Source: Erythrobacter litoralis (GTDB lineage: Bacteria; Pseudomonadota; Alphaproteobacteria; Sphingomonadales; Sphingomonadaceae). From it: 64,000 nucleotides of DNA. Location of the stretch: contig NZ_SOSI01000002.1 of NCBI RefSeq assembly GCF_029760855.1, positions 186,001 to 250,000 on the forward strand, read 5' to 3'. The position numbers and the translations under genes are program-made. This document shows positions 1 to 64,000 of this stretch, in pieces (the stretch's first letter is position 1; every line of letters starts with the position of its first letter). The notes below the pieces were generated by a model. That model had not been told where the DNA came from, searched no databases, and was given only the letters and a program-made list of their open reading frames with translations.

Positions 1-72
1 CGAGAATGCGTAATGCGGGCGCTTCGGCGGATCGCCCACAACAACCGGCTTAGAACGGGGATCGGACGGCCA

Positions 73-420
73 ATGACTTATCAGACCACAGACCGCTATA
101 CGCTCGCCGCGCAAGAAGACCGCTGCGCGCCGCGCACGCGCCTTACCATCCCGGGCCAATTGCGTGCGAGCGGCGGGCGTGCCTTCCAGACCGTCGTGCA
201 TGATCTTTCCATCTCCGGCTTTTCCGCTGCGGCCATCAACCGCATGCATGAAGGCCAACTCTGCTGGCTCACCCTGCCCGGCCTCGAATCGCTTCAGGCG
301 CAGGTCGTATGGTGGGAGAATTGCCTGGTCGGCTGTGCCTTCAGCGAATTGCTCTCCCCAATAGTGCACGACAATATCCTCGCCCGCTATTCGGGCCAAG
401 GTGCGTACCGCTCGTACTGA
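73..420 (+). CDS. PilZ domain protein
   Basis: Small single-domain PilZ protein of 115 residues, a likely c-di-GMP receptor. The first PilZ motif is the arginine cluster RCAPRTR near residues 17-23 and the second is DLSISGF (D/N-x-S-x-x-G) about 27 residues later. The rest fits the PilZ barrel. I chose the ATG at 73, since the 20 residues encoded upstream from 13 are basic and look non-coding. There is no signal peptide or membrane segment, so it is probably cytoplasmic. It faces the serine hydrolase gene at 547-1740 convergently. Two larger PilZ-containing proteins lie at 43-47.5 kb. The partner or target is unknown. Confidence 0.8.
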   Translation: MTYQTTDRYTLAAQEDRCAPRTRLTIPGQLRASGGRAFQTVVHDLSISGFSAAAINRMHEGQLCWLTLPGLESLQAQVVWWENCLVGCAFSELLSPIVHDNILARYSGQGAYRSY

Positions 421-546
421 GCGCACCAAATAGCGACGACCATGCTCGCATCTTGGTGGCGGCCTCCGGGCCCGGCCTGAACCGCGCTTGGCAGTCCGTC
501 GCCGGTGGCGGGGAGCCTTGACGGCCCCCGTCACCACTCCGTCACA

Positions 547-1740
547 TCAGTTAGGGCTCGCCGCCAACTCGCCGACCAGCGCGCGAAATTCGTCGCGATA
601 GGCATTGCTCGTCGCCGTCGGCCAGTTGCTGACGACGGCCACGACGAGGTTCTTTTCAGGCACGATCGTCACCGCCTGCCCGAAAATGCCCTGTGCTCCG
701 AACGCGCCGCCGGGATAGGTCCACCATTGATAGCCATAGCCGAAGCCCGGCGCGCGCGGCGCGAAACTGACTTGCGGCGCGGTGGCCTCGGCGAACCAGC
801 CTTGCGGCACGACATCTCCGCCACCCTCCAGCACGAACTGGCCGAAGCGAGCGTAATCCGAAAGGCGCAGCGAAATACAGCATCCGGCGATATTGCCGCC
901 GGTAAGATCCTGCATCCAGAACATGCCGCCCTCCAGCCCCGCCGGCTCGACGATCTTGGACGCCGCATACTCGGCAAGCGGCATGCCGACGGCCCGTTCG
1001 ACGAGCAGCCCCAGCAAATTGGTCTCGAGCGTCTTGTAAACCCACTTCTCACCGGCTGGCGCTTCGCGTGACAGCGACTTGGCATAAGTGACGGCTTGCG
1101 ACTCGCCCGCAACCGGGGCGACGGCAAGCATCTTTGCGACATCGCTGTTCGGGTCGCTGTAATCTTCGTTCCAGGCCACGCCCGAAGTCATGGTCGCCAC
1201 CTGGCCGACCGTCACGCCATCATAGGCCGTCCCGGCCAGTTCAGGCAGGATGGAGGTCACCAACGTGTCGACGCTTTTGATCCGGCCATCGCGAATGGCC
1301 GCGCCGAGCAATGTCGATGTGAAACTCTTGGCGACGCTGAAACTGGTCCAACGTTGATCGGACCGGAAGCCGAGGCCGTAATCCTCGAAGCGGACTTTGC
1401 CATCTTGCAGCACCATCAGGCCGGCTGCATCGGTTTTGGCCATATAGGCCCGCAGGGCGTCCTGCTGGGTCTGCGAAAGAGCATTGCCCTCGGGCAGCTG
1501 GCGCACCTCGTTCGCAGGTGCGACGTTCAGGCCGGTAAAATAGCCCTGCATTGCACGAAATGCGGCGGAGCGGCGATCAGCATCCCAGAACAGGATCGAA
1601 TCCTGCGGGGCCATGCTGGGCGCGGTCGCCGGATTACTTTGTGTAACGCGCGGCGGGGCGTCCGATGCGGCGGGCGGAACGGTCGACGTGGCGCAGCCTG
1701 TCAGCGCCACCGCAGCGCTTGCTGCCAAAAAGATTCGCAT
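547..1740 (-). CDS. Serine hydrolase lipoprotein, beta-lactamase class C-like family
   Basis: 397-residue protein of the beta-lactamase/transpeptidase-like superfamily (class C-like, COG1680 type). The N-terminus is a lipoprotein signal with lipobox LTGC. The nucleophile motif SVAK follows FS at about residue 136. The usual Tyr-x-Asn second motif appears to read YKT (in WVYKTLETNLLG), so the Asn is replaced. The C-terminal GYGYQWW and GIFGQ segments are typical of the family and stand where KTG/HTG would be. It starts 3 bp after the stop of the upstream cfa-like gene, so it is probably the last gene of the phr-cfa operon. The substrate may be a peptide or ester; beta-lactamase activity is not implied. 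Confidence 0.82.
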   Translation of the reverse strand: MRIFLAASAAVALTGCATSTVPPAASDAPPRVTQSNPATAPSMAPQDSILFWDADRRSAAFRAMQGYFTGLNVAPANEVRQLPEGNALSQTQQDALRAYMAKTDAAGLMVLQDGKVRFEDYGLGFRSDQRWTSFSVAKSFTSTLLGAAIRDGRIKSVDTLVTSILPELAGTAYDGVTVGQVATMTSGVAWNEDYSDPNSDVAKMLAVAPVAGESQAVTYAKSLSREAPAGEKWVYKTLETNLLGLLVERAVGMPLAEYAASKIVEPAGLEGGMFWMQDLTGGNIAGCCISLRLSDYARFGQFVLEGGGDVVPQGWFAEATAPQVSFAPRAPGFGYGYQWWTYPGGAFGAQGIFGQAVTIVPEKNLVVAVVSNWPTATSNAYRDEFRALVGELAASPN

Positions 1741-1743
1741 GGA

Positions 1744-2988
1744 TTATCTCTCCGGTTTCTCGAGGGTCACATGGTGGACGTCGATCCCGCCACCGCGGAA
1801 CCCGCCCTCGCAATACATCAGGTAATAGCGCCACAAATCACAGAATTGCGCGTCAAAACCCGGCGGAAGCCGTCCTGTGGACAAGGCGGTATCGAAATTC
1901 TCCCGCCAGATGCGCAGCGTTTCTGCATAATCGAGGCCGAAATCGACCTGATCTTTCCAACGTAATCCGCGCTGCTCGGCCAGTCGGCGGAACTCGCTGG
2001 TCCGGATGAGCAGACCGCCCGGGAAGATATAAGCCTGGATGAAATCGGCGCTCTGAACATAATCCTCGAACAGATCGTCACGCATCGAGATATACTGGAT
2101 GGCGGACCGTCCACCTGGCTTCAGCCGTTCGGCAACGCAGTCCATGTAGGCGGGCCAGTATTCGCGGCCCAGTGCTTCGACCATCTCGACGCTGACGATG
2201 GCGTCGAACTGCCCGACGGCGTCGCGATAGTCCTGCTTGCGGAAATTCACGCCGATGTCGTGATGCGCGCGGGCCCAGGCAAGCTGTTCTTCCGAGAGGC
2301 TGATGGCGGTCACGTCCATTCCGCGCGCGGCGAGATCGGCGGCGAGCCCGCCCCACCCGCATCCGATCTCGAGCACCGTCTTCGCGCCCGCGATGCGTGA
2401 CGCCAAAGCGTCCCACTTGCTTCGTTGTGCCGCCGCCAGATCGCCCTCACCGACCTCGATCGCCGAAGAGTAGCTCATAGTCTCGTCCAGCCAAGCGGCG
2501 TAGAAGTCGTTGCCCAAGTCGTAATGGGCGGAGATGTTCTTGCGAGCGCCATGATGCGTGTTACGATTGACGAAGTGCGCGAGCTTCAGGGCATGGCGGA
2601 ACGGACCCTTGGCGCGTGCCGTATCGCCCAGCCGCTCGGCATGCTGCATGAACAGGGCGAACAGCGGCACCGGATCGGGACTCCACCATTCCCCCGCTTC
2701 CCACGCCTGATACCAGCCGACCGACCCGTTGCTTGCAAGCCGAACCAGCGCGTTCCAGCTGCGCAATTCGACCGTGCATTCGAAGCCCGGCGTCCTGCCG
2801 CCAAGCGTACGCCGTGTTCCATCGGGAAGAACCGCATGAAGCGCGCCCGATGTCAGCGCCAGGTCGATCCGGTCGATGATCTTCGAAAAACCCGGCGCAA
2901 TCAGGCGCGCAAATACGCTCGGTTTACGCGCAAAACGTCTCGCGCTTGCACGAAGATCGCGCCCCCTGTCTGATACCGGCATGTCCAT
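1744..2988 (-). CDS. cfa: Cyclopropane-fatty-acyl-phospholipid synthase
   Basis: 414-residue SAM-dependent methyltransferase that adds a methylene group to cis double bonds of membrane phospholipid acyl chains. Visible signatures are YDLGNDFY followed by LDETMSYSSA (substrate and bicarbonate region of CFA synthases) and the SAM-binding loop VLEIGCGWGGLA at about 200-211. The C-terminal part with GLLIRTSEF is also typical. Length is normal for the family. It lies 44 bp downstream of the photolyase gene and 3 bp upstream of the serine hydrolase, all on the minus strand, so the three probably form one transcript. Photolyase with CFA synthase is a known pairing in light and singlet-oxygen responses of other alphaproteobacteria such as Rhodobacter sigma-E. 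Confidence 0.92.
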   Translation of the reverse strand: MDMPVSDRGRDLRASARRFARKPSVFARLIAPGFSKIIDRIDLALTSGALHAVLPDGTRRTLGGRTPGFECTVELRSWNALVRLASNGSVGWYQAWEAGEWWSPDPVPLFALFMQHAERLGDTARAKGPFRHALKLAHFVNRNTHHGARKNISAHYDLGNDFYAAWLDETMSYSSAIEVGEGDLAAAQRSKWDALASRIAGAKTVLEIGCGWGGLAADLAARGMDVTAISLSEEQLAWARAHHDIGVNFRKQDYRDAVGQFDAIVSVEMVEALGREYWPAYMDCVAERLKPGGRSAIQYISMRDDLFEDYVQSADFIQAYIFPGGLLIRTSEFRRLAEQRGLRWKDQVDFGLDYAETLRIWRENFDTALSTGRLPPGFDAQFCDLWRYYLMYCEGGFRGGGIDVHHVTLEKPER

Positions 2989-3032
2989 CAGCCGCGCGCT
3001 ATGCCCCCCGCGCCGCCGCCGTACAAGTACCG

Positions 3033-4427
3033 CTAGTCCTTACTCGCTCGATAGGCTTTCAGCGCCCGCTCACGGGCCTCCTTGTGAGCGATGATCTTTT
3101 TGGGATAGTCGCCGCGCTTTTCGTCGGGCGGATCATGGATGTTTTCGTCCGAGAGATCGGCCAGTTCGGGAACGTATGCACGAATATAATCGGCGGCGTC
3201 GAACTTCTCGCTCTGGCTTAGCGGCGCCATGATGCGGCTGAACATGTTGCTGTCCACCCCGGTGCCGGAAATCCACTGCCAGTTGACGCCATTATTACCG
3301 TAATCGGCATCGACGAGACAGTCCCAGTACCACAGCTCGCCATGCCGCCAGTCGATCAGCAAATGCTTTACGAGAAAGCTGGCACAGATCATCCGCACCC
3401 GATTGTGAATCCATCCGATGTTCCACAATTGCCGCATCCCCGCGTCGACGATGGGATAGCCGGTCATGCCTTTCTGCCATGCCGTCAAATCCTCCGCGAT
3501 GAGGTGCCCGGCATTCGGATTGCGCCACAACGTCCGCTCATCGTAATCGCGATAGCTTTCGCGGGCATAGTCCGGATATTGCATGATCACATTCTGGGTA
3601 TAGTCGCGCCAGATCAATTCCTTGGCGAATGTATCCCAGCCCTTTCCCCGGCGGCCTTTTAGTTTGTGCCACACAGTGACGGGCGAAATCTCGCCCCAAT
3701 GAAGATGGGGCGACAGGCGGGAAGAGCCATCTTTCGCCGGAAGGTTGCGGGCATCGTCGTATTCGCTGACGTCTTCTTCCCACGCATCGAGCCGCTTATG
3801 CGCGGCGGCCTCGCCGAATTCCCAGAACTCGCGGATGCCGCCTGTCCAGTCGGGGTCGGATGGTAGCAGGTCCCAATCGGACAGATCGTCGCTTTCGGGC
3901 CAGCTATCGGGCGAATGGATGGTATCAGGCTCGCCGAGTTCGTCGCGCGGCGGCATTTCCTCCAGCATTGCGCGCGAGAACGGCGTGTAAATCTTGTACG
4001 GGTTGCCGTCATTCGTGGTGACGGTGCCGGGCGGCAACAGGTAGTTGCCGTCATGAAGGCACAGACTGCAATCCTCGCCCAACGCGTCGCGAAGCTCGTC
4101 TTCTGCCTCTCGCCACCATGGTTCGTAGTGGTGCATGGCGTGGATGCATTCAGCTCCCGTCTCGTCGGCGATCGACGCCAGAACCTGCGGGGCATCACCG
4201 CGGCGCAGGACGAGCTTCGACCGCCTCCCCCCTAAACTCTTGTCCAGGCTCTCCAGCGAATGATGTAACCATACCTTCGATGCGGCGCCCAGCTTGTGAT
4301 CCCCACCCCGCTCGTCGTCGTAGACATAAACGGGAATGACGGGACCGGCTTCGGCGGCGGCATGGAGGGCGGGCTGGTCGGCAAGGCGCAGGTCGCGCCG
4401 GAGCCAGACGATCTGGGGTTTGCTCAT
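3033..4427 (-). CDS. phr: Deoxyribodipyrimidine photo-lyase
   Basis: 464-residue class I CPD photolyase, a cytosolic flavoprotein that repairs UV pyrimidine dimers using blue light. The N-terminal antenna domain starts IVWLRRDLRLADQPAL. The C-terminal FAD domain carries SRLSPHLHWGEISP, the Trp-rich WRDYTQNV segment, PIVDAGMRQL, HNRVRM and a GVDSNMFSR-type C-terminal signature. Length is standard. The start ATG at 4427 lies only a few bases from a predicted EcfG-type -10 element, so the transcript may be almost leaderless. First gene of the phr-cfa-hydrolase operon, divergent from the PAP2 gene at 4469. Confidence 0.95.
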   Translation of the reverse strand: MSKPQIVWLRRDLRLADQPALHAAAEAGPVIPVYVYDDERGGDHKLGAASKVWLHHSLESLDKSLGGRRSKLVLRRGDAPQVLASIADETGAECIHAMHHYEPWWREAEDELRDALGEDCSLCLHDGNYLLPPGTVTTNDGNPYKIYTPFSRAMLEEMPPRDELGEPDTIHSPDSWPESDDLSDWDLLPSDPDWTGGIREFWEFGEAAAHKRLDAWEEDVSEYDDARNLPAKDGSSRLSPHLHWGEISPVTVWHKLKGRRGKGWDTFAKELIWRDYTQNVIMQYPDYARESYRDYDERTLWRNPNAGHLIAEDLTAWQKGMTGYPIVDAGMRQLWNIGWIHNRVRMICASFLVKHLLIDWRHGELWYWDCLVDADYGNNGVNWQWISGTGVDSNMFSRIMAPLSQSEKFDAADYIRAYVPELADLSDENIHDPPDEKRGDYPKKIIAHKEARERALKAYRASKD

Positions 4428-4436
4428 CGTTCACGG

Positions 4437-4462
4437 AACGGAAGCCGGCGGGCCCTTGTTCC
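4437..4462 (-). promoter_or_regulatory. Candidate EcfG (general stress) promoter of phr
   Basis: On the minus strand GGAAC (4462-4458) is followed after exactly 17 bases by CGTT (4440-4437), the GGAAC-N16/17-CGTT consensus of alphaproteobacterial EcfG-type sigma factors. The predicted transcription start is near 4430 and the phr ATG is at 4427, so the leader would be only a few bases. On the plus strand the same DNA reads GGAAC (4435-4439), N17, TGTT (4457-4460), one base off consensus, aimed at the PAP2 gene. Sigma-factor assignment is inferred from the motif. Confidence 0.6.
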
Positions 4463-4468
4463 CCTCGC

Positions 4469-5158
4469 ATGAAAGGCTCGTCGCGTATCAGCAAATTGCC
4501 GCATCGCCATCCGCCGATAAGCAGGCGGGTCTCAGCGGTGCTGGCGTTCATATGCTGGGCCGGTTTCGGCGTAATCGCCTATCTTGTTCTGAACGGTGCG
4601 ACGGGTGCTTTCGATCGCTGGGGCCTTCTGTCCTACCGCATGGCGGACAGCCTCGCCTTCGGCGGACCGGAGCGCGTGTTCGAAGCCGTTCGCGATGCAA
4701 CTGCGCTTGGCGGTATATTCCTGCGCAATCTCTTTGTGCTGGGCGCGATAGCCGCCCTGTTGTTCCTCCGTTTGCGGCGGGAGGCGCTTTTGTTTTTCCT
4801 GACCGTTACGAGCGGCTGGTTGGTAAGCGGATTGCTCAAGCTGCTTGTCGGGCGGGAGCGACCGGAAATCGTCCCGCATCTGATGGCGGCGGGCGGGGGC
4901 AGCTTTCCTTCGGGTCACAGCTTCGGCGCGGCGGTGGTCTATATCGGGATGGCGCTGGCCTTTTCTTCGCTTTCGGGGCGGCAGACCGTCCGCATCACCG
5001 TGGTTGCGAGCAGCGTCGTGGTCTCGATGATGGTGGCATGGAGCCGCGTGCTTCTCGGCGTACACTATCCAACCGACGTGATCGCAGGCTGGCTCGGCGG
5101 AGCGGGCTGGGCACTTGCTTCGGTGGCACTGTTCTCGCGGGCCGTGCACCACCGCTAA
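4469..5158 (+). CDS. PAP2 family phosphatase
   Basis: 229-residue integral membrane phosphatase of the PAP2 (phosphatidic acid phosphatase type 2) superfamily. The three catalytic motifs are all present: K-x6-RP as KLLVGRERP, PSGH as SFPSGHSF, and SR-x5-H-x3-D as SRVLLGVHYPTD. Several hydrophobic helices surround them, the first starting near residue 22. The substrate could be phosphatidate, undecaprenyl pyrophosphate or another lipid phosphate and cannot be told from sequence. It is divergent from phr with 41 bp between start codons, in a region with overlapping face-to-face GGAAC elements, so co-regulation under stress is possible. Confidence 0.88.
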   Translation: MKGSSRISKLPHRHPPISRRVSAVLAFICWAGFGVIAYLVLNGATGAFDRWGLLSYRMADSLAFGGPERVFEAVRDATALGGIFLRNLFVLGAIAALLFLRLRREALLFFLTVTSGWLVSGLLKLLVGRERPEIVPHLMAAGGGSFPSGHSFGAAVVYIGMALAFSSLSGRQTVRITVVASSVVVSMMVAWSRVLLGVHYPTDVIAGWLGGAGWALASVALFSRAVHHR

Positions 5159-5161
5159 GGT

Positions 5162-6073
5162 TCAGGAAACCGCGCAGGTGCCGGGCGGAAGCTGGACCGA
5201 GAACCGGTCACCCGCACGCGGATCGTAGAATCGCGCATCGCGCAGCCATTGGGAGCCATCCTCGCGCAGTTCGATCAACGGCGTACGTGACCACATCAGG
5301 AATGCGTCGATCCCGGCGTCGCCTTGGCGCGCCCTCGCCAGATCGCAGAGTTCGAGCGGGACGCCAGGCAGAACGGTGCCGTCGATTGCGTAGAGTCCGT
5401 TGCCGCCCGTGATAACTTCGCGCCGGGAAGTGCGTAGCGGAGGCGGGCTTGCAATCACGACATCGGCGCCCGTCGGCGTATCGACAGGTGCACGTTCGGC
5501 ATTCCAGGTTATCGCGGATTGCACTCCGATATAGGCGAGTACTGCCGACAGCGCGACGCGCGCAGGCCGCTTCCATTCCCCGCCCCGCTTCTCGCGCCGG
5601 AGCGAGAACCACGTCGCGAAGCCCATGCCGAGCCACAGCACCGGATCGATGATGAACAGGATGTCGCCATAGAACCAGCGGTCGCTGAACGGCATAAGCA
5701 GGCGAATGCCATAGACATTCAGCCAGTCGAGCGCCGGATGGGTGAGGCATCCGATAAGCGATAATGCGTAAAGCCAACCGAACCGCACCGGAAGGCGGTT
5801 ATCGGGCCGCTTGCCGCGTTTCGCCTGCCAGCGGTCGAACGCCCAAAGCAGTCCGGCCAGAATAAGCGGCAGGAGTATCCACGCTGGCGGACCGTGCGTT
5901 ATTCCCCGGCGGAAGCCGAGATGTTCAGTCCCATCGAGCCATAGGAAACAGGCGGCATCCACATCGGGTAGGTTCGCGCCAATGATGAGCGCTGGCATGG
6001 CCAGCCCCGTCTTGCGCTTCAGCCCCGCTTGCCCGATCAGCGCGCCCACGAGGCTATGGGTCAGATTGTCCAT
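5162..6073 (-). CDS. Membrane-bound metal-dependent hydrolase (YdjM family)
   Basis: 303-residue multi-pass membrane protein of the YdjM/LexA-binding inner membrane hydrolase family (DUF457-like). The N-terminus MDNLTHSLVGALIGQAG, the LPDVDAA metal-ligand motif, RRGITHGPPAW and THPALDWLNVYG are conserved in this family and supply His/Asp ligands. Several transmembrane segments follow, and the C-terminal about 100 residues look soluble. Biochemical function is not established for the family. It ends 3 bp from the convergent PAP2 stop codon. A hairpin at 6132-6162 separates it from the EF-hand gene upstream, so it is probably transcribed on its own. Confidence 0.82.
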   Translation of the reverse strand: MDNLTHSLVGALIGQAGLKRKTGLAMPALIIGANLPDVDAACFLWLDGTEHLGFRRGITHGPPAWILLPLILAGLLWAFDRWQAKRGKRPDNRLPVRFGWLYALSLIGCLTHPALDWLNVYGIRLLMPFSDRWFYGDILFIIDPVLWLGMGFATWFSLRREKRGGEWKRPARVALSAVLAYIGVQSAITWNAERAPVDTPTGADVVIASPPPLRTSRREVITGGNGLYAIDGTVLPGVPLELCDLARARQGDAGIDAFLMWSRTPLIELREDGSQWLRDARFYDPRAGDRFSVQLPPGTCAVS

Positions 6074-6131
6074 GCGCGTTTGTCAATTGCCGACCCTCTA
6101 AAGGCAAGACCAATCACCGGCCATTCAACAA

Positions 6132-6162
6132 GAAAGGGCGGCGGGTTCTCCGCCACCCTTTC
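6132..6162 (-). terminator. Hairpin terminator after the EF-hand lipoprotein gene
   Basis: A 12-bp stem with one mismatch pairs 6132-6144 with 6150-6162 around a 5-base loop. On the minus strand it lies 18 bases beyond the stop of the gene at 6180-6809 and is followed by a moderately T-rich run (TTTCTTGTTG). It fits a Rho-independent terminator for that gene. Confidence 0.6.
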
Positions 6163-6179
6163 CGTGTTCGTCGATCAAC

Positions 6180-6809
6180 TCACATCGAGGATGTGTTTGG
6201 GGTTCGTGAGCTGTTGCGGGCTGTCGTGAATTCTGAATTCGATAGATAGCTATCGCCATCCTCGTCGAAGTAGAAGAACGTCTGACCGGCCTCGTTAATC
6301 TGGTCGGTCGAAATATACGGCTTCGTCTGATCGTTCGCGACAGAGGTATTGGGATTGGCCCGAACCGCCCAGATGGCATATTCGGCTACCGATAGCTGAC
6401 CGTCATCATTGCGATCGAGATAGGCGAAATCCATTTGCGAACGTGCCGGGAGGGGCGCCGCAGTGTTGGTTGCAGATGGTGCCGGGGTCGAAGAGGTCGC
6501 TGTGTCACCCTCCATATCGGACTGCATAGACGTGTTCGACGCCATAGCTCCTGAATTCGCGCTTTCGGCCATCATGGTATCGCGATTGGTATCGTATTCG
6601 TCACTAACCGCTTGGCGGTCCATCGCGTCGTAGGATGCCTGCTGCGTTTCATTGAGCTCACCGCCGACCGGCATGGCATCGTCATCCATAGCGGCAACGT
6701 CCATATCATCCGCAGCTTCCTGCGTAATGGGGGTCTCGTCCTGCTGGTCGGAGCAAGCCGCCAGCGCAAGTGCAGCGGTCGATACGGCGAAAATCGTAAA
6801 AGCTTTCAA
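6180..6809 (-). CDS. EF-hand domain lipoprotein
   Basis: 209-residue predicted lipoprotein with two EF-hand calcium loops. The start is taken as TTG at 6809 because GGAGGA sits 5 bases upstream and the signal peptide LKAFTIFAVSTAALALAAC begins there with lipobox LAAC. The mature N-terminus is rich in Asp, Met and Ser/Thr and looks disordered. The first loop DRNDDGQLSVAE is canonical at positions 1, 3, 5, 6 and 12. The second, DEDGDSYLSNSE, keeps the acidic ligands but has Ser at position 6. It is probably a periplasmic or membrane-anchored calcium-binding protein; its role is unknown. Confidence 0.75.
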   Translation of the reverse strand: MKAFTIFAVSTAALALAACSDQQDETPITQEAADDMDVAAMDDDAMPVGGELNETQQASYDAMDRQAVSDEYDTNRDTMMAESANSGAMASNTSMQSDMEGDTATSSTPAPSATNTAAPLPARSQMDFAYLDRNDDGQLSVAEYAIWAVRANPNTSVANDQTKPYISTDQINEAGQTFFYFDEDGDSYLSNSEFTTARNSSRTPNTSSM

Positions 6810-6916
6810 GGGTGTCCTCCTGTTGACTGCGGCGGCATCGATACCGCTCACGATGCATTTACGAAGAAGACGCCCGATCGTTCATTTTACGGCAAGATTC
6901 CCGTGCACGGTTGTGA

Positions 6917-7951
6917 TCAGACCGGGTCCTGCGCGGTACCGTCGACGGTCCATGTTTGCCCCGTACCGAGCAACTTGGCCAGATTGGCGGTCTTTCCCTC
7001 GCTGGCACGCTCGCGTTCGGCGATGACGGCGCTTTCGAATGTCGGGCGCGGGTCGTCGTAAAGAACGCCCAATGCCATCGGGAACGGGCCGAACGGCATC
7101 TCGACCAGCATATGCGCGAGGATGCGGTCGGTCACGTCGTGGACCAGCACGCCCGCCCCTTCCCAATCGCCATCGGCCACATCGACGACTGTCAGAGCCA
7201 GTTTGCCCTCGGCCATTGCGATGCCCTTCGAGCCGCCCGCAAATAGCAAGGGTTCGCCATTCTCGAGCCATAGCTGGCGATCCTCCGCCCCCTTGGGCGC
7301 GGCGAAATCGTCGAACACGTCCTTGTTGTAGACGATGCAGTTCTGGAAAATCTCGATGAAGGCAGCACCCTGATGGGCGTGCGCGGCGGTAAGCACTTCA
7401 GGTAGTTTCTTCGATACATCGAACCCGCGCGCCACGAACCTTGCTCCGCTTCCGAGCGCGAAAGCGGCCGGTTTCGCCGGATGATCGACGCTGCCGAGCG
7501 GGCTGGAGGGCGACTTCGTGCCTTCCCGGCTGGTCGGCGAAGCCTGCCCCTTGGTGAGACCGTAAATCTCGTTATTGAACAGCATGATCTGCATGTTCAC
7601 ATTCCTGCGAAGAACGTGCATCAAGTGATTGCCGCCAATGGACAAACCGTCTCCGTCACCCGTCACAAGCCAGATATCGAGGTCTGGATTGGCGAGCTTC
7701 ACCCCAGTCGCGATCGCCGGCGCGCGGCCATGGATCGTGTGGAAGCCGTAGGTCTCCATGTAATAGGGGAAGCGGCTCGAACAGCCGATGCCGGAGATGA
7801 ACACGGTGTTCTTCGGGTCCGCGCCAAGCTGCGGCAGCGTACGCTGCACGGCCTTGAGGATCGCATAGTCCCCGCAACCCGGACACCAGCGAACTTCCTG
7901 GTCGGTTTCCCAATCCTTGAGCGTGGTTTCGATTTTGGTCATCTCATTCAT
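6917..7951 (-). CDS. korB: 2-oxoacid:ferredoxin oxidoreductase beta subunit
   Basis: 344-residue beta subunit, most likely of 2-oxoglutarate:ferredoxin oxidoreductase, which decarboxylates 2-oxoglutarate to succinyl-CoA while reducing ferredoxin. The iron-sulfur cysteines appear as RWCPGCGDY near the N-terminus, GIGCSSR, and a later Cys in FQNCIVYN. The TPP-binding motif is VTGDGDGLSIGGNHL. The alpha subunit gene lies upstream on the same strand, separated by about 130 bp that contain a palindrome. The 2-oxoglutarate assignment over pyruvate is from the overall KorB pattern and operon form, so the substrate is inferred. Confidence 0.9.
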   Translation of the reverse strand: MNEMTKIETTLKDWETDQEVRWCPGCGDYAILKAVQRTLPQLGADPKNTVFISGIGCSSRFPYYMETYGFHTIHGRAPAIATGVKLANPDLDIWLVTGDGDGLSIGGNHLMHVLRRNVNMQIMLFNNEIYGLTKGQASPTSREGTKSPSSPLGSVDHPAKPAAFALGSGARFVARGFDVSKKLPEVLTAAHAHQGAAFIEIFQNCIVYNKDVFDDFAAPKGAEDRQLWLENGEPLLFAGGSKGIAMAEGKLALTVVDVADGDWEGAGVLVHDVTDRILAHMLVEMPFGPFPMALGVLYDDPRPTFESAVIAERERASEGKTANLAKLLGTGQTWTVDGTAQDPV

Positions 7952-8033
7952 AGCGAAACCTGCCTGATCCGTTTGAGCTTACCTTATCGAAGCCCTGCTC
8001 TGCTTTTGAGAACTTGTTGGGAGAAGTAATGCG

Positions 8034-8060
8034 GCCCTTCGAAGGGCTAAGGGCGAATGG
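8034..8060. repeat. REP-like palindrome between korA and korB
   Basis: GCCCTTCGAAGGGC at 8034-8047 is a perfect 14-bp palindrome followed by a TAAGGGCGAATGG tail. The whole resembles the short TTCG...GGGC/GAGCTTGTCGAAG-type extragenic palindromes common in sphingomonad genomes. A decayed relative (GAGCTTACCTTATCGAAGCCC) lies at 7976-7996. It sits between two genes of one operon. The family match is from memory of such repeats, not a search. Confidence 0.45.
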
Positions 8061-8082
8061 ATTGAGATGCCGGAGCATAACT

Positions 8083-10008
8083 TCAAACCTCCGTACTAGG
8101 AAGCTGCTGATCGTTCGCCGGAACCTGCCCCCCCTCGTTGCCCTCGATCCCGTCGAAATACTTCGCGATCGCCGCTTCGAGTTCCGCGATCTGGAATGGC
8201 TGTCCGCTCGTTTTCGTAAGCGGTTGCGCATCGACGAGGAATTGGTCGCGCAGTACCGTCTTGAACTGGCCGGTGTTCATTTCTGGCACCAGCACGTTGT
8301 CGAAGCCCTTCAGCATCTCGCCGAGGTTCTTCGGCAGCGGCCAGATGTGGCGCACATGGATGTGACTGACCGAACAGCCCTTCTCTATGCTACGCCGTAC
8401 CGCCTGATGGATCGGCCCATAGGTCGAGCCCCAGCCGACCACGGCCAGAGCGCCGGTCTTCTGACCAAGCGCAACCTCCTGATCGGGCACCGCAATGTTC
8501 TCGACCTTCGACTTGCGCAGGTCGGTCATGCGCTGATGGTTGTCGGGCGAATAGTCGATATTGCCCGTTCCCTCGTGCTTCTCGATCCCGCCGATGCGGT
8601 GCATCATGTTCGGCGTGCCGGGCTTGATCCACGGACGCGCGCCCTTCCCGTCACGCTTGTATGGTAGCAGTCGCTCGTCGCGCGGTTCTTCAAGGAAGGA
8701 GGCGGGGAACGGCTCATAGTCCGCCGGATTCGGCACCTTCCACGGCTCGGCGGCATTAGCGATGTAGCCGTCGGTCAGAAGCATTACCGGCGTCATGTAC
8801 TGGGTGGCGATACGGCACGCCTCGATTGCGACCTCGAACGCATCGGACGGACTGCGCGCGGCAATCACCGGCATGGGCGCATCGCCGTTGCGGCCGTAGA
8901 CGGCTTGATACAGGTCGCTCTGCTCGGTCTTGGTCGGCAAGCCGGTCGACGGGCCGCCGCGCTGCGAATTGACGATCACCAGCGGCAGTTCGGTCATGAT
9001 GCCAAGGCCGATGGCTTCGGTCTTCAACGCGATGCCCGGGCCGGACGACGATGTGACGCCAAGCTGCCCGGCATAGCTCGCGCCGATGGCGGCACAAATG
9101 GCGGCAATCTCGTCTTCCGCCTGGAAAGTGGTAACGCCATATTCCTTCAGCCGCGCGAGGTGATGGAGGATGGCGGAAGCCGGCGTGATAGGATAGCCGC
9201 CGAAGAACATCGGCAGTTCGGCAAGCTGCGCCCCCGCAACGAGGCCAAGCGAGACCGCTTCGGCGCCTGTTACCGTGCGATAAAGGCCGGGATCGCTCGG
9301 CACCGGATCGACATGCAATTGCTTCAGCGGCCCGGCCAGTTCCGCCGTTTCGCCATAGGCATGGCCCGCATCGAGCGCCGCGATGTTGGCATCGGCAATG
9401 TCGGGCTTGCTTTTGAATTTCTGACGCAGCCAGTCGTGTAGCGGGGCGCGGTCGCGGTCGAACATCCACAGGGCTAGGCCCAGCGTCCACATATTCTTGG
9501 AGCGCAGTGCGTCCTTGTTACCGAGGCCGAAAGGCTTCACCGCCTCAATGGTCTTTTCGCTGATGTCGAAGGCCAGCACGTCGAACTTGGCAAGGCTGCC
9601 GTCTTCCAGCGGATTGGCGTCGTAATGCGCCTTGTCGAGATTGCGCTTGGTGAAGGCGCCGGTGTCCGCGATCACCAGCCCGCCGGGCTTCAGCGCGGCG
9701 ATGTTGGTCTTGAGCGCGGCAGGGTTCATCGCGACCAGCACATCGGGCGCGTCGCCCGCCGTGTTGATGCGGCGGCTGCCGAAATTGATCTGGAAGGCGG
9801 AGACACCGAACAACGTGCCCTGGGGCGCGCGAATTTCCGCAGGAAAGTCCGGGAAGGTCGCAAGGTCGTTGCCGGCCAGCGCGGTGGACAGGGTGAACTG
9901 ACCGCCGGTCAGCTGCATCCCGTCGCCGGAGTCGCCGGCAAAGCGGACCACGACGGTTTCGGGCGTTTGGGACAATCCGTCCTGCTCGGGCTTGGCGGTT
10001 GTTGCCAT
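8083..10008 (-). CDS. korA: 2-oxoacid:ferredoxin oxidoreductase alpha subunit with fused gamma domain
   Basis: 641-residue KorA in which the gamma domain (about residues 20-210; RFAGDSGDGMQLTGGQ, FPAEIRAPQGTLFGV) precedes the alpha pyrimidine-binding domains (YFGGYPITPAS-like GGYPITPASAIL; FQAEDEIAAICAAIGASYAG; TSSSGPGIALKTEAIGLG). The start is placed at ATG 10008 (MATTAKPEQ), with GAGGA upstream; an open frame back to 10191 adds unlikely residues. With KorB it forms the CoA-dependent 2-oxoacid oxidoreductase. It is divergent from an esterase gene at 10190. The enzyme needs ferredoxin, and an adrenodoxin-type ferredoxin reductase is encoded at 47.7 kb. Confidence 0.92.
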   Translation of the reverse strand: MATTAKPEQDGLSQTPETVVVRFAGDSGDGMQLTGGQFTLSTALAGNDLATFPDFPAEIRAPQGTLFGVSAFQINFGSRRINTAGDAPDVLVAMNPAALKTNIAALKPGGLVIADTGAFTKRNLDKAHYDANPLEDGSLAKFDVLAFDISEKTIEAVKPFGLGNKDALRSKNMWTLGLALWMFDRDRAPLHDWLRQKFKSKPDIADANIAALDAGHAYGETAELAGPLKQLHVDPVPSDPGLYRTVTGAEAVSLGLVAGAQLAELPMFFGGYPITPASAILHHLARLKEYGVTTFQAEDEIAAICAAIGASYAGQLGVTSSSGPGIALKTEAIGLGIMTELPLVIVNSQRGGPSTGLPTKTEQSDLYQAVYGRNGDAPMPVIAARSPSDAFEVAIEACRIATQYMTPVMLLTDGYIANAAEPWKVPNPADYEPFPASFLEEPRDERLLPYKRDGKGARPWIKPGTPNMMHRIGGIEKHEGTGNIDYSPDNHQRMTDLRKSKVENIAVPDQEVALGQKTGALAVVGWGSTYGPIHQAVRRSIEKGCSVSHIHVRHIWPLPKNLGEMLKGFDNVLVPEMNTGQFKTVLRDQFLVDAQPLTKTSGQPFQIAELEAAIAKYFDGIEGNEGGQVPANDQQLPSTEV

Positions 10009-10189
10009 ACCGATAAAATTCCTCGTCATGCGCCGTTCGAATGCGGCGCTCGGTGTATCGAGGGCGCCACCTAGGAAGCCGCCCATCCTCTCGCAAACAA
10101 GATTTTCTGCTCTAGCGGGAAAAACCCCCGTGGAAAAGCGAAGCGGGTGCGTTAGTCTTCGGCCACGAAATACATTGGAGAGAGCGAAC

Positions 10190-11140
10190 ATGGCCGATAC
10201 CGAACATTATGTGCGCGAGGATGTGCGCGGCTTCCTCGACATGCTCGAAAAATTGGGTGGAAAGGGCGTGGAGGAAGTGGGCGCGGTCGAAGGGCGCCAG
10301 CAAATGCGCATGATGGGCTCGTTGGCCGAAACACCGGCGAAGGACCTGGCGGTTGTAAAAGATCTGACCTGCCCCGGCCCGGCGGGCGAGATCCCGCTCC
10401 GTTTTTACGACAAACGCGAGACGCGCGGAGCCTCGCCGGTCGTCCTTTTCATTCACGGCGGCGGCTTCGTGATCGGCGACCTCGAAGTCTATCACGCGCT
10501 TTGCACGGAAATTGCCGACCGGCTCGATCTGCCGGTCGTCTCGGTGGATTACCGTCTCGCGCCAGAGCACCCCTTCCCCGCCGCACCCGACGATTGCGAG
10601 GCGGCGGCACGCTGGGTCGCATCCTCGCCGGACGCTTTGGGCCGCGAGGTCACCGGACTCGTCATCACGGGCGACAGCGCAGGCGGCAATCTCACCATCG
10701 TCACCACCAATCAGCTGGTGAACGAACCCGCCGATGTGCCGGTGATCGTCCAGGCGCCGATCTATCCGGTGGCCAGCGATATCAGCGAAACGGAAAGCTA
10801 TTCGCTGTTTGCCGACGGTTTCCTGCTTACCGGGGCAGCCATGGCGTTCTTTACGCAATCCTATGGCGGCGATGCGAAAGACCCGCGCCACACACCCATG
10901 GTCGGCGATTGCGCGAATACACCGCCCACCGTCGTCTGCACCGCCGGGCTCGATCCCCTGCGCGATTCCGGACGCGAGTACGCGAGTCATTTGATCAAGT
11001 TGGGAACCGACGTCTGCTATCTGGAATTTTCCGGAATTATCCATGGCTTTACCACCTTGCGCAAAGCCATTCCCAGCGGTCAGAAAGATCTCGACGCGTT
11101 TCTCGACGCGGTCGCCCTCATGGTGGAACGGTATAAATGA
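10190..11140 (+). CDS. Alpha/beta hydrolase, hormone-sensitive lipase family esterase
   Basis: 316-residue esterase of the hormone-sensitive lipase (bHSL, family IV) type. The oxyanion motif HGGGFVIGD and the nucleophile elbow GDSAGGN are clear. The catalytic Asp is probably in AGLDPLRD and the His in IIHGF near the C-terminus. The start is ATG 10190 (MADTEHY) preceded by GGAGAGAG; the longer frame upstream from 9992 overlaps korA antisense and looks non-coding. The stop overlaps the start of rppH by ATGA, so translation of the two is probably coupled. The natural ester substrate is unknown. Confidence 0.9.
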   Translation: MADTEHYVREDVRGFLDMLEKLGGKGVEEVGAVEGRQQMRMMGSLAETPAKDLAVVKDLTCPGPAGEIPLRFYDKRETRGASPVVLFIHGGGFVIGDLEVYHALCTEIADRLDLPVVSVDYRLAPEHPFPAAPDDCEAAARWVASSPDALGREVTGLVITGDSAGGNLTIVTTNQLVNEPADVPVIVQAPIYPVASDISETESYSLFADGFLLTGAAMAFFTQSYGGDAKDPRHTPMVGDCANTPPTVVCTAGLDPLRDSGREYASHLIKLGTDVCYLEFSGIIHGFTTLRKAIPSGQKDLDAFLDAVALMVERYK

Positions 11141-11610
11141 ACGAACTCGGTTATCGCCCTTGCGTCGGCGTGATGCTGGTGAACGACAAGGGCCGCGTCT
11201 TCGTCGGCCGCCGGATCGACAACAAGGAAGGCGACTGGTGGCAGATGCCCCAGGGCGGCGTCGATGAAGGGGAGGACCTTCGCGAAGCGGCGATGCGCGA
11301 ACTCGGCGAAGAAACCGGCGCAAAGGCGGAGCACGTAACCATTATCCGCCAGATGGACGAACCGATGCGTTACGACCTGCCGGAAGAGCTGATTGGTAAA
11401 CTATGGGGCGGAAAGTATCGCGGGCAGGAGCAGGTCTGGTTCCTCGCCCGCTTTTCCGGGAGCGATGCGGATATCGACCTGGAGGCGCACGACCCGCCCG
11501 AATTCTGCGATTGGAAATGGGTCGAGCCCGAACAGCTTCCGGACCTCATCGTACCGTTCAAGAAGCGCGTCTATCGCGCCGTGGTGGATGCATTCCGCGA
11601 GCTGGTCTGA
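11137..11610 (+). CDS. rppH: RNA pyrophosphohydrolase (Nudix)
   Basis: 157-residue Nudix hydrolase that removes pyrophosphate from the 5' triphosphate of mRNAs to start decay (RppH/NudH, invasion-associated IalA type). The Nudix box is GGVDEGEDLREAAMRELGEE, with the conserved G, E, REL and EE positions. The N-terminal YRPCVGVMLVNDKGRVFVGRR and C-terminal VPFKKRVYRAVVDAF are typical of RppH. It overlaps the esterase gene by 4 bases and faces the TPR gene convergently 12 bp away. Confidence 0.93.
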   Translation: MNELGYRPCVGVMLVNDKGRVFVGRRIDNKEGDWWQMPQGGVDEGEDLREAAMRELGEETGAKAEHVTIIRQMDEPMRYDLPEELIGKLWGGKYRGQEQVWFLARFSGSDADIDLEAHDPPEFCDWKWVEPEQLPDLIVPFKKRVYRAVVDAFRELV

Positions 11611-11622
11611 ACGCGGCGGCGC

Positions 11623-12129
11623 TTAGTTCATCATCGCCTTCTGTTCTTCCGACAGGGTCACTTCCGCTGTCTGGACAGGCGTCACAGGACCGGCGGCAAT
11701 CGCGGCGGAAACAGCTTGCGCTTCCGGGCAGTCGCCACCGCACAGGCTTTCGACCCGGGTGAGCATTTCCTGCGCCTTGGCGATCGCACCTTTCTCGGCC
11801 AGCGCCTCGCCCTCGCCGGCGATGGCGGCGATGTTGCGCGGTTCGCGAGCCAGCGCCTCGCGATAATAGCCGATAGCTTTGCCTTGCAACTGCTCGGCGC
11901 GCGAAGCTTCGGCCAAAAGAATGAGCGTCGGCGTATACCCCGGATCGACGGCAAGAGCAGCCTCGAAGGCATCGATCGCCGCCTGAACCTCGCCTTGTTC
12001 CAGCGCGGTTTCGCCCTGCGACAACAGGACCTGCGCGCCCGGTGCGGGATCACGCTGCTGCCCCCAACTGACACTGGCGGTCAACGCGACGACGAGCGAA
12101 AGGGCGGCGGCAGGCGGAGCGAAACGCAT
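11623..12129 (-). CDS. Periplasmic TPR-repeat protein
   Basis: 168-residue secreted protein with at least two tetratricopeptide repeats (QGETALEQGEVQAAIDAFEAALAVDP and the AIGYYREALAREPRN unit that follows, quoted only in part). A signal peptide occupies about residues 1-24, ending near VSWGQ. The start ATG at 12129 has AAGGAG 7 bases upstream, better than the upstream frame to 12228, which would overlap the rsmB-like gene. A Cys pair (CGGDC) lies in the C-terminal part. It may act as a scaffold; the partner is unknown. Confidence 0.72.
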   Translation of the reverse strand: MRFAPPAAALSLVVALTASVSWGQQRDPAPGAQVLLSQGETALEQGEVQAAIDAFEAALAVDPGYTPTLILLAEASRAEQLQGKAIGYYREALAREPRNIAAIAGEGEALAEKGAIAKAQEMLTRVESLCGGDCPEAQAVSAAIAAGPVTPVQTAEVTLSEEQKAMMN

Positions 12130-12193
12130 CAGCGTCTCCTTGATTGTGTCGGACGAAGCGAGCGTGGATCGAGCCATCGTGGGACGCGGGGTA

Positions 12194-13372
12194 TCACGAT
12201 CTTTCTGCACGGGCGATGAAAAATCCATCCGTCCCGTCGTGGGAAGGCGTAAGCCTTATACCCTCCCCGCGTGGTGCACCGCCGGGGAGGTCCGGTAACG
12301 ATGGGCGATAATCCTGCGATCGGGCGAGGAAGGCCGCGAACTGGTCCCGCCCTTCTTCGTCCAAGAGCGAGCAGACGACGTAGATCAGGCGGCCGCCCGG
12401 TTTTACCAATTGTGCACCGATATTCAGCAAACGCGCCTGCAGATCGACGAGGCGCGCGATCTCCACTTCGTCCAACCGCCAACGCGCTTCCGGGTTGCGC
12501 CGCCACGTTCCGGTGCCCGAACAAGGCGCGTCGATCAGGACGGCATCCGCGGCGCCGACGAGATCCGCAAGCATCTCGGCCTCTTTGTTCGGATCGAGCA
12601 GGCGGGTTTCCACGATCGTTGCGCCCGCTCGCCCGGCCCGGGGCTGCAGGCGAGAGATCCGCCCGCGATCGGTATCGCTTGCAATGAGCCTGCCGGTATC
12701 GTGCATCGCGGCCGCGAGCGACAGGGTTTTCCCTCCCCCGCCCGCGCACAAATCGACAATGGTTTCTCCGGGTTTTGCGCCGACGGCAAGGCAGGCCAGC
12801 TGGGAGCCGGTATCCTGAATTTCGATCAACCCGTCGCGGTAGGCGTCCCATTGTTCGACCTTGGTACCGGTCTCGAGGCGCAGGCCGTGAGGCGCAGCGG
12901 TCGGTTCCGCTTGTTCCGGTAGTATCAGGCTTGCGCGGTTCGCTTTCAGCGCATTCACGCGAATATCAAGCGGAGCGCGATCCAGCAGCGCAGCCTTCCC
13001 GGCTTCCTCGATGCCGGAGGCTTGCAACCGCGCCTCCAGCCATTCCGGCGCGACACCAGCTGCAGCGATAGGTTCGTCGTCCGATAGCGTTGTAGGGCCA
13101 TACTGCGAACCATCGAACAAGTCGGCCAATGCCGGTTCACGCTCGGCATATCGGAGCATCGCAGCGCGGCCGTTCTCAGGCACAGGCCCGCAAGCACGCA
13201 CAGCACCGTAGACCAGTTCGCGAATGGCTCGCCGATCCTTCGATCCGGCGAAGCGATTGTTCTTGAACCAGTCGGCCAGGATACGGTCGGCGGGCGGCCC
13301 CTTTTCTCGCGCCGAGGCGATGATGCGGTCGAGCAATTCGATCGCGGTCTGTACCCGCGCCGCTGGTGTCAT
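12194..13372 (-). CDS. rsmB: RsmB/NOP2-family rRNA cytosine-C5 methyltransferase
   Basis: 392-residue SAM-dependent RNA m5C methyltransferase, probably for 16S rRNA. An N-terminal NusB-like helical domain (about 1-130) precedes the methyltransferase fold. The SAM motif is IVDLCAGGGGKTLSLA. The two catalytic cysteines are in IDAPCSGTG and VVCSLLDEEG. The NPEARWR segment following PCSGTGTWRR is conserved in the family. It starts 3 bp after the end of guaB on the same strand, so the two may be co-transcribed. Gene symbol follows the closest well-known family and could be another RsmB/RsmF-type paralogue. Confidence 0.87.
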   Translation of the reverse strand: MTPAARVQTAIELLDRIIASAREKGPPADRILADWFKNNRFAGSKDRRAIRELVYGAVRACGPVPENGRAAMLRYAEREPALADLFDGSQYGPTTLSDDEPIAAAGVAPEWLEARLQASGIEEAGKAALLDRAPLDIRVNALKANRASLILPEQAEPTAAPHGLRLETGTKVEQWDAYRDGLIEIQDTGSQLACLAVGAKPGETIVDLCAGGGGKTLSLAAAMHDTGRLIASDTDRGRISRLQPRAGRAGATIVETRLLDPNKEAEMLADLVGAADAVLIDAPCSGTGTWRRNPEARWRLDEVEIARLVDLQARLLNIGAQLVKPGGRLIYVVCSLLDEEGRDQFAAFLARSQDYRPSLPDLPGGAPRGEGIRLTPSHDGTDGFFIARAERS

Positions 13373-13375
13373 GGC

Positions 13376-15630
<2,255 letters not shown>

Positions 15631-15717
15631 GACACATCTCCTCTTCAAGTTAACTCCAGGTTAACCATAATTGCCCGCGGGGCAGCCGATGAGTCAAGCC
15701 ATTTCGATTACGGCAAG

Positions 15718-16473
15718 CTATTCCGCCGTCCACCCGCCGTCGATACTCCAGTTCGCGCCGTTGACGTTCTGCGCCTCGTCGCGGCAGAGAAAGACCGCCA
15801 TCGCGCCCACATCTTCGGGCTGGACGAACTTCTTGGTCGGCTGCTTGGCGAGCAGGACCTTGTCGATGACCTCATCACGGCTCATTCCGCGGGCTTTCAT
15901 CGTATCGGGGATCTGGTTTTCGACCAGCGGCGTCCACACATAGCCCGGGCTGATGCAGTTTGCCGTGATGCCATGCTCGGCCAGTTCGAGTGCCAGCGTC
16001 TTGGTCAGTCCCGCGATGCCGTGCTTCGCGGCGACGTAAGCGCTCTTGAACGGGGAGGCGGTGAGCGAATGGGCGCTCGCGGTGTTGATGATCCGGCCCC
16101 AGCCCCGTTCCTTCATGTGCGGCACGGCAAGCCGCGCGGTGTGAAACGCCGAACTCAGATTGAGCGCGATGATGAGGTCCCACTTATCGACCGGGAACTC
16201 CTCGACCGGCGCGACGTGCTGCGTTCCCGCATTGTTGACGAGGATGTCGATCCCGCCCGCCTCCGCCATCATGTCTTCGACCTGATCGACTTTGGTCAGG
16301 TCCGCGCCGCTATGGCTGGCGCCCAATTCCTCGCATAATTTGGCGATCTCGTTCTCTTCGCCGAAGCCGTTGAGGACGATCTCGGCACCCTCACCATGCA
16401 AGGCACGGGCGATGGCGAGACCAATGCCGCTGGTCGAACCGGTGACGAGGGCGCGTTTTCCTTCAAGAAACAT
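15718..16473 (-). CDS. bdhA: 3-hydroxybutyrate dehydrogenase
   Basis: 251-residue short-chain dehydrogenase that most resembles NAD-dependent D-3-hydroxybutyrate dehydrogenase (3-hydroxybutyrate to acetoacetate). Visible are the cofactor loop TGSTSGIG, NNAG, the catalytic Ser in ASAHSL, YVAAK, and the PGYVWTPLVENQIPD and KQPTKKF segments characteristic of this enzyme. It suits turnover of polyhydroxybutyrate or ketone bodies; a PhaZ-like hydrolase is encoded at 49 kb. GGAG lies just upstream of the ATG. Confidence 0.9.
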   Translation of the reverse strand: MFLEGKRALVTGSTSGIGLAIARALHGEGAEIVLNGFGEENEIAKLCEELGASHSGADLTKVDQVEDMMAEAGGIDILVNNAGTQHVAPVEEFPVDKWDLIIALNLSSAFHTARLAVPHMKERGWGRIINTASAHSLTASPFKSAYVAAKHGIAGLTKTLALELAEHGITANCISPGYVWTPLVENQIPDTMKARGMSRDEVIDKVLLAKQPTKKFVQPEDVGAMAVFLCRDEAQNVNGANWSIDGGWTAE

Positions 16474-16571
16474 TTTAGGCTCCGAGCGTTGGGGCAGTAT
16501 CGAGGCGCAGATGTCGCCGAGGATAGGCGCGCTGTAAAGCGTCGGCGTGACAGGTTCATGGGGGTTATGGG

Positions 16572-17423
16572 ATGAAACTCAATCCGTTCGATACCGGGAA
16601 TATCAACGTTCGCTCTTCGGGCGGCGGCGGCGTGGGCAAGGCCGGGGGGCTGGGCTGCGGCACGATCGTCATCGCGGCATTGGGCTATTTCGTCTTCGGT
16701 CTGGACCCGTTCCAAACTGCGGCGACCGTCAACAGTGTGCAGCAAGGCAGCCAGCAGGCCGGCCCGTCCAATACGAACGAGCAGGAAATCTGCACCAGCA
16801 GCGAATATGCGCGCGAAGCCTGCAATGGGCTTCAATCGCTCAACCAGACTTGGGCCGCGACGTTCGAACAGCAGGGCGTCGGCGATCGCTTCCGCCAACC
16901 AACGCTGGATTTGTTCAGCGGCGGTGTGAGAACGCAAGGGTGCGGAAGCGCGACGTCGGACGTAGGCCCGTTCTACTGCCCGGCCGACCAGACGATCTAC
17001 ATCGACACGAGCTTCTACGACCAGCTCGCAAATATGGGCGGCAGCAGCGGCGATTTTGCGCGCTACTATGTGCTCGCCCACGAATACGGCCACCATATCC
17101 AGACCCTCACCGGTATCTCCGACCAAATCCGCAGTGTGCAGCAGCAGAACCCGCGCATGGCGAACCAGTTGCAGGTGCGCATGGAATTGCAGGCGGATTG
17201 CTATGCTGGCGTCTGGGCGGGCAAGAACCGCAACCTGATCGAACCGGGTGACATCGAGGAAGGAATGCAGACCGCGGCCGCCATCGGCGACGATGCGCTG
17301 ACCCAAGGCCGGGTCAGTTCCGAGAATTTCACTCACGGTACGAGCGAACAGCGCAGCCAGGCTCTGCGGCTGGGCCTGCGGGGCGACGATACCGCCTGCG
17401 ACGCCATCACGAATCTCAGCTAG
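16572..17423 (+). CDS. Neutral zinc metallopeptidase (YpfJ family)
   Basis: 283-residue protein of the YpfJ/putative neutral zinc metallopeptidase family. A short cytosolic N-terminus and one transmembrane helix (about 35-50) precede an extracytoplasmic catalytic domain. The zinc motif is HEYGHH in VLAHEYGHHIQTLTG; the third ligand is probably the Glu in MELQADCYAGVW. Four or more Cys residues in the mature part could form disulphides. The N-terminal Gly-rich GGGGVGKAGGLG is typical of this family. The physiological substrate is unknown. Its stop is followed directly by the ClpP-like gene, so the two may be co-transcribed. Confidence 0.87.
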   Translation: MKLNPFDTGNINVRSSGGGGVGKAGGLGCGTIVIAALGYFVFGLDPFQTAATVNSVQQGSQQAGPSNTNEQEICTSSEYAREACNGLQSLNQTWAATFEQQGVGDRFRQPTLDLFSGGVRTQGCGSATSDVGPFYCPADQTIYIDTSFYDQLANMGGSSGDFARYYVLAHEYGHHIQTLTGISDQIRSVQQQNPRMANQLQVRMELQADCYAGVWAGKNRNLIEPGDIEEGMQTAAAIGDDALTQGRVSSENFTHGTSEQRSQALRLGLRGDDTACDAITNLS

Positions 17424-17512
17424 GAAATTTATTTATCGCTATCGACCAAAGCACCTGCAACGACGTTCTCACCTCGCCCCAACTGCGCCTGATCGGGCAG
17501 GTCAACGAGGCG

Positions 17513-18001
17513 ATGTACAACGAATTCCGTAACCAGCTCGCGGCCGCGCCCGGCGATGGGATCCTCGTGATCGCGCTGACCACGCTGGGCGGGAATCCCG
17601 AAGTCGCGCGCGCGATGGCCGACGACGTTCGCCTTTTGCGCGAGGCGGGTCGCACGATCTATTTCCTCGGCAAAGCGGCTGTGTATTCCGCAGGCGCGAC
17701 CTTTATGGCCGGCTTTCCCGTCGAATGCCGGTTCCTCACGAAGGGCACGACCCTGCTGGTACATGAGCGGCAGATTGCAAAGACTATCAATCTCTCCGGC
17801 CCCCTGAAAAGCTGCACCGCGCAACTCAAGGCTTCGCTCAACGAAATCGAACAGTCGATCGCAATCGAGGAAGCGGGCTTTCGCGATTTGATCGAAGGCT
17901 CCGAAGTAGAGTTCGAGGAATTGCAGCGCCGCGCGCCGGACAATTGGTATATCCCTTGCGAAGAGGCGAAGGATCGCGGGCTGATTGCCGATATTATCTA
18001 G
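17513..18001 (+). CDS. ClpP-like serine peptidase family protein, start codon anomalous
   Basis: Protein with a ClpP/crotonase-like fold. The putative nucleophile is the Ser in VYSAGATFM and the His is in LLVHERQ, spaced as in ClpP. The first standard start codon is ATG 17513, but the open frame extends to about 17424 and encodes FIAIDQ...LRLIGQVNEAM, which reads like the first ClpP strand and helix. No ATG, GTG or TTG lies in that stretch. An ATC at 17435 sits 9 bases after AGGA. The true start is thus probably near 17435 (188 residues) using a rare codon, or the ATG was lost and the protein is truncated. The gene follows the zinc peptidase. Confidence 0.65.
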   Translation: MYNEFRNQLAAAPGDGILVIALTTLGGNPEVARAMADDVRLLREAGRTIYFLGKAAVYSAGATFMAGFPVECRFLTKGTTLLVHERQIAKTINLSGPLKSCTAQLKASLNEIEQSIAIEEAGFRDLIEGSEVEFEELQRRAPDNWYIPCEEAKDRGLIADII

Positions 18002-18026
18002 CCTGCGCTTCTGGCATTCTGCCGCG

Positions 18027-18647
18027 ATGCTGAAACGATTCGCTGCCGCGTTCTGCCTCCTGTCCGCCCCGATCATGGCGCAGGACACCGCCGAAACCTT
18101 CGATACCGACCGCGTGGTTCTCGAAACGACCGCCGGCGATATCGTCGTTGAGATCGAGACCGAGCGCGCGCCGATCACTGCGGCGAATTTCCTGCGTTAT
18201 GTCGATGAAGATCGCCTCGACGGCACGGTGTTCTACCGGGCTATGGCTCTCGACTGGGAGCAGCCCAACGGCCTCATCCAGGGCGGCGTGCAATACGATC
18301 CCGACCGGGTGCTCGATCCCATCGCGCATGAGCGGACGAGCGATACCGGCGTCCTCCATACCGAAGGTGCCTTGTCGATGGCGCGCAATGCGCCTGGCAC
18401 AGCAACCGGTGATTTTTCGATCCTGCTTCGCGCGCAGCCTTCGATGGATGCCGATCCAGATAGCGACGATCCCGAGGTTCGCGAGGGCTACTCGGCGTTC
18501 GGTCGGGTGGTCGACGGTATGGATGTCGTGCGCGCCATCCACGCGATGCCGACCGATCCCGACAAGGGCGAAGGCTGGATGAAGGGCCAGATGCTGGCCG
18601 AACCCGTCACGATCGTCGAAGCGCGCCGTGTGGCGGACGAGGATTAA
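18027..18647 (+). CDS. Peptidylprolyl isomerase, cyclophilin type
   Basis: 206-residue cyclophilin-type prolyl isomerase with an N-terminal signal peptide (about 1-19, LLSAPIMAQ), so probably periplasmic. Typical segments are VVLETTAGDIVVEIETERAP, AANFLRYVD, FYRAM, a GALSMARNAP active-site stretch, FSILL, and FGRVVDGMDVV. The start at ATG 18027 precedes the signal peptide and lies 25 bp after the ClpP-like gene. The last four bases overlap the convergent lipoprotein gene at 18644. Confidence 0.9.
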   Translation: MLKRFAAAFCLLSAPIMAQDTAETFDTDRVVLETTAGDIVVEIETERAPITAANFLRYVDEDRLDGTVFYRAMALDWEQPNGLIQGGVQYDPDRVLDPIAHERTSDTGVLHTEGALSMARNAPGTATGDFSILLRAQPSMDADPDSDDPEVREGYSAFGRVVDGMDVVRAIHAMPTDPDKGEGWMKGQMLAEPVTIVEARRVADED

Positions 18648-19510
18648 CAGACCTCGGCAGTATTTTCGGGCGGCGGGCCGGGCGGCACCCGCGCGGCAGT
18701 GAGGCGGAAGGGGTCGCCTTTCAGCGCATGGTTGTCGCCATAGGCCGCGGCCAGAACGGCATAGAGCTGCGGGTCGTAGGCTTCCACGTCGCCGTGGTTC
18801 AGGATGCGGCGACCATCGAAAGCCTGCAACCGGTTCGAATCGAACCAGAATTGCGTCCCCTCGGCCCAATATTCATGTAGCGTCGTTGTCGTGTATTCGT
18901 CGAGCCAGAGCTCGTTCGCGAGCGCATTGGCATAGGCTGCCTCGATCCGACGGTAGAGCGCAGGGTCCACCCCCTCTATGGCGTACAGTACACTATGCGC
19001 CATTTCGTGAACGAAGATTGTCTCGCCCCAATAGCGGCTGCTCGGCAGACCCAGCACGTCCTCCTCCGCCGCCGCCATGCGTTGCCCGCCGATGCCGCGG
19101 GCGCGCGCGTCCCAGTATTCGCGGTCGGACAGCGTGCCGATGCGCGCGTCGTAATGCTTGAGTTCGCACCGCGTCAGGCGGGGATCGTCGCGGGCTGGCT
19201 TCGTCCAGTGCGCCTTGTCCGGTAGATCGAGCAGCGCCTCGTCTTCGGCAATCAGTGCGATACGATAGTCGTTAGCGGCAAGCCATTGCGCCAGATCCGG
19301 CCGATGGGCCAGCATGCCCTCCGCCATATCGCGCGCAGCGAACAACGCTTCGTCCGATACGCGTGACGAAGAGAGGATAGGAATGCCATCCGCCGCGACA
19401 TACTTCGCGTAGAACGGTTCGGCACCTAGTGCCCCCGGCGGAGCCGATGTCCCAGCCACGCAGGATGTGAGGAGAGCCGCAAAAGCCGCCACGAAGACGG
19501 CGCATCGCAC
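18644..19510 (-). CDS. Putative HExxH zinc-peptidase lipoprotein
   Basis: 288-residue predicted lipoprotein (lipobox LLTSC) of a family I know only as hypothetical. The centre has HEMAH in IFVHEMAHSVLY, a zincin motif, and about 60 residues later HEYWAEGTQFWF, where Glu may be the third zinc ligand. The N-terminal FYAKYVAADGIPILSS and MLAHRPDLAQWL segments are conserved as I recall among related hypothetical proteins. The start is GTG 19510. It lies 23 bp after sdhA on the same strand, where sdhB might be expected, so it may be transcribed with the sdh operon. Protease activity is inferred from motif only. Confidence 0.68.
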   Translation of the reverse strand: MRCAVFVAAFAALLTSCVAGTSAPPGALGAEPFYAKYVAADGIPILSSSRVSDEALFAARDMAEGMLAHRPDLAQWLAANDYRIALIAEDEALLDLPDKAHWTKPARDDPRLTRCELKHYDARIGTLSDREYWDARARGIGGQRMAAAEEDVLGLPSSRYWGETIFVHEMAHSVLYAIEGVDPALYRRIEAAYANALANELWLDEYTTTTLHEYWAEGTQFWFDSNRLQAFDGRRILNHGDVEAYDPQLYAVLAAAYGDNHALKGDPFRLTAARVPPGPPPENTAEVC

Positions 19511-19533
19511 GCGGAAAACCGGCTCTCCTATGC

Positions 19534-21363
19534 TCAGTACACCCGCTTCTTGGGCTCGATATAGGCGATGTCGTCAGTCAGCGTGTATTCGTGGACCGGA
19601 CGATAATCGATCGGGACTTTGCCGCCTTTGCCGCCCCAGCCTTCGAACCAGGCGATGGTGTGCTTCATCCACTCGGCATCGTTACGCTCGGGATAATCCT
19701 CGTGCGCGTGGGCACCGCGGCTTTCCTTGCGGTTTTCCGCGCTGGCGATGGTGACGTTGGCCTGCGCCATCAGATTGTCGAGTTCGAGCGTTTCGATCAG
19801 ATCGCTGTTCCAGACCAGCGAGCGGTCGGTGACGTGCACGTCTTCCAGGCGCTTGTTGACGTCCTTCAGCTGCTCGACGCCCTCGGACAGCAGCTTGCTG
19901 TCGCGGAATACGGCGGCATGGGTCTGCATGCTCTTCTGCATCTGCGCACGGATCTGTGCGGTCGGCGAGCCACCGTCCGCATGGCGGAAATGGTCGAGAC
20001 GGCTGAGCGACAGGTCCGCGCTGTCTTTCGGCAGCTCGTCCATGCTCGTACCCGGCTTGATCAGTTCCTTCAGACGGTGGCCGGTCGCGCGACCGAACAC
20101 AACGAGGTCGATCAGCGAATTCGAGCCGAGGCGGTTCGCGCCGTGAACCGACACGCAGGCCGCCTCGCCCACGGCGAAGAGGCCAGGCACGACCTTTTCC
20201 GGATCGCTCTTGTCTCCGGCAACGACTTCGCCGTGATAGTTACAGGGAATGCCGCCCATATTGTAGTGGACGGTCGGCGTCACCGGCAGGGGTTCGCGCG
20301 TCAGGTCGACGCCGGCGAAGATCTTGCCGCTTTCGGTAATGCCCGGGAGACGCTCGCCGAGGATGTTCGGATCGATATGGTCGAGGTGCAGGAAGATGTG
20401 GTCGCCTTCCGGCCCCACGCCGCGCCCTTCGCGCATTTCGAGCGCCATCGAACGCGATACGACATCGCGGCTCGCCAAGTCCTTCGCGGAAGGCGCATAG
20501 CGTTCCATGAACCGCTCGCCTTCGGAATTGGTGAGGTACCCGCCCTCGCCCCGCGCGCCTTCGGTGATGAGAACGCCCGCGCCGTAAATGCCGGTCGGGT
20601 GGAACTGCACGAATTCCATGTCCTGCAGCGGCAGACCCGCACGCAGTACCATGCCGCCGCCATCGCCGGTGCAGGTGTGCGCACTGGTCGCCGTGTAATA
20701 GCAGCGGCCGTATCCGCCGGTCGCCAGCACGACGCCATGGCTGCGGAAGCGGTGGATCGTCCCGTCATCGAGGCACATGGCGATCACGCCGCGGCACGCG
20801 CCGTTTTCCATGATCAGATCGAGCGCGAAATATTCGATGAAGAAGTCCGCATCGTATTTCAGGCTCTGCTGGTACAGCGCGTGGAGCATGGCGTGCCCCG
20901 TACGGTCCGCCGCCGCGCAGGTGCGCTGCACGGGCGGGCCTTCACCCATGTTCTGCATGTGTCCGCCGAACGGACGCTGGTAGATCGTGCCATTATCGTT
21001 GCGGCTGAACGGTACGCCCGCATGTTCGAGCTCGTAGACCGCCTGCGGCGCCTCGCGCACGAGATACTCAACCGCATCCTGGTCGCTCAGCCAGTCCGAT
21101 CCCTTCACGGTATCGTACATGTGCCACGACCAGTGATCGGGCGTGTTGTTGCCGAGGCTCGCCGCGATGCCGCCCTGCGCGGCCACGGTATGGCTGCGGG
21201 TCGGGAACACTTTGGAGATATTTGCCGTCTTCAGCCCGCTTTCCGCGCTACCCATGGTCGCGCGGAGGCCGCTGCCGCCCGCGCCGACTACGACGACATC
21301 ATAATTGTGATCGATGATCGGATAGGCGCGACCGCCGATTTCGAAAGTTTCCGTGCGGGCCAT
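19534..21363 (-). CDS. sdhA: Succinate dehydrogenase flavoprotein subunit
   Basis: 609-residue FAD subunit of succinate dehydrogenase (complex II), oxidising succinate to fumarate on the inner face of the membrane. Visible features are the dinucleotide-binding [12 protein letters not shown], the FAD-attachment region SHTVAAQGG, the HPTGIYGAG substrate loop and RLGSNSL. C-terminal [14 protein letters not shown] is a conserved hallmark. Length is normal. The ATG overlaps the sdhD stop by one base, suggesting coupled translation. No iron-sulfur subunit gene (sdhB) is present downstream or elsewhere in the window. Confidence 0.97.
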
Positions 21364-21749
21364 CAGGCGGCTCCTCCGAAGGCGAGCCGGGCGATCGAGA
21401 TCAGGCCGAACGCGGCGCCGCCGATGAAAACGAGATTGAGCAGGACGAGGATGCCGAACTTGGTGCCGGCTTCGTGAACGTAATCCTCGACCACGACCTG
21501 CACGCCGAGCCGCGCATGCCAGAACACGCTGACCAGCAGCAGCGCGAGCGCGGTTGCCGGAAGCAGTTGGGAAGCCCAGCCGGACAGGGTTGCGTAATCG
21601 TATTCCGGAAGCAGCGCGAGGCTGATCGTCAGAAACAGCATGAGGACGAGGTTGCCGACCGCGGTAAAACGCTGCGTCAGCCAGTGATGCACACCCTCAT
21701 GCGCCGAACCCAGCCCGCGTGCGCGACCGATAGGAGTACCGTCTACCAT
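21363..21749 (-). CDS. sdhD: Succinate dehydrogenase membrane anchor subunit D
   Basis: 128-residue membrane anchor of succinate dehydrogenase with three predicted transmembrane helices. The segment [23 protein letters not shown] at the N-terminus (given only in part as [10 protein letters not shown]) is the usual SdhD opening, and the [15 protein letters not shown] motif contains the heme or quinone-site residues of this family. It follows sdhC by 7 bp and overlaps sdhA by one base. Confidence 0.93.
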
Positions 21750-21756
21750 AATCCGT

Positions 21757-22137
21757 TCACTTCAAGAAAATGACGGCCCAGAACAGGACCGTGAGAATGA
21801 TGCCGAGGGCGAAGACCACCATCGACCATGTCTTGTTGACCGAAAGCTCGTACCCAGCGCCGATATCGAGCACGAAGTGGCGCAGCCCGCTCAGCATATG
21901 GGTGAAGAACGTCCAGCTCAGACCGATGAGGACGATAATTCCGATGGGCGAACCCATAACGAAGGCAAACGTGTCGTACGCGCCTGCACCTGCCGCCATC
22001 GCGCCGAGCCACCATAACAGGATCGGCAGGCCGACGAACGCCATCGCGCTGCCGGTGACACGGTGCGTGATGGAGAGCGCCATGTGCGGCCCCCATTTGT
22101 AAATCTGCAGATGCGGCGAAAGCGGGCGATTGGCCAT
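21757..22137 (-). CDS. sdhC: Succinate dehydrogenase cytochrome b556 subunit
   Basis: 126-residue heme b subunit of complex II. The start is ATG 22137 (MANRPLSPHLQIYKW), which matches the family; the frame upstream to 22254 is not expected to be coding. The N-terminal RPLSPHLQIY, SITHRVTGSAM and HMLSGLRHFVLDIG, containing the heme-ligand His, are conserved. Three transmembrane helices are evident. First gene of sdhC-sdhD-sdhA, divergent from the SDR gene at 22248, with about 110 bp between start codons for promoters. Confidence 0.93.
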   Translation of the reverse strand: MANRPLSPHLQIYKWGPHMALSITHRVTGSAMAFVGLPILLWWLGAMAAGAGAYDTFAFVMGSPIGIIVLIGLSWTFFTHMLSGLRHFVLDIGAGYELSVNKTWSMVVFALGIILTVLFWAVIFLK

Positions 22138-22247
22138 GCGTAATTGCGTCCGTTCGGTGAATTTCTGCGGCTTACTTAGCGAAGATGCGCCGCGAGGCAA
22201 GGCGCGCCGCCTCGACAAACGTCGCAAATTTGGAAATAGCGCGTTGC

Positions 22248-22958
22248 ATGACATGCATTCTTCTCACCGGTTCCTCGCGCGGGATCGGCGCCGCCGCCAA
22301 ATCCGAACTCGAAGCGCGCGGCGCCAAGGTGATCGGACAGGCCACGACGAGCGACCGTACGGATACCGTGCCCGCAGACTTCCGCAATCCCGGTGCGCCG
22401 GCCGAATTATGGAACGCCGCCCTCGCCCGCGCCGGCGGCACGATCGACGTACTGGTGAACAATGCCGGCCTTTTCTCACCCAGCCCGCTCGATGGGTCGG
22501 ACATCGAATGGCTGGATACGTGGGAAGATACCATGCGCATCAACCTCACCGCCTCCGCCCAGCTTTCGCGTTTCGCGGTGCGGCTATGGCAGGAGCGCGG
22601 GGTGGGCGGCCGCATCGTCCACGTCGCCAGCCGCGCAGGCCATCGCGGGGATTCGCCAGCCCACTGGCATTATGCCGCGAGCAAGGGCGGTATGCTGGCC
22701 ATGCACAAGAGCATCGCACGCGCCTACGCCGCCGAGGGCATATTGAGCTTCGCCGTCACGCCCGGGTTCACCGACACAGCGATGGCGGGCGACTATCTCG
22801 AAAGCCGGGGCGGCAGCGGCTTACTGGCCGACATTCCCCTGGGCCGGGTGGCGGAACCGAAAGAAATGGCGACCATCATCGCCTTCTGCGCGCTCGACGC
22901 CCCACCCAGCATGACCGGCGCGACCTTGGATGCCAACGGGGCAAGCTATGTTCGCTAG
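22248..22958 (+). CDS. Short-chain dehydrogenase/reductase
   Basis: 236-residue classical SDR oxidoreductase. The cofactor motif TGSSRGIGAAA starts at residue 6, NNAG follows, and the catalytic Ser (VASRAGHRG) and YAASK are present. The substrate cannot be inferred. The start at ATG 22248 is just ahead of the Rossmann strand; the longer frame from 22185 is less plausible. First gene of a run of four whose coding regions overlap by 11, 8 and 4 bases (SDR, B3 lactamase, PrmA, TIGR02117), so probably one operon, divergent from sdhC. Confidence 0.85.
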   Translation: MTCILLTGSSRGIGAAAKSELEARGAKVIGQATTSDRTDTVPADFRNPGAPAELWNAALARAGGTIDVLVNNAGLFSPSPLDGSDIEWLDTWEDTMRINLTASAQLSRFAVRLWQERGVGGRIVHVASRAGHRGDSPAHWHYAASKGGMLAMHKSIARAYAAEGILSFAVTPGFTDTAMAGDYLESRGGSGLLADIPLGRVAEPKEMATIIAFCALDAPPSMTGATLDANGASYVR

Positions 22959-23892
22959 GATAGTCGGTCTCGCTGCCTGCTTGTCGGCCGCAGGATGCGT
23001 GGCGACTGCGGAAGAAGCCATGCCGGTGGCCGACGTAGCGGCATCCAGGTACTATCCCGATCGTGCAGAGCGCGGTAACTCCGCCGACTTCCTCGCTGCT
23101 TGCAAGGATTGGGACGAATGGGACAAGCCCGCCCCGCCCTTTCAGATCTTTGGCAACACCTTCTACGTCGGCACCTGCGGCATCAGCGCCATTCTTGTCG
23201 TCGGCGAGGAAGGGCACGTTCTGATCGACAGCGGGACCGATACGGGAGCCGACGTGGTGCTGGCCAATATCCGCGCGCTCGGTTTGGACCCGCGCGATGT
23301 GCGCTATCTTCTGCACAGTCATGAGCATTTCGATCACGTCGGTGGCCATGCGAAGATTTCCGCCGCCACCGGGGCGACCGTCATCGTATCCCCCGAAGCT
23401 GTGCAGGTATTTGTCAATGGGGAAGCGCATCCGGACGATCCGCAAGCAGGGATGCACGATGCGTTTGCGCCGGTCGGGAAGGTTCGCGAAATCGGCGATG
23501 ACGAGACCGTAAAGCTGGGCGATCTCGAACTGACCGCCCACCTGACCCCCGGCCATTCGCCCGGCGCGATGAGCTGGACGTGGTGGGCCTGCTCCTTGCC
23601 CGGTGATCCCCCCGTCTGCCGCCGTGTTGCCTATGTCGACAGCCTCTCGCCGATATCGGCGGACGCCTATCGCTTCACCGAACACTCCGAAGCGGTGGCG
23701 GCTTTTCGAACCAGCATCGACACCGTGCGTGCCCTGCCCTGTGATCTTTTGCTGACCCCGCACCCATCGGCCAGTGATATGCTCGTCCGGTTGCGCGAGG
23801 GTGGACTGCTCGGTCAGGGCCAATGCGCCGCCTATGCCGATAGTATAGCGAAGCGCCTCGATGCGCGGCTGGCGGAGGAAGCCGGTGAGTAG
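22948..23892 (+). CDS. Subclass B3 metallo-beta-lactamase
   Basis: 314-residue secreted or lipid-anchored MBL-fold enzyme of the B3 subclass. The signal region ends in the lipobox-like SAAGC. All six zinc ligands of B3 enzymes can be placed: SHEHFDH supplies His116, His118, Asp120 and His121, TPGHSPGAMSW supplies His196, and LLTPHPSASD supplies His263. Adjacent segments (WDEWDKPAPPF, GTCGISAILV, DSGTDTGADVV, QCAAYADS) are also B3-like. Chromosomal B3 enzymes of sphingomonads (for example MIM-1) hydrolyse carbapenems, but the native role here is unknown. The start ATG 22948 overlaps the SDR gene. Confidence 0.88.
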   Translation: MFARIVGLAACLSAAGCVATAEEAMPVADVAASRYYPDRAERGNSADFLAACKDWDEWDKPAPPFQIFGNTFYVGTCGISAILVVGEEGHVLIDSGTDTGADVVLANIRALGLDPRDVRYLLHSHEHFDHVGGHAKISAATGATVIVSPEAVQVFVNGEAHPDDPQAGMHDAFAPVGKVREIGDDETVKLGDLELTAHLTPGHSPGAMSWTWWACSLPGDPPVCRRVAYVDSLSPISADAYRFTEHSEAVAAFRTSIDTVRALPCDLLLTPHPSASDMLVRLREGGLLGQGQCAAYADSIAKRLDARLAEEAGE

Positions 23893-24787
23893 CTGGAAGA
23901 TCGTCGGCGCGGTATCCAAACCGGTGGCCAAGGCGGCGCTGGTCGCGCAGGAATTCGCCGCCGACTGGCCCGACGATTGGGTGGTCACCGCCATGGAAAT
24001 CGCAGAGGACCGGCCCGACGACTGGACCTTCGAGGTCTATCTCGACCGCAAACCTTCCAAGGCGGACATCGCGAAGGTGACGGCGCTGTTCGAAGACGAG
24101 GCGCCCGAGCTGCGCGCCGAGAAACTGCCGGACTCCGACTGGGTGTCGGAAAGCCAGAAGGGTGTCGACCCAATCGTCGCTGGGCGGTTTCGCGTACGCA
24201 CCCCGGACCATTCGCCCGATCCCTCCGCCATCGAGTTCGTCATCCCCGCCAGCCAGGCGTTCGGTACCGGCCAGCACGCGACGACCGCAGGCTGCCTCGC
24301 CATGCTCGACCTGATGAAGCGCAGCGGCGTGGGTATTCGCAATCTGGCGGATATCGGGACCGGAACCGGTCTTCTCGCCATGGCCGCTCTGCGCCTGTGG
24401 CCGAATGCCGCAGCGACGGCGTCCGATATCGACGATGTATGCGCCGGCGTTGTCGCCGATAATCTCAACCTCAACGGAATGCGCGCTGGTCCGCGACGCG
24501 GTGCTTTGCTCATGACGATCGCTGACGGCATGGAGCATAGCCTGTTGCAGGCGCGCGCGCCGTTCGACCTCCTGATCGCGAATATCCTTGCCGGCCCGCT
24601 GATCGAACTGGCGGACGATTTCGCCGCGAGCGTGTCAGCACGCGGAAACATCCTTCTTGCCGGGCTGCTAGAAACACAGGAAGCCGAGGTGCGCCGCGCC
24701 TATCGCAAGGCCGGGTTCCGCCTTGCGCGCAGGATGGTGAACGGCGACTGGTCGATCCTGTGGCTGCGCAAACGCACCGCGTGGTGA
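23885..24787 (+). CDS. prmA: Ribosomal protein L11 methyltransferase
   Basis: 300-residue SAM-dependent enzyme that trimethylates ribosomal protein L11. The start is GTG 23885 (VSSWKIVG), with a strong GGAGG 6-7 bases upstream, overlapping the lactamase stop by 8 bases. The SAM motif is NLADIGTGTGLLAMAA, preceded by FGTGQHATTAGCL; the NPPY-like catalytic LLIANILAGPLIEL is the typical PrmA form. Length is standard. Translational coupling to the lactamase gene is likely. Confidence 0.92.
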   Translation: MSSWKIVGAVSKPVAKAALVAQEFAADWPDDWVVTAMEIAEDRPDDWTFEVYLDRKPSKADIAKVTALFEDEAPELRAEKLPDSDWVSESQKGVDPIVAGRFRVRTPDHSPDPSAIEFVIPASQAFGTGQHATTAGCLAMLDLMKRSGVGIRNLADIGTGTGLLAMAALRLWPNAAATASDIDDVCAGVVADNLNLNGMRAGPRRGALLMTIADGMEHSLLQARAPFDLLIANILAGPLIELADDFAASVSARGNILLAGLLETQEAEVRRAYRKAGFRLARRMVNGDWSILWLRKRTAW

Positions 24788-25479
24788 TCCTGCGCCAGAC
24801 CGGCCGCATCTTGCTTTGGCTTGTCGCAGGGCTGCTCTCGCTAGTGACAGCGTTCCTGCTTGCCGCATGGATCGGCAGTTCGATCCCGCGCAATTCCGAC
24901 TGGACCGAACCTGCGGACGGCATCCCGATCATGGTCGCCAGCAACGGCGTACATACAGAGCTCGTGCTTCCGGTCGTCACACCGGTGAAGGACTGGCGCA
25001 CGACCTTTCCCTCCGCTGGGCAACCGCGCCCGCGAGATGGCTGGATGCCGACCCATATCGCCATCGGCTGGGGTGAGCGCGAGGTCTTCCTGAACACGCC
25101 GACATGGGGAGATCTGAAGCTCTCCACAGCAATACGGATTGCGACACGCGGTGGAGAAGGGCTGGTGCGCGTCGGCCATTACGTCAATCCACAGCCGTCG
25201 GAATACTATCGCACCATTCGGTTACGACCCGCGGAATATGCCCGGCTCGTCGACCGGGTGGAAACCCTGCTTCCGCCCCAACCCTCCGGAATGCCGCGCC
25301 GATCCCGTACCGGCTTCGATCCGACGACGCTGAATTACGATGCGACCGGGCGCTACACGCTGGCAAACACCTGCAACCAATGGACCAACGACACGCTCGC
25401 CTATGCCGGTGTCAGGATTGGGGTGTGGACGCCGCTTGCGGGGGGCGTGATGAAGTGGATCCCGCAGCCGGAACGCTAG
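24784..25479 (+). CDS. TIGR02117/DUF2459 family protein
   Basis: 231-residue protein with one N-terminal hydrophobic segment (about 8-30) and an extracytoplasmic domain of the DUF2459 (TIGR02117) type. Conserved are SSIPRNSDW, the VASNGVHTELVLPV core, HIAIGWGEREVFLNTP, YHTIRLRP-like YRTIRLRP, and ANTCNQWTNDTLAYAG near the C-terminus, with Cys, His and Asn that suggest a papain-like or transglutaminase-like hydrolase. The start is uncertain: GTG 24784 gives a 4-base GTGA overlap with prmA, while GTG at 24760 or 24781 is possible. The 3' end overlaps the convergent gene by 68 bases. Confidence 0.75.
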   Translation: MILRQTGRILLWLVAGLLSLVTAFLLAAWIGSSIPRNSDWTEPADGIPIMVASNGVHTELVLPVVTPVKDWRTTFPSAGQPRPRDGWMPTHIAIGWGEREVFLNTPTWGDLKLSTAIRIATRGGEGLVRVGHYVNPQPSEYYRTIRLRPAEYARLVDRVETLLPPQPSGMPRRSRTGFDPTTLNYDATGRYTLANTCNQWTNDTLAYAGVRIGVWTPLAGGVMKWIPQPER

Positions 25480-26554
25480 GCGCGAAACCTTCGTCATAGG
25501 CGACCACCGCGCGCGTCACCGCCTGCATCATGGCGAACCGCTCGGCATAGGAACTGCGCGTACGCTGGATGAACGCCGCCACGCCGTATTTCCGTCCTGT
25601 CGGCGAAAACAGGATTGCGACGTCGTTATAGCCCGACTGCTCGCCAGCATAGACCTGTCCCGTGCCCGTCTTGTGCGCGATCGCCCAGTCCGGCGGCACC
25701 CCGCCCTTCAACCGTCTCGGCCCGCTCTTCGTTTTATTCATGATGCCGACTAGCAATTCGGTGGAGCGCTTCGAGAGCAAATCGCCGCGCGCCAGCTTCG
25801 CCAACGCCTCCGCCATGCCCGAAGGCGTCGCTCCATCGATGGGATCGGCGAGATAGCCTTCGAAGGCGGCCTTGCGCCGCTCGTCCGGCACCGCCTCGCG
25901 GGCATCGTAGAACCGGCGGCCGACGGAATAGCTCGGCTGCCAGGAAAGGCCCGCGATCGCCGCCTGCTTGGTCCGCTCGTCGGTCCCGAAGGCAACGCCT
26001 TGGAGATGGTTCTTCGCGATGAATTTATCGACCGCCTTCGGGCCACCCGCCCGCCGCAATATGCGATCGTTGGCCGTGTTGTCGCTCTGCGTGATCGCCC
26101 GCTGCATCAATTCGCGATAGGTTGTGACGAACTGCCCTTTCGCTTTCACGATTTCGCGGATCGGCTGGTGAAACAGCGTGAGGTCCTGCGCGCGAATAAC
26201 GACCGGCTCGGCGAGATCGAGCTTCCCGCGATCCACCAGATCGAGCGCGGTCATCGAGACCCATAGCTTGCTGACGCTTTGTTGCGGCATCGGCACATCG
26301 CCGTTATAGCTCATTACCGCTTCGCTGCTCACTTCGGCGACGCCGATGCCAACCACGCCCGGAAAGCTTTCGCCGATCTCCGCTAGCCGCGCCTCGAGCG
26401 CCTCCTGTTCGGGCGAAAGTGTCATCTGGGGGATCGGCGCACTATCCACACGCACATGCTCCACCTGCGCCGCGGGTTCGGGGATGCAGGTCGCGAGCAG
26501 GAAAATGCCCGAGAACAGCAGCAGAAGAAAGGCGACGAGAAAGGTGCGGGACAC
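25412..26554 (-). CDS. Class A beta-lactamase-like serine hydrolase
   Basis: 380-residue protein of the class A beta-lactamase/penicillin-binding fold (COG2367). The N-terminal lipobox is LLATC. The active-site triad of motifs is QSVSK (Ser and Lys), SDN in TQSDNTAND, and KTG in AHKTGTG. At the position of Glu166 a Glu is found (TDER) but Asn170 is missing, so it may not be an efficient beta-lactamase. The C-terminal 30 residues are Pro/Ser-rich and overlap the convergent TIGR02117 gene. It starts at GTG 26554, about 50 bp from ligA on the same strand. Confidence 0.78.
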   Translation of the reverse strand: MSRTFLVAFLLLLFSGIFLLATCIPEPAAQVEHVRVDSAPIPQMTLSPEQEALEARLAEIGESFPGVVGIGVAEVSSEAVMSYNGDVPMPQQSVSKLWVSMTALDLVDRGKLDLAEPVVIRAQDLTLFHQPIREIVKAKGQFVTTYRELMQRAITQSDNTANDRILRRAGGPKAVDKFIAKNHLQGVAFGTDERTKQAAIAGLSWQPSYSVGRRFYDAREAVPDERRKAAFEGYLADPIDGATPSGMAEALAKLARGDLLSKRSTELLVGIMNKTKSGPRRLKGGVPPDWAIAHKTGTGQVYAGEQSGYNDVAILFSPTGRKYGVAAFIQRTRSSYAERFAMMQAVTRAVVAYDEGFAPSVPAAGSTSSRPPQAASTPQS

Positions 26555-26603
26555 GATTGCGCGCTAGGTGAAGCGCTTCGCCCGTTTTTGCAAATTCAAA
26601 AGC

Positions 26604-30322
<3,719 letters not shown>

Positions 30323-30386
30323 TGCGCGCCGAGGCTCTATACCAGCCCGGCGGGCCCGTCACCGTCCAAGCGCACCCGCCTGTGTA

Positions 30387-32402
30387 TTAGCGCTGCGCGG
30401 TCGCCTGCGAGGGGCGCGCGTGGGTCCACCGCCATGCTTGTGTCGGATCGGACTGTGCCGCGTATTCGGGCCATTCGACCAGCGCGAAATCGTCGAGCTC
30501 GACCATGCGGGTACCGGTTTCCTGGCCATCTTCGAAGGCGAACTTGAGGATGAATCGGAACGCACGGGCGGTGCCGGGTGCTTCTTCGGGCAGTTCGAAG
30601 GGTAGCCGGATGGTCTGCCATTCCCCCTCGGATGCTGCGGCGACATCGACGGTGGCGAGTTTTTCGCCGGCGATGGACGACGATGGCGGATCGCCCTCAT
30701 GGGGTCGCGGTTTGACGAGCAAGGTCACCGTCGCATTGCGCGGCACACGGATCTTCGTCTCGAGCGTGAAGCGGCGCGCGTAGATATCGCGGATGTAGCT
30801 CTTCGAATACAGATGGAAGGCCCTGTCGGCGCTTTCCGGAAGGACGAAGAGGTGCGTGTTTCCGACCTCGCCGCGAAAATCCGTAGCCGCGCCGCGCGCC
30901 GCCCAGAATCGGTCCCGCGCATAACCGGCAAGTGCATTCTCGAAATCGCCACGGGGTACGAGATTGCGGCCGTATTCGAGCGCGCCACCGACACAGGCCG
31001 GACTTAACGATGCGAGGCGGAACGGCTGCGGCGGCGCGCAGGCAGGATCGGCGGCGCGTTTGCCTTTGCGCCAGACCGCAGCGTGCCCGCCGCTCTGATG
31101 CAAGGTCGTGCCCATCTCCGCCGATAACCAGTACAGGCGGCGCAGCACCGCCTCGCGCATGCCGCCCGTTGCAGGGACAGGGCGATAATCGAGCATCTGG
31201 ATCGGCACGACCTCGGCGCGCAGGAAGCGGCCCTTCTCCAGCCAGACCTTCAGCCCGTATGTCACGTGGGTGTGGGGATGTTCCTGATCGAACAGGAAGT
31301 TGCCGAGCGAGTGCGCGATCAAACCGCCGCGATAAAGCTCCAGCCCGTGCGTGACATGAGGATGGTGTCCCACCACCAGCGGCGACCCCTTCTCGATCGC
31401 GCGTCGATAGCGCGGAAGGGACATTTCGCTCGGCCGGTCGGCATATTCCAAGTTGCCGTGGAACTGCATGATCGGGATGAAGCCCGCGCGACGCTCGCGC
31501 ACCGTCACATCTTCGACCACGCTGGCGAGGCCCCATGCGGCACCCGCCTTGGTTTCGGTCGCGGTCTGGTTGGGCTCCCAAGTGCCACGCCAGCCGACGA
31601 AGCCATAAACGCCGATCTTCTGCCCGCCGAGATCGAAGCGCGATGCGCGTTCGGCTTCCGCCTTGTCCATTCCCGCACCCGACCAGGCGACCCCCGCCGC
31701 ATCGAGCGCATCGAAGGTCGTGCGCAAACCTGCGGCGCGATAATCGGCGGTATGGTTGTTGCCCAGCGAAACGTGGTCGATGCCTGCGCGGGCCAGTGCC
31801 ATCGGCAGTTCGGGCGGCGAGAAAAACAGGTATTTCTTCGGCGCCGGTGGCCCGGGCTGCTCCGCCGCCACGACGGATTCGAGGTTTATCGAGGCAAGGT
31901 CGCTATGTGCGAAATACGGGCGGATCGCGGTAAACAGACGGTCGAGATCGCGATCGAGCGTCACGCGGTCGAGCACGGCCTGCTCGCCTTCGTCCGCTTC
32001 GAAGAAACGCCGCCCGGCCATGCTGTCCCCGCCGAAGAACAGCTCGATCCGGCCCTTCTTGCGCGCTACCAGTTCGATCGGCGGGACCTTGAGGCAGGCG
32101 CATTCCGCATCGTAGGTTTCGCCGTTCCCGAAGGTTTGCATCGTGGGAAAGATCGCGGGCCCGCCGATCTCGACGAAATAATACCGCGCGATCGGGACTT
32201 CGGCACGATAGCCGGCTTCGCCTACTCGCTCGGCTCTATGGCCGTTGATCGCGACTTCGATGGTGGCGGTATTGATACGATCATGCGAGCCATCCAGACT
32301 GCCGGTGATATGAACCGTATCTTCGATAGCATGCACAGTCGCAGGATGCGCGAAGAGCGCTGCGAAACACGCACAAAAAAACAGCAGAACCCGACCGGAC
32401 AT
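30387..32402 (-). CDS. CapA-family protein with C-terminal extension
   Basis: 671-residue exported protein. A signal peptide (about 1-25) precedes an Ig-like N-terminal part, then a CapA (PGA_cap, metallophosphatase-like) domain at roughly 125-400: FFGGDSMAGRRFF, SINLESVV, LGNNHTADY, QFHGNLEYADRPSE and VVGHHPHVTHGLE with HSLGNFLFD. About 200 further residues after it look like a carbohydrate-binding-type beta domain. CapA proteins act in poly-gamma-glutamate or related surface polymer synthesis; the substrate here is unknown. The ATG at 32402 is preferred over GTG 32414; neither has a clear ribosome site. Close to recN and bamD on the same strand but spaced enough to be independent. Confidence 0.78.
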   Translation of the reverse strand: MSGRVLLFFCACFAALFAHPATVHAIEDTVHITGSLDGSHDRINTATIEVAINGHRAERVGEAGYRAEVPIARYYFVEIGGPAIFPTMQTFGNGETYDAECACLKVPPIELVARKKGRIELFFGGDSMAGRRFFEADEGEQAVLDRVTLDRDLDRLFTAIRPYFAHSDLASINLESVVAAEQPGPPAPKKYLFFSPPELPMALARAGIDHVSLGNNHTADYRAAGLRTTFDALDAAGVAWSGAGMDKAEAERASRFDLGGQKIGVYGFVGWRGTWEPNQTATETKAGAAWGLASVVEDVTVRERRAGFIPIMQFHGNLEYADRPSEMSLPRYRRAIEKGSPLVVGHHPHVTHGLELYRGGLIAHSLGNFLFDQEHPHTHVTYGLKVWLEKGRFLRAEVVPIQMLDYRPVPATGGMREAVLRRLYWLSAEMGTTLHQSGGHAAVWRKGKRAADPACAPPQPFRLASLSPACVGGALEYGRNLVPRGDFENALAGYARDRFWAARGAATDFRGEVGNTHLFVLPESADRAFHLYSKSYIRDIYARRFTLETKIRVPRNATVTLLVKPRPHEGDPPSSSIAGEKLATVDVAAASEGEWQTIRLPFELPEEAPGTARAFRFILKFAFEDGQETGTRMVELDDFALVEWPEYAAQSDPTQAWRWTHARPSQATAQR

Positions 32403-32463
32403 CGTCCGGCGCACTACCGCAATTTTACCTAGATGCGGTTAACGCCCCCGCCCTGCGGATTTG

Positions 32464-33261
32464 TCAGCTCGCGGTCACGCCGCTCGCGTGATCCTCGACG
32501 AGGCCGTATGCCTTCTCGTACCATTCCGTGCCCGGATAGTTCGCGCCGAGAACCGCCGCGTATTTCACCGCTTCTTCTGGGATGCCGAGCGCAAGGCTGG
32601 TTTCGGTGAGGCGGTACAGCGCTTCGGGCGCGTGGCTCGTCGTCTGGTAATTGTCGACCACGTTCTGGAAGCGGATCTGCGCGGCGATCCAACGACCGGA
32701 ACGTTCGTAATAGCGGCCGATCTCCATTTCCTTGCCGGCGAGATGATCCTGCACGAGATCGATCTTCAGCGAGGCATCCGACGCGTATTCGGTATTGGGG
32801 AAGCGGCGAACGACTTCGCGCAACGCGGTCAGCGCCTGTTCCGTAACCTTCTGGTCGCGCTGCACGTCGCTGATCTGCTCGTAATAGGACAGTCCGATCA
32901 GATAGAATGCGTAAGGCGCATCCTTATTGCCCGGATGGATCGAGAGAAACCGCTGTGCCGCCTGGATCGACTGGTTGTAATCCGCCGCCACGTAATAGCT
33001 GAACGCGCTCATCAACTGCGCACGACGAGCCCAGGGCGAATAAGGATGCTGGCGCTCTACTTCGTCGAACAATGCCGCGGCGAGCGCGGGCTGGTTCCGA
33101 TCGAGCCGGGCCTTCGCTTCGCTGTACAGCGTCTCCACGTCGCGGGCGACATAGGCCGTATCGCGCGGACGGCTGTTTCCGCCGCCGCATGCCGCGAGCA
33201 TGGTGGTGGCGGCAAGCGTGGCGAAAGCGATGGACCGGACGGTGCGCGAATGTGTCTTCAT
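32464..33261 (-). CDS. bamD: Outer membrane protein assembly factor BamD
   Basis: 265-residue lipoprotein (lipobox LAAC, followed by GGGNSRPRD) of the BamD/YfiO family, a component of the BAM machine that inserts outer membrane barrels. TPR repeats fill the mature protein: LYSEAKARLDRNQPALAAALFDEVERQHPYSPWARRAQL (given in part as FDEVERQHPYS), the SLKIDLVQDHLAGKEMEIGRYY segment (in part) and NYPGTEWYEKAY. The start is ATG 33261; the longer frame upstream to 33732 is antisense to proB. Length is standard. Confidence 0.93.
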   Translation of the reverse strand: MKTHSRTVRSIAFATLAATTMLAACGGGNSRPRDTAYVARDVETLYSEAKARLDRNQPALAAALFDEVERQHPYSPWARRAQLMSAFSYYVAADYNQSIQAAQRFLSIHPGNKDAPYAFYLIGLSYYEQISDVQRDQKVTEQALTALREVVRRFPNTEYASDASLKIDLVQDHLAGKEMEIGRYYERSGRWIAAQIRFQNVVDNYQTTSHAPEALYRLTETSLALGIPEEAVKYAAVLGANYPGTEWYEKAYGLVEDHASGVTAS

Positions 33262-33329
33262 AGGCGCCAGCCTATAGCCAGCCGCCCGCTGAACGCCAAG
33301 TGAAGTTGTCCCCCGCCAATTCTGCCGCG

Positions 33330-34517
33330 TCAGGCGTTGCGGAGCGGCGAATCCTCGTCGGGCGGCGCGACCTCGTACACCATGCTGGAGGGCGCATCCC
33401 ACTGCAGGTGATGGCTCTGGAGCATGACCAGATTGTTGAACCGTACCACCTCGCCCTTGCTGCGATAACCGAGCAATTGTTCGGCAGGCGTATCGGGATT
33501 GACCGTCAGCACCCGCAGCTCTTCCGATGTAAAGTCGCTCAATCCGCGTGCGAGTTCGGTCCCGGCCTGGTCGTAGATGTGCAACACGTCGCCGCGCGTG
33601 AAATCGCCGTCCATCGAGACGATCTGGCTGCGGGTGATCGGCCGATCGTCCGCCCCGAGCATTTTCGCGGCCTCGTCGCTGATAACGAGGCTTCCTGCCA
33701 TTTGCAGGCGATTTGCGATCCAGCTGTCCCACCCCGAAAGCGGGTTGGGATTGGCAAGAACCTTCGTCGAGCGGCGCTCTCCGGAAAGAACGGTGGAGAG
33801 CGGACGATCGACTTCGCCTTGCGCGATCCAGGTTACGACGCCGGCTTCCTGCGCCATGTTCGCCGCCTGCAGCTTGGTCGCCATGCCGCCCGTGCCGAGC
33901 GTGCTCTTGCCTTTGGTCGCATCCATATACAGGCCGACATCCTCGACCTCGGGTACGAATTGCGCTTCGGGATCGTCGGGATTGCGGTCGTACAGTCCAT
34001 CGACGCCAGTGAGGATGATGAGGTCGCTCGCGCCGACCATCTGCGCAACCTTCGCGGCAAGGCGGTCGTTATCGCCCACGCGGATTTGTTCGGTCGTGAT
34101 GGAGTCGTTCTCGTTCACGATCGGCACGACACCGGCTTCGAGCAGGCGATGCACGGTGTTGCGCGTGTTCAGGAAGCGGCGGTGATCTTCGAAATCGCCG
34201 AGCGTCAGCAGGATTTGCGCGATTTCGAAGCCGTATTCATGACCGACCTGCTTATAGGCATTGAGTAGCAACGGCATCCCGCACGCAGCAGCGGCCTGTT
34301 TGTCACTGACCCCGGCGGTTTCGGGCGTTTCGCCGACGATCTTGAGGCCCAGCGCAACCGACCCGGACGAGCACAGGATCACGCTCCATCCATCCGCCCG
34401 CAGCCTGGCGACATCTTCCAGCAATCGCTGGAGAAATCCGAACCGGGGGGTCAGCAAATCCTGGTTGGCCAGCAAGGCCGAACCGATCTTGATTACGATG
34501 CTTCTTTTATCCGTCAC
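33330..34517 (-). CDS. proB: Glutamate 5-kinase
   Basis: 395-residue kinase that phosphorylates glutamate in the first step of proline synthesis. The N-terminal amino-acid kinase domain shows KIGSALLA, SSGSVALG, NENDSI, GDNDRLAAKVA and a TGGMATKLQAA segment. A C-terminal PUA domain begins around residue 280 (GDVLHIYD). The start is GTG 34517 followed by ACGGAT. Divergent from proA, with 286 bp between them, unlike the usual proBA operon. Confidence 0.94.
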   Translation of the reverse strand: MTDKRSIVIKIGSALLANQDLLTPRFGFLQRLLEDVARLRADGWSVILCSSGSVALGLKIVGETPETAGVSDKQAAAACGMPLLLNAYKQVGHEYGFEIAQILLTLGDFEDHRRFLNTRNTVHRLLEAGVVPIVNENDSITTEQIRVGDNDRLAAKVAQMVGASDLIILTGVDGLYDRNPDDPEAQFVPEVEDVGLYMDATKGKSTLGTGGMATKLQAANMAQEAGVVTWIAQGEVDRPLSTVLSGERRSTKVLANPNPLSGWDSWIANRLQMAGSLVISDEAAKMLGADDRPITRSQIVSMDGDFTRGDVLHIYDQAGTELARGLSDFTSEELRVLTVNPDTPAEQLLGYRSKGEVVRFNNLVMLQSHHLQWDAPSSMVYEVAPPDEDSPLRNA

Positions 34518-34537
34518 TAGGCATTCAACCTGTCAGC

Positions 34538-34566
34538 TTGAAATTTTTCGTCTGGTGAGGTATAAG
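34538..34566 (+). promoter_or_regulatory. Sigma-70-type promoter candidate for proA
   Basis: TTGAAA (34538-34543) and TATAAG (34561-34566) are 17 bases apart on the plus strand, an excellent housekeeping promoter match. Transcription would start near 34573, giving a proA leader of about 230 bases, with a 7-bp hairpin at 34761-34779 (GAGGTTC and GAACCTC) and GAAGGA just before the proA ATG. No known riboswitch was recognised in the leader. Confidence 0.5.
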
Positions 34567-34803
34567 AATATTACACGCTCGAACAAGGCGGGGCATTGGT
34601 ATTCACTCGGTGCCGCCGCTTTCTCGATCAGCGATCAAGCAATTTGTGGCGCATCGCGCAAGGGCCGAGACGAACCCGGCGATGAATTACCGCGCTTTCG
34701 GAACCGCAACCATCGGCTCCGACTTTCCTATTTGCTTAGCCACCGTTTCCACGCCCGGTCGAGGTTCCTCGCGAACCTCCCGCGCTAATCTTGAAGGACC
34801 GTT

Positions 34804-36069
34804 ATGAACGACCAGACCCTCGATCCGCAAATCCATATCCACGAACTGGGCAGTCGTGCCCGCGCCGCCTCGCGCAAGCTGCTGACGGCGTCGACCGACC
34901 AGAAGAACATGGCGCTTCGCGAAGCGGCCAAGGCGCTGCGTTCGCGAATGAGCGAACTGCTCGATGCGAATGGCGAGGATGTTGCCGGTGTCGAGGGCTC
35001 GAAGCCCGAAAGTTTCGTCGACCGGCTGCGCCTCACCGAGGACCGCGTCGAAGGCATGGCGAGCGCGCTGAAGGAAATCGCCGAACTGCCCGATCCCGTG
35101 GGCCGCGAGCTTGCGACCTTCGATCGCCCCAACGGCCTCAAGATCGAGCGGGTGGCGGTGCCTATCGGCGTCATCGGCATGATCTACGAATCGCGTCCGA
35201 ATGTGGGCGCGGACGCTTCCGCCCTGTGCCTCAAATCGGGCAATGCCGTAATCCTGCGCGGTGGCAGCGAAAGCCGCCACTCGACGCGCGTGATCGTCGA
35301 ATGCATGCAGGCAGGGCTCGACGCCGCAGGACTGCCCAAGGATGCCGTGCAAACCGTCGGCACCACCGACCGCGCTGCCGTCGCCGCGCTGCTGAAGGCC
35401 GATGAGTTCGTCGACCTCGTCATTCCGCGCGGAGGGCGCGGCCTCGTCGAGCTGGTACGCGACCAGGCCAGCGTGCCCACCCTGTTGCACCTCGATGGCA
35501 ATTGCCACTCCTACATTCACGAAGCCGCCGATATCGACAAGGCCGTCCAGGTTGTGCGCAACGCCAAGCTGCGCCGCACCGGCATTTGCGGCGCGACCGA
35601 GAGCATCGTGATCGACCGCGCCATCGCCGAAACCGCCGTCCCCAAAATCGCCGACGCCATGAGCGGTGACTGCGAATTGCGCGGCGACGCAGAAGCGGTG
35701 AAGATCGACGATCGGCTGAAGCCCGCGAACGACGACGACTGGGACACAGAATATCTCGACCAGATCGCCAGCGTGAAGATCGTCGATGGCCTCGACGAAG
35801 GCATCGCCTGGGTCGATGAGCATTCCAGCCACCATACCGACGCCATCATGACCGAAGACGACGAGGCCGCACGCAAGTTCCTCATGGCGATCGACAGCGC
35901 CGTGGTGATGCACAACGCTTCCACGCAGTTCTCCGACGGCGGCGAATTCGGCATGGGCGCCGAGATCGGCATCGCCACCGGCAAGATGCATGCCCGCGGT
36001 CCTGTCGGGCTCGAACAACTGTGCAGCTTCAAATACCTCGTCCACGGCAACGGTCAGGTCCGCGCCTGA
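34804..36069 (+). CDS. proA: Glutamate-5-semialdehyde dehydrogenase
   Basis: 421-residue NADPH-dependent gamma-glutamyl phosphate reductase, second step of proline synthesis. Conserved are [19 protein letters not shown] (in part as [15 protein letters not shown]), [24 protein letters not shown] and the catalytic Cys in TGICGATES. The C-terminal [20 protein letters not shown] and QLCSFKYLV are typical of ProA. The start ATG 34804 has a GAAGGA site. Divergent from proB. Confidence 0.95.
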
Positions 36070-36081
36070 TTAACCTTTTTC

Positions 36082-36105
36082 GGAACGATTTATTTCTGCC
36101 ACGTT
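36082..36105 (+). promoter_or_regulatory. Weak EcfG-like element upstream of DUF2141 gene
   Basis: GGAAC (36082-36086) and CGTT (36102-36105) are 15 bases apart, one or two bases shorter than the EcfG consensus spacing. It precedes the lipoprotein gene at 36184 by about 79 bases. Offered as a lower-confidence relative of the phr promoter. Confidence 0.25.
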
Positions 36106-36113
36106 TTTGCCAT

Positions 36114-36129
36114 GAACCGCCGGTTCTTT
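36114..36129 (+). terminator. Short hairpin after proA
   Basis: GAACC (36114-36118) and GGTTC (36122-36126) form a 5-bp stem with a 3-base loop followed by TTT. It is 45 bases past the proA stop. The stem is short, so this is a weak terminator candidate. Confidence 0.3.
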
Positions 36130-36183
36130 CGGAAGCCCCTCTCGGGCGACCGGATCGAGTAGATAACTGAAGGTAATCGACTT

Positions 36184-36678
36184 ATGAAATTCGCATTTGC
36201 CAGCCTCGCTGCTGCCTCCGCCCTTGCGCTCACCGCCTGCGGAAGCACCGAAGAAGCCGAGCCGATGGCCGACGACACCGCCGCCATGGACACCGGCATG
36301 ACCGATCCGATGGCCGGCGCCGGCCAGGTCACCGTCACCATCAATGGTGTGCAGCCGGGCGATGCGCCCCTGCTCGTCGCGCTGCAGGGCGAGGATAACT
36401 TCCTCCAGTCCGCCGGTGCCTATACCCAGTCGGTCGACGCCAGCGGCGAAACCGTCACCGCCACCTTCGACGGCGTGACGCCGGGCAGCTATGTCGCTGC
36501 CGTGGTGCATGACGCGAACAGCGATGGCTCGATCAACATCGGCGAAACCGGCCCGGACGAGCCGTGGGGCATCAGCGGTTCGCCGCAGACCGGCGGCGCG
36601 CCCGAGTTCCAGCCCGCCATGTTCGAAGTGACCGACACGGGCGGCCAGGCCACCGTCACGCTCAACTACGACATGTAA
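36184..36678 (+). CDS. DUF2141 domain lipoprotein
   Basis: 164-residue protein with lipobox LTAC and a mature N-terminus rich in Asp, Met and Thr, probably a flexible linker. The C-terminal about 110 residues are a DUF2141 beta domain (TVTINGVQPGDAPLLVAL, GSYVAAVVHDANSDGSIN, GPDEPWGIS and PEFQPAMFEV). Function is unknown; DUF2141 proteins are periplasmic or surface beta-sandwich proteins. The acidic Met-rich linker resembles that in the EF-hand lipoprotein at 6.2-6.8 kb. A strong terminator follows at 36701. Confidence 0.8.
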   Translation: MKFAFASLAAASALALTACGSTEEAEPMADDTAAMDTGMTDPMAGAGQVTVTINGVQPGDAPLLVALQGEDNFLQSAGAYTQSVDASGETVTATFDGVTPGSYVAAVVHDANSDGSINIGETGPDEPWGISGSPQTGGAPEFQPAMFEVTDTGGQATVTLNYDM

Positions 36679-36700
36679 GCGAGCGCACAACGCACAATCA

Positions 36701-36735
36701 GGGCCGCGGGGGACGATCTCTCCCGCGGCCCTTTT
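36701..36735 (+). terminator. Rho-independent terminator after DUF2141 gene
   Basis: GGGCCGCGGG (36701-36710) pairs perfectly with CCCGCGGCCC (36722-36731), with up to three more pairs toward a CGATC loop, followed by TTTT (36732-36735). A strong intrinsic terminator for the gene ending at 36678. Confidence 0.85.
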
Positions 36736-36835
36736 CGTATCTGCCGCAACCCCTCCCCTCCTATTCCGCTTTCCTACCTTCGCGCAGCGATGGCATGCCC
36801 CCGCGCCCCGCCGCCCCGGCCCGAGGAAAGCCCGC

Positions 36836-37678
36836 ATGCCCGATACCGATCCCGACACCCAGACCGACCCCCGCCCCGCCCTCACCGATTTCGCCCCCGT
36901 CCCGCGCCAGCGCATGCGTCGCGGCGGGTGGAGCGCCCAGCGCCAGCGCCGCTTCATCGAACTGCTCGCCGAAACCGGCAGCGTGCGCGCCGCCTGCCGC
37001 CGCATGGGCGTGGGCGAGCACCATATCTACAAGCTGCGCCGCCACCCCGAGGCCGACGGCTTTCGCAAGGCATGGGAAGCCGCGCTCGATTGCGGCATCG
37101 CCCGGATCGAGGACGTCGCCATGGACCGCGCGCTCAACGGCGTGGAGGAGCCCGTCTATCACCGCGGCGAGCTGGTCGGCACGCGCCGCGTCTACAACGA
37201 CCGGCTGCTCATGTTCCTCCTGCGCAACCGCGCGGCCGATCGCTTCGGCGAATGGCGCAACGCCGCCGCCCCCGGCCCGGGCAGTACGAAGGACCGCGCG
37301 GCGCTGGAAAAGCAGTGGCACAGGGAATGGGAAGCCGCCCGCAATGCCCGCGCTGGCGAGGACGAGGACGCCGTGATCGCCAGCATCGATGCGAAGCTCG
37401 CCGACATGCACGCGCGCTCTCTCAACGCCATGAGCCCCCGCACCCGCGCCGCCTACGACGAATACAAGCGCTGCGAGCAGGAGGACAAGGACACTGGCTA
37501 CCTGTGCTGGGACGACCCGGACCACGAAGCCTATACAGACCGCCACGCCCCGTTCGACGACGAGGACGATGGCACCCCGATCCCCCTACCCCCACCCGAA
37601 TGGCGCAAACGCGAGGTGGAGGAGAGCGAGGCGGAGAACCCGCGCTGGCGGCGGGTCAAGGATGAGGGGTGGGAGTGA
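36836..37678 (+). CDS. Helix-turn-helix protein, terminase-small-subunit-like N-terminus
   Basis: 280-residue protein with an N-terminal helix-turn-helix domain at about 30-85 (RFIELLAETGSVRAACRRMG, then IYKLRRHPEADGFRKAWEAA). Such domains appear in phage terminase small subunits and in sphingomonad genes of unknown function. The middle has YHRGELVGTRRVYNDRLLMF and RAADRFGEWR. The C-terminus is rich in Glu, Asp, Arg and Pro and probably disordered. AGGAAAG precedes the ATG. No other phage gene lies nearby, so it is probably an ordinary chromosomal gene rather than prophage. It is the last gene before the R-M spot. Confidence 0.6.
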   Translation: MPDTDPDTQTDPRPALTDFAPVPRQRMRRGGWSAQRQRRFIELLAETGSVRAACRRMGVGEHHIYKLRRHPEADGFRKAWEAALDCGIARIEDVAMDRALNGVEEPVYHRGELVGTRRVYNDRLLMFLLRNRAADRFGEWRNAAAPGPGSTKDRAALEKQWHREWEAARNARAGEDEDAVIASIDAKLADMHARSLNAMSPRTRAAYDEYKRCEQEDKDTGYLCWDDPDHEAYTDRHAPFDDEDDGTPIPLPPPEWRKREVEESEAENPRWRRVKDEGWE

Positions 37679-37742
37679 AGCCCCGCGAATAGCGCAGGCG
37701 TTTGTAAAGCAAACCGCAGGCTTGGTGCGAAAAGCTGTAACG
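37679..37742. other. Non-coding gap upstream of the R-M repeat
   Basis: With the repeat (37743-37834) and 76 bases beyond it, the whole intergenic interval between the HTH gene and the R-M gene is 232 bases. The first part has a weak GTTTG/CAAAC hairpin around 37698-37713 and no gene. A dyad GGAACG (37816-37821) / CGTTCC (37833-37838) lies about 70 bases before the R-M start. Confidence 0.5.
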
Positions 37743-37834
37743 CCGGCCGGCGGGTCTGCGCAGCGGAACCCGATCGACGTTACGTGACGCATGGAACGAT
37801 TGCGCCAGCAATCGCGGAACGGCGCGTGACGGCG
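37743..37834 (+). repeat. Left arm of inverted repeat flanking the R-M gene
   Basis: 37743-37791 matches the reverse complement of 41021-41069 at 43 of 49 positions, and 37818-37834 matches the reverse complement of 41004-41020 at 16 of 17. Between the two blocks the left arm carries 26 extra bases (37792-37817) including a CGATTGC/GCAATCG stem-loop and flanked by GGAACG twice. The arm lies 77 bp upstream of the R-M start. Confidence 0.8.
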
Positions 37835-37910
37835 TTCCCGCTCGACTATATGCGGAGCAAAACCTTTGCTTTTTCACTCCATTACTCAATAGCTGGCTCA
37901 TGGAGGGCAT

Positions 37911-40900
37911 ATGAGCCGGCAGCTTATCAATGAATATCGCAGCGATCTCGATCGCATCGTAAAGGTTGGCGGCAGCCTGAACGAAGGCTCCGTGCGCGAT
38001 GCCTTCCAAGGCCTGCTGAAAAGCTGGGGCCGTTCCAGAGACCTCACTTACCTTTCCGAACACAAGATGACCGGCAGCGGCGGCAATATCTGGGTTGATG
38101 GCGCGCTGGTTTACGATATCCGCGTTCCTTTCGGTTATTGGGAAGCAAAAGACAGCCGCGACGATCTCGAAGATGAAATCCGTAAGAAGGAAGCCAAGGG
38201 CTATCCAAAAACGAATATCATTTACGAAGATACGCGGCGCGCGATCCTGATACAGGACGGCAAGCGCGCTGCCGAAGCGGACATGACCGAGACCGAGGAG
38301 CTATACACGCTTCTCACCCGCTTCTTCGCCTACGAGCAGGAAGCGATCCGCGACTTCCGCAAGGCCATCGCCAAGTTCGCCGAAGACCTGCCCGCCATCC
38401 TCGACGCGCTGCGCGAACGCATTCGCGACAAGCGCGAGGCCAGCCCCGACTTCGCCAAGGCCGAGGAGGCCTTCCTCAAACAGGTCAAGGAAACGATCAA
38501 TCCCGCGCTGGAGCGGGCCGACGTCACCGAGATGCTGATCCAGCACATCCTGACCGAGGACATCTTCAACCGCGTGTTCGACATGCGCGATTACCACCGC
38601 GACAACAACATCGCGAAGCAACTCTATGCGCTGGACGAGAAGTTATTCGAATATGGCGACCGGCGCTCGCTGCTACAGGCGCTGCGGCCATATTACACCG
38701 GAATCGAGGAAACCGCGCACCTGATCCAGAGCCATTCGGAAAAGCAGAACTTCCTGAAATCGCTCTACGAGAATTTCTACAAGGTCTACAATCCCAAGGC
38801 CGCCGACCGTTTGGGTGTGGTCTACACGCCGGGAGAAATAGTCCGCTTCATGATCCGCAGCGCGGATTGGCTGTGCGAAAAGCACTTCGGCAAGAACCTC
38901 GTCGATCAGGGCGTCGAAATCCTCGACCCGGCGACGGGCACAGGGACCTATATCGTCGAGCTGCTCGAATATTTCCGCGGCCAGCCGAACAAGCTGCGGC
39001 ACAAATACAAGGAGGAACTGCACGCCAACGAAGTGGCGATCCTGCCCTATTACGTCGCCAACCTGAACATCGAAGCGACCTATCAGGCGATCACCGGTCA
39101 GTTCGCCGAGTTCGAGGGGCTATGCCTTGTCGATACGCTGGACAATGTTGATGGGCTGGGCATCCATTCGGGCCACCAGTTCGACATGCTGGGCGCGCTG
39201 AGCGACGAGAATATCGAGCGCGTAAAACGGCAGAACCGGCGGAAGATCAGCGTGATTATCGGCAATCCGCCTTACAATGCGAACCAGCGGAACGAGAACG
39301 ACAACAACAAGAATCGCGAATATCCGCATATCGATAACCGGATAAAGCGGACCTACATCAAGGAGAGCACGGCGCAGAAGACCAAGCTCTACGATATGTA
39401 TTCGCGTTTTTATCGCTGGGCGAGTGACCGGCTGGGCGATGAGGGAATAATTGCGTTCATCACTAACCGTAGCTTTATCGAGAGCCGGACCTTTGATGGG
39501 TTTCGCAAGGTGGTGGCCGCAAACTTTGACGACATTCGGATTGTTGATTTGGGCGGTGATGTGCGGGTCAACCCCAAGCTATCCGGTCCCACCCATAACG
39601 TCTTTGCGATACAAACCGGTGTTGCAATCATGTTCCTTGTTCGGAGCAAGTCCAAAGGTCGGCCTCGGATAAAGTATGTTCGGCGGCCAGAGGAAGAGCA
39701 CGCAGAAGATAAACTCTCTTGGCTTGGCAAGAACCTCATCGACGAACTCGATACTCAAACGATCAAACCCAATGACAAAGGCACTTGGCTTAACCAGATT
39801 GAACCCAGCGAATGGGACGACTTTCTGCCGATCGCAGACAAGGTAGCAAAGTCTGCCGAAGGGAAGCGCGGAGACCGCGCTATTTTTAAGTTGTTTTCGC
39901 TTGGTGTCAAAACGAACCGCGACGACTGGGCAGTCTCTCGTTCCTTACAGTTCCTTGAGGCGGTGTACCATTATCACCTTAAGGAATACCGCAATTTGGT
40001 CCAAGATCTGCCTCAAGGTAAATTGGACTACCGGCAAATCGATTTCAATGATCGGATCAAGTGGACAAGAAAGACCCGTAAGCTGGCAGCAGCGAGAACG
40101 GAGCTGGAGGCCACACCAAATCCGGTCTCGTCACTTTATCGACCTTTTGACAACGAACTGACAAATTATCTTTGGCAGTTCAACGAGGATCACTACCAAC
40201 TCGCTCGCATTGAGCGTGATAATTCTTTCCCACGCTCCATTTTGATCAGCGGCCAACCTGCGTCGAAGCCCTTTCAGGCTCTGGCGATTCAGAAGTTGTG
40301 GCATCACGATACACTCGAAAAAGCGACCGGGCTATCTCGTTACCGCTACACAAAGTCGGGCGAGCGCACCGACAACATTAGCGACTGGGCGCTCAACAAG
40401 TTTACCAAACACTATGGCAAGAAGGCAGGCGTCACAAAGGACGCGATCTTCGCCTATTGCTATGCCGTCCTGCACGATCCAGTCTATCGCGCAAAATACG
40501 CGCTGAACCTCAAGCGCGAGTTCCCGCGTATCCCATTCTACCCTGACTTCGCGCAATGGGTGCAGTGGGGCGAGACGCTGCTGGGCCTGCATATCGATTA
40601 CGAGGAGGTCGAGCCGTATTCGCTGGAGCGGGTCGATACGCCCAACCCCAAGCGCGCCGAGGGTTCGCATCCAAAGCCCAAGCTCAAATCCGTGATTGCT
40701 GATGGGGCCGACACCGGCAGCGTGGTGGTGGACGAGGATACGCAAATCACCGGCATCCCGGCGGGCGCGTGGGACTATCGCCTTGGCAATCGCAGCGCGA
40801 TCGACTGGGTGCTGGACCAGCACAAGGAAAAGAAACCGCGCGATCCCACCATCCGCGAGAAGTTCAACACCTATCGCTTCGCCGATTACAAGGAGAGCAT

Positions 40901-40997
40901 GATCGAACTGCTCGCCAAGGTCGTGCGGGTGAGCGTCGAGACGAATGCGATCACCGATGCGATGGCGGCATTGGATAGGAGCGATTGGGACCGCTAG
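37911..40997 (+). CDS. Single-polypeptide restriction-modification enzyme (type ISP/IIG-like)
   Basis: 1028-residue enzyme combining nuclease, adenine methyltransferase and target recognition. An N-terminal PD-(D/E)xK-like site is seen as Asp63/Asp69 and E-A-K at 78-80 (GYWEAKD). A helical linker (about 120-290) leads to the N6-adenine methylase: SAM motif DPATGTG at 339-345 and catalytic NPPY at 452-455, after VVYTPGEIVRFM. The C-terminal half (about 560-1000) is the target-recognition region. No helicase motifs are visible, so it is shorter than LlaBIII-type ISP enzymes. It is isolated, AT-richer in the middle, and bracketed by inverted repeats, all signs of transfer. GGAGG lies 4 bases before the ATG. 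Confidence 0.87.
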   Translation: MSRQLINEYRSDLDRIVKVGGSLNEGSVRDAFQGLLKSWGRSRDLTYLSEHKMTGSGGNIWVDGALVYDIRVPFGYWEAKDSRDDLEDEIRKKEAKGYPKTNIIYEDTRRAILIQDGKRAAEADMTETEELYTLLTRFFAYEQEAIRDFRKAIAKFAEDLPAILDALRERIRDKREASPDFAKAEEAFLKQVKETINPALERADVTEMLIQHILTEDIFNRVFDMRDYHRDNNIAKQLYALDEKLFEYGDRRSLLQALRPYYTGIEETAHLIQSHSEKQNFLKSLYENFYKVYNPKAADRLGVVYTPGEIVRFMIRSADWLCEKHFGKNLVDQGVEILDPATGTGTYIVELLEYFRGQPNKLRHKYKEELHANEVAILPYYVANLNIEATYQAITGQFAEFEGLCLVDTLDNVDGLGIHSGHQFDMLGALSDENIERVKRQNRRKISVIIGNPPYNANQRNENDNNKNREYPHIDNRIKRTYIKESTAQKTKLYDMYSRFYRWASDRLGDEGIIAFITNRSFIESRTFDGFRKVVAANFDDIRIVDLGGDVRVNPKLSGPTHNVFAIQTGVAIMFLVRSKSKGRPRIKYVRRPEEEHAEDKLSWLGKNLIDELDTQTIKPNDKGTWLNQIEPSEWDDFLPIADKVAKSAEGKRGDRAIFKLFSLGVKTNRDDWAVSRSLQFLEAVYHYHLKEYRNLVQDLPQGKLDYRQIDFNDRIKWTRKTRKLAAARTELEATPNPVSSLYRPFDNELTNYLWQFNEDHYQLARIERDNSFPRSILISGQPASKPFQALAIQKLWHHDTLEKATGLSRYRYTKSGERTDNISDWALNKFTKHYGKKAGVTKDAIFAYCYAVLHDPVYRAKYALNLKREFPRIPFYPDFAQWVQWGETLLGLHIDYEEVEPYSLERVDTPNPKRAEGSHPKPKLKSVIADGADTGSVVVDEDTQITGIPAGAWDYRLGNRSAIDWVLDQHKEKKPRDPTIREKFNTYRFADYKESMIELLAKVVRVSVETNAITDAMAALDRSDWDR

Positions 40998-41003
40998 AGC
41001 TAG

Positions 41004-41069
41004 CGCCGCCACGCGCCGTTTGCGTCACGTGACGTCGAACGGGTTCCGCTACGCGGCCCCGCCGGCCGA
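41004..41069 (-). repeat. Right arm of inverted repeat flanking the R-M gene
   Basis: Reverse complement of the left arm at 37743-37834: 43 of 49 positions over 41021-41069 and 16 of 17 over 41004-41020, without the left arm's 26-base insertion. It contains GTCACGTGAC, a perfect 10-bp palindrome at 41024-41033. It starts 7 bp after the R-M stop codon. No transposase and no clear target duplication is visible. Confidence 0.8.
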
Positions 41070-41109
41070 TGCTCGCGATGCGCTGGCGCGCACCGACTTC
41101 TAACTTGTC

Positions 41110-41125
41110 GCTTGGCTAGCCAAGC
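41110..41125. repeat. 16-bp perfect palindrome GCTTGGCTAGCCAAGC
   Basis: Perfect 16-bp dyad 25 bp from the 3' end of lepA on the minus strand and 40 bp outside the right R-M repeat. It could be a lepA terminator stem or a protein site; no T-run follows in either direction. Confidence 0.45.
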
Positions 41126-41149
41126 TCCGGCGTTAGGCGCCCTTGCTCG

Positions 41150-42967
41150 CTACTCCTCCCCCATCCGAAGAGCAGCGATAAACGCCTCCTGCGGAATGCT
41201 CACGTTCCCATACTCGCGCATGCGGGCCTTGCCCTTCTTCTGCTTCTCGAGCAACTTCTTCTTGCGCGTGATGTCACCGCCGTAGCATTTGGCGGTAACG
41301 TCCTTGCGCAGCGCGGCGATCGTCTCGCGGGCGATGATCTTCCCGCCGATCGCGGCCTGTATGGGAATCTTGAAAAGATGCCGCGGAATCAAGTCCTTAA
41401 GTCGCTCGCACATGCCGCGGCCGCGCTCTTCCGCCACGCTGCGATGGACGATCAGCGAGAGCGCGTCGACCGGCTCGTTGTTGACGAGAATGTTCATCTT
41501 CACGAGATCGCCTTCGCGTAGTCCGATCTGCTCGTAATCGAAACTGGCATAGCCGCGGCTGATGCTTTTCAACCGGTCGTAGAAGTCGAACACCACTTCG
41601 TTCAGCGGCAACTCGTAACTCACCTGCGCCCGCCCGCCGACATAGGTAAGATCGGTCTGGATCCCGCGCCGATCCTGGCACAGCTTGAGGATCGCGCCGA
41701 GATATTCGTCGGGCGCGTAAATCACCGCCTTGATCCACGGCTCCTCCACCGTGTCGATCCGGTTCACGTCCGGCCAATCGGCAGGATTGTGAACATCGAT
41801 CGTCTTTGCGTCCTCGGTCTTCGTATGGCCGAGATGGACGCGATAGACGACGCTCGGCGCCGTTGTGATGAGGTCGAGATCGTATTCGCGGCTCAGGCGT
41901 TCTTGAATGATCTCAAGATGCAGCAGCCCGAGGAAGCCGGCGCGGAAGCCGAAGCCAAGCGCGGCCGAGCTTTCCATCTCAAACGTGAAGCTGGCATCAT
42001 TGAGCCGCAGCTTGCCGATGCTTTCGCGCAGCTTCTCGAAATCGGCGGCGTCGACCGGAAACAGGCCGCAGAACACCACCGGCTGCACTTCCTTGTAGCC
42101 TTTGAGCGGAGCGGCGGCGCCGTTCTTGACCGTCGTGATCGTATCGCCGACCTTGGCTTGTTCGACCTCCTTGATCTGCGCGGTGATGAAACCGATCTCG
42201 CCCGGTCCGAGTTCGGGCAAGTCGGTGCGCTTGGGCGTGAAGCAGCCGACGCGGTCCACCAGATGCTGCGTGCCGCCCTGCATGAATTTTACGTTGAGCC
42301 CCTTTGTAAGCACCCCGTCCATCACACGCACCAAAATGACGACGCCGAGATACGGATCGTACCAGCTATCGACCAGCATCGCCTTCAACGGCGCGTCGCG
42401 GTCGCCAGTCGGCGCGGGAATGCGGGCGACGAGCGCTTCCAGAGTATCCTCGATCCCGATGCCGGATTTGGCGCTCGTCAGCACCGCGTCGCTAGCATCC
42501 AGTCCGATGATGTCCTCGATCTCCGCCTTTACCTTTTCGGGTTCGGCAGCAGGAAGGTCGATCTTGTTGATAACAGGAACGATCTCGTGATCGTGCTCAA
42601 TCGACTGGTAGACGTTGGCCAGCGTCTGCGCTTCCACACCTTGTGCCGCATCGACGACAAGCAGTGCGCCCTCGCAAGCGGCGAGGCTGCGGCTGACTTC
42701 GTAGGCGAAGTCGACATGGCCTGGCGTGTCCATGAGGTTCAACTCATAGGTCTCACCGTCCTTCGCGGTAAAATTCAAGCGCACGGTCTGCGCCTTGATC
42801 GTGATGCCGCGCTCCTTCTCGATGTCCATGTTATCGAGCACCTGCTCGGACATCTCTCGATCGGTCAGGCCGCCGCAGACTTGGATCAGCCGGTCCGCCA
42901 AAGTGGACTTACCGTGATCGATATGGGCGATGATGGAGAAATTGCGGATCTTGGAAAGGTCGGTCAT
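41150..42967 (-). CDS. lepA: Translation elongation factor 4 (LepA)
   Basis: 605-residue translational GTPase that acts on stalled or mis-translocated ribosomes. G motifs: [22 protein letters not shown] and [13 protein letters not shown]. The LepA C-terminal domain with [20 protein letters not shown] is present, so it is not EF-G. The ATG at 42967 ([11 protein letters not shown]) fits the family start; an in-frame ATG 12 bases upstream would add MARA. No clear ribosome site is seen ahead of either. Confidence 0.96.
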
Positions 42968-43018
42968 TGCGCGCGCCATGTAGCGCCGCCGCCCGCCCCT
43001 GTCAGCCGCTTTCGCGCG

Positions 43019-45223
43019 TCAGCTCGCCTGCGGTCCACCGCCTTGCGCCGGTGCGTTGGCGGAGAGTTTGAACTGCGCGAAACCGCCCGCAGGTGAGACG
43101 CCGAGAACCCGGCCCGAGCTTCCGCCCGGCAAAGCCTGCAGCGGAACACCTGCCGACGCCAATTCATAAGGCGAAACCCGGTGGCGGGTACACAACCCCC
43201 CTGCACCATCGTCGACCAGCTCGCTTTCGAACTCGAGGCCCTGCGTATCGTCCATCGAACGTTTTACCGTACAAACGGCAAGCTGCCCGCCGCCGAAGTC
43301 CAGAACGAAGTTCGTTCCGGTCGGCACATCCTCCAAGCCCTGGATCATTGCGCCTGTGCGCGAAAGGTTGCGCAAGGTGACTTCGTAATAATAGTCCTCG
43401 TGAATGAGGCCGACCCGCCTGAAAACAGTGCGCCGATTGGCCCGCTGGCTGCCTGCTTCACTCGGTGCGATGTGCCAGTCGCCGCTCGCAATTTCCTGAT
43501 CGACCGCTTCTCCGGGCAAAGCCTCGGCAAAAACGAAGCCTTGGACCTGATCGATACCGATGTCCTTCAACTCGCGCATCAAGGCCATCGCGTGAACGCC
43601 GCTTGCCGCCGTCTCCATGCCCATTGCATCCGCAAGCGCAACGACGGCACGGACCATTTCCATGTCCCCAAGCTCGTTGCCCAGCATCGGTTCGAAGAAA
43701 TTCGCGCCGATCTTCAAAGTGTTGAGCGGTGCCCGGCGCAGATAGCTGATCGACGACAGACCCGTACCGAAACGATCGAGAGTCAACCGCACACCCAGCT
43801 TAAACAACGCCGCGAGAACCTTTTCGACTTTCGCCGCATCCCCGAGCAGCACTGTCTCGGGCAATTGCAATTCGAGTCGCGCCGGATCTATGCCGCTTTC
43901 TTCAAGCGCGGACTCGATCAGTTCCGCAAAGCCGATCGCCTCGAACTGAACGGGGCTGACGGTCATTACCAAACGGAGTGCGTCGGGCCACCGTTTCGCA
44001 TCTTCGAGCGCTTTGCGAAGACCCCACTCTCCAACCGGAATGATCAGGCGGCTTCCCTCGGCAATGGGCAGGAACGTCTCGGCCGGAACCCGGCCGCGTT
44101 CGTCGTCCTGCCAACAGAATTGCGCTTCTAAGGCGACAACGCGGTTCGAGGCCAATTCGACCACTGGCTGGTATTCGAGCGTGAAGTGACCTTCCTCGAT
44201 CGCTTGTGCGAGGTCGTCCTCCATTCGCTTTCGCAGGTTTGCCTCGTGCTCGAGGTCGGCAGCGTAAAAGCGGAACTGACCGCGTCCGCCATTCTTGGAT
44301 GCGTAAAGCGCCAAGTCCGCCGCCCGGCAAAGGTCGTCTCGCTCTATGCCGTCATAGGGCGCGATTGCGATCCCGACCGAACATCCGATAGTCGCACGAC
44401 CTTCCTCGACCGAATAGGGCTGGGAAAGCATCGCAATGATCTTCTTCGCGATTTCCCCGAGCTCGCCGCGATCGTCCATGTCCGGAATGAGGACCTGGAA
44501 TTCGTCGCCGCCGAGCCGGGCGATTTCGCCCCTGCCTGCCAAGGCCCCCCGAAGACGTTCGGCGACCTGCTGTAGAAGCTGGTCGCCCGCCGCGTGGCCG
44601 AGCGTGTCGTTGACCTGTTTGAACCGGTCGAGATCGAGCATCATCAATGCCGCCGAACGTTCTGCATTGCGAAAGGCGTGCAGCGTGGCATCGATGCGCT
44701 GTTCCATCCGGTGCCGGTTGGAAAGGCCCGTCAGCGAATCGTATTTCGCGAGGCGATTGGCTTCTTCCTCACTGCGGAATTCTTCGGTGATGTCGGCGGC
44801 GCTGCCACGAAAGCCGAGAAATTCGCCTTCCGCATCGAAAGCTGGACGGCCCGATAGCCTGAGTACGAGATCGATCCCCCGCGCTTCCAGTTTGACGACG
44901 ACCCCGGTGAAGCTTTTACGAGTGCCGAGCTTGAGACCCAGCGACCGGGACTCGCTGTCGTCGGCGAGCGGTACAAACACCTTTTGAACAGGCTGTCCGG
45001 CGAGGCGCGCAGCATTGTCGCCTAACTCGTTTTCAATAGCAGGGCTTAGATATTTCAAACCGCCCGAGGCGTCGCTTGCCCAGAAGGAGATGACACCCGT
45101 TTCCTCGAGCTGCTCCACGATAGACAGCTTGTCGGCTGCGGCAAAGGCGGAAAGGCGGCTTCCGTCACCTCCGTCTGCAGCCTTGCGGCCCTTGAACAGT
45201 TCCGAGAAGGGCATTGCCCCCAT
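43019..45223 (-). CDS. PAS-GGDEF-EAL-PilZ protein with degenerate EAL
   Basis: 734-residue c-di-GMP signalling protein. A PAS domain lies at about 40-150, GGDEF at 238-242 is intact (RLGGDEF), and a PilZ domain is at about 597-690 (RRTVFRR, NLSRTG). The EAL domain is degenerate: EAQ at 366-368, DRFGTG at 483-488 in place of DDFGTG, KIGANFF in place of KID, and ASGVH in place of AEGVE. The RxxD product-inhibition site before GGDEF is missing. It is likely a diguanylate cyclase whose EAL part is a sensor. A tandem paralogue at 45318-47516 keeps all EAL residues. Confidence 0.9.
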   Translation of the reverse strand: MGAMPFSELFKGRKAADGGDGSRLSAFAAADKLSIVEQLEETGVISFWASDASGGLKYLSPAIENELGDNAARLAGQPVQKVFVPLADDSESRSLGLKLGTRKSFTGVVVKLEARGIDLVLRLSGRPAFDAEGEFLGFRGSAADITEEFRSEEEANRLAKYDSLTGLSNRHRMEQRIDATLHAFRNAERSAALMMLDLDRFKQVNDTLGHAAGDQLLQQVAERLRGALAGRGEIARLGGDEFQVLIPDMDDRGELGEIAKKIIAMLSQPYSVEEGRATIGCSVGIAIAPYDGIERDDLCRAADLALYASKNGGRGQFRFYAADLEHEANLRKRMEDDLAQAIEEGHFTLEYQPVVELASNRVVALEAQFCWQDDERGRVPAETFLPIAEGSRLIIPVGEWGLRKALEDAKRWPDALRLVMTVSPVQFEAIGFAELIESALEESGIDPARLELQLPETVLLGDAAKVEKVLAALFKLGVRLTLDRFGTGLSSISYLRRAPLNTLKIGANFFEPMLGNELGDMEMVRAVVALADAMGMETAASGVHAMALMRELKDIGIDQVQGFVFAEALPGEAVDQEIASGDWHIAPSEAGSQRANRRTVFRRVGLIHEDYYYEVTLRNLSRTGAMIQGLEDVPTGTNFVLDFGGGQLAVCTVKRSMDDTQGLEFESELVDDGAGGLCTRHRVSPYELASAGVPLQALPGGSSGRVLGVSPAGGFAQFKLSANAPAQGGGPQAS

Positions 45224-45253
45224 CCCCGCTTCAATCCTTCCCGGCAGCTTCTT

Positions 45254-45267
45254 GCCTTTGCAAAGGC
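45254..45267. repeat. 14-bp perfect palindrome GCCTTTGCAAAGGC
   Basis: Perfect dyad 31 bp upstream of the start of the degenerate-EAL gene (minus strand). It has the form of a transcription-factor operator; no regulator is identified. Confidence 0.4.
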
Positions 45268-45317
45268 TTAGGGTCGAATGGTTAGTTTGGAGTTAAAACT
45301 TGCCCGTACCGGGCCGC

Positions 45318-47516
45318 TCAACGCGGTGGGTGCGGATCGACCTGCATGAACCTGCGGGGCGATTGTCCGGCCGAATTGCCCGCAATCAAGCTGTAGGCAT
45401 CTTGCGGCAGGGCCGAAAGCGGCTTCCCCGCAGCTTCGATTTCGTACGGGGACACCCGATGCCGGGTGCAGAAACCTTCAGCCCCGTCGCTGATGAGGGG
45501 TATTTCGAATTCAAGTCCCTGAGAGTGCGCGAACGAGCGGCGTACGGTCGCTACCGCCAACTGCCCTCCACCGAGATCGAGCACAACGTCGGTACCAAGC
45601 GGAACGTCCAGCAAACCCTCGATCATCGCGCCGGTTTTCGAGATGTTGCGAAGGACTACGCGGTAACGATGATCCTCGTGGATCAAGCCCACCCGGCGGA
45701 ATACGGTCTTGCGTTCGGCACGATATTTTGCCGGGCCGCGGGGTTCGTATTCGAGATCGCCGCGCGCCAGTCGCTCGAGTACCTCGTCATGGGCAATAGC
45801 GCGGGAGAAGATATAACCCTGAACGCTGCTGGCGCCGCGATTTTTGACGAGTTGCAATTCGTCGTGCGTTTCGACGCCCTCGGCGACCGTTTCCATGTCG
45901 AGCGCTTCGGCAAGACCGACGATCGCACTCATGATCGCAGCGTTGTTGTTGCCCTCTTCGGTCGCACCGCGAACGAAGCTCTGGTCGATCTTGATCTTGT
46001 CGAACGGCGCCGTGCGCAGGTAGCTCAAGGACGAGTAACCCGTACCGAAATCGTCGAGCGCGAGGCGGATACCGAGGTTTTTCAACTCCTCGAACATGCG
46101 CTGGGTTCGACCATTGTCACCCATGAACACGCTTTCGGTAATTTCGAGCTCCAGACGCCGCGGATCGAGCCCAGATGCCTGTAAGGCGCGCTGGACGACC
46201 TGCGGAAAGTCGTCATGGGCGAATTGCACCGCAGACACATTGACGGCGACGCGTAACTCCAGCGGCCATTCCTGCGCCTGTCGGCAGACCTCGTGTAGCG
46301 CCCAATCGCCGATCTGCTTAATGATGCCGATGTCCTCGGCCACTGGAATGAACTGGCTTGGAGGAACGTTGCCTCGCTCCGGGTGATCCCAACGCATGAG
46401 CGCTTCGAGCGCCTTCAATTTGTGCGTTTTCGCATCGATGATCGGCTGGTAGAACATGCGCAGCTCGTCCTTGACGAGGGCGTCGCGCAAATCCTCCTCG
46501 GTCTGACGGCGAAGCTTCGCGCCGTCCTTCAGGTCGCTGGAATAGAACCGGTATTGCCCTCGCCCTCCGCCCTTGGCGGCATAAAGAGCGAGGTCGGCAG
46601 CTTTGATCAGCTCGTCAGTGTCGAGCCCGTCATAGGGCGCGATGGCCATCCCGACCGAAGTGCCGATGATTGCCCGCGATCCGTTGATCGAATAGGGCTG
46701 CGAAATCATCTGAATTAGGCGGGAGCCGATATCGCCCAATTGCCCACGGTCGTCGATATCGGGCAGCATGATGAGGAATTCGTCCCCGCCGAGCCGGCTG
46801 ATTTCTCCCTTATTGCCGATGATACGATCGAGCCGCGCGGCGACCTGCTTCAACAACTCGTCGCCCGCAGGATGGCCGAGCGTGTCGTTCACCTGCTTGA
46901 AACGGTCGAGATCGAGCATCATCAAGGCACAGGTGCGCTTTGAATTGCGATAAGCTTTCAACGTCGAGGTAAGGCGTTTCGTGATGCGGTGGCGATTGGC
47001 CAATCCGGTCAGCGAGTCGTATTGTGCGAGCCGCTCGGCGTCGCGTTGGGTTTCGCGAGTGGCAGTGATATCCTTCGCGCTGCCGCGATACCCAGCGAAT
47101 TCTCCTTTCGCATCGAATTCCGGCTTCCCGGCAATTTCCCACCAGATTTCCTCGCGCGTTCCCGCCAGCTTCACCGGAAGCTGCGTGATCGAATTGCGTG
47201 CGCTGAGGAGGAAGGCCAGCGGCCGCTCGGGCCGGTCCGGATCGTCAGATTGTTCTGCCATAAAGAGATCGCCGAGCGGCTTGCCCAAGACCTCATCGAC
47301 ATTCCAGCCGAGCTTTTCGGGCGCGGTATCGGACAGATAGATAAGCCGGCCCAAACTATCGGTCGCCCAGAACCACCCGAGCCCGGCCTTCTCGAAACTG
47401 TCGAGCAGTTCGACCCGGCGCATATGGTCCGACTGCCCGATCGGAGAGAATGCAGCAGGATCGCTCTCGCTGCTATTCTTCACCGCACGCAGACCGCGGG
47501 AGAAAAATCCGGCCAT
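45318..47516 (-). CDS. PAS-GGDEF-EAL-PilZ dual diguanylate cyclase/phosphodiesterase
   Basis: 732-residue paralogue of the preceding protein with the same order: PAS at about 35-155, GGDEF at 243-247 (RLGGDEF), EAL at 371-373 (ALEALMRW), and PilZ from about 600 (ERKTVFRR, NISKTGAM). The EAL catalytic set is complete: DDFGTG at 488-493, KIDQSF and EGVE at 546-549. Both synthesis and hydrolysis of c-di-GMP are possible. The I-site RxxD before GGDEF is absent. Both genes read on the minus strand 94 bp apart. Confidence 0.92.
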   Translation of the reverse strand: MAGFFSRGLRAVKNSSESDPAAFSPIGQSDHMRRVELLDSFEKAGLGWFWATDSLGRLIYLSDTAPEKLGWNVDEVLGKPLGDLFMAEQSDDPDRPERPLAFLLSARNSITQLPVKLAGTREEIWWEIAGKPEFDAKGEFAGYRGSAKDITATRETQRDAERLAQYDSLTGLANRHRITKRLTSTLKAYRNSKRTCALMMLDLDRFKQVNDTLGHPAGDELLKQVAARLDRIIGNKGEISRLGGDEFLIMLPDIDDRGQLGDIGSRLIQMISQPYSINGSRAIIGTSVGMAIAPYDGLDTDELIKAADLALYAAKGGGRGQYRFYSSDLKDGAKLRRQTEEDLRDALVKDELRMFYQPIIDAKTHKLKALEALMRWDHPERGNVPPSQFIPVAEDIGIIKQIGDWALHEVCRQAQEWPLELRVAVNVSAVQFAHDDFPQVVQRALQASGLDPRRLELEITESVFMGDNGRTQRMFEELKNLGIRLALDDFGTGYSSLSYLRTAPFDKIKIDQSFVRGATEEGNNNAAIMSAIVGLAEALDMETVAEGVETHDELQLVKNRGASSVQGYIFSRAIAHDEVLERLARGDLEYEPRGPAKYRAERKTVFRRVGLIHEDHRYRVVLRNISKTGAMIEGLLDVPLGTDVVLDLGGGQLAVATVRRSFAHSQGLEFEIPLISDGAEGFCTRHRVSPYEIEAAGKPLSALPQDAYSLIAGNSAGQSPRRFMQVDPHPPR

Positions 47517-47692
47517 ATTCGCGTTCTGTCCCTTTCCAAAAGCCCAGCAAGGGTCCTTCCTTCATCGCGGGATAAGCGCGACAGCTTACCAAACCGCTAA
47601 CCATTGGAGAGCGCGCGGGCGGCAACGCCCTTGCCCCGGCGGGGTCTGCGCTGCATCATGATGTCCTAACGAAAGAATTGGGAGCAGACGCC

Positions 47693-49000
47693 ATGCGACA
47701 CATCGCGATCGTAGGCTCGGGTCCAGCGGGATATTATACCGCGGAGGCGGCGGCGAAGACTTGGGGGGATGAGGTCCGGATCGATATCTTCGATCGGCTT
47801 CCGGTGCCTTTCGGTTTGATCCGAACCGGGGTCGCACCCGATCACCAGTCCATCAAGGCGGTATCGCGCCGCTACGAAAAGACGGCGCTGGCCGACAACG
47901 TTCGCTTCATCGGCAATATTACCATCGGTCGGGACATCGAGATAGCCGAGCTTCAATCGCTGTACGATGCTCTAATCCTTGCGACCGGCGCTCCGGCGGA
48001 TCGGACGTTGCCCATCGAAGGGACACACCTTTCCAATGTGTTCGGCAGCGCGGCATTTGTGGGTTGGTACAACGGTCACCCGGCCTTTGCCGAACTCGAA
48101 CCGGACCTGGCGGGTAAGAATGCCGTCGTTATCGGCGTCGGCAATGTTGCGCTCGACGTCGCGCGTATACTTTCGAAGACTTCTGCCGAATTCGCAGGTT
48201 CGGACATCGTCGGCCACGCGTTCGACCGGTTGGCGGTGAGCAACCTCGAACGCATCACGATCCTCGGGCGACGTGGGCCGCATGAGATTCAGATGACTCC
48301 GAAAGAACTGGGCGAACTTCTGCATCTCGAACGGGCGACGCCGCAGGTGGACAGCAGTGATCTTCCGCCGCCGTCCGAAGACGAAACGCTCGAGCCGGGT
48401 CAGCGCAAATCGGTCGCCCTGCTGCGGGAGTTCGCCGAAACGGTCGCAGACAAGCCTATCAGCATCCATTTCGACTTCTTCGCCAATCCCGTCCGCCTTG
48501 TCGAAACGAACGGGGCGGTTTCGGGTGTGGAGGTCGAAGAAACCCGTCTCGAGGGCGAACGCGCCGTCGGTACAGGTCGGACTTATATCGTGCCCGCCGA
48601 TATCGTCGTCACCTGTATCGGCTATCGAAGTATGCCCATTCCCGGCGTTCCCTTCGACGAGCAGGCCGGGCGCTTCACTAACGAAAACGGACGCATTACC
48701 GATGGTTTGTATTGCGTCGGATGGGCGAAGCGGGGTCCCACAGGAACAATCGGCACCAACCGACCCGACGGATACGGCGTGATGGAACGGGTCGCGACGG
48801 ATATCGGCAATAGCGGCGACAAGCCGGGGCGGGCGGGCTTCGATGTGCTGGCGAAGGAACGCGGGCTCGACATCGTGACCTTCCGCGACTGGCAGGAAAT
48901 CGAGAAAGCGGAAGCGGCCGCGGCCCGCGAAGGGGCACCGCGCGAAAAATTCGTGGACATCGAACAGATGATCGCGGCACGGGGCGGTCCTTCCGCCTGA
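47693..49000 (+). CDS. Ferredoxin-NADP reductase, adrenodoxin-reductase/FprA type
   Basis: 435-residue FAD- and NADPH-dependent flavoprotein of the adrenodoxin reductase family, moving electrons from NADPH to ferredoxin. The FAD motif is IVGSGPAGYYTAEAA; VPFGLIRTGVAPDHQSIKAV (in part as PFGLIRTGVAPDH) and GVGNVALDVARIL for NADPH are conserved. C-terminal GWAKRGPTGTIGTNRPD is typical. The start is ATG 47693 after GGGAG; the TTG at 47678 is less likely. It could feed ferredoxin-dependent P450s or, in reverse, accept electrons from ferredoxin reduced by KorAB at 6.9-10 kb. That link is inference. Confidence 0.9.
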   Translation: MRHIAIVGSGPAGYYTAEAAAKTWGDEVRIDIFDRLPVPFGLIRTGVAPDHQSIKAVSRRYEKTALADNVRFIGNITIGRDIEIAELQSLYDALILATGAPADRTLPIEGTHLSNVFGSAAFVGWYNGHPAFAELEPDLAGKNAVVIGVGNVALDVARILSKTSAEFAGSDIVGHAFDRLAVSNLERITILGRRGPHEIQMTPKELGELLHLERATPQVDSSDLPPPSEDETLEPGQRKSVALLREFAETVADKPISIHFDFFANPVRLVETNGAVSGVEVEETRLEGERAVGTGRTYIVPADIVVTCIGYRSMPIPGVPFDEQAGRFTNENGRITDGLYCVGWAKRGPTGTIGTNRPDGYGVMERVATDIGNSGDKPGRAGFDVLAKERGLDIVTFRDWQEIEKAEAAAAREGAPREKFVDIEQMIAARGGPSA

Positions 49001-49051
49001 CCTCGCCGACGTAAATCGGTCGCACAGTTCAAAAGCGATACTCAAGAATTC

Positions 49052-49879
49052 ATGAAACTTTCCGACATTGAGCCATCCAACCCCCCCATCAGTATGATTC
49101 AAGCGGGCGGGCATACCATCCGCGTTGCCTGCTGGCGGCTGGAGCAACGCTCCGACCTCCCGCCGCTTCTGTTCTTCAACGGGATCGGTGCGAATATCGA
49201 AGCGATCGCACCATTGGCCGAGCAGCTTGAAGAGCGTGCGTTCGTCACGTTCGATATGCCCGGTATCGGCCGAAGCCCCGACCCTGTCCTACCCTACAAT
49301 CCCGTCACGATGGCATGGGCAACAAGCCGAATTCTCGATGATCTCGGTATCGAGACGGTCGACGTCATGGGCTTCTCCTGGGGCGGCGCGCTCGCGCAGC
49401 AATTCGTCCTTCAACACTGCGAACGGGTTCGCCGTCTCGTCCTCTCGAGCAGCTTCCCAGGCATCTTCATGGTGCCGGGCGACCTTTCGGTGTTCGCCCG
49501 GATGATCCTGTCACAGCGGTTTGCCGATGCACAATATCTCAACGAAAACATGCTTTCGCTTTACGGCAAGACTACGCCCCGCCCCGGCTCACACCCGAAT
49601 TTCACCAGCCGATTGACCGCACCCACTTCACGCGGCTTTCTTTATCAAGTGCTGGCGATGACGGGGTGGAACAGCTTGCCCTTTCTGCCCTTCGTCAAGA
49701 CGCCGACCTTGGTCGTTACGGGCGACGAAGACCAGATCGTGCCCCCTGCAAATGCGGAGATGCTGGCAACGGCGATCCCATCGGCAGAGTTGGCAACCAT
49801 TCACGGCGCTGGACACTTGGTTCTGCTAACGCATCTCGACGAAACGCTGGCACGCCTTCGCGCCTTTCTTGGCGAATAG
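49052..49879 (+). CDS. Alpha/beta hydrolase, intracellular PHA depolymerase-like
   Basis: 275-residue alpha/beta hydrolase resembling Pseudomonas PhaZ medium-chain polyhydroxyalkanoate depolymerase. Visible are PLLFFNGIGANIE (oxyanion), FDMPGIGRS, the nucleophile elbow GFSWGGALAQQF, FLYQVLAMTGW, and TPTLVVTGDEDQIVPP with AGHLVLLT for the Asp and His. No signal peptide. A 3-hydroxybutyrate dehydrogenase is encoded at 15.7 kb, so reserve-polymer turnover is plausible, but the assignment is by similarity of motifs. Confidence 0.78.
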   Translation: MKLSDIEPSNPPISMIQAGGHTIRVACWRLEQRSDLPPLLFFNGIGANIEAIAPLAEQLEERAFVTFDMPGIGRSPDPVLPYNPVTMAWATSRILDDLGIETVDVMGFSWGGALAQQFVLQHCERVRRLVLSSSFPGIFMVPGDLSVFARMILSQRFADAQYLNENMLSLYGKTTPRPGSHPNFTSRLTAPTSRGFLYQVLAMTGWNSLPFLPFVKTPTLVVTGDEDQIVPPANAEMLATAIPSAELATIHGAGHLVLLTHLDETLARLRAFLGE

Positions 49880-49937
49880 GGAAACAAGCGCGGCGGCTGT
49901 GCGGTTGATAGGGTAAACTGCAATCGGAGATACCCTT

Positions 49938-50945
49938 ATGAAAGCCGTCCGCATCGGCGAGCCTGCGACGCTCGACAGTCTCGAACCGTTCGAAACCGAC
50001 GCCCCGCCCGCCCCCGGTCCCGGCGAAGTTCAGGTGCGCGTCCGCGCCAGTTCGCTCAACTTTCATGACTATGCCGTGGTTACCGGCATGATCCCCGCTG
50101 CTACGGGCCGCATTCCGATGTCAGACGGAGCGGGCGAAGTTTTAGCGGTCGGTCCCGGCGTCACGCTGTTCAAAGAGGGTGACCATGTCGTCTCGACCTT
50201 TTTTCCCGACTGGATCGACGGCAGCCCGCCGACCACTTCGTTCAGCGGCGTTCCCGGAGATGGAATAGACGGCTACGCTCGCGAGATCGTGAACGTGCCC
50301 CAGATGGGTCTCACACGCGCGCCGAAGGACTATTCCCTTAGCCAGGCCGCCACGCTGACCTGCGCGGGCGTGACCGCTTGGCGCGCACTATTCGTGGACG
50401 ACAACCTCAAGCCGGGCGACACCGTTCTCGTCCAGGGCACGGGCGGCGTTTCCATTTTCGCGCTGCAGTTCGCCAAGGCGGCGGGGGCTTATGTCATCGC
50501 GACCAGTTCGTCGGACGAGAAGATCGAACGGCTGAAAGAGATGGGAGCGGACCACACGCTGAATTACGAGAGCACGCCCGAATGGGGGAAAGAAGTGAGC
50601 AAACTGACCGGCGGCGCCGGTGTCGACTCCATCGTCGAGATCGGGGGGCCGGGCACTTTGAACCAGTCGCTTGATGCCGTGCGGGTCGGCGGGCACATTG
50701 CCTTGATCGGTGTGCTCACCGGGCGCGCGGGCAAAGTCCAGACCGCCAAGCTGATGGGCAAGAATGTCCGCCTGCAAGGTCTGACGGTCGGAAGCCGGGC
50801 GATGCAACTCGACATGATCGACGCCATCGAGGCGAACGGCATTCAGCCTGTCATCAGCGACAGCTTCCCGCTCGAACGCCTGGCCGACGCGTTCCGACAT
50901 CAGGAAAGCGGCGAGCACTTTGGCAAGATCGGCGTCGATATTTAA
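49938..50945 (+). CDS. MDR-family NAD(P)-dependent oxidoreductase
   Basis: 335-residue medium-chain dehydrogenase/reductase. The N-terminal GroES-like domain has SSLNFHDYAVVTG, with no catalytic-zinc Cys pattern, so it looks like a quinone-oxidoreductase-type member rather than zinc alcohol dehydrogenase. The cofactor motif is VLVQGTGGVSIFALQFAKAAGA. FPLERLADAFRHQESGEHFGKIG is the usual C-terminus (quoted in part as DAFRHQESGEHFGK). Substrate unknown. Confidence 0.86.
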   Translation: MKAVRIGEPATLDSLEPFETDAPPAPGPGEVQVRVRASSLNFHDYAVVTGMIPAATGRIPMSDGAGEVLAVGPGVTLFKEGDHVVSTFFPDWIDGSPPTTSFSGVPGDGIDGYAREIVNVPQMGLTRAPKDYSLSQAATLTCAGVTAWRALFVDDNLKPGDTVLVQGTGGVSIFALQFAKAAGAYVIATSSSDEKIERLKEMGADHTLNYESTPEWGKEVSKLTGGAGVDSIVEIGGPGTLNQSLDAVRVGGHIALIGVLTGRAGKVQTAKLMGKNVRLQGLTVGSRAMQLDMIDAIEANGIQPVISDSFPLERLADAFRHQESGEHFGKIGVDI

Positions 50946-50954
50946 ACCGAGCGG

Positions 50955-52082
50955 TCAGACCCGCATCGGCATCAGCACATACAGCGCCGGCGCATTATCG
51001 TCCTTGCGGATGAGCGTCGGCGCACCGGCATCAGCGAGATGGATTTCCACCGTATCGCTGTCGATCTGGCTAAGAATGTCTTTCAGATAACCGGCGTTGA
51101 AGCCGATCTCAAAGCCTTCCGCGCTATATTCTGCAGGCAATTCCTCGGCAGCGGTGCCGTTGTCTGGGCTGGTGACGGTCAGCGTCACCTTGTCCTTGTC
51201 GAGACCCATCTTCACCGCACGGGTCTTTTCCGTGGCGATCGTAGCCACGCGGTCGACGCCCTGGAAGAAGCTCTTCGGATCGAGCTTGAGCAGCTTGTCG
51301 TTCCCGGTCGGGATGACACGGGAATAATCGGGGAAGGTGCCATCGATAAGCTTGCTGGTGAGGACCACGCCGCCCTCGCCGCCGAGCGTGAAGCGAACCT
51401 TGCTGGCCGAAAGGTCGATCTGGACATTGCCGTCCATCGCCTCGTCCAGTAACTTGCGCAGTTCGGCGATCGCCTTTCGCGGCACGATCACGTCGGGCAT
51501 GCCGTCTGCGCCCTCGGGCCGCGGCAAGGTGAACCGCGCGAGGCGGTGGCCATCGGTCGCGGCGGCCTTCAGTACCGGCTCGTCCTCGTCGGAAACGTGG
51601 AAGAAGATGCCGTTGAGATAATACCGCGTTTCCTCGGTCGAGATGGCGAACCGGGTGCGGTCGATCAGTTCGGCAAGCGTGCGCGCGGGCAGCTCGAAAC
51701 TCGTAGGCAGGTCCCCCTCGACGATTACGGGGAAATCGTCCCGCGGCAGGGTCGGCAGCGAAAAGCGGCTGCGCCCAGCTTTCACCGTCATGCGGTTTTC
51801 CGCGGTTTCCAGGCTTACCTGGCTGCCGTCGGGCAGTTTGCGGGCGATGTCGAACAGCAAATGCGCGGAGACGGTGACCGATCCGGGGTTCTCGACACTG
51901 GCGGCATCCATATGCTCGACCACCTGAAGATCGAGATCGGTTGCCATGACTTTCAAAGCGTTTTCGCCGTCCGCCTCGATCAGCACGTTGGAGAGGATCG
52001 GGATCGTATTGCGCCGCTCCACGACCGATTGCACATGGCTGAGACAGCGCAGCAAGGTCGCGCGTTCGATGGTGGCCTTCAT
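50955..52082 (-). CDS. dnaN: DNA polymerase III beta sliding clamp
   Basis: 375-residue sliding clamp that tethers polymerase III to DNA. The N-terminus MKATIERATLLRCLSHVQSVVERRNTIPILSNVL (in part as CLSHVQSVVERRNTIPIL), the VDLDLQ-like ATDLDLQV motif, and the C-terminal ALYVLMPMRV are characteristic. Three DnaN-fold domains fit the length. Not next to dnaA here, and no cluster of DnaA boxes was noticed nearby. A candidate promoter lies at 52151-52178. Confidence 0.96.
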   Translation of the reverse strand: MKATIERATLLRCLSHVQSVVERRNTIPILSNVLIEADGENALKVMATDLDLQVVEHMDAASVENPGSVTVSAHLLFDIARKLPDGSQVSLETAENRMTVKAGRSRFSLPTLPRDDFPVIVEGDLPTSFELPARTLAELIDRTRFAISTEETRYYLNGIFFHVSDEDEPVLKAAATDGHRLARFTLPRPEGADGMPDVIVPRKAIAELRKLLDEAMDGNVQIDLSASKVRFTLGGEGGVVLTSKLIDGTFPDYSRVIPTGNDKLLKLDPKSFFQGVDRVATIATEKTRAVKMGLDKDKVTLTVTSPDNGTAAEELPAEYSAEGFEIGFNAGYLKDILSQIDSDTVEIHLADAGAPTLIRKDDNAPALYVLMPMRV

Positions 52083-52147
52083 GGTTCTTTATCGTCCCTT
52101 ATGCGCGCCACGGGCCGGAATCGCCCCCCAGCGCCGGAATTTCGCTC

Positions 52148-52178
52148 GCGACCTTAGCGGTCGCTCTCCCTCTCGCAA
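52148..52178 (-). promoter_or_regulatory. dnaN promoter candidate with an overlapping dyad
   Basis: On the minus strand TTGCGA (52178-52173) and TAAGGT (52156-52151) are 16 bases apart, a fair housekeeping promoter about 70 bp before dnaN. The inverted repeat GCGACC (52148-52153) / GGTCGC (52159-52164) overlaps the -10 element, so a repressor site or RNA hairpin is possible. Confidence 0.4.
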
Positions 52179-52235
52179 GAGTGGCAGGGCGCAGGTGGGG
52201 ATTCCTTGGGGATAACCGCCCGCGCCCGTGCCCGT

Positions 52236-52991
52236 TCAGCCTATCATCGCCATGCCGCCGTTCACGTGGAGCGTCTGTCCGGTGACATAGGCTGCTTCGT
52301 CGCTGGCGAGATAGGCCACCGCGGCGCCGATCTCGTCGCCCTCGCCCATCCGGCCCATCGGGATACGGCCGTTGATAGCGCTTTTCTGGTCGTCGTTAAG
52401 CGCATCGGTCATCGCCGTGCGGATGAAACCGGGAGCGACGCAATTCACCGTAATATTACGGCTGGCAAGCTCCTGCGCGAGGCTCTTCGACATACCGGAA
52501 AGGCCGGCTTTCGCCGCCACGTAGTTCATCTGGCCAGGGTTACCGGTGTGCCCGACGACGCTGGTGATCGAAATGATCCGTCCGCCTCTTGCCTTCATCA
52601 TTGGCCGTGCGGCGCCGCGCATAAGGCGAAAGCTCGCTTCGAGATTGACGCGCATGACCTGGTCCCATTCCTCGTCCTTCATCCGCATGGCGAGATTGTC
52701 GCGCGTAATTCCGGCATTATTGACGAGGATGCTCATGCCGCCGAGCGTATCGACCGTGGCGGGGATCAGCTCTTCCACCTGCTTCGCATCGGAAAGGTCG
52801 CAAGTGATCTCGACATGATCACCGCCGACCTCGTCGTTCAACTGCTCGCGGAAAATGCGCAATTTTTCGGGGTTGGAGCCAGAGAGCGCCAACCGCGCGC
52901 CCTGCCGTGCCAGTGCATAGGCGATCGAGGAACCGATACCACCGCTCGCGCCGGTAACCAGAGCGGTCTTTCCTTCAAGGCTGAACATCAT
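52236..52991 (-). CDS. fabG: 3-oxoacyl-ACP reductase
   Basis: 251-residue SDR enzyme that reduces 3-oxoacyl-ACP in fatty acid elongation. The cofactor motif is TGASGGIGSS, then NNAGITRDNL, the catalytic Ser in SITSVVGHTGN, and YVAAK; PGFIRTAMTDALND is the usual FabG substrate loop. GGAG is 5 bases before ATG 52991, which overlaps the fabD stop. An ATGATG start means the first or second codon may be used. Order fabD then fabG fits fatty acid synthesis clusters. Confidence 0.92.
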   Translation of the reverse strand: MMFSLEGKTALVTGASGGIGSSIAYALARQGARLALSGSNPEKLRIFREQLNDEVGGDHVEITCDLSDAKQVEELIPATVDTLGGMSILVNNAGITRDNLAMRMKDEEWDQVMRVNLEASFRLMRGAARPMMKARGGRIISITSVVGHTGNPGQMNYVAAKAGLSGMSKSLAQELASRNITVNCVAPGFIRTAMTDALNDDQKSAINGRIPMGRMGEGDEIGAAVAYLASDEAAYVTGQTLHVNGGMAMIG

Positions 52992-53926
52992 GCGTTCTCC
53001 TTCGCGAAATTCTCGAGGTCGGCCATCGTGACCAAGCTCATCGTTTCGGCATCCTTGTCGATCCGACCGACCATCGGTCCGAGCACCTTGCCGCCGATCT
53101 CGACAAAGCGTTCGACGTTCGCCTCGCGCATGGCGAGAACGCTTTCGCGCCAGCGGACCCGGCCGGTGACCTGTTCGACCAGCAAATCCTGTTCCTCCGC
53201 CGGGTCGGTGACGCGGGCGGCGGTGACATTTGCATAGAGGGGCACGGTAAAGGCGGAGGGCGGCGTATTGCCGAGCGCCATTTTCATGCGCTGCGCCGCC
53301 GGTTGCATGAGCGAGCAATGGAAGGGTGCGGACACCGGCAGCTTGATGCCGCGCTTGATGCCGTGGTCCTTGGCCATTTCGATCGCCCGCTCGATCGCCT
53401 CGGCGTGACCGGAAATGACGACCTGCGTCGGGTCGTTGTCGTTCGCGACCTCGCACACTTGCCCCTGTGCGGCGGCGTCGGCCAAGGCGCTCGCCTTGTC
53501 GATATCCGCACCGAGCAGCGCCGCCATCGCACCCACCCCGATCGGCACGGCGTCCTGCATCGCGATGCCTCGCAGCCGCAGCAGTTTGGCGGTTTCAGTA
53601 AGCGAGAATGCCCCGGCGGCGCACAGCGCGCTGTATTCGCCGAGCGAATGGCCCGCGACGCATTCCGCCTTCTCGGCGAGAACGACGCCGAATTCCTTTT
53701 CCAAAACTCGAAGCGTCGCGATCGAATTTGCCATAATCGCGGGCTGTGCATTGGAGGTCAGCGTGAGTTCTGCCTCGGTGCCCTGATGCATGAGGGCGGT
53801 GAGCTTCTGGTTGAGCGCTTCGTCCACCTCCTCGAACACTTCGCGGGCGTGGGCGCTGGCGTCGGCAAGGTCTTTGCCCATGCCGACCTTCTGGCTTCCC
53901 TGTCCGGGAAAGATGAATGCTGTCAT
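52988..53926 (-). CDS. fabD: Malonyl-CoA:ACP transacylase
   Basis: 312-residue enzyme that transfers malonyl from CoA to ACP. The start at ATG 53926 (MTAFIFPGQGSQKVGMG) has GAGGAG 7 bases upstream, and the frame upstream is not coding. The nucleophile motif is AGHSLGEY; the His of the dyad is in SAPFHCSLM, and the GQGSQ loop is at the N-terminus. The stop overlaps the fabG start. Confidence 0.95.
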   Translation of the reverse strand: MTAFIFPGQGSQKVGMGKDLADASAHAREVFEEVDEALNQKLTALMHQGTEAELTLTSNAQPAIMANSIATLRVLEKEFGVVLAEKAECVAGHSLGEYSALCAAGAFSLTETAKLLRLRGIAMQDAVPIGVGAMAALLGADIDKASALADAAAQGQVCEVANDNDPTQVVISGHAEAIERAIEMAKDHGIKRGIKLPVSAPFHCSLMQPAAQRMKMALGNTPPSAFTVPLYANVTAARVTDPAEEQDLLVEQVTGRVRWRESVLAMREANVERFVEIGGKVLGPMVGRIDKDAETMSLVTMADLENFAKENA

Positions 53927-53948
53927 GTCTGTCTCCTCGGAGGCGCGC

Positions 53949-54812
53949 TTAGGCCGCAGGGCGACGCGTCTCAAGGCCGAAGGGGACGATCCTGTTGGCA
54001 GCCGAATGGCCGATCTCGGCACGGCCGAGATAGGGAATGCCGCTTTTTTCGCACCAATACCGGGCGATATCCTCGATGCCGACGCCGAATGGCCGGTCGT
54101 TTTCCGGAACATGCGTGACTTCGCCGAGCCGAATGCCGGCGACATCGCCGAGATGCTGCGTCACGTGGAAAAACAGACGGTCCACCGCGTATTCGTATTC
54201 GCCGACTTCCTCCACCAGAAGCTCGTGCCCCGCCAGAGAGGGCATGAAGTCGGTGCCGACCAGCATGGCCAGCGTATACAGGTTGAACGCCGCCGCAGGC
54301 CTCTCGCTGAGGCTCGGCTCAACCCCTTCGTCCTCACCGCCCAACCAAGCCAATACGCGCCTTATTGCCGCCTCGCCGCCCTTGCGCTTGATATCGATCG
54401 GCATCGGCGCGTGGACCGGCAAGCCCGCCCCCGCCTTGTACAACGCTCCGAGCAGCGTCCCGCAATCGGAATAGCCGAGATAGGTTTTTCGCCGCCCGTT
54501 CTCATCCAGACCTGCCACGATTTCGGCTGCGATCCGGTTCGAACCGTATCCGCCCTTGGCGAACCACACCGCATCGAAGGCCGCATCATTGGTGCATTCG
54601 AGCAACGCTTCGAGCCTGCGCGCATCCGGTCCGGCGAAATGCCCCTCCTCCTCGAAACATTGCGGATGAAAATGCAGCGAAACATCCGGGAACTCGGCCT
54701 TTGCCAACACCTCGACCGCGTGCGCATGCTTTCGTTTCAGCGGCGTTGCGGGTGCGCAAATGGCGATGCGGCGCAGGGGGCGTGGCACAGTCGAACTCAT
54801 GCGGGTTGTCAT
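53949..54812 (-). CDS. LD-carboxypeptidase (S66 family)
   Basis: 287-residue LdcA-type enzyme that removes terminal D-Ala from muropeptides in cell-wall recycling. S66 features: the KGGYGSNRI loop, the nucleophile Ser in LGYSDCGTLL, Glu in LLVEEVGEYEYAVDR, and the His in IGHSAANRIVPFG. No signal peptide, so probably cytosolic. Divergent from a Mur ligase at 54842 with 29 bp between start codons, a pairing that suits peptidoglycan recycling. Confidence 0.87.
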   Translation of the reverse strand: MTTRMSSTVPRPLRRIAICAPATPLKRKHAHAVEVLAKAEFPDVSLHFHPQCFEEEGHFAGPDARRLEALLECTNDAAFDAVWFAKGGYGSNRIAAEIVAGLDENGRRKTYLGYSDCGTLLGALYKAGAGLPVHAPMPIDIKRKGGEAAIRRVLAWLGGEDEGVEPSLSERPAAAFNLYTLAMLVGTDFMPSLAGHELLVEEVGEYEYAVDRLFFHVTQHLGDVAGIRLGEVTHVPENDRPFGVGIEDIARYWCEKSGIPYLGRAEIGHSAANRIVPFGLETRRPAA

Positions 54813-54841
54813 AGCGCAGGCAAAGCCATAGCCAATGGCCG

Positions 54842-56269
54842 ATGAGCGAATTTCCCAGCCCCGACCAGCTTCTGTCCCGCCCGTTCTTCTTCGTCGGCAT
54901 CGGCGGATCGGGGATGCTCCCCCTCGCCCAGATCCTCAAAGGCCGCGGCGCCAAGGTCGCCGGATCGGATCGCAGTTTCGATCAGGGGCGCTCGCCGGAA
55001 AAGTTCGCCGCACTCGAGCGGCAGGGCTTCGAACTCCATCCACAGGACGGGAGCGGCATTGTGAGCGGAGAGCAGATCGTTGTCGCCTCCGCCGCCATCG
55101 AGGACAGCGTGCCCGAGATCGCGCGCGCCAACGAACTGGAATGTTTGCGCCTCACCCGCGCCGAGCTGAATTCGATCCTCTTCAACACCAGCGGTGCTGG
55201 AATTGCAGTCGCGGGCACCAGCGGCAAATCGACCGTCACCGGGATGCTGGGCTGGATCCTGCAGCAGACCGGGCGCGAGCCGACCATCATGAACGGCGCG
55301 GTGATGAAGAACTTCGTCTCGCCCGAACGGCCCTATGCCAGCAGCGTGATCGGCTCTCAGAGCCTGTTCGTCAGCGAGGTCGACGAGAGCGACGGTTCGA
55401 TAGCGCTATACAAACCGGCCGTCGGCGTACTGCTCAATGTCAGCCTCGATCATAAGAGCATGGAGGAACTGCGGCAGCTGTTCGGGGACTATCTCTCGCG
55501 CTGCCGCATCGCGGTAGTGAATGCAGACGACGAGGAGGCGCTGGCGCTGCTTCCCCGGGCGAACGAGGTCATCACGTTCGCGCTCGAGCAGGAGAAGGCG
55601 CAGATCGGAATCGTGCCCGGCAGCATAGCCGAAGGGCCGGTGCGGCAGGCGGCGATGATAGTCGACCGGCACGACAAGAGCGAACATGCCTTGCGCTTGA
55701 ACATGCCGGGTCGGCACAATCTGTCGAACGCGCTGGCAGCAATCGCGGGCGCGGCAGCGGCGGGCGTACCCGTCGCGGCGGCGGTCGAAGCGTTGGGCTC
55801 GTTCGAGGGATTGGCGCGACGCTTCGACGTGGTCGGCACGAACCACGCCGCCATAACCGTCATCGACGATTTCGGTCATAACCCGGAGAAATGCGCCGCG
55901 ACCCTGCGTACTCTTCGCGCCCATCCGGGTCGGGTGCTCACCTTCTTTCAGCCGCATGGGTACGGTCCGCTGCGGCAGATGGGCGAAGAGCTGGCGCAGA
56001 CTTTCGCCGAAGAACTTACGGACAGCGACCTGGTGCTGATGTGCGATCCGGTCTATTTCGGCGGCACGGTGGATCGCAGTGAGGGGAGCGAACGGATCGT
56101 GCGCCTGATCGAACAGGCCGGGGGCCACGCCGAATACATTCCGACCCGCAAGGCCGTGGAGGATCGCATCGTCAACCTCGCGGGTCCGGGCGACCGGATC
56201 GTAATTATGGGGGCGCGGGACGATACCCTGTCGGATTTCGCCCGCGGAATTTACGAACGCCTGTCCTAG
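54842..56269 (+). CDS. Mur ligase family protein (MurC/Mpl type)
   Basis: 475-residue ATP-dependent ligase. The N-terminal UDP-MurNAc domain opens FFFVGIGGSGMLPLAQIL, the ATP loop is AGTSGKSTVTGM, and RHNLSNALAAIAG and FGHNPEKCAATLRTL mark the middle and C-terminal domains. FQPHGYGPLRQMG resembles MurC, yet the gene lies outside a dcw cluster and beside an LD-carboxypeptidase. It may be a murein peptide ligase-like enzyme of recycling, or a second MurC. Its stop overlaps the DUF808 stop by 4 bases. Confidence 0.78.
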   Translation: MSEFPSPDQLLSRPFFFVGIGGSGMLPLAQILKGRGAKVAGSDRSFDQGRSPEKFAALERQGFELHPQDGSGIVSGEQIVVASAAIEDSVPEIARANELECLRLTRAELNSILFNTSGAGIAVAGTSGKSTVTGMLGWILQQTGREPTIMNGAVMKNFVSPERPYASSVIGSQSLFVSEVDESDGSIALYKPAVGVLLNVSLDHKSMEELRQLFGDYLSRCRIAVVNADDEEALALLPRANEVITFALEQEKAQIGIVPGSIAEGPVRQAAMIVDRHDKSEHALRLNMPGRHNLSNALAAIAGAAAAGVPVAAAVEALGSFEGLARRFDVVGTNHAAITVIDDFGHNPEKCAATLRTLRAHPGRVLTFFQPHGYGPLRQMGEELAQTFAEELTDSDLVLMCDPVYFGGTVDRSEGSERIVRLIEQAGGHAEYIPTRKAVEDRIVNLAGPGDRIVIMGARDDTLSDFARGIYERLS

Positions 56270-57228
56270 TGCGCCGCCGCTTCGTCCTTGTCGCCGTGTC
56301 CGAACCCAAAAATATTGTGCAGGACAAACACCAGCACACCGCCCAGTAACAGGCCGACGATAGCCGATCCTCCGGCGAAGGTGAGCCATCCCAATATGCC
56401 GCCGGCCGCACCGGCAACTTCGGAGACGCCGTGCTGTATGCCTTCGATCCAATGCTCCGGACCAGCAATTCCCAGTTCGGCCAATCCGTGCAGGATGATT
56501 CCTCCGCCGACCCACAGCATCGCGATAGTGCCGATGAAGGAGAGGCCCTTCAGGATATAGGGCACCGCCTTCAGCAGAAACCGCCCGAATGATTGCGCGG
56601 CCTGCGAAGATTTTTCGGCGAGATGCAGGCCGACATCGTCCATCTTCACGATGATCGCCACGGCCCCGTAAACAACGACCGTTACAAGAACGCCGACAAT
56701 CGCGAGCACGGCAGCGCGCGTTATCAGCGTTTCGGCGGCGACCTCGTTCAGGGTGATCGCCATGATCTCGGCAGACAGGATAAGGTCGGTGCGGATCGCT
56801 CCGGAAACACGCTGCTTCTCGAACGCCACGGGATCCTTGATTTCATCGTCCAGCGTCTCGCCGTGCTTTTTCCCGCCCAGCTTCTCGAGAACCTTCTCCG
56901 CCCCTTCGTAGGAAAGATACGCACCGCCAGCCATAAGGATGAACACGATGGCTGCGGGCAAGAACTCGCTCAGCAACAGAGCACCCGGAAGCAGGATCAA
57001 CAGTTTGTTCTTGAGGCTGCCGAGTGTGATCTTCCAGATGATCGGCAGTTCGCGCGCCGGCGATAGCCCGGTCACATAGCTCGGCGTCACCGCCGCATCG
57101 TCGATCACCACGCCGGCGGTTTTGGTGCCCGCCCTGCTCGCGGCGACGCCGATATCGTCCACCGACGCGGCCGCCGTACGCGCGATTACCGCGACATCGT
57201 CCAACAATGCTACCAAACCGCCGGGCAT
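56266..57228 (-). CDS. DUF808 family membrane protein (YedI-like)
   Basis: 320-residue inner-membrane protein of the DUF808/YedI family. The N-terminus MPGGLVALLDDVAVIARTAA and TAGVVIDDAAVTPSYV are family hallmarks. LPIIWKITLGSLKNKLLILLPGALLLSEF (in part as IIWKITLGSLKNK) and about six hydrophobic segments follow. The C-terminal His/Asp-rich tail is GHGDKDEAAAH. No biochemical role is established. Convergent overlap of 4 bases with the Mur ligase gene. Confidence 0.85.
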   Translation of the reverse strand: MPGGLVALLDDVAVIARTAAASVDDIGVAASRAGTKTAGVVIDDAAVTPSYVTGLSPARELPIIWKITLGSLKNKLLILLPGALLLSEFLPAAIVFILMAGGAYLSYEGAEKVLEKLGGKKHGETLDDEIKDPVAFEKQRVSGAIRTDLILSAEIMAITLNEVAAETLITRAAVLAIVGVLVTVVVYGAVAIIVKMDDVGLHLAEKSSQAAQSFGRFLLKAVPYILKGLSFIGTIAMLWVGGGIILHGLAELGIAGPEHWIEGIQHGVSEVAGAAGGILGWLTFAGGSAIVGLLLGGVLVFVLHNIFGFGHGDKDEAAAH

Positions 57229-57280
57229 ATCGATCTCCTTGTTCCCGCCCCCTGCCCCGCCTTATCCGCGCCGACAAGCC

Positions 57281-57308
57281 TTGCATTTCCTGTCTACCCA
57301 GCTATGTG
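57281..57308 (+). promoter_or_regulatory. Candidate promoter of the rpsF operon
   Basis: TTGCAT (57281-57286) and TATGTG (57303-57308) are 16 bases apart on the plus strand, about 102 bases before the rpsF ATG. A fair sigma-70-like match. Confidence 0.35.
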
Positions 57309-57327
57309 CGCCGCTTCCCTGCCCCGT

Positions 57328-57360
57328 GCGGGGAACCCAAGAAAGCCGGAGGGGCCCCGC
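57328..57360 (+). promoter_or_regulatory. Candidate structured rpsF leader
   Basis: GCGGGG (57328-57333) can pair with CCCCGC (57355-57360) and CCC with GGG inside, leaving an apical loop with AGCCGGA. Leaders that bind the S6:S18 complex through a CCG-containing bulge are known ahead of rpsF in many bacteria. This hairpin is a possible counterpart, but the consensus fold was not tested. Confidence 0.3.
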
Positions 57361-57410
57361 AATCCCGCGGATAAGCCAGCGATCGGCCACGAAGTGAAAG
57401 GATACAGGGC

Positions 57411-57776
57411 ATGGCTCTATACGAGCATGTTTTCCTGGCGCGTCAGGACTTGAGCCAATCTCAAGTCGATCAGCTCGCCACGACTGCCACCGAGATTATC
57501 GAAGCGAATGACGGCAAGGTCACCAAGACGGAGACCTGGGGCCTCAAGAACCTCGCCTACAAGATCGACCGCAACCGCAAGGCGCATTTCGTGATGCTCG
57601 CCATCGACGGTCCCGGCTCGGTCGTCGAGGAACTGGAGCGCCAGACCCGCATCAACGAAGACGTCATCCGCTACATGACCATCCGCGTCGACGAGCACGA
57701 GGAAGGCCCCAGCGCGATGATGCGCAAGAACGAGCGCGATTCCAAGAAGCGCCGCGACCGCGAGGAGCGTAACTGA
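57411..57776 (+). CDS. rpsF: 30S ribosomal protein S6
   Basis: 121-residue ribosomal protein S6. Typical segments are [42 protein letters not shown], and [16 protein letters not shown]-like [18 protein letters not shown]. The C-terminus is basic, ending RRDREERN, without the Glu-Glu end that RimK extends in E. coli. The stop overlaps the rpsR start by one base. A RimK homologue lies 4 kb away. Confidence 0.96.
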
Positions 57777-58000
57777 TGGCCCGTCCGTTTTTCCGCCGCC
57801 GCAAGACCTGCCCGTTCTCGGGCAAGAACGCGCCGAAGATCGACTACAAGGATGTCCGCCTGCTGCAGGGCTTCATGTCCGAGCGTGGCAAGATCGTCCC
57901 GTCGCGTATCACCGCCGTCAGCGCAAAGAAGCAACGCGAACTGGCCAAGGCCATCAAGCGTGCGCGCCACATCGGCCTCCTGCCGTACATCGTGAAGTAA
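57776..58000 (+). CDS. rpsR: 30S ribosomal protein S18
   Basis: 74-residue S18. The conserved core is [20 protein letters not shown] (in part as [14 protein letters not shown]) and [28 protein letters not shown] (in part). It binds S6 in the 30S platform. Between rpsF, overlapping by one base, and rplI, 12 bp downstream. Confidence 0.97.
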
Positions 58001-58012
58001 GGAGAAGACCCC

Positions 58013-58681
58013 ATGGATATCATTCTCCTTCAGCGCATTGAAAAGCTCGGCTCGATCGGTGACGTCGTCACCGTGAAGGACGGCTATGCGCGCAACTTCC
58101 TGCTGCCGCAGAAGAAGGCCCTTCGCGCCAACGATTCGAACAAGAAGGTCTTCGAAGCCAATCGCGAGCGGCTCGAGCAGGAAAACGCGGAACGCCGCGG
58201 CGAAGCCGAGAAGTCCGGCGAGAAGATCGACGGCGTCGAAGTCGTCCTGATCCGCGCCTCGTCGAACACCGGCCAGCTTTACGGTTCCGTCAACGTGCGC
58301 GACATCGTCGCCGCGCTGGCCGACAAGGGTCACGAGATCGACAAGAAGCAGGTCATCATGGGCAACCCGATCAAGAATATCGGGATGCACGATGTCCGCG
58401 TCGACCTTCACCCCGAAGTCTCGATCACGGTCAAGGCCAACGTCGCCCGTTCGGACGACGAAGCCGAACTCCAGAGCCAGGGCGTCGACGTCATGGCGCA
58501 GATGTTCGAGGACGAACAGTCGGCCGAAGGCGGTTCGGGCTTCACCGAAACCGTCGATCCGACGCTCGAGCCGGGCGAAATTCCGGCTGACATGCTGGAA
58601 GACGGCGTAAGCACCGAAGAAGGTACGAGCCGCCGCGAGGCGCTCATCGACGCGACTGCGCCGGGCCACGATCAGGGCTGA
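58013..58681 (+). CDS. rplI: 50S ribosomal protein L9, with long C-terminal extension
   Basis: 222-residue L9 compared with about 149 in E. coli. The N-terminal signature [36 protein letters not shown] (in part as [17 protein letters not shown]) and the C-terminal globular domain up to about residue 150 are normal. About 70 more residues are acidic and Gly/Ser/Thr-rich and probably disordered. The extension ends APGHDQG. A strong terminator follows at 58701. Confidence 0.95.
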
Positions 58682-58700
58682 GCCTTCTTAACCGATTGAA

Positions 58701-58736
58701 AAAGGGCGCGGTGGCTTCGGCTCCCGCGCCCTTTTT
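58701..58736 (+). terminator. Rho-independent terminator of the rpsF-rpsR-rplI operon
   Basis: AAAGGGCGCGG (58701-58711) pairs with CCGCGCCCTTT (58724-58734) around a 12-base loop, and the T-run extends to 58736. A strong intrinsic terminator 20 bp past the rplI stop. Confidence 0.85.
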
Positions 58737-58800
58737 GTAAGCGGCGGCAGCATGTAATAGGACATGCCCTACAGAATTGCAGGCGAAGGAAAGCGACCTC

Positions 58801-60240
58801 TTGGAAACGATCGATCAAATCCTCGACAAACTGGAAAGCGTCTACGAAGCCGCCGTCCGCCGCCTCCGCGATGACGTAATCGCCTATGGCCGCGAACGCG
58901 AAGTGCCGACCGCCGAACGGCGAAAAGACGGCAGCTACGCCTATCCCGAACTGCGCTTACGCTATCGCGGCGGTGAAGAGCCCACCGGCCGGCGACGCGC
59001 ATTCGGACGATTGAATGCAGCAGGCTTGTACACAACCACGGTCACGCGCCCCGCCCTCTTCCGCGACTATCTGCGCGAACAGATCGAACTCATCCAAAGC
59101 AATTACGAGATCGAGATCGAAGTCGGCTCATCGACACAGGAAATACCGTTTCCTTATGTCCTCGACGGGCAGGCAGGTGCCGAACTCGCCGGTGTCGATC
59201 CGAACGAGATCGCCCGCTATTTTCCTTCGACCGAACTGGCTGATATTGGTGACGAACTGGCCGACGGGATCGAGCTCGACAACCCCGACGATCCGATCCC
59301 GCTCTCGCTGTTCGATGGCCTGCGAACCGACTTCAGCCTCGCGCGCCTGGCGCACTACACCGGCACCGATCCCCAGCATTTTCAGCGCTTCATCCTTTTC
59401 ACCAACTACCACCGCTACGTCGATGAATTCGTGGATTGGGCTGGCAGGCAACTCGGGAATGACGGATGCTCGGCCCTCGCCGGTGCCGGCGGCATGTGGC
59501 TAACTGAAAAGACCGACAATGCCCGCAGCCAATTAAGCGATACGGCATGGCGGCGACACCAGATGCCGGCTTACCATCTCGTTGGCGAAGGGCGCGGTGG
59601 CATAACGCTGGTCAATATCGGTGTGGGTCCGTCGAATGCGAAAACAATCTGCGACCATCTTGCGGTCCTGCGCCCCGAAGCGTGGCTGATGATCGGGCAC
59701 TGCGGGGGGTTGAGACCGACGCAGAAGATCGGTGACTACGTTTTGGCTCACGCCTATCTCCGCGACGACCACGTGCTCGATCCGGTTTTACCTCCCGAAA
59801 TACCCCTTCCCGCTATCGCCGAGGTGCAACAGGCTCTCGCCGCCGCAGCGGAGGAAGTGTCGGGGGAGCACGGCAGCGACCTCAAGAAACGGCTGCGCAC
59901 CGGCACCGTCGTGACGACCGACGACCGCAACTGGGAGCTTCGCTACACGCAATCCGCCCGCCGCCTGTCTCTCAGCCGCGCGGTGGGTATTGATATGGAA
60001 AGCGCGACTATTGCCGCGCAGGGCTATCGCTTCCGCGTACCTTATGGCACATTGCTGTGCGTCAGCGACAAGCCACTCCATGGCGAGATCAAGCTCCCGG
60101 GACAGGCGAACAAGTTCTACGAAGAAGCCATCGCTGCGCACTTGCAGATCGGCGTGACGACCTGCCGCCTATTGCGCGAGGAGGGCCCAAAACTTCACAG
60201 CCGTAAGTTGAGAGCCTTCAACGAACCGCCGTTCCGGTAA
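58801..60240 (+). CDS. amn: AMP nucleosidase
   Basis: About 479-residue enzyme that hydrolyses AMP to adenine and ribose 5-phosphate. The N-terminal Amn-specific region (RPALFRDYLREQIELI, VPIPLSLFDG-like PIPLSLFDGLRTDFSLARLAHYTGTDP in part) and the nucleoside phosphorylase-like C-terminus (NIGVGPSNAKTICDHLAVLRP in part, MIGHCGGLR, VGIDMESATIAAQG, CVSDKPLHGEIKLP) are clear. The start is TTG 58801 with GAAGGA 10 bases upstream; TTG 58777 is an alternative. No good ATG lies in frame. Confidence 0.9.
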   Translation: METIDQILDKLESVYEAAVRRLRDDVIAYGREREVPTAERRKDGSYAYPELRLRYRGGEEPTGRRRAFGRLNAAGLYTTTVTRPALFRDYLREQIELIQSNYEIEIEVGSSTQEIPFPYVLDGQAGAELAGVDPNEIARYFPSTELADIGDELADGIELDNPDDPIPLSLFDGLRTDFSLARLAHYTGTDPQHFQRFILFTNYHRYVDEFVDWAGRQLGNDGCSALAGAGGMWLTEKTDNARSQLSDTAWRRHQMPAYHLVGEGRGGITLVNIGVGPSNAKTICDHLAVLRPEAWLMIGHCGGLRPTQKIGDYVLAHAYLRDDHVLDPVLPPEIPLPAIAEVQQALAAAAEEVSGEHGSDLKKRLRTGTVVTTDDRNWELRYTQSARRLSLSRAVGIDMESATIAAQGYRFRVPYGTLLCVSDKPLHGEIKLPGQANKFYEEAIAAHLQIGVTTCRLLREEGPKLHSRKLRAFNEPPFR

Positions 60241-60243
60241 GGC

Positions 60244-61470
60244 TCAATAGGCGAACTGGACCCGGCCGGTGATTGCGTGCGCCTCTAACCCGTCATTCGC
60301 GCCAGCCGTAACCTTCGAGAAGCTATAGTCGGCGGTCAGGGTTATACGCTTGGTCAGATAAGCGTTCACCACACCCGTCAGGCCCCATTCGGCGCCTGCT
60401 GCGGCCTCAAGGTCGGAAAGATCAAGGTAGTCGGCTCTCGCCCCGACCTCGATCGCACCGAAACCTCCTTCGTCGATGGGATTGATGGGAATGACCCGCC
60501 CGAAGGTGCCCGACCCTCGCGAATAACCACGCCGTTCGCCTGTGAGGAAGTAGCTCGCATACAGATAGCCCGCATGGGCCGTGCCTTCTACTTGATCCGT
60601 GTCGATGCGGGCCGCGGTGAATTCGCTTTGAAGCGAAAAGGAGCCAACCGAGCGGGCCGCTTCGAGATTAAGCCGCAGCAGGCTGTTGGCCGAGGGAAGC
60701 TCCGGCTGCGTCGCGAGGGAACGCGTTAGGATCGAACTGTTGGCATTCGAAGTAAAATTCAGCGGGTCGTCGATATCGAAACGCGCTGAGACACCGGCAC
60801 CGAAGTGTAGGAGATCTTCGACCCTTTGCGTTCCCAACCCGTCTTGCGTGGCATCGCCGCCCCGTTCGATACGGCTTTGTTCGTAAACGGGTGCGAAGGT
60901 CGCACGGCCTGTTATCGCGACACCGCCTTCCGCCAGCCCATTATTAAGGTCGCCGCCGAACACCCCGCCAGCGAGCGAATAGTTGTTGCCCGAATAGCGC
61001 GCGACGATGCCAACATTGTCGCCAGGGATTAGAGCTGCGCTTCGCCCCGCCTCGGCAAAGGGCAGGAAGCGACTGCCGGAATAATCTTGCAACGAAAACG
61101 GTTCGTCCTGCTGCCCGACTTGCACCTTGAAACTATCATCGATCTGGTACGCTCCGAAAGCGTAGCGTAACAAATCACTCTTGAAGTCATAGGCGAACGT
61201 GCCGCTAAAATCACCCTTGGTGGCGAAGACATAGAGACGTGCCAAACGGATCCTTGCATCGGTGTCGTTGGACGTGCGGTTTGTGTCCGAATAGCCTGCG
61301 TCCAACTGCACGAAAGGTGCGAAGGTGATGTTTTCATCGTCCGTGCCGATCCGAAGGAACTGCTCATCTTCCGAAAATAGTTCGGAGTCGTCTTCGGCGG
61401 ATTGTGCGAAAATCGGGGAGGCGAGAGCTAAAGTACCAAGTGCAAAACCTCGTAAAATGAGACGAACCAT
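60244..61470 (-). CDS. Outer membrane porin, phosphate-selective O/P family
   Basis: 408-residue predicted beta-barrel porin with a 22-residue signal peptide (ending PIFAQ) and an aromatic C-terminus (VQFAY). The start of the mature part (FAPFVQLDAGYSD) and RLARLYVFATKGDFSGTFAYDF (in part) are typical of the OprO/OprP family. GEWGLTGVVNAYLTKRITLTADY-like GLTGVVNAYLTKRITLTADY is also usual. Selectivity is unknown, and the phosphate name is by family only. Its start overlaps the rimK stop by one base, so it is the last gene of a coupled operon. Confidence 0.86.
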   Translation of the reverse strand: MVRLILRGFALGTLALASPIFAQSAEDDSELFSEDEQFLRIGTDDENITFAPFVQLDAGYSDTNRTSNDTDARIRLARLYVFATKGDFSGTFAYDFKSDLLRYAFGAYQIDDSFKVQVGQQDEPFSLQDYSGSRFLPFAEAGRSAALIPGDNVGIVARYSGNNYSLAGGVFGGDLNNGLAEGGVAITGRATFAPVYEQSRIERGGDATQDGLGTQRVEDLLHFGAGVSARFDIDDPLNFTSNANSSILTRSLATQPELPSANSLLRLNLEAARSVGSFSLQSEFTAARIDTDQVEGTAHAGYLYASYFLTGERRGYSRGSGTFGRVIPINPIDEGGFGAIEVGARADYLDLSDLEAAAGAEWGLTGVVNAYLTKRITLTADYSFSKVTAGANDGLEAHAITGRVQFAY

Positions 61471-62375
61471 TATCCCCTGCCTTTTGTTTTCGTTTTCCCG
61501 TCTTTCGCTTTGGCCACGATAAATTCGATAATCTGACCGGCAATATCCTTGCCGGTCGCCTTCTCAATGCCTTCGAGGCCCGGTGACGAATTCACCTCCA
61601 TAATTACCGGGCCGTGATTGCTGCGTAGCATATCGACGCCGCAGACGTTGAGTCCCATGTGCTTTGCAGCCCGAACGGCCGTGGAACGCTCTTCCGGCGT
61701 GATCTTGATGACCTGCGCGCTGCCACCACGATGGAGATTGCTACGAAAGTCATCGGGTGCCCCGGTGCGCTTCATCGCCGCGACGACCTTGCCGCCGACG
61801 ACGAGTGCGCGGATATCGGTGCCGCCAGCTTCCTTGATGAATTCCTGCACGAGGATATTCACGTTCGCACCGCGGAAGGCCTCGATTACCGATTTGGCGC
61901 TGCTCATGGTTTCGGCAAGCACCACGCCGATGCCTTGCGTCCCTTCCAGCAGCTTGATGACCACCGGCGGCCCGTTCACCGCCTTGATGATTTCCTCGGT
62001 CTGTTTGGGATCGTGTGCGAAAGCGGTCAGCGGCAGGCCAAGTCCGTATTTCGCGAGGATCTGCATGCTGCGCAGCTTGTCGCGGCTGCGCCCGATGGCG
62101 ACGCTTTCGTTGAGCGGCCAGCAGCCGCGCATCTCGAACTGGCGAAGAATGGCGAGTCCGTAATTTGTGATCGACGCGCCGATGCGTGGAATGATCGCAT
62201 CGTAACCCAGCGCCGGTTCGCCATTGTAAAAAACTTGCGGGCGATGACTTGCGATATGGACCGTACAGCGCAGGGTGTTCAGGATATCGAGTTGGTGTCC
62301 GCGTTCTTCCGCCGCGTCCTTCAATCGCTGATGCGAATAGAGGTTGGCATTACGTGCCAGCATCGCGATCTGCAT
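61470..62375 (-). CDS. rimK: RimK-type ATP-grasp alpha-L-glutamate ligase
   Basis: 301-residue ATP-grasp enzyme of the RimK family that adds glutamate to protein C-termini (ribosomal protein S6 in E. coli). Landmarks are [48 protein letters not shown] and [26 protein letters not shown] (in part). It sits downstream of a RimB-like protease by 11 bp and upstream of a porin, overlapping by 1 base. The S6 in this window lacks a Glu-Glu end, so the substrate is open. Confidence 0.93.
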
Positions 62376-62386
62376 ACGGGAAATCC

Positions 62387-62848
62387 TTACGGTTTATGTC
62401 CTTCGACGACCGGATTTTCCGGAGTCTGCAACCAGGAGTGGCCGCTATCCACGAAGAACCTGCGGCGCAAGTAAGACCTGCCGATCAGCATGGGAAAGCG
62501 CATGTCGCTACGATCCGCGAGGCTGATTTCGGCACGATGCTCGACGTCGCCAATGCGCAGCGGCGTTTTGACGATGAACCGCGTTTGCCGCTCTCCGTTT
62601 GAGCTCGTGATGGTGCGCTTGTCGACATTGACCGCTTCGCAAATCTGGCGGACGTGCTGCCGATCGAAATCGACGGCGAAGCGCACGTATTTCTGCCCGT
62701 CGCGCTCAAACTGTTCGAGGACAGTACCGTGCAGCGACGTCGTACGCGCTCCGGTGTCGATCTTCGCGGGAACGGCGTGAAGGCCAAGCTCGGGCAAATG
62801 CACCAGTTCGCGCCAGCCTACCACCGGAAGGGGTTTGCGCCGCGTCAC
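62387..62848 (-). CDS. RimB-like retropepsin-fold protease (ATP-dependent zinc protease family)
   Basis: 153-residue protein of the DUF785/RimB family. The catalytic Asp motif is [12 protein letters not shown], the HVRQICE segment follows, and MLIGRSYL is the usual C-terminal element. RimB proteins trim or regulate RimK-made glutamate tails in other bacteria. The start is GTG 62848, overlapping the upstream stop by 4 bases (GTGA), favouring coupling. The longer frame upstream is antisense-like. Confidence 0.83.
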
Positions 62849-63861
62849 TGTACCACCGCCAGACCATCGCCGCCGTCGCCTGCCGAGAAGCGTCTCAACA
62901 CCTCGCCTTTTTCGAAGTCCACCTCGGCGATGGTGTCGGTCCCGGTTTCGGCGACGTAAATGCGCCGGCCGTCCGGCGACCAAGCTATCGTAACTTGCTG
63001 TCGGCTCTCCGCTTCCTCCGGCGACGACACGGCTATCGTCCGGATGACCGCACCGGTATCCGTATCGATGACCGACAGGGCACCGTCGGCGAGATTGGAC
63101 GTGATCGCAACATCGCCTTGGGAGCGCAGTGCGATCCGCAAAGGAAAACGGCCGACCGGCACATCCTTGATCTTCTCCAAAGATTGCGGATCGAGGGCAT
63201 AGGCCATGTCGGACCCGCGAGCGGTGACCCATAGCGTATTACCGTCTTCGCTGAGCGCGATGCCTTCCGGCTCGATACCGACGGTCGTGGAGAAGGGCGC
63301 GCGCTTCGTAAGCATATCGATGCGGGTTACGGTCTTCGATTTCAGATCCGTTGTCCATGCCGTCCGGCCGTCAGGCGAAACAGCGAGCATGTGGCTGCCT
63401 TCCTTACCCGTTCCGTATTCGAAGGTTTCGCGCATCTCGGATAAGGGGTCGCGGATCATGAATACCGAGTTGCGTCCTTCGGCGGTCGAATAAATGGAAC
63501 CGTTCCGGTGCCATACGATGCCATGAGGTGCAGCACCCGAACCAAGATCGACGCTCGCGACGCGCACCAGATCGGCGGTCCGGAAGATATCGACGCTCGT
63601 TCCTCCGTAGCACGCAAGCGCGACGTACTCGCTATCGGGTGACACCGCCAATTCGTGCGGATTGGCGCAGCTATCGACGCGCGCGGTTTCCTGGCCACTG
63701 CCGAGATCGACGCGCGCGAGCGTATTGCCGAACTTGCCGGCAACGAACAATGCGCCCTCGTCGGACTCGGCTTCTATTGCAGAACGTGTCTCCGTCGCTA
63801 CCGGCGCGCAGCCCGCAAGACCTATCGCGGCAAGCAGGGCTGCCTTGGAAGCCTTCACCAT
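62845..63861 (-). CDS. YncE-like beta-propeller lipoprotein
   Basis: 338-residue predicted lipoprotein (MVKASKAALLAAIGLAGC lipobox LAGC) with about six YVTN/YncE-type beta-propeller repeats: ANPHELAVSPDSEYVAL, GSHMLAVSPDGRTAWTTD, GIALSEDGNTLWVTARG and IAWSPDGRRIYVAETGTDTIAEVD (in part). Such proteins bind or scaffold rather than catalyse. ATG 63861 is inside the upstream M2 peptidase stop region, overlapping by 7 bases, and the stop overlaps the retropepsin start, so the run is translationally coupled. Confidence 0.82.
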   Translation of the reverse strand: MVKASKAALLAAIGLAGCAPVATETRSAIEAESDEGALFVAGKFGNTLARVDLGSGQETARVDSCANPHELAVSPDSEYVALACYGGTSVDIFRTADLVRVASVDLGSGAAPHGIVWHRNGSIYSTAEGRNSVFMIRDPLSEMRETFEYGTGKEGSHMLAVSPDGRTAWTTDLKSKTVTRIDMLTKRAPFSTTVGIEPEGIALSEDGNTLWVTARGSDMAYALDPQSLEKIKDVPVGRFPLRIALRSQGDVAITSNLADGALSVIDTDTGAVIRTIAVSSPEEAESRQQVTIAWSPDGRRIYVAETGTDTIAEVDFEKGEVLRRFSAGDGGDGLAVVQ

Positions 63862-64000
63862 CCTTCCGGCTGCCCCGCGTTCTGCTCTTCGAGCCACGCC
63901 ATCAGCGGTGCGAAATACTCGACCATCGCCGCACCGCTCATCTCGCGACTGCCGGTAAAGGCTTCGAGCGCATCCGGCCACGGTTTGCTGGCGCCCATTT
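63855..64000 (-). CDS. M2-family peptidyl-dipeptidase (ACE-like), C-terminal fragment at window edge
   Basis: Only the last about 48 codons are in the window. They read GASKPWPDALEAFTGSREMS (last 20 shown), then AMVEYFAPLMAWLEEQN and end GQPEGW. This matches the C-terminus of angiotensin-converting-enzyme-like M2 metallopeptidases, where PWPEAMxxxTG, AMLxYFxPLxxWL and a final GW are conserved. The stop at 63855-63857 overlaps the beta-propeller start. The gene continues beyond position 64000, so only a partial call is possible. Confidence 0.8.
   Translation of the reverse strand, partial: MGASKPWPDALEAFTGSREMSGAAMVEYFAPLMAWLEEQNAGQPEGW

What the first reader, a model, noticed from the sequence alone, without database searches (positions are those of the whole stretch)
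37743..41069. R-M gene bracketed by 66-bp imperfect inverted repeats
37743-37791 and the reverse complement of 41021-41069 agree at 43 of 49 positions; 37818-37834 and 41004-41020 agree at 16 of 17. The left arm has an extra 26-bp stem-loop segment flanked by GGAACG twice. The arms enclose exactly one gene, a type ISP/IIG-like R-M enzyme, with no transposase. They could be remnants of a mobile unit, two opposite copies of a dispersed element into which the gene inserted, or paired regulatory sites.
Basis: seen in the sequence. Interest (0 to 1): 0.72.

Follow-up and report, generated by a model that had tools for sequence, protein, structure and literature searches.

The report
Inverted borders of a defence-gene slot
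The two inverted repeats around this restriction-modification gene look not like transposon ends but like folded border elements of a small, fast-changing chromosomal slot in which related bacteria keep different genes, often anti-virus genes, of about 3 kb.

Summary
The inverted arms are real (48 nt at 90%, 17 nt at 94%). They are inner parts of a 150-175-nt element, E, with four helices kept by compensatory changes. E is not dispersed: the own genome has two copies; strong matches lie at one locus in 21 of 21 (60 genus genomes), 14 of 14 (298 family genomes) and 10 of 10 (GTDB contigs; the surveys overlap).

The locus is a hypervariable slot between a terminase-small-subunit-like gene (36836-37678) and lepA. 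Cargo differs in nearly all of 41 species sampled and is often defence-type; the R-M gene is the present tenant. E flanks both sides in 7 genomes and is absent from 31 of 41 sites, so turnover does not need it. Duplicated lepA ends, E/lepA discordance and constant HNH orientation favour homologous replacement over transposition or inversion; no exchange was seen directly.

Unexpected: slot length is narrow (median 3,117 bp; 33 of 35 within 1.85-4.0 kb), and the left gene is a paralogue of the genome's GTA small terminase. A core defence hotspot at a new locus.

The parts
36836..37678 (+). left rim gene: 280-aa terminase-small-subunit-like protein (TerS), paralogue of the small terminase of the genome's own GTA cluster
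   Evidence: phrog_4044 terminase small subunit E 1.1e-24; Foldseek vs viral models E 3e-7 to a phage TerS, vs PDB no match at E <= 0.001; 31% identity over 164 aa to the GTA TerS, E 3e-11 in a one-to-one comparison, 4.9e-4 in the whole-genome search; present at 35 of 41 sites
37676..37834 (-). border element E, left copy (outer type A), reading from cargo side to the stop codon of the left gene
   Evidence: cmsearch 153 bits; it is one of the 18 copies the model was built from
37744..37791 (.). left arm of the inverted repeat (inner part of E)
   Evidence: 90% complementary to 41021-41068
37792..37817 (.). hairpin H1, present in the left copy and in 17 of 18 aligned copies, missing from the right copy
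37911..40997 (+). cargo: 1028-aa type IIG-like R-M enzyme with ISP coupler, N6-MTase and ISP C-terminal specificity domain
   Evidence: Pfam PF18135, PF22240, PF07669, PF02384; PADLOC REase_MTase_IIG residues 6-1021
40994..41149 (+). border element E, right copy (outer type B, H1 missing), ending at the lepA stop codon
   Evidence: cmsearch 124 bits; also in the model
41021..41068 (.). right arm of the inverted repeat
41150..42979 (-). right rim gene lepA (EF4)
   Evidence: Pfam LepA_C 3.3e-50

Best explanation
The R-M gene is the current tenant of a conserved, hypervariable gene slot, often filled with defence genes, between two convergent genes, a terminase-small-subunit-like gene and lepA, in Erythrobacteraceae. 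The inverted arms are two copies of a folded border element (E) that lies directly 3' of each rim gene; the copies are inverted simply because the rim genes converge. Cargo of about 3 kb is replaced as a block by homologous recombination of incoming DNA that carries rim-gene (and, where present, E) homology, sometimes with an illegitimate join on one side that leaves a duplicated lepA 3' fragment. E probably serves as a structured 3'-end element that separates rim-gene and cargo transcription, and secondarily as extra homology. Shown: locus specificity of strong matches, cargo diversity, covariation, lepA fragments, E discordance. Inferred: recombination as the motor, block replacement, and E's role.
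For: Strong E matches all at the slot: 21 of 21 genus hits of at least 32 bits (lepA positions), 14 of 14 family hits of at least 62 bits, 10 of 10 GTDB contigs. TerS-like gene beside lepA at 35 of 41 sites. 94 cargo ORF products of at least 120 aa form 71 clusters, 62 of them singletons; 36 of 37 sites with such products hold one found at no other site. Of 24 of these 37 sites that lack the HNH cluster, 16 have a protein matching PADLOC at 1e-10 or better; the other 13 hold the HNH gene. Covariation: 15 of 31 pairs changed on both sides, 45 cells; slid controls 1-6 pairs; 0 of 500 shuffles reach it. lepA 3' fragments duplicated in L147, L148, L154 (two), L157, L109, L205 and L223. E and lepA identities can disagree: G328-G326 lepA 95.4% / E 86.6%, G328-G305 lepA 86.7% / E 92.4%. 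The HNH gene points to the TerS-like gene in 12 of 12 full-length close copies in the genus sites, 15 of 15 with two fragments and a distant homologue, and 5 of 5 in other genera. The six R-M homologues at 61-75% identity show no lepA within 1.5 kb and no E beyond short chance-like pieces.
Against: 31 of 41 sites give no E (at most 15.9 bits), so any role in exchange is dispensable; 3 of the 10 E-bearing sites have only partial copies (L148, L152, L160). Outer types A and B occur on both sides (left B / right A in L133, L156, G184; left A / right B in the window), which a purely gene-specific 3' element would not predict. E and lepA identities still correlate over 78 pairs (r = 0.55; mean 0.753 against 0.858), and part of the E difference is type A against B. 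No same-species strain with another tenant was at hand, so no replacement was seen. No U-tract was noticed, and terminator-like sites are no more than in shuffles (5 against 4.8). Compensatory changes can also come from quasi-palindrome correction without selection, and the structure counted was derived from the same alignment. One HNH subfamily is slot-specific (16 of 16 close homologues), which simple random acquisition would not predict. At 8 of the 24 non-HNH sites none of the proteins scanned matched PADLOC at 1e-10 (L142, L143, L144, L145, L147, L154, L156, L157).
Confidence: 0.72

Rival explanations
1. A mobile insertion cassette: E copies are long terminal inverted repeats of a non-autonomous transposon that carries the R-M gene and is moved in trans.
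For: Inverted orientation, close bracketing of one gene, cargo of lower GC, R-M homologues elsewhere.
Against: No strong copies at other sites; E-less slots hold varied cargo as well; different cargos between the same borders; outer ends reach the rim-gene stops; no target duplication seen by eye.
Confidence: 0.05
2. Site-specific recombination sites: E is an attC-like folded single-strand or att site at which an integrase swaps cassettes.
For: Multi-hairpin, pairing conserved through sequence change; outer hairpin of some copies looks like TTCTAAC...GTTAGGC; fast cargo turnover.
Against: The AAC/GTT core varies (pair 141-171: A-U in 10, G-C in 7 of 18 copies); copies inverted rather than direct; 31 of 41 sites lack E; no integrase in the window's slot.
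Confidence: 0.08
3. E is only a regulatory 3' element (bidirectional attenuator, terminator or mRNA stabiliser, BIME-like) of the two convergent genes and has no part in exchange.
For: In the copies read, gene stop then outer hairpin then core; absent from most slots; one hairpin shared with repeats at other sites.
Against: E identity between genomes is in part discordant with lepA, so E itself seems to recombine; no strong copy found behind other genes.
Confidence: 0.35
4. Slot cargo is spread by gene transfer agents; particle capacity sets the about 3 kb size, and the slot's TerS-like protein may help load the slot DNA.
For: Narrow slot length (CV 0.23, n=35, against 0.97, n=33, for the neighbouring proA-TerS interval); RcGTA carries about 4 kb and the C-terminus of its TerS contacts TerL (PMC6854486, passages); the left gene is a GTA-TerS paralogue; GTA structural genes are in this genome, and a GTA marker gene in 31 of 60 genus genomes.
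Against: Slot length is the same with and without the GTA marker (median 3,139 bp, n=18, against 3,073, n=17); RcGTA packages at random and its TerS is reported to bind DNA without specificity (passages); TerS-like matches are numerous (up to 11 per genome) and the TerS2-ppk interval is not size-constant.
Confidence: 0.12

Closest known systems
Core defence hotspots cDHS1/cDHS2 of Pseudomonas aeruginosa (PMC10250203; abstract and passages seen)
   Same: Conserved flanking core genes, hypervariable defence cargo, lower GC, not obviously one mobile element, exchange suspected by transfer plus recombination in conserved flanks
   Different: There size runs 1-224 kb and 0.3-168 kb; here 33 of 35 slots are 1.85-4.0 kb, with locus-specific folded border elements and a TerS-like rim gene, across species and genera
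Hotspots without mobility genes that turn over by homologous recombination in flanking core genes (PMC5635113; passages)
   Same: No integrase or transposase needed; flanks are the homology
   Different: No border element or size limit in the passages seen
BIME/REP-type palindromic mosaics (recalled)
   Same: Mosaic of hairpins at gene 3' ends; one E hairpin occurs elsewhere in some genomes
   Different: Strong full E matches are confined to one locus, 1-2 per genome
Mobile insertion cassettes (MIC, recalled) and IS-linked movement of an R-M system (PMC3031569, listing with start of abstract only)
   Same: MIC: passenger gene between inverted repeats without transposase
   Different: Here no copies at other sites, no target duplication seen, other cargo between the same borders
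RcGTA small terminase gp1 (PMC6854486; passages)
   Same: The rim gene is homologous to the TerS of this genome's GTA cluster
   Different: The rim gene lies beside lepA, away from the GTA cluster, and has an N-terminal HTH-like part, which RcGTA gp1 is reported to lack; function untested

Membership tests
Core defence hotspot | conserved flanking core genes across genomes | tested here: met
   lepA in 56 of 60 genus genomes; TerS-like gene beside it at 35 of 41 sites
Core defence hotspot | hypervariable, defence-rich cargo of lower GC | tested here: met
   71 clusters for 94 ORF products; PADLOC match at 1e-10 or better at 16 of 24 sites without the HNH gene, HNH gene at 13 more; slot GC 0.46-0.63 where the left gene is present against 0.62 for the window
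Core defence hotspot | wide size range as in cDHS1/2 | tested here: not met
   median 3,117 bp, IQR 2,818-3,362, range 1,851-6,120, n=35; not a formal requirement of the kind
Transposon / mobile insertion cassette | copies at unrelated sites | tested here: not met
Transposon / mobile insertion cassette | target-site duplication | tested here: not met
   outer flanks read by eye only: no direct repeat at the outer edges
Integron cassette / attC | conserved RYYYAAC/GTTRRRY core boxes (recalled) | tested here: not met
   core pairs vary across copies
BIME/REP-type repeats | many dispersed extragenic copies | tested here: not met
   full E two copies in own genome; only the middle hairpin and weak full-length matches occur elsewhere
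Type ISP R-M enzyme | nuclease, translocase, coupler, MTase and specificity domain in one chain (recalled) | tested here: not met
   coupler, MTase and ISP_C found, no translocase domain among Pfam matches at 0.001
Type IIG-like R-M enzyme | restriction and methylation in one polypeptide | tested here: inconclusive
   PADLOC family REase_MTase_IIG over residues 6-1021; activity not testable; an N-terminal EAK motif is seen by eye
Terminase small subunit | sequence and fold of TerS | tested here: met
   1.1e-24; viral models; GTA TerS; model confidence only moderate, pLDDT 66, pTM 0.41; no significant PDB match, best 0.45 to an SPP1-like TerS
Terminase small subunit | recognises a packaging site and recruits TerL | not testable with these tools
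   needs binding and two-hybrid assays

The most novel reading that the evidence does not exclude
The slot is a gene-transfer-agent satellite: a small terminase paralogous to the GTA's own binds the folded border element E (or another slot sequence) as a pac-like site and docks on the GTA large terminase, so that the about 4-kb block of TerS gene plus cargo is loaded preferentially into GTA particles; particle size then fixes the slot at about 3 kb, and recipients swap the block by recombination in lepA, TerS and E. GTAs would thus be a dedicated defence-exchange system.
Probability: 0.08. Interest if true: 0.9.

Novelty: new variant of a known kind. Interest (0 to 1): 0.6.

Why it matters
It turns a curious inverted repeat into a mapped gene slot shared across a bacterial family, with fixed rims, a narrow capacity and slot-specific parts (E, one HNH subfamily, a GTA-related TerS). 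That makes two open questions testable in environmental bacteria: how chromosomal defence genes move without mobile elements, and whether GTAs carry them. It also gives a small hunting ground: most cargo clusters are unshared, and 8 of 24 sites without the HNH gene gave no PADLOC match among the proteins scanned.

Tried and rejected
Dispersed repeat in the own genome: rejected. Known RNA family: no Rfam match at E up to 1. Single-copy folding energy of the arms: no better than shuffles, z -0.86 to 0.94; the structural case rests on covariation alone. Integron attC: rejected on the varying core. Inversion of the E-cargo-E block: suggested by A/B types swapping sides, but HNH orientation is constant, so not adopted; only HNH slots test this. 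E tied to HNH cargo: about as expected by chance in the genus sample (judged by eye, no formal test). GTA-limited size: no difference between genomes with and without the GTA marker, so kept only as a rival. TerS2-ppk as a second constant-size slot: intervals of about 144, 1079, 1336, 2303 and 4065 bp in 5 of 19 loci, no ppk in the fetched stretch of the other 14, so rejected. Terminator and promoter scan: nothing that bears on E. Core matches at E about 1e-3 to 1e-6 were checked at six loci; by eye they look like chance matches, mostly in coding sequence.

Limits of the survey: one genome per species; of 55 other lepA-bearing genus genomes 40 were fetched, the best lepA scores except two on short contigs. 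Cargo genes are mechanical ORFs, so some are false and the number of unshared proteins is inflated. Families: only the first 25 of 252 and of 43 are shown; the 76 proteins (at least 200 aa) leave out the window's own, those of L149, and in L150 all ORFs far from lepA. Searches scanned 30 proteins from 22 sites, not every ORF. The cut-offs 32 and 62 bits were chosen after seeing the gaps in scores; below them 8 genus hits (30 bits or less) lie away from the slot, and so do many family hits of up to 60 bits. The model was built from copies of the slot, which favours finding slot copies. The genus, family and GTDB surveys share genomes: at least 5 of the 10 GTDB contigs carry an E identical to one already held, and the GTDB tool may leave out the window's own genome. 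Weak full-length matches also fall beside lepA or a TerS-like gene in G275, G290, G274 and G053.
Full report
Observation. The window holds two inverted arms, 37744-37791 / 41021-41068 (90%) and 37818-37834 / 41004-41020 (94%), far above background in the window. Between them lies one 1028-aa gene. Its Pfam domains are ISP coupler, N6-MTase/Eco57I and ISP C-terminal specificity domain; PADLOC files it over residues 6-1021 as a type IIG restriction enzyme-methyltransferase. No translocase domain is among the Pfam matches, so it is ISP-related but not a full type ISP enzyme.

Copy number and place. The own genome (10 contigs, 2.97 Mb) has only these two copies. In 298 family genomes the left arm matches other genera that lack a close copy of this R-M gene. 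Reading those matches outward showed that the conserved unit continues past the arm through a further hairpin up to the end of a neighbouring gene. I call the 150-175-nt unit E. A covariance model from 18 chosen copies gives 29 matches in 60 genus genomes at E up to 0.01; the 21 of at least 32 bits (E 1.5e-5 or better) all lie within 3.5 kb of lepA, and the 8 of 30 bits or less lie elsewhere. In 298 family genomes all 14 matches of at least 62 bits, in 11 genomes, are at the same place; below that, hits of up to 60 bits are mostly at other sites, and a few are again beside lepA or a TerS-like gene (L205, L213, L207, L220). A degenerate pattern of the core gave 10 contigs (11 matches) in the GTDB collection of 84,980 species, titled Erythrobacter, Qipengyuania, Citromicrobium, Alteriqipengyuania or Sphingomonadaceae MAG; all 10 carry lepA or the TerS-like gene in the fetched stretch of up to 8 kb. 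Qipengyuania belongs to Erythrobacteraceae. The three surveys overlap; at least 5 of the 10 contigs repeat copies already held.

The slot. I fetched 20 kb on the lepA 3' side of 40 genus genomes (40 of the 55 others with lepA). With the window that is 41 sites. At 35 the left gene (36836-37678 in the window) precedes lepA; between them the cargo differs nearly every time. Of 94 cargo ORF products of at least 120 aa, 62 have no relative at another site (30% identity, half the shorter length, E 1e-10), and 36 of 37 sites with such products hold at least one unshared; false ORFs inflate this. Among 76 products of at least 200 aa, Pfam families include HNH_2 (13), C5-MTase (4), D12 MTase (4), MazG_C (3), Mrr (2), Eco57I (2), reverse transcriptase (2), and once each GmrSD, AIPR, EcoRI methylase and others; also one chemotaxis domain and one IS1595-type transposase. 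PADLOC matches at 1e-10 or better were found at 16 of the 24 sites that lack the HNH cluster (window, L123, and 14 of 22: methyltransferases, a restriction enzyme, a DRT reverse transcriptase, HerA, dGTPase, PD-Lambda-5 and weaker ones); at 8 none of the scanned proteins matched. The other 13 of the 37 hold the HNH gene. Slot GC is 0.46-0.63 where the left gene is present against 0.62 for the window. Sites L149 and L162 run from the proA side to lepA without the TerS-like gene or cargo.

Where E occurs. E is found at 10 of the 41 sites, 3 of them partial (L148, L152, L160); the 31 others give at most 15.9 bits. Seven genomes have it on both sides, inverted with the core facing the cargo: G000, G308, G328, G347, G326, G184, G047; one copy of the pair is partial or weak (64-89 bits) in G347, G326, G184 and G047. 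The window's right copy lacks hairpin H1 that 17 of 18 aligned copies have. Three outer types occur (A, B, C); A and B are found on both sides.

Structure. On the MAFFT alignment, 31 pairs in four helices are formed in 95.8% of cells; 15 pairs have changes on both sides (45 cells), against 1-6 pairs for slid versions, and 0 of 500 shuffles reach the observed values. The structure was derived from the same alignment, and shuffles do not keep relatedness, so this is strong but not a probability. Single sequences do not fold better than shuffles. Rfam has no match. A 45-bp hairpin of E resembles repeats found elsewhere in some genomes.

How the slot may turn over. Duplicated lepA 3' fragments of about 59 to 234 bp lie beside the intact lepA in L147, L148, L154 (two) and L157, that is 4 of 41 sites, and in L109, L205 and L223, as expected of incoming DNA that carried another lepA end with one illegitimate join. 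E identity does not simply follow lepA identity: G328-G326 95.4% lepA but 86.6% E; G328-G305 86.7% lepA but 92.4% E; G339-G015 89.8% lepA, 94.2% E; yet over all 78 pairs the two correlate (r 0.55). The HNH gene points to the TerS-like gene in 12 of 12 full-length close copies (15 of 15 with two fragments and one distant homologue) and in 5 of 5 in other genera, so inversion between the E copies is not frequent. Six R-M homologues at 61-75% lie in other genomes with no lepA within 1.5 kb and no E there; a distant relative (34%, partial) does lie beside E at lepA in G121. I therefore favour block replacement by homologous recombination at the rims, as proposed for mobility-gene-free hotspots (PMC5635113, passages) and for Pseudomonas cDHS1 (PMC10250203, passages). 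This is inference: no replacement between sister strains was seen.

Two surprises. First, size. Slot length from the left gene's stop to lepA's stop has median 3,117 bp, IQR 2,818-3,362, 33 of 35 between 1.85 and 4.0 kb (range 1,851-6,120); CV 0.23, against 0.97 (n=33) for the neighbouring proA-to-left-gene interval. The Pseudomonas hotspots span 1-224 and 0.3-168 kb. Second, the left gene. It matches phage terminase small subunits (PHROG 4044, 1.1e-24; viral fold models; no significant PDB match) and is 31% identical over 164 aa to the protein encoded at the start of this genome's GTA cluster, overlapping the start of the TerL frame (one-to-one E 3e-11; 4.9e-4 in the genome search). The cluster has TerL, portal, protease, capsid and tail genes. 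13 of 35 slot TerS proteins match that GTA protein at E up to 0.01, in a search of those 35 only. RcGTA carries about 4 kb, and the C-terminus of its TerS contacts TerL (PMC6854486, passages); GTA genes are reported in about half of Sphingomonadales (PMC9836097, passages). Against a GTA link: slot length is the same in genomes with and without the GTA marker; TerS-like matches are many, up to 11 per genome; a second TerS locus beside ppk is not size-constant. I keep it as the bold reading.

One HNH subfamily is slot-bound: 16 of 16 close homologues (75% identity or more, nearly full length) in 60 genus genomes lie within 3.0 kb of lepA, while 9 distant ones (42-51%) lie elsewhere. Why is unexplained.

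Novelty. In the held library, searches for lepA with hotspot/defense/Erythrobacter, Erythrobacteraceae with hotspot/R-M/lepA, R-M with inverted repeats, GTA with defence and hotspot, GTA with Erythrobacter, hotspot with flanking core genes and GTA with small terminase listed no paper whose title or abstract start describes this slot or element; only the top 2-20 papers of each search were listed. The comparison of 14 Erythrobacter genomes does not contain the word lepA (PMC4919336, term search). Most subscription papers are not covered. The kind (core defence hotspot) is known; the locus, its border element and its narrow size appear new on that basis.

Noticed in passing
L234 (G000:C4:515500-533452): RcGTA-like cluster in the window's genome: TerS, TerL, portal, protease, capsid, DUF2460, Gp84-like hub, Rcc01698-like.
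   Followed up: partly
L235:3254-3928 and L236:3271-4179: Two more TerS-like genes in the own genome, beside a KAP NTPase and (by eye) a polyphosphate-kinase gene, and beside an 842-aa ORF and (by eye) a uvrA-like gene; genus genomes hold up to 11 TerS-like matches.
   Followed up: partly
L161:17669-18562 and 15 other genus genomes: A 298-aa HNH_2 nuclease subfamily, mostly 86-92% identical between species; all 16 close homologues in 60 genus genomes lie in this slot, in one orientation where checked.
   Followed up: partly
L147, L148, L154, L157, L109, L205, L223: Duplicated lepA 3' fragments beside the intact gene; L154 carries two.
   Followed up: partly
L160 (G299): Near-empty site with an outer-type-A E at lepA and the tail of a cargo protein similar to one at L138, like a decayed tenant (seen by eye).
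   Followed up: no
window 43019-45223 and 45318-47516: Two tandem ORFs that look like GGDEF-EAL proteins (by eye), near lepA.
   Followed up: no
L117-L120, L122: A 45-bp hairpin (CGTGACGTC...GGCCGG) related to the middle of E lies at other sites in several family genomes; a possible REP-like family.
   Followed up: partly
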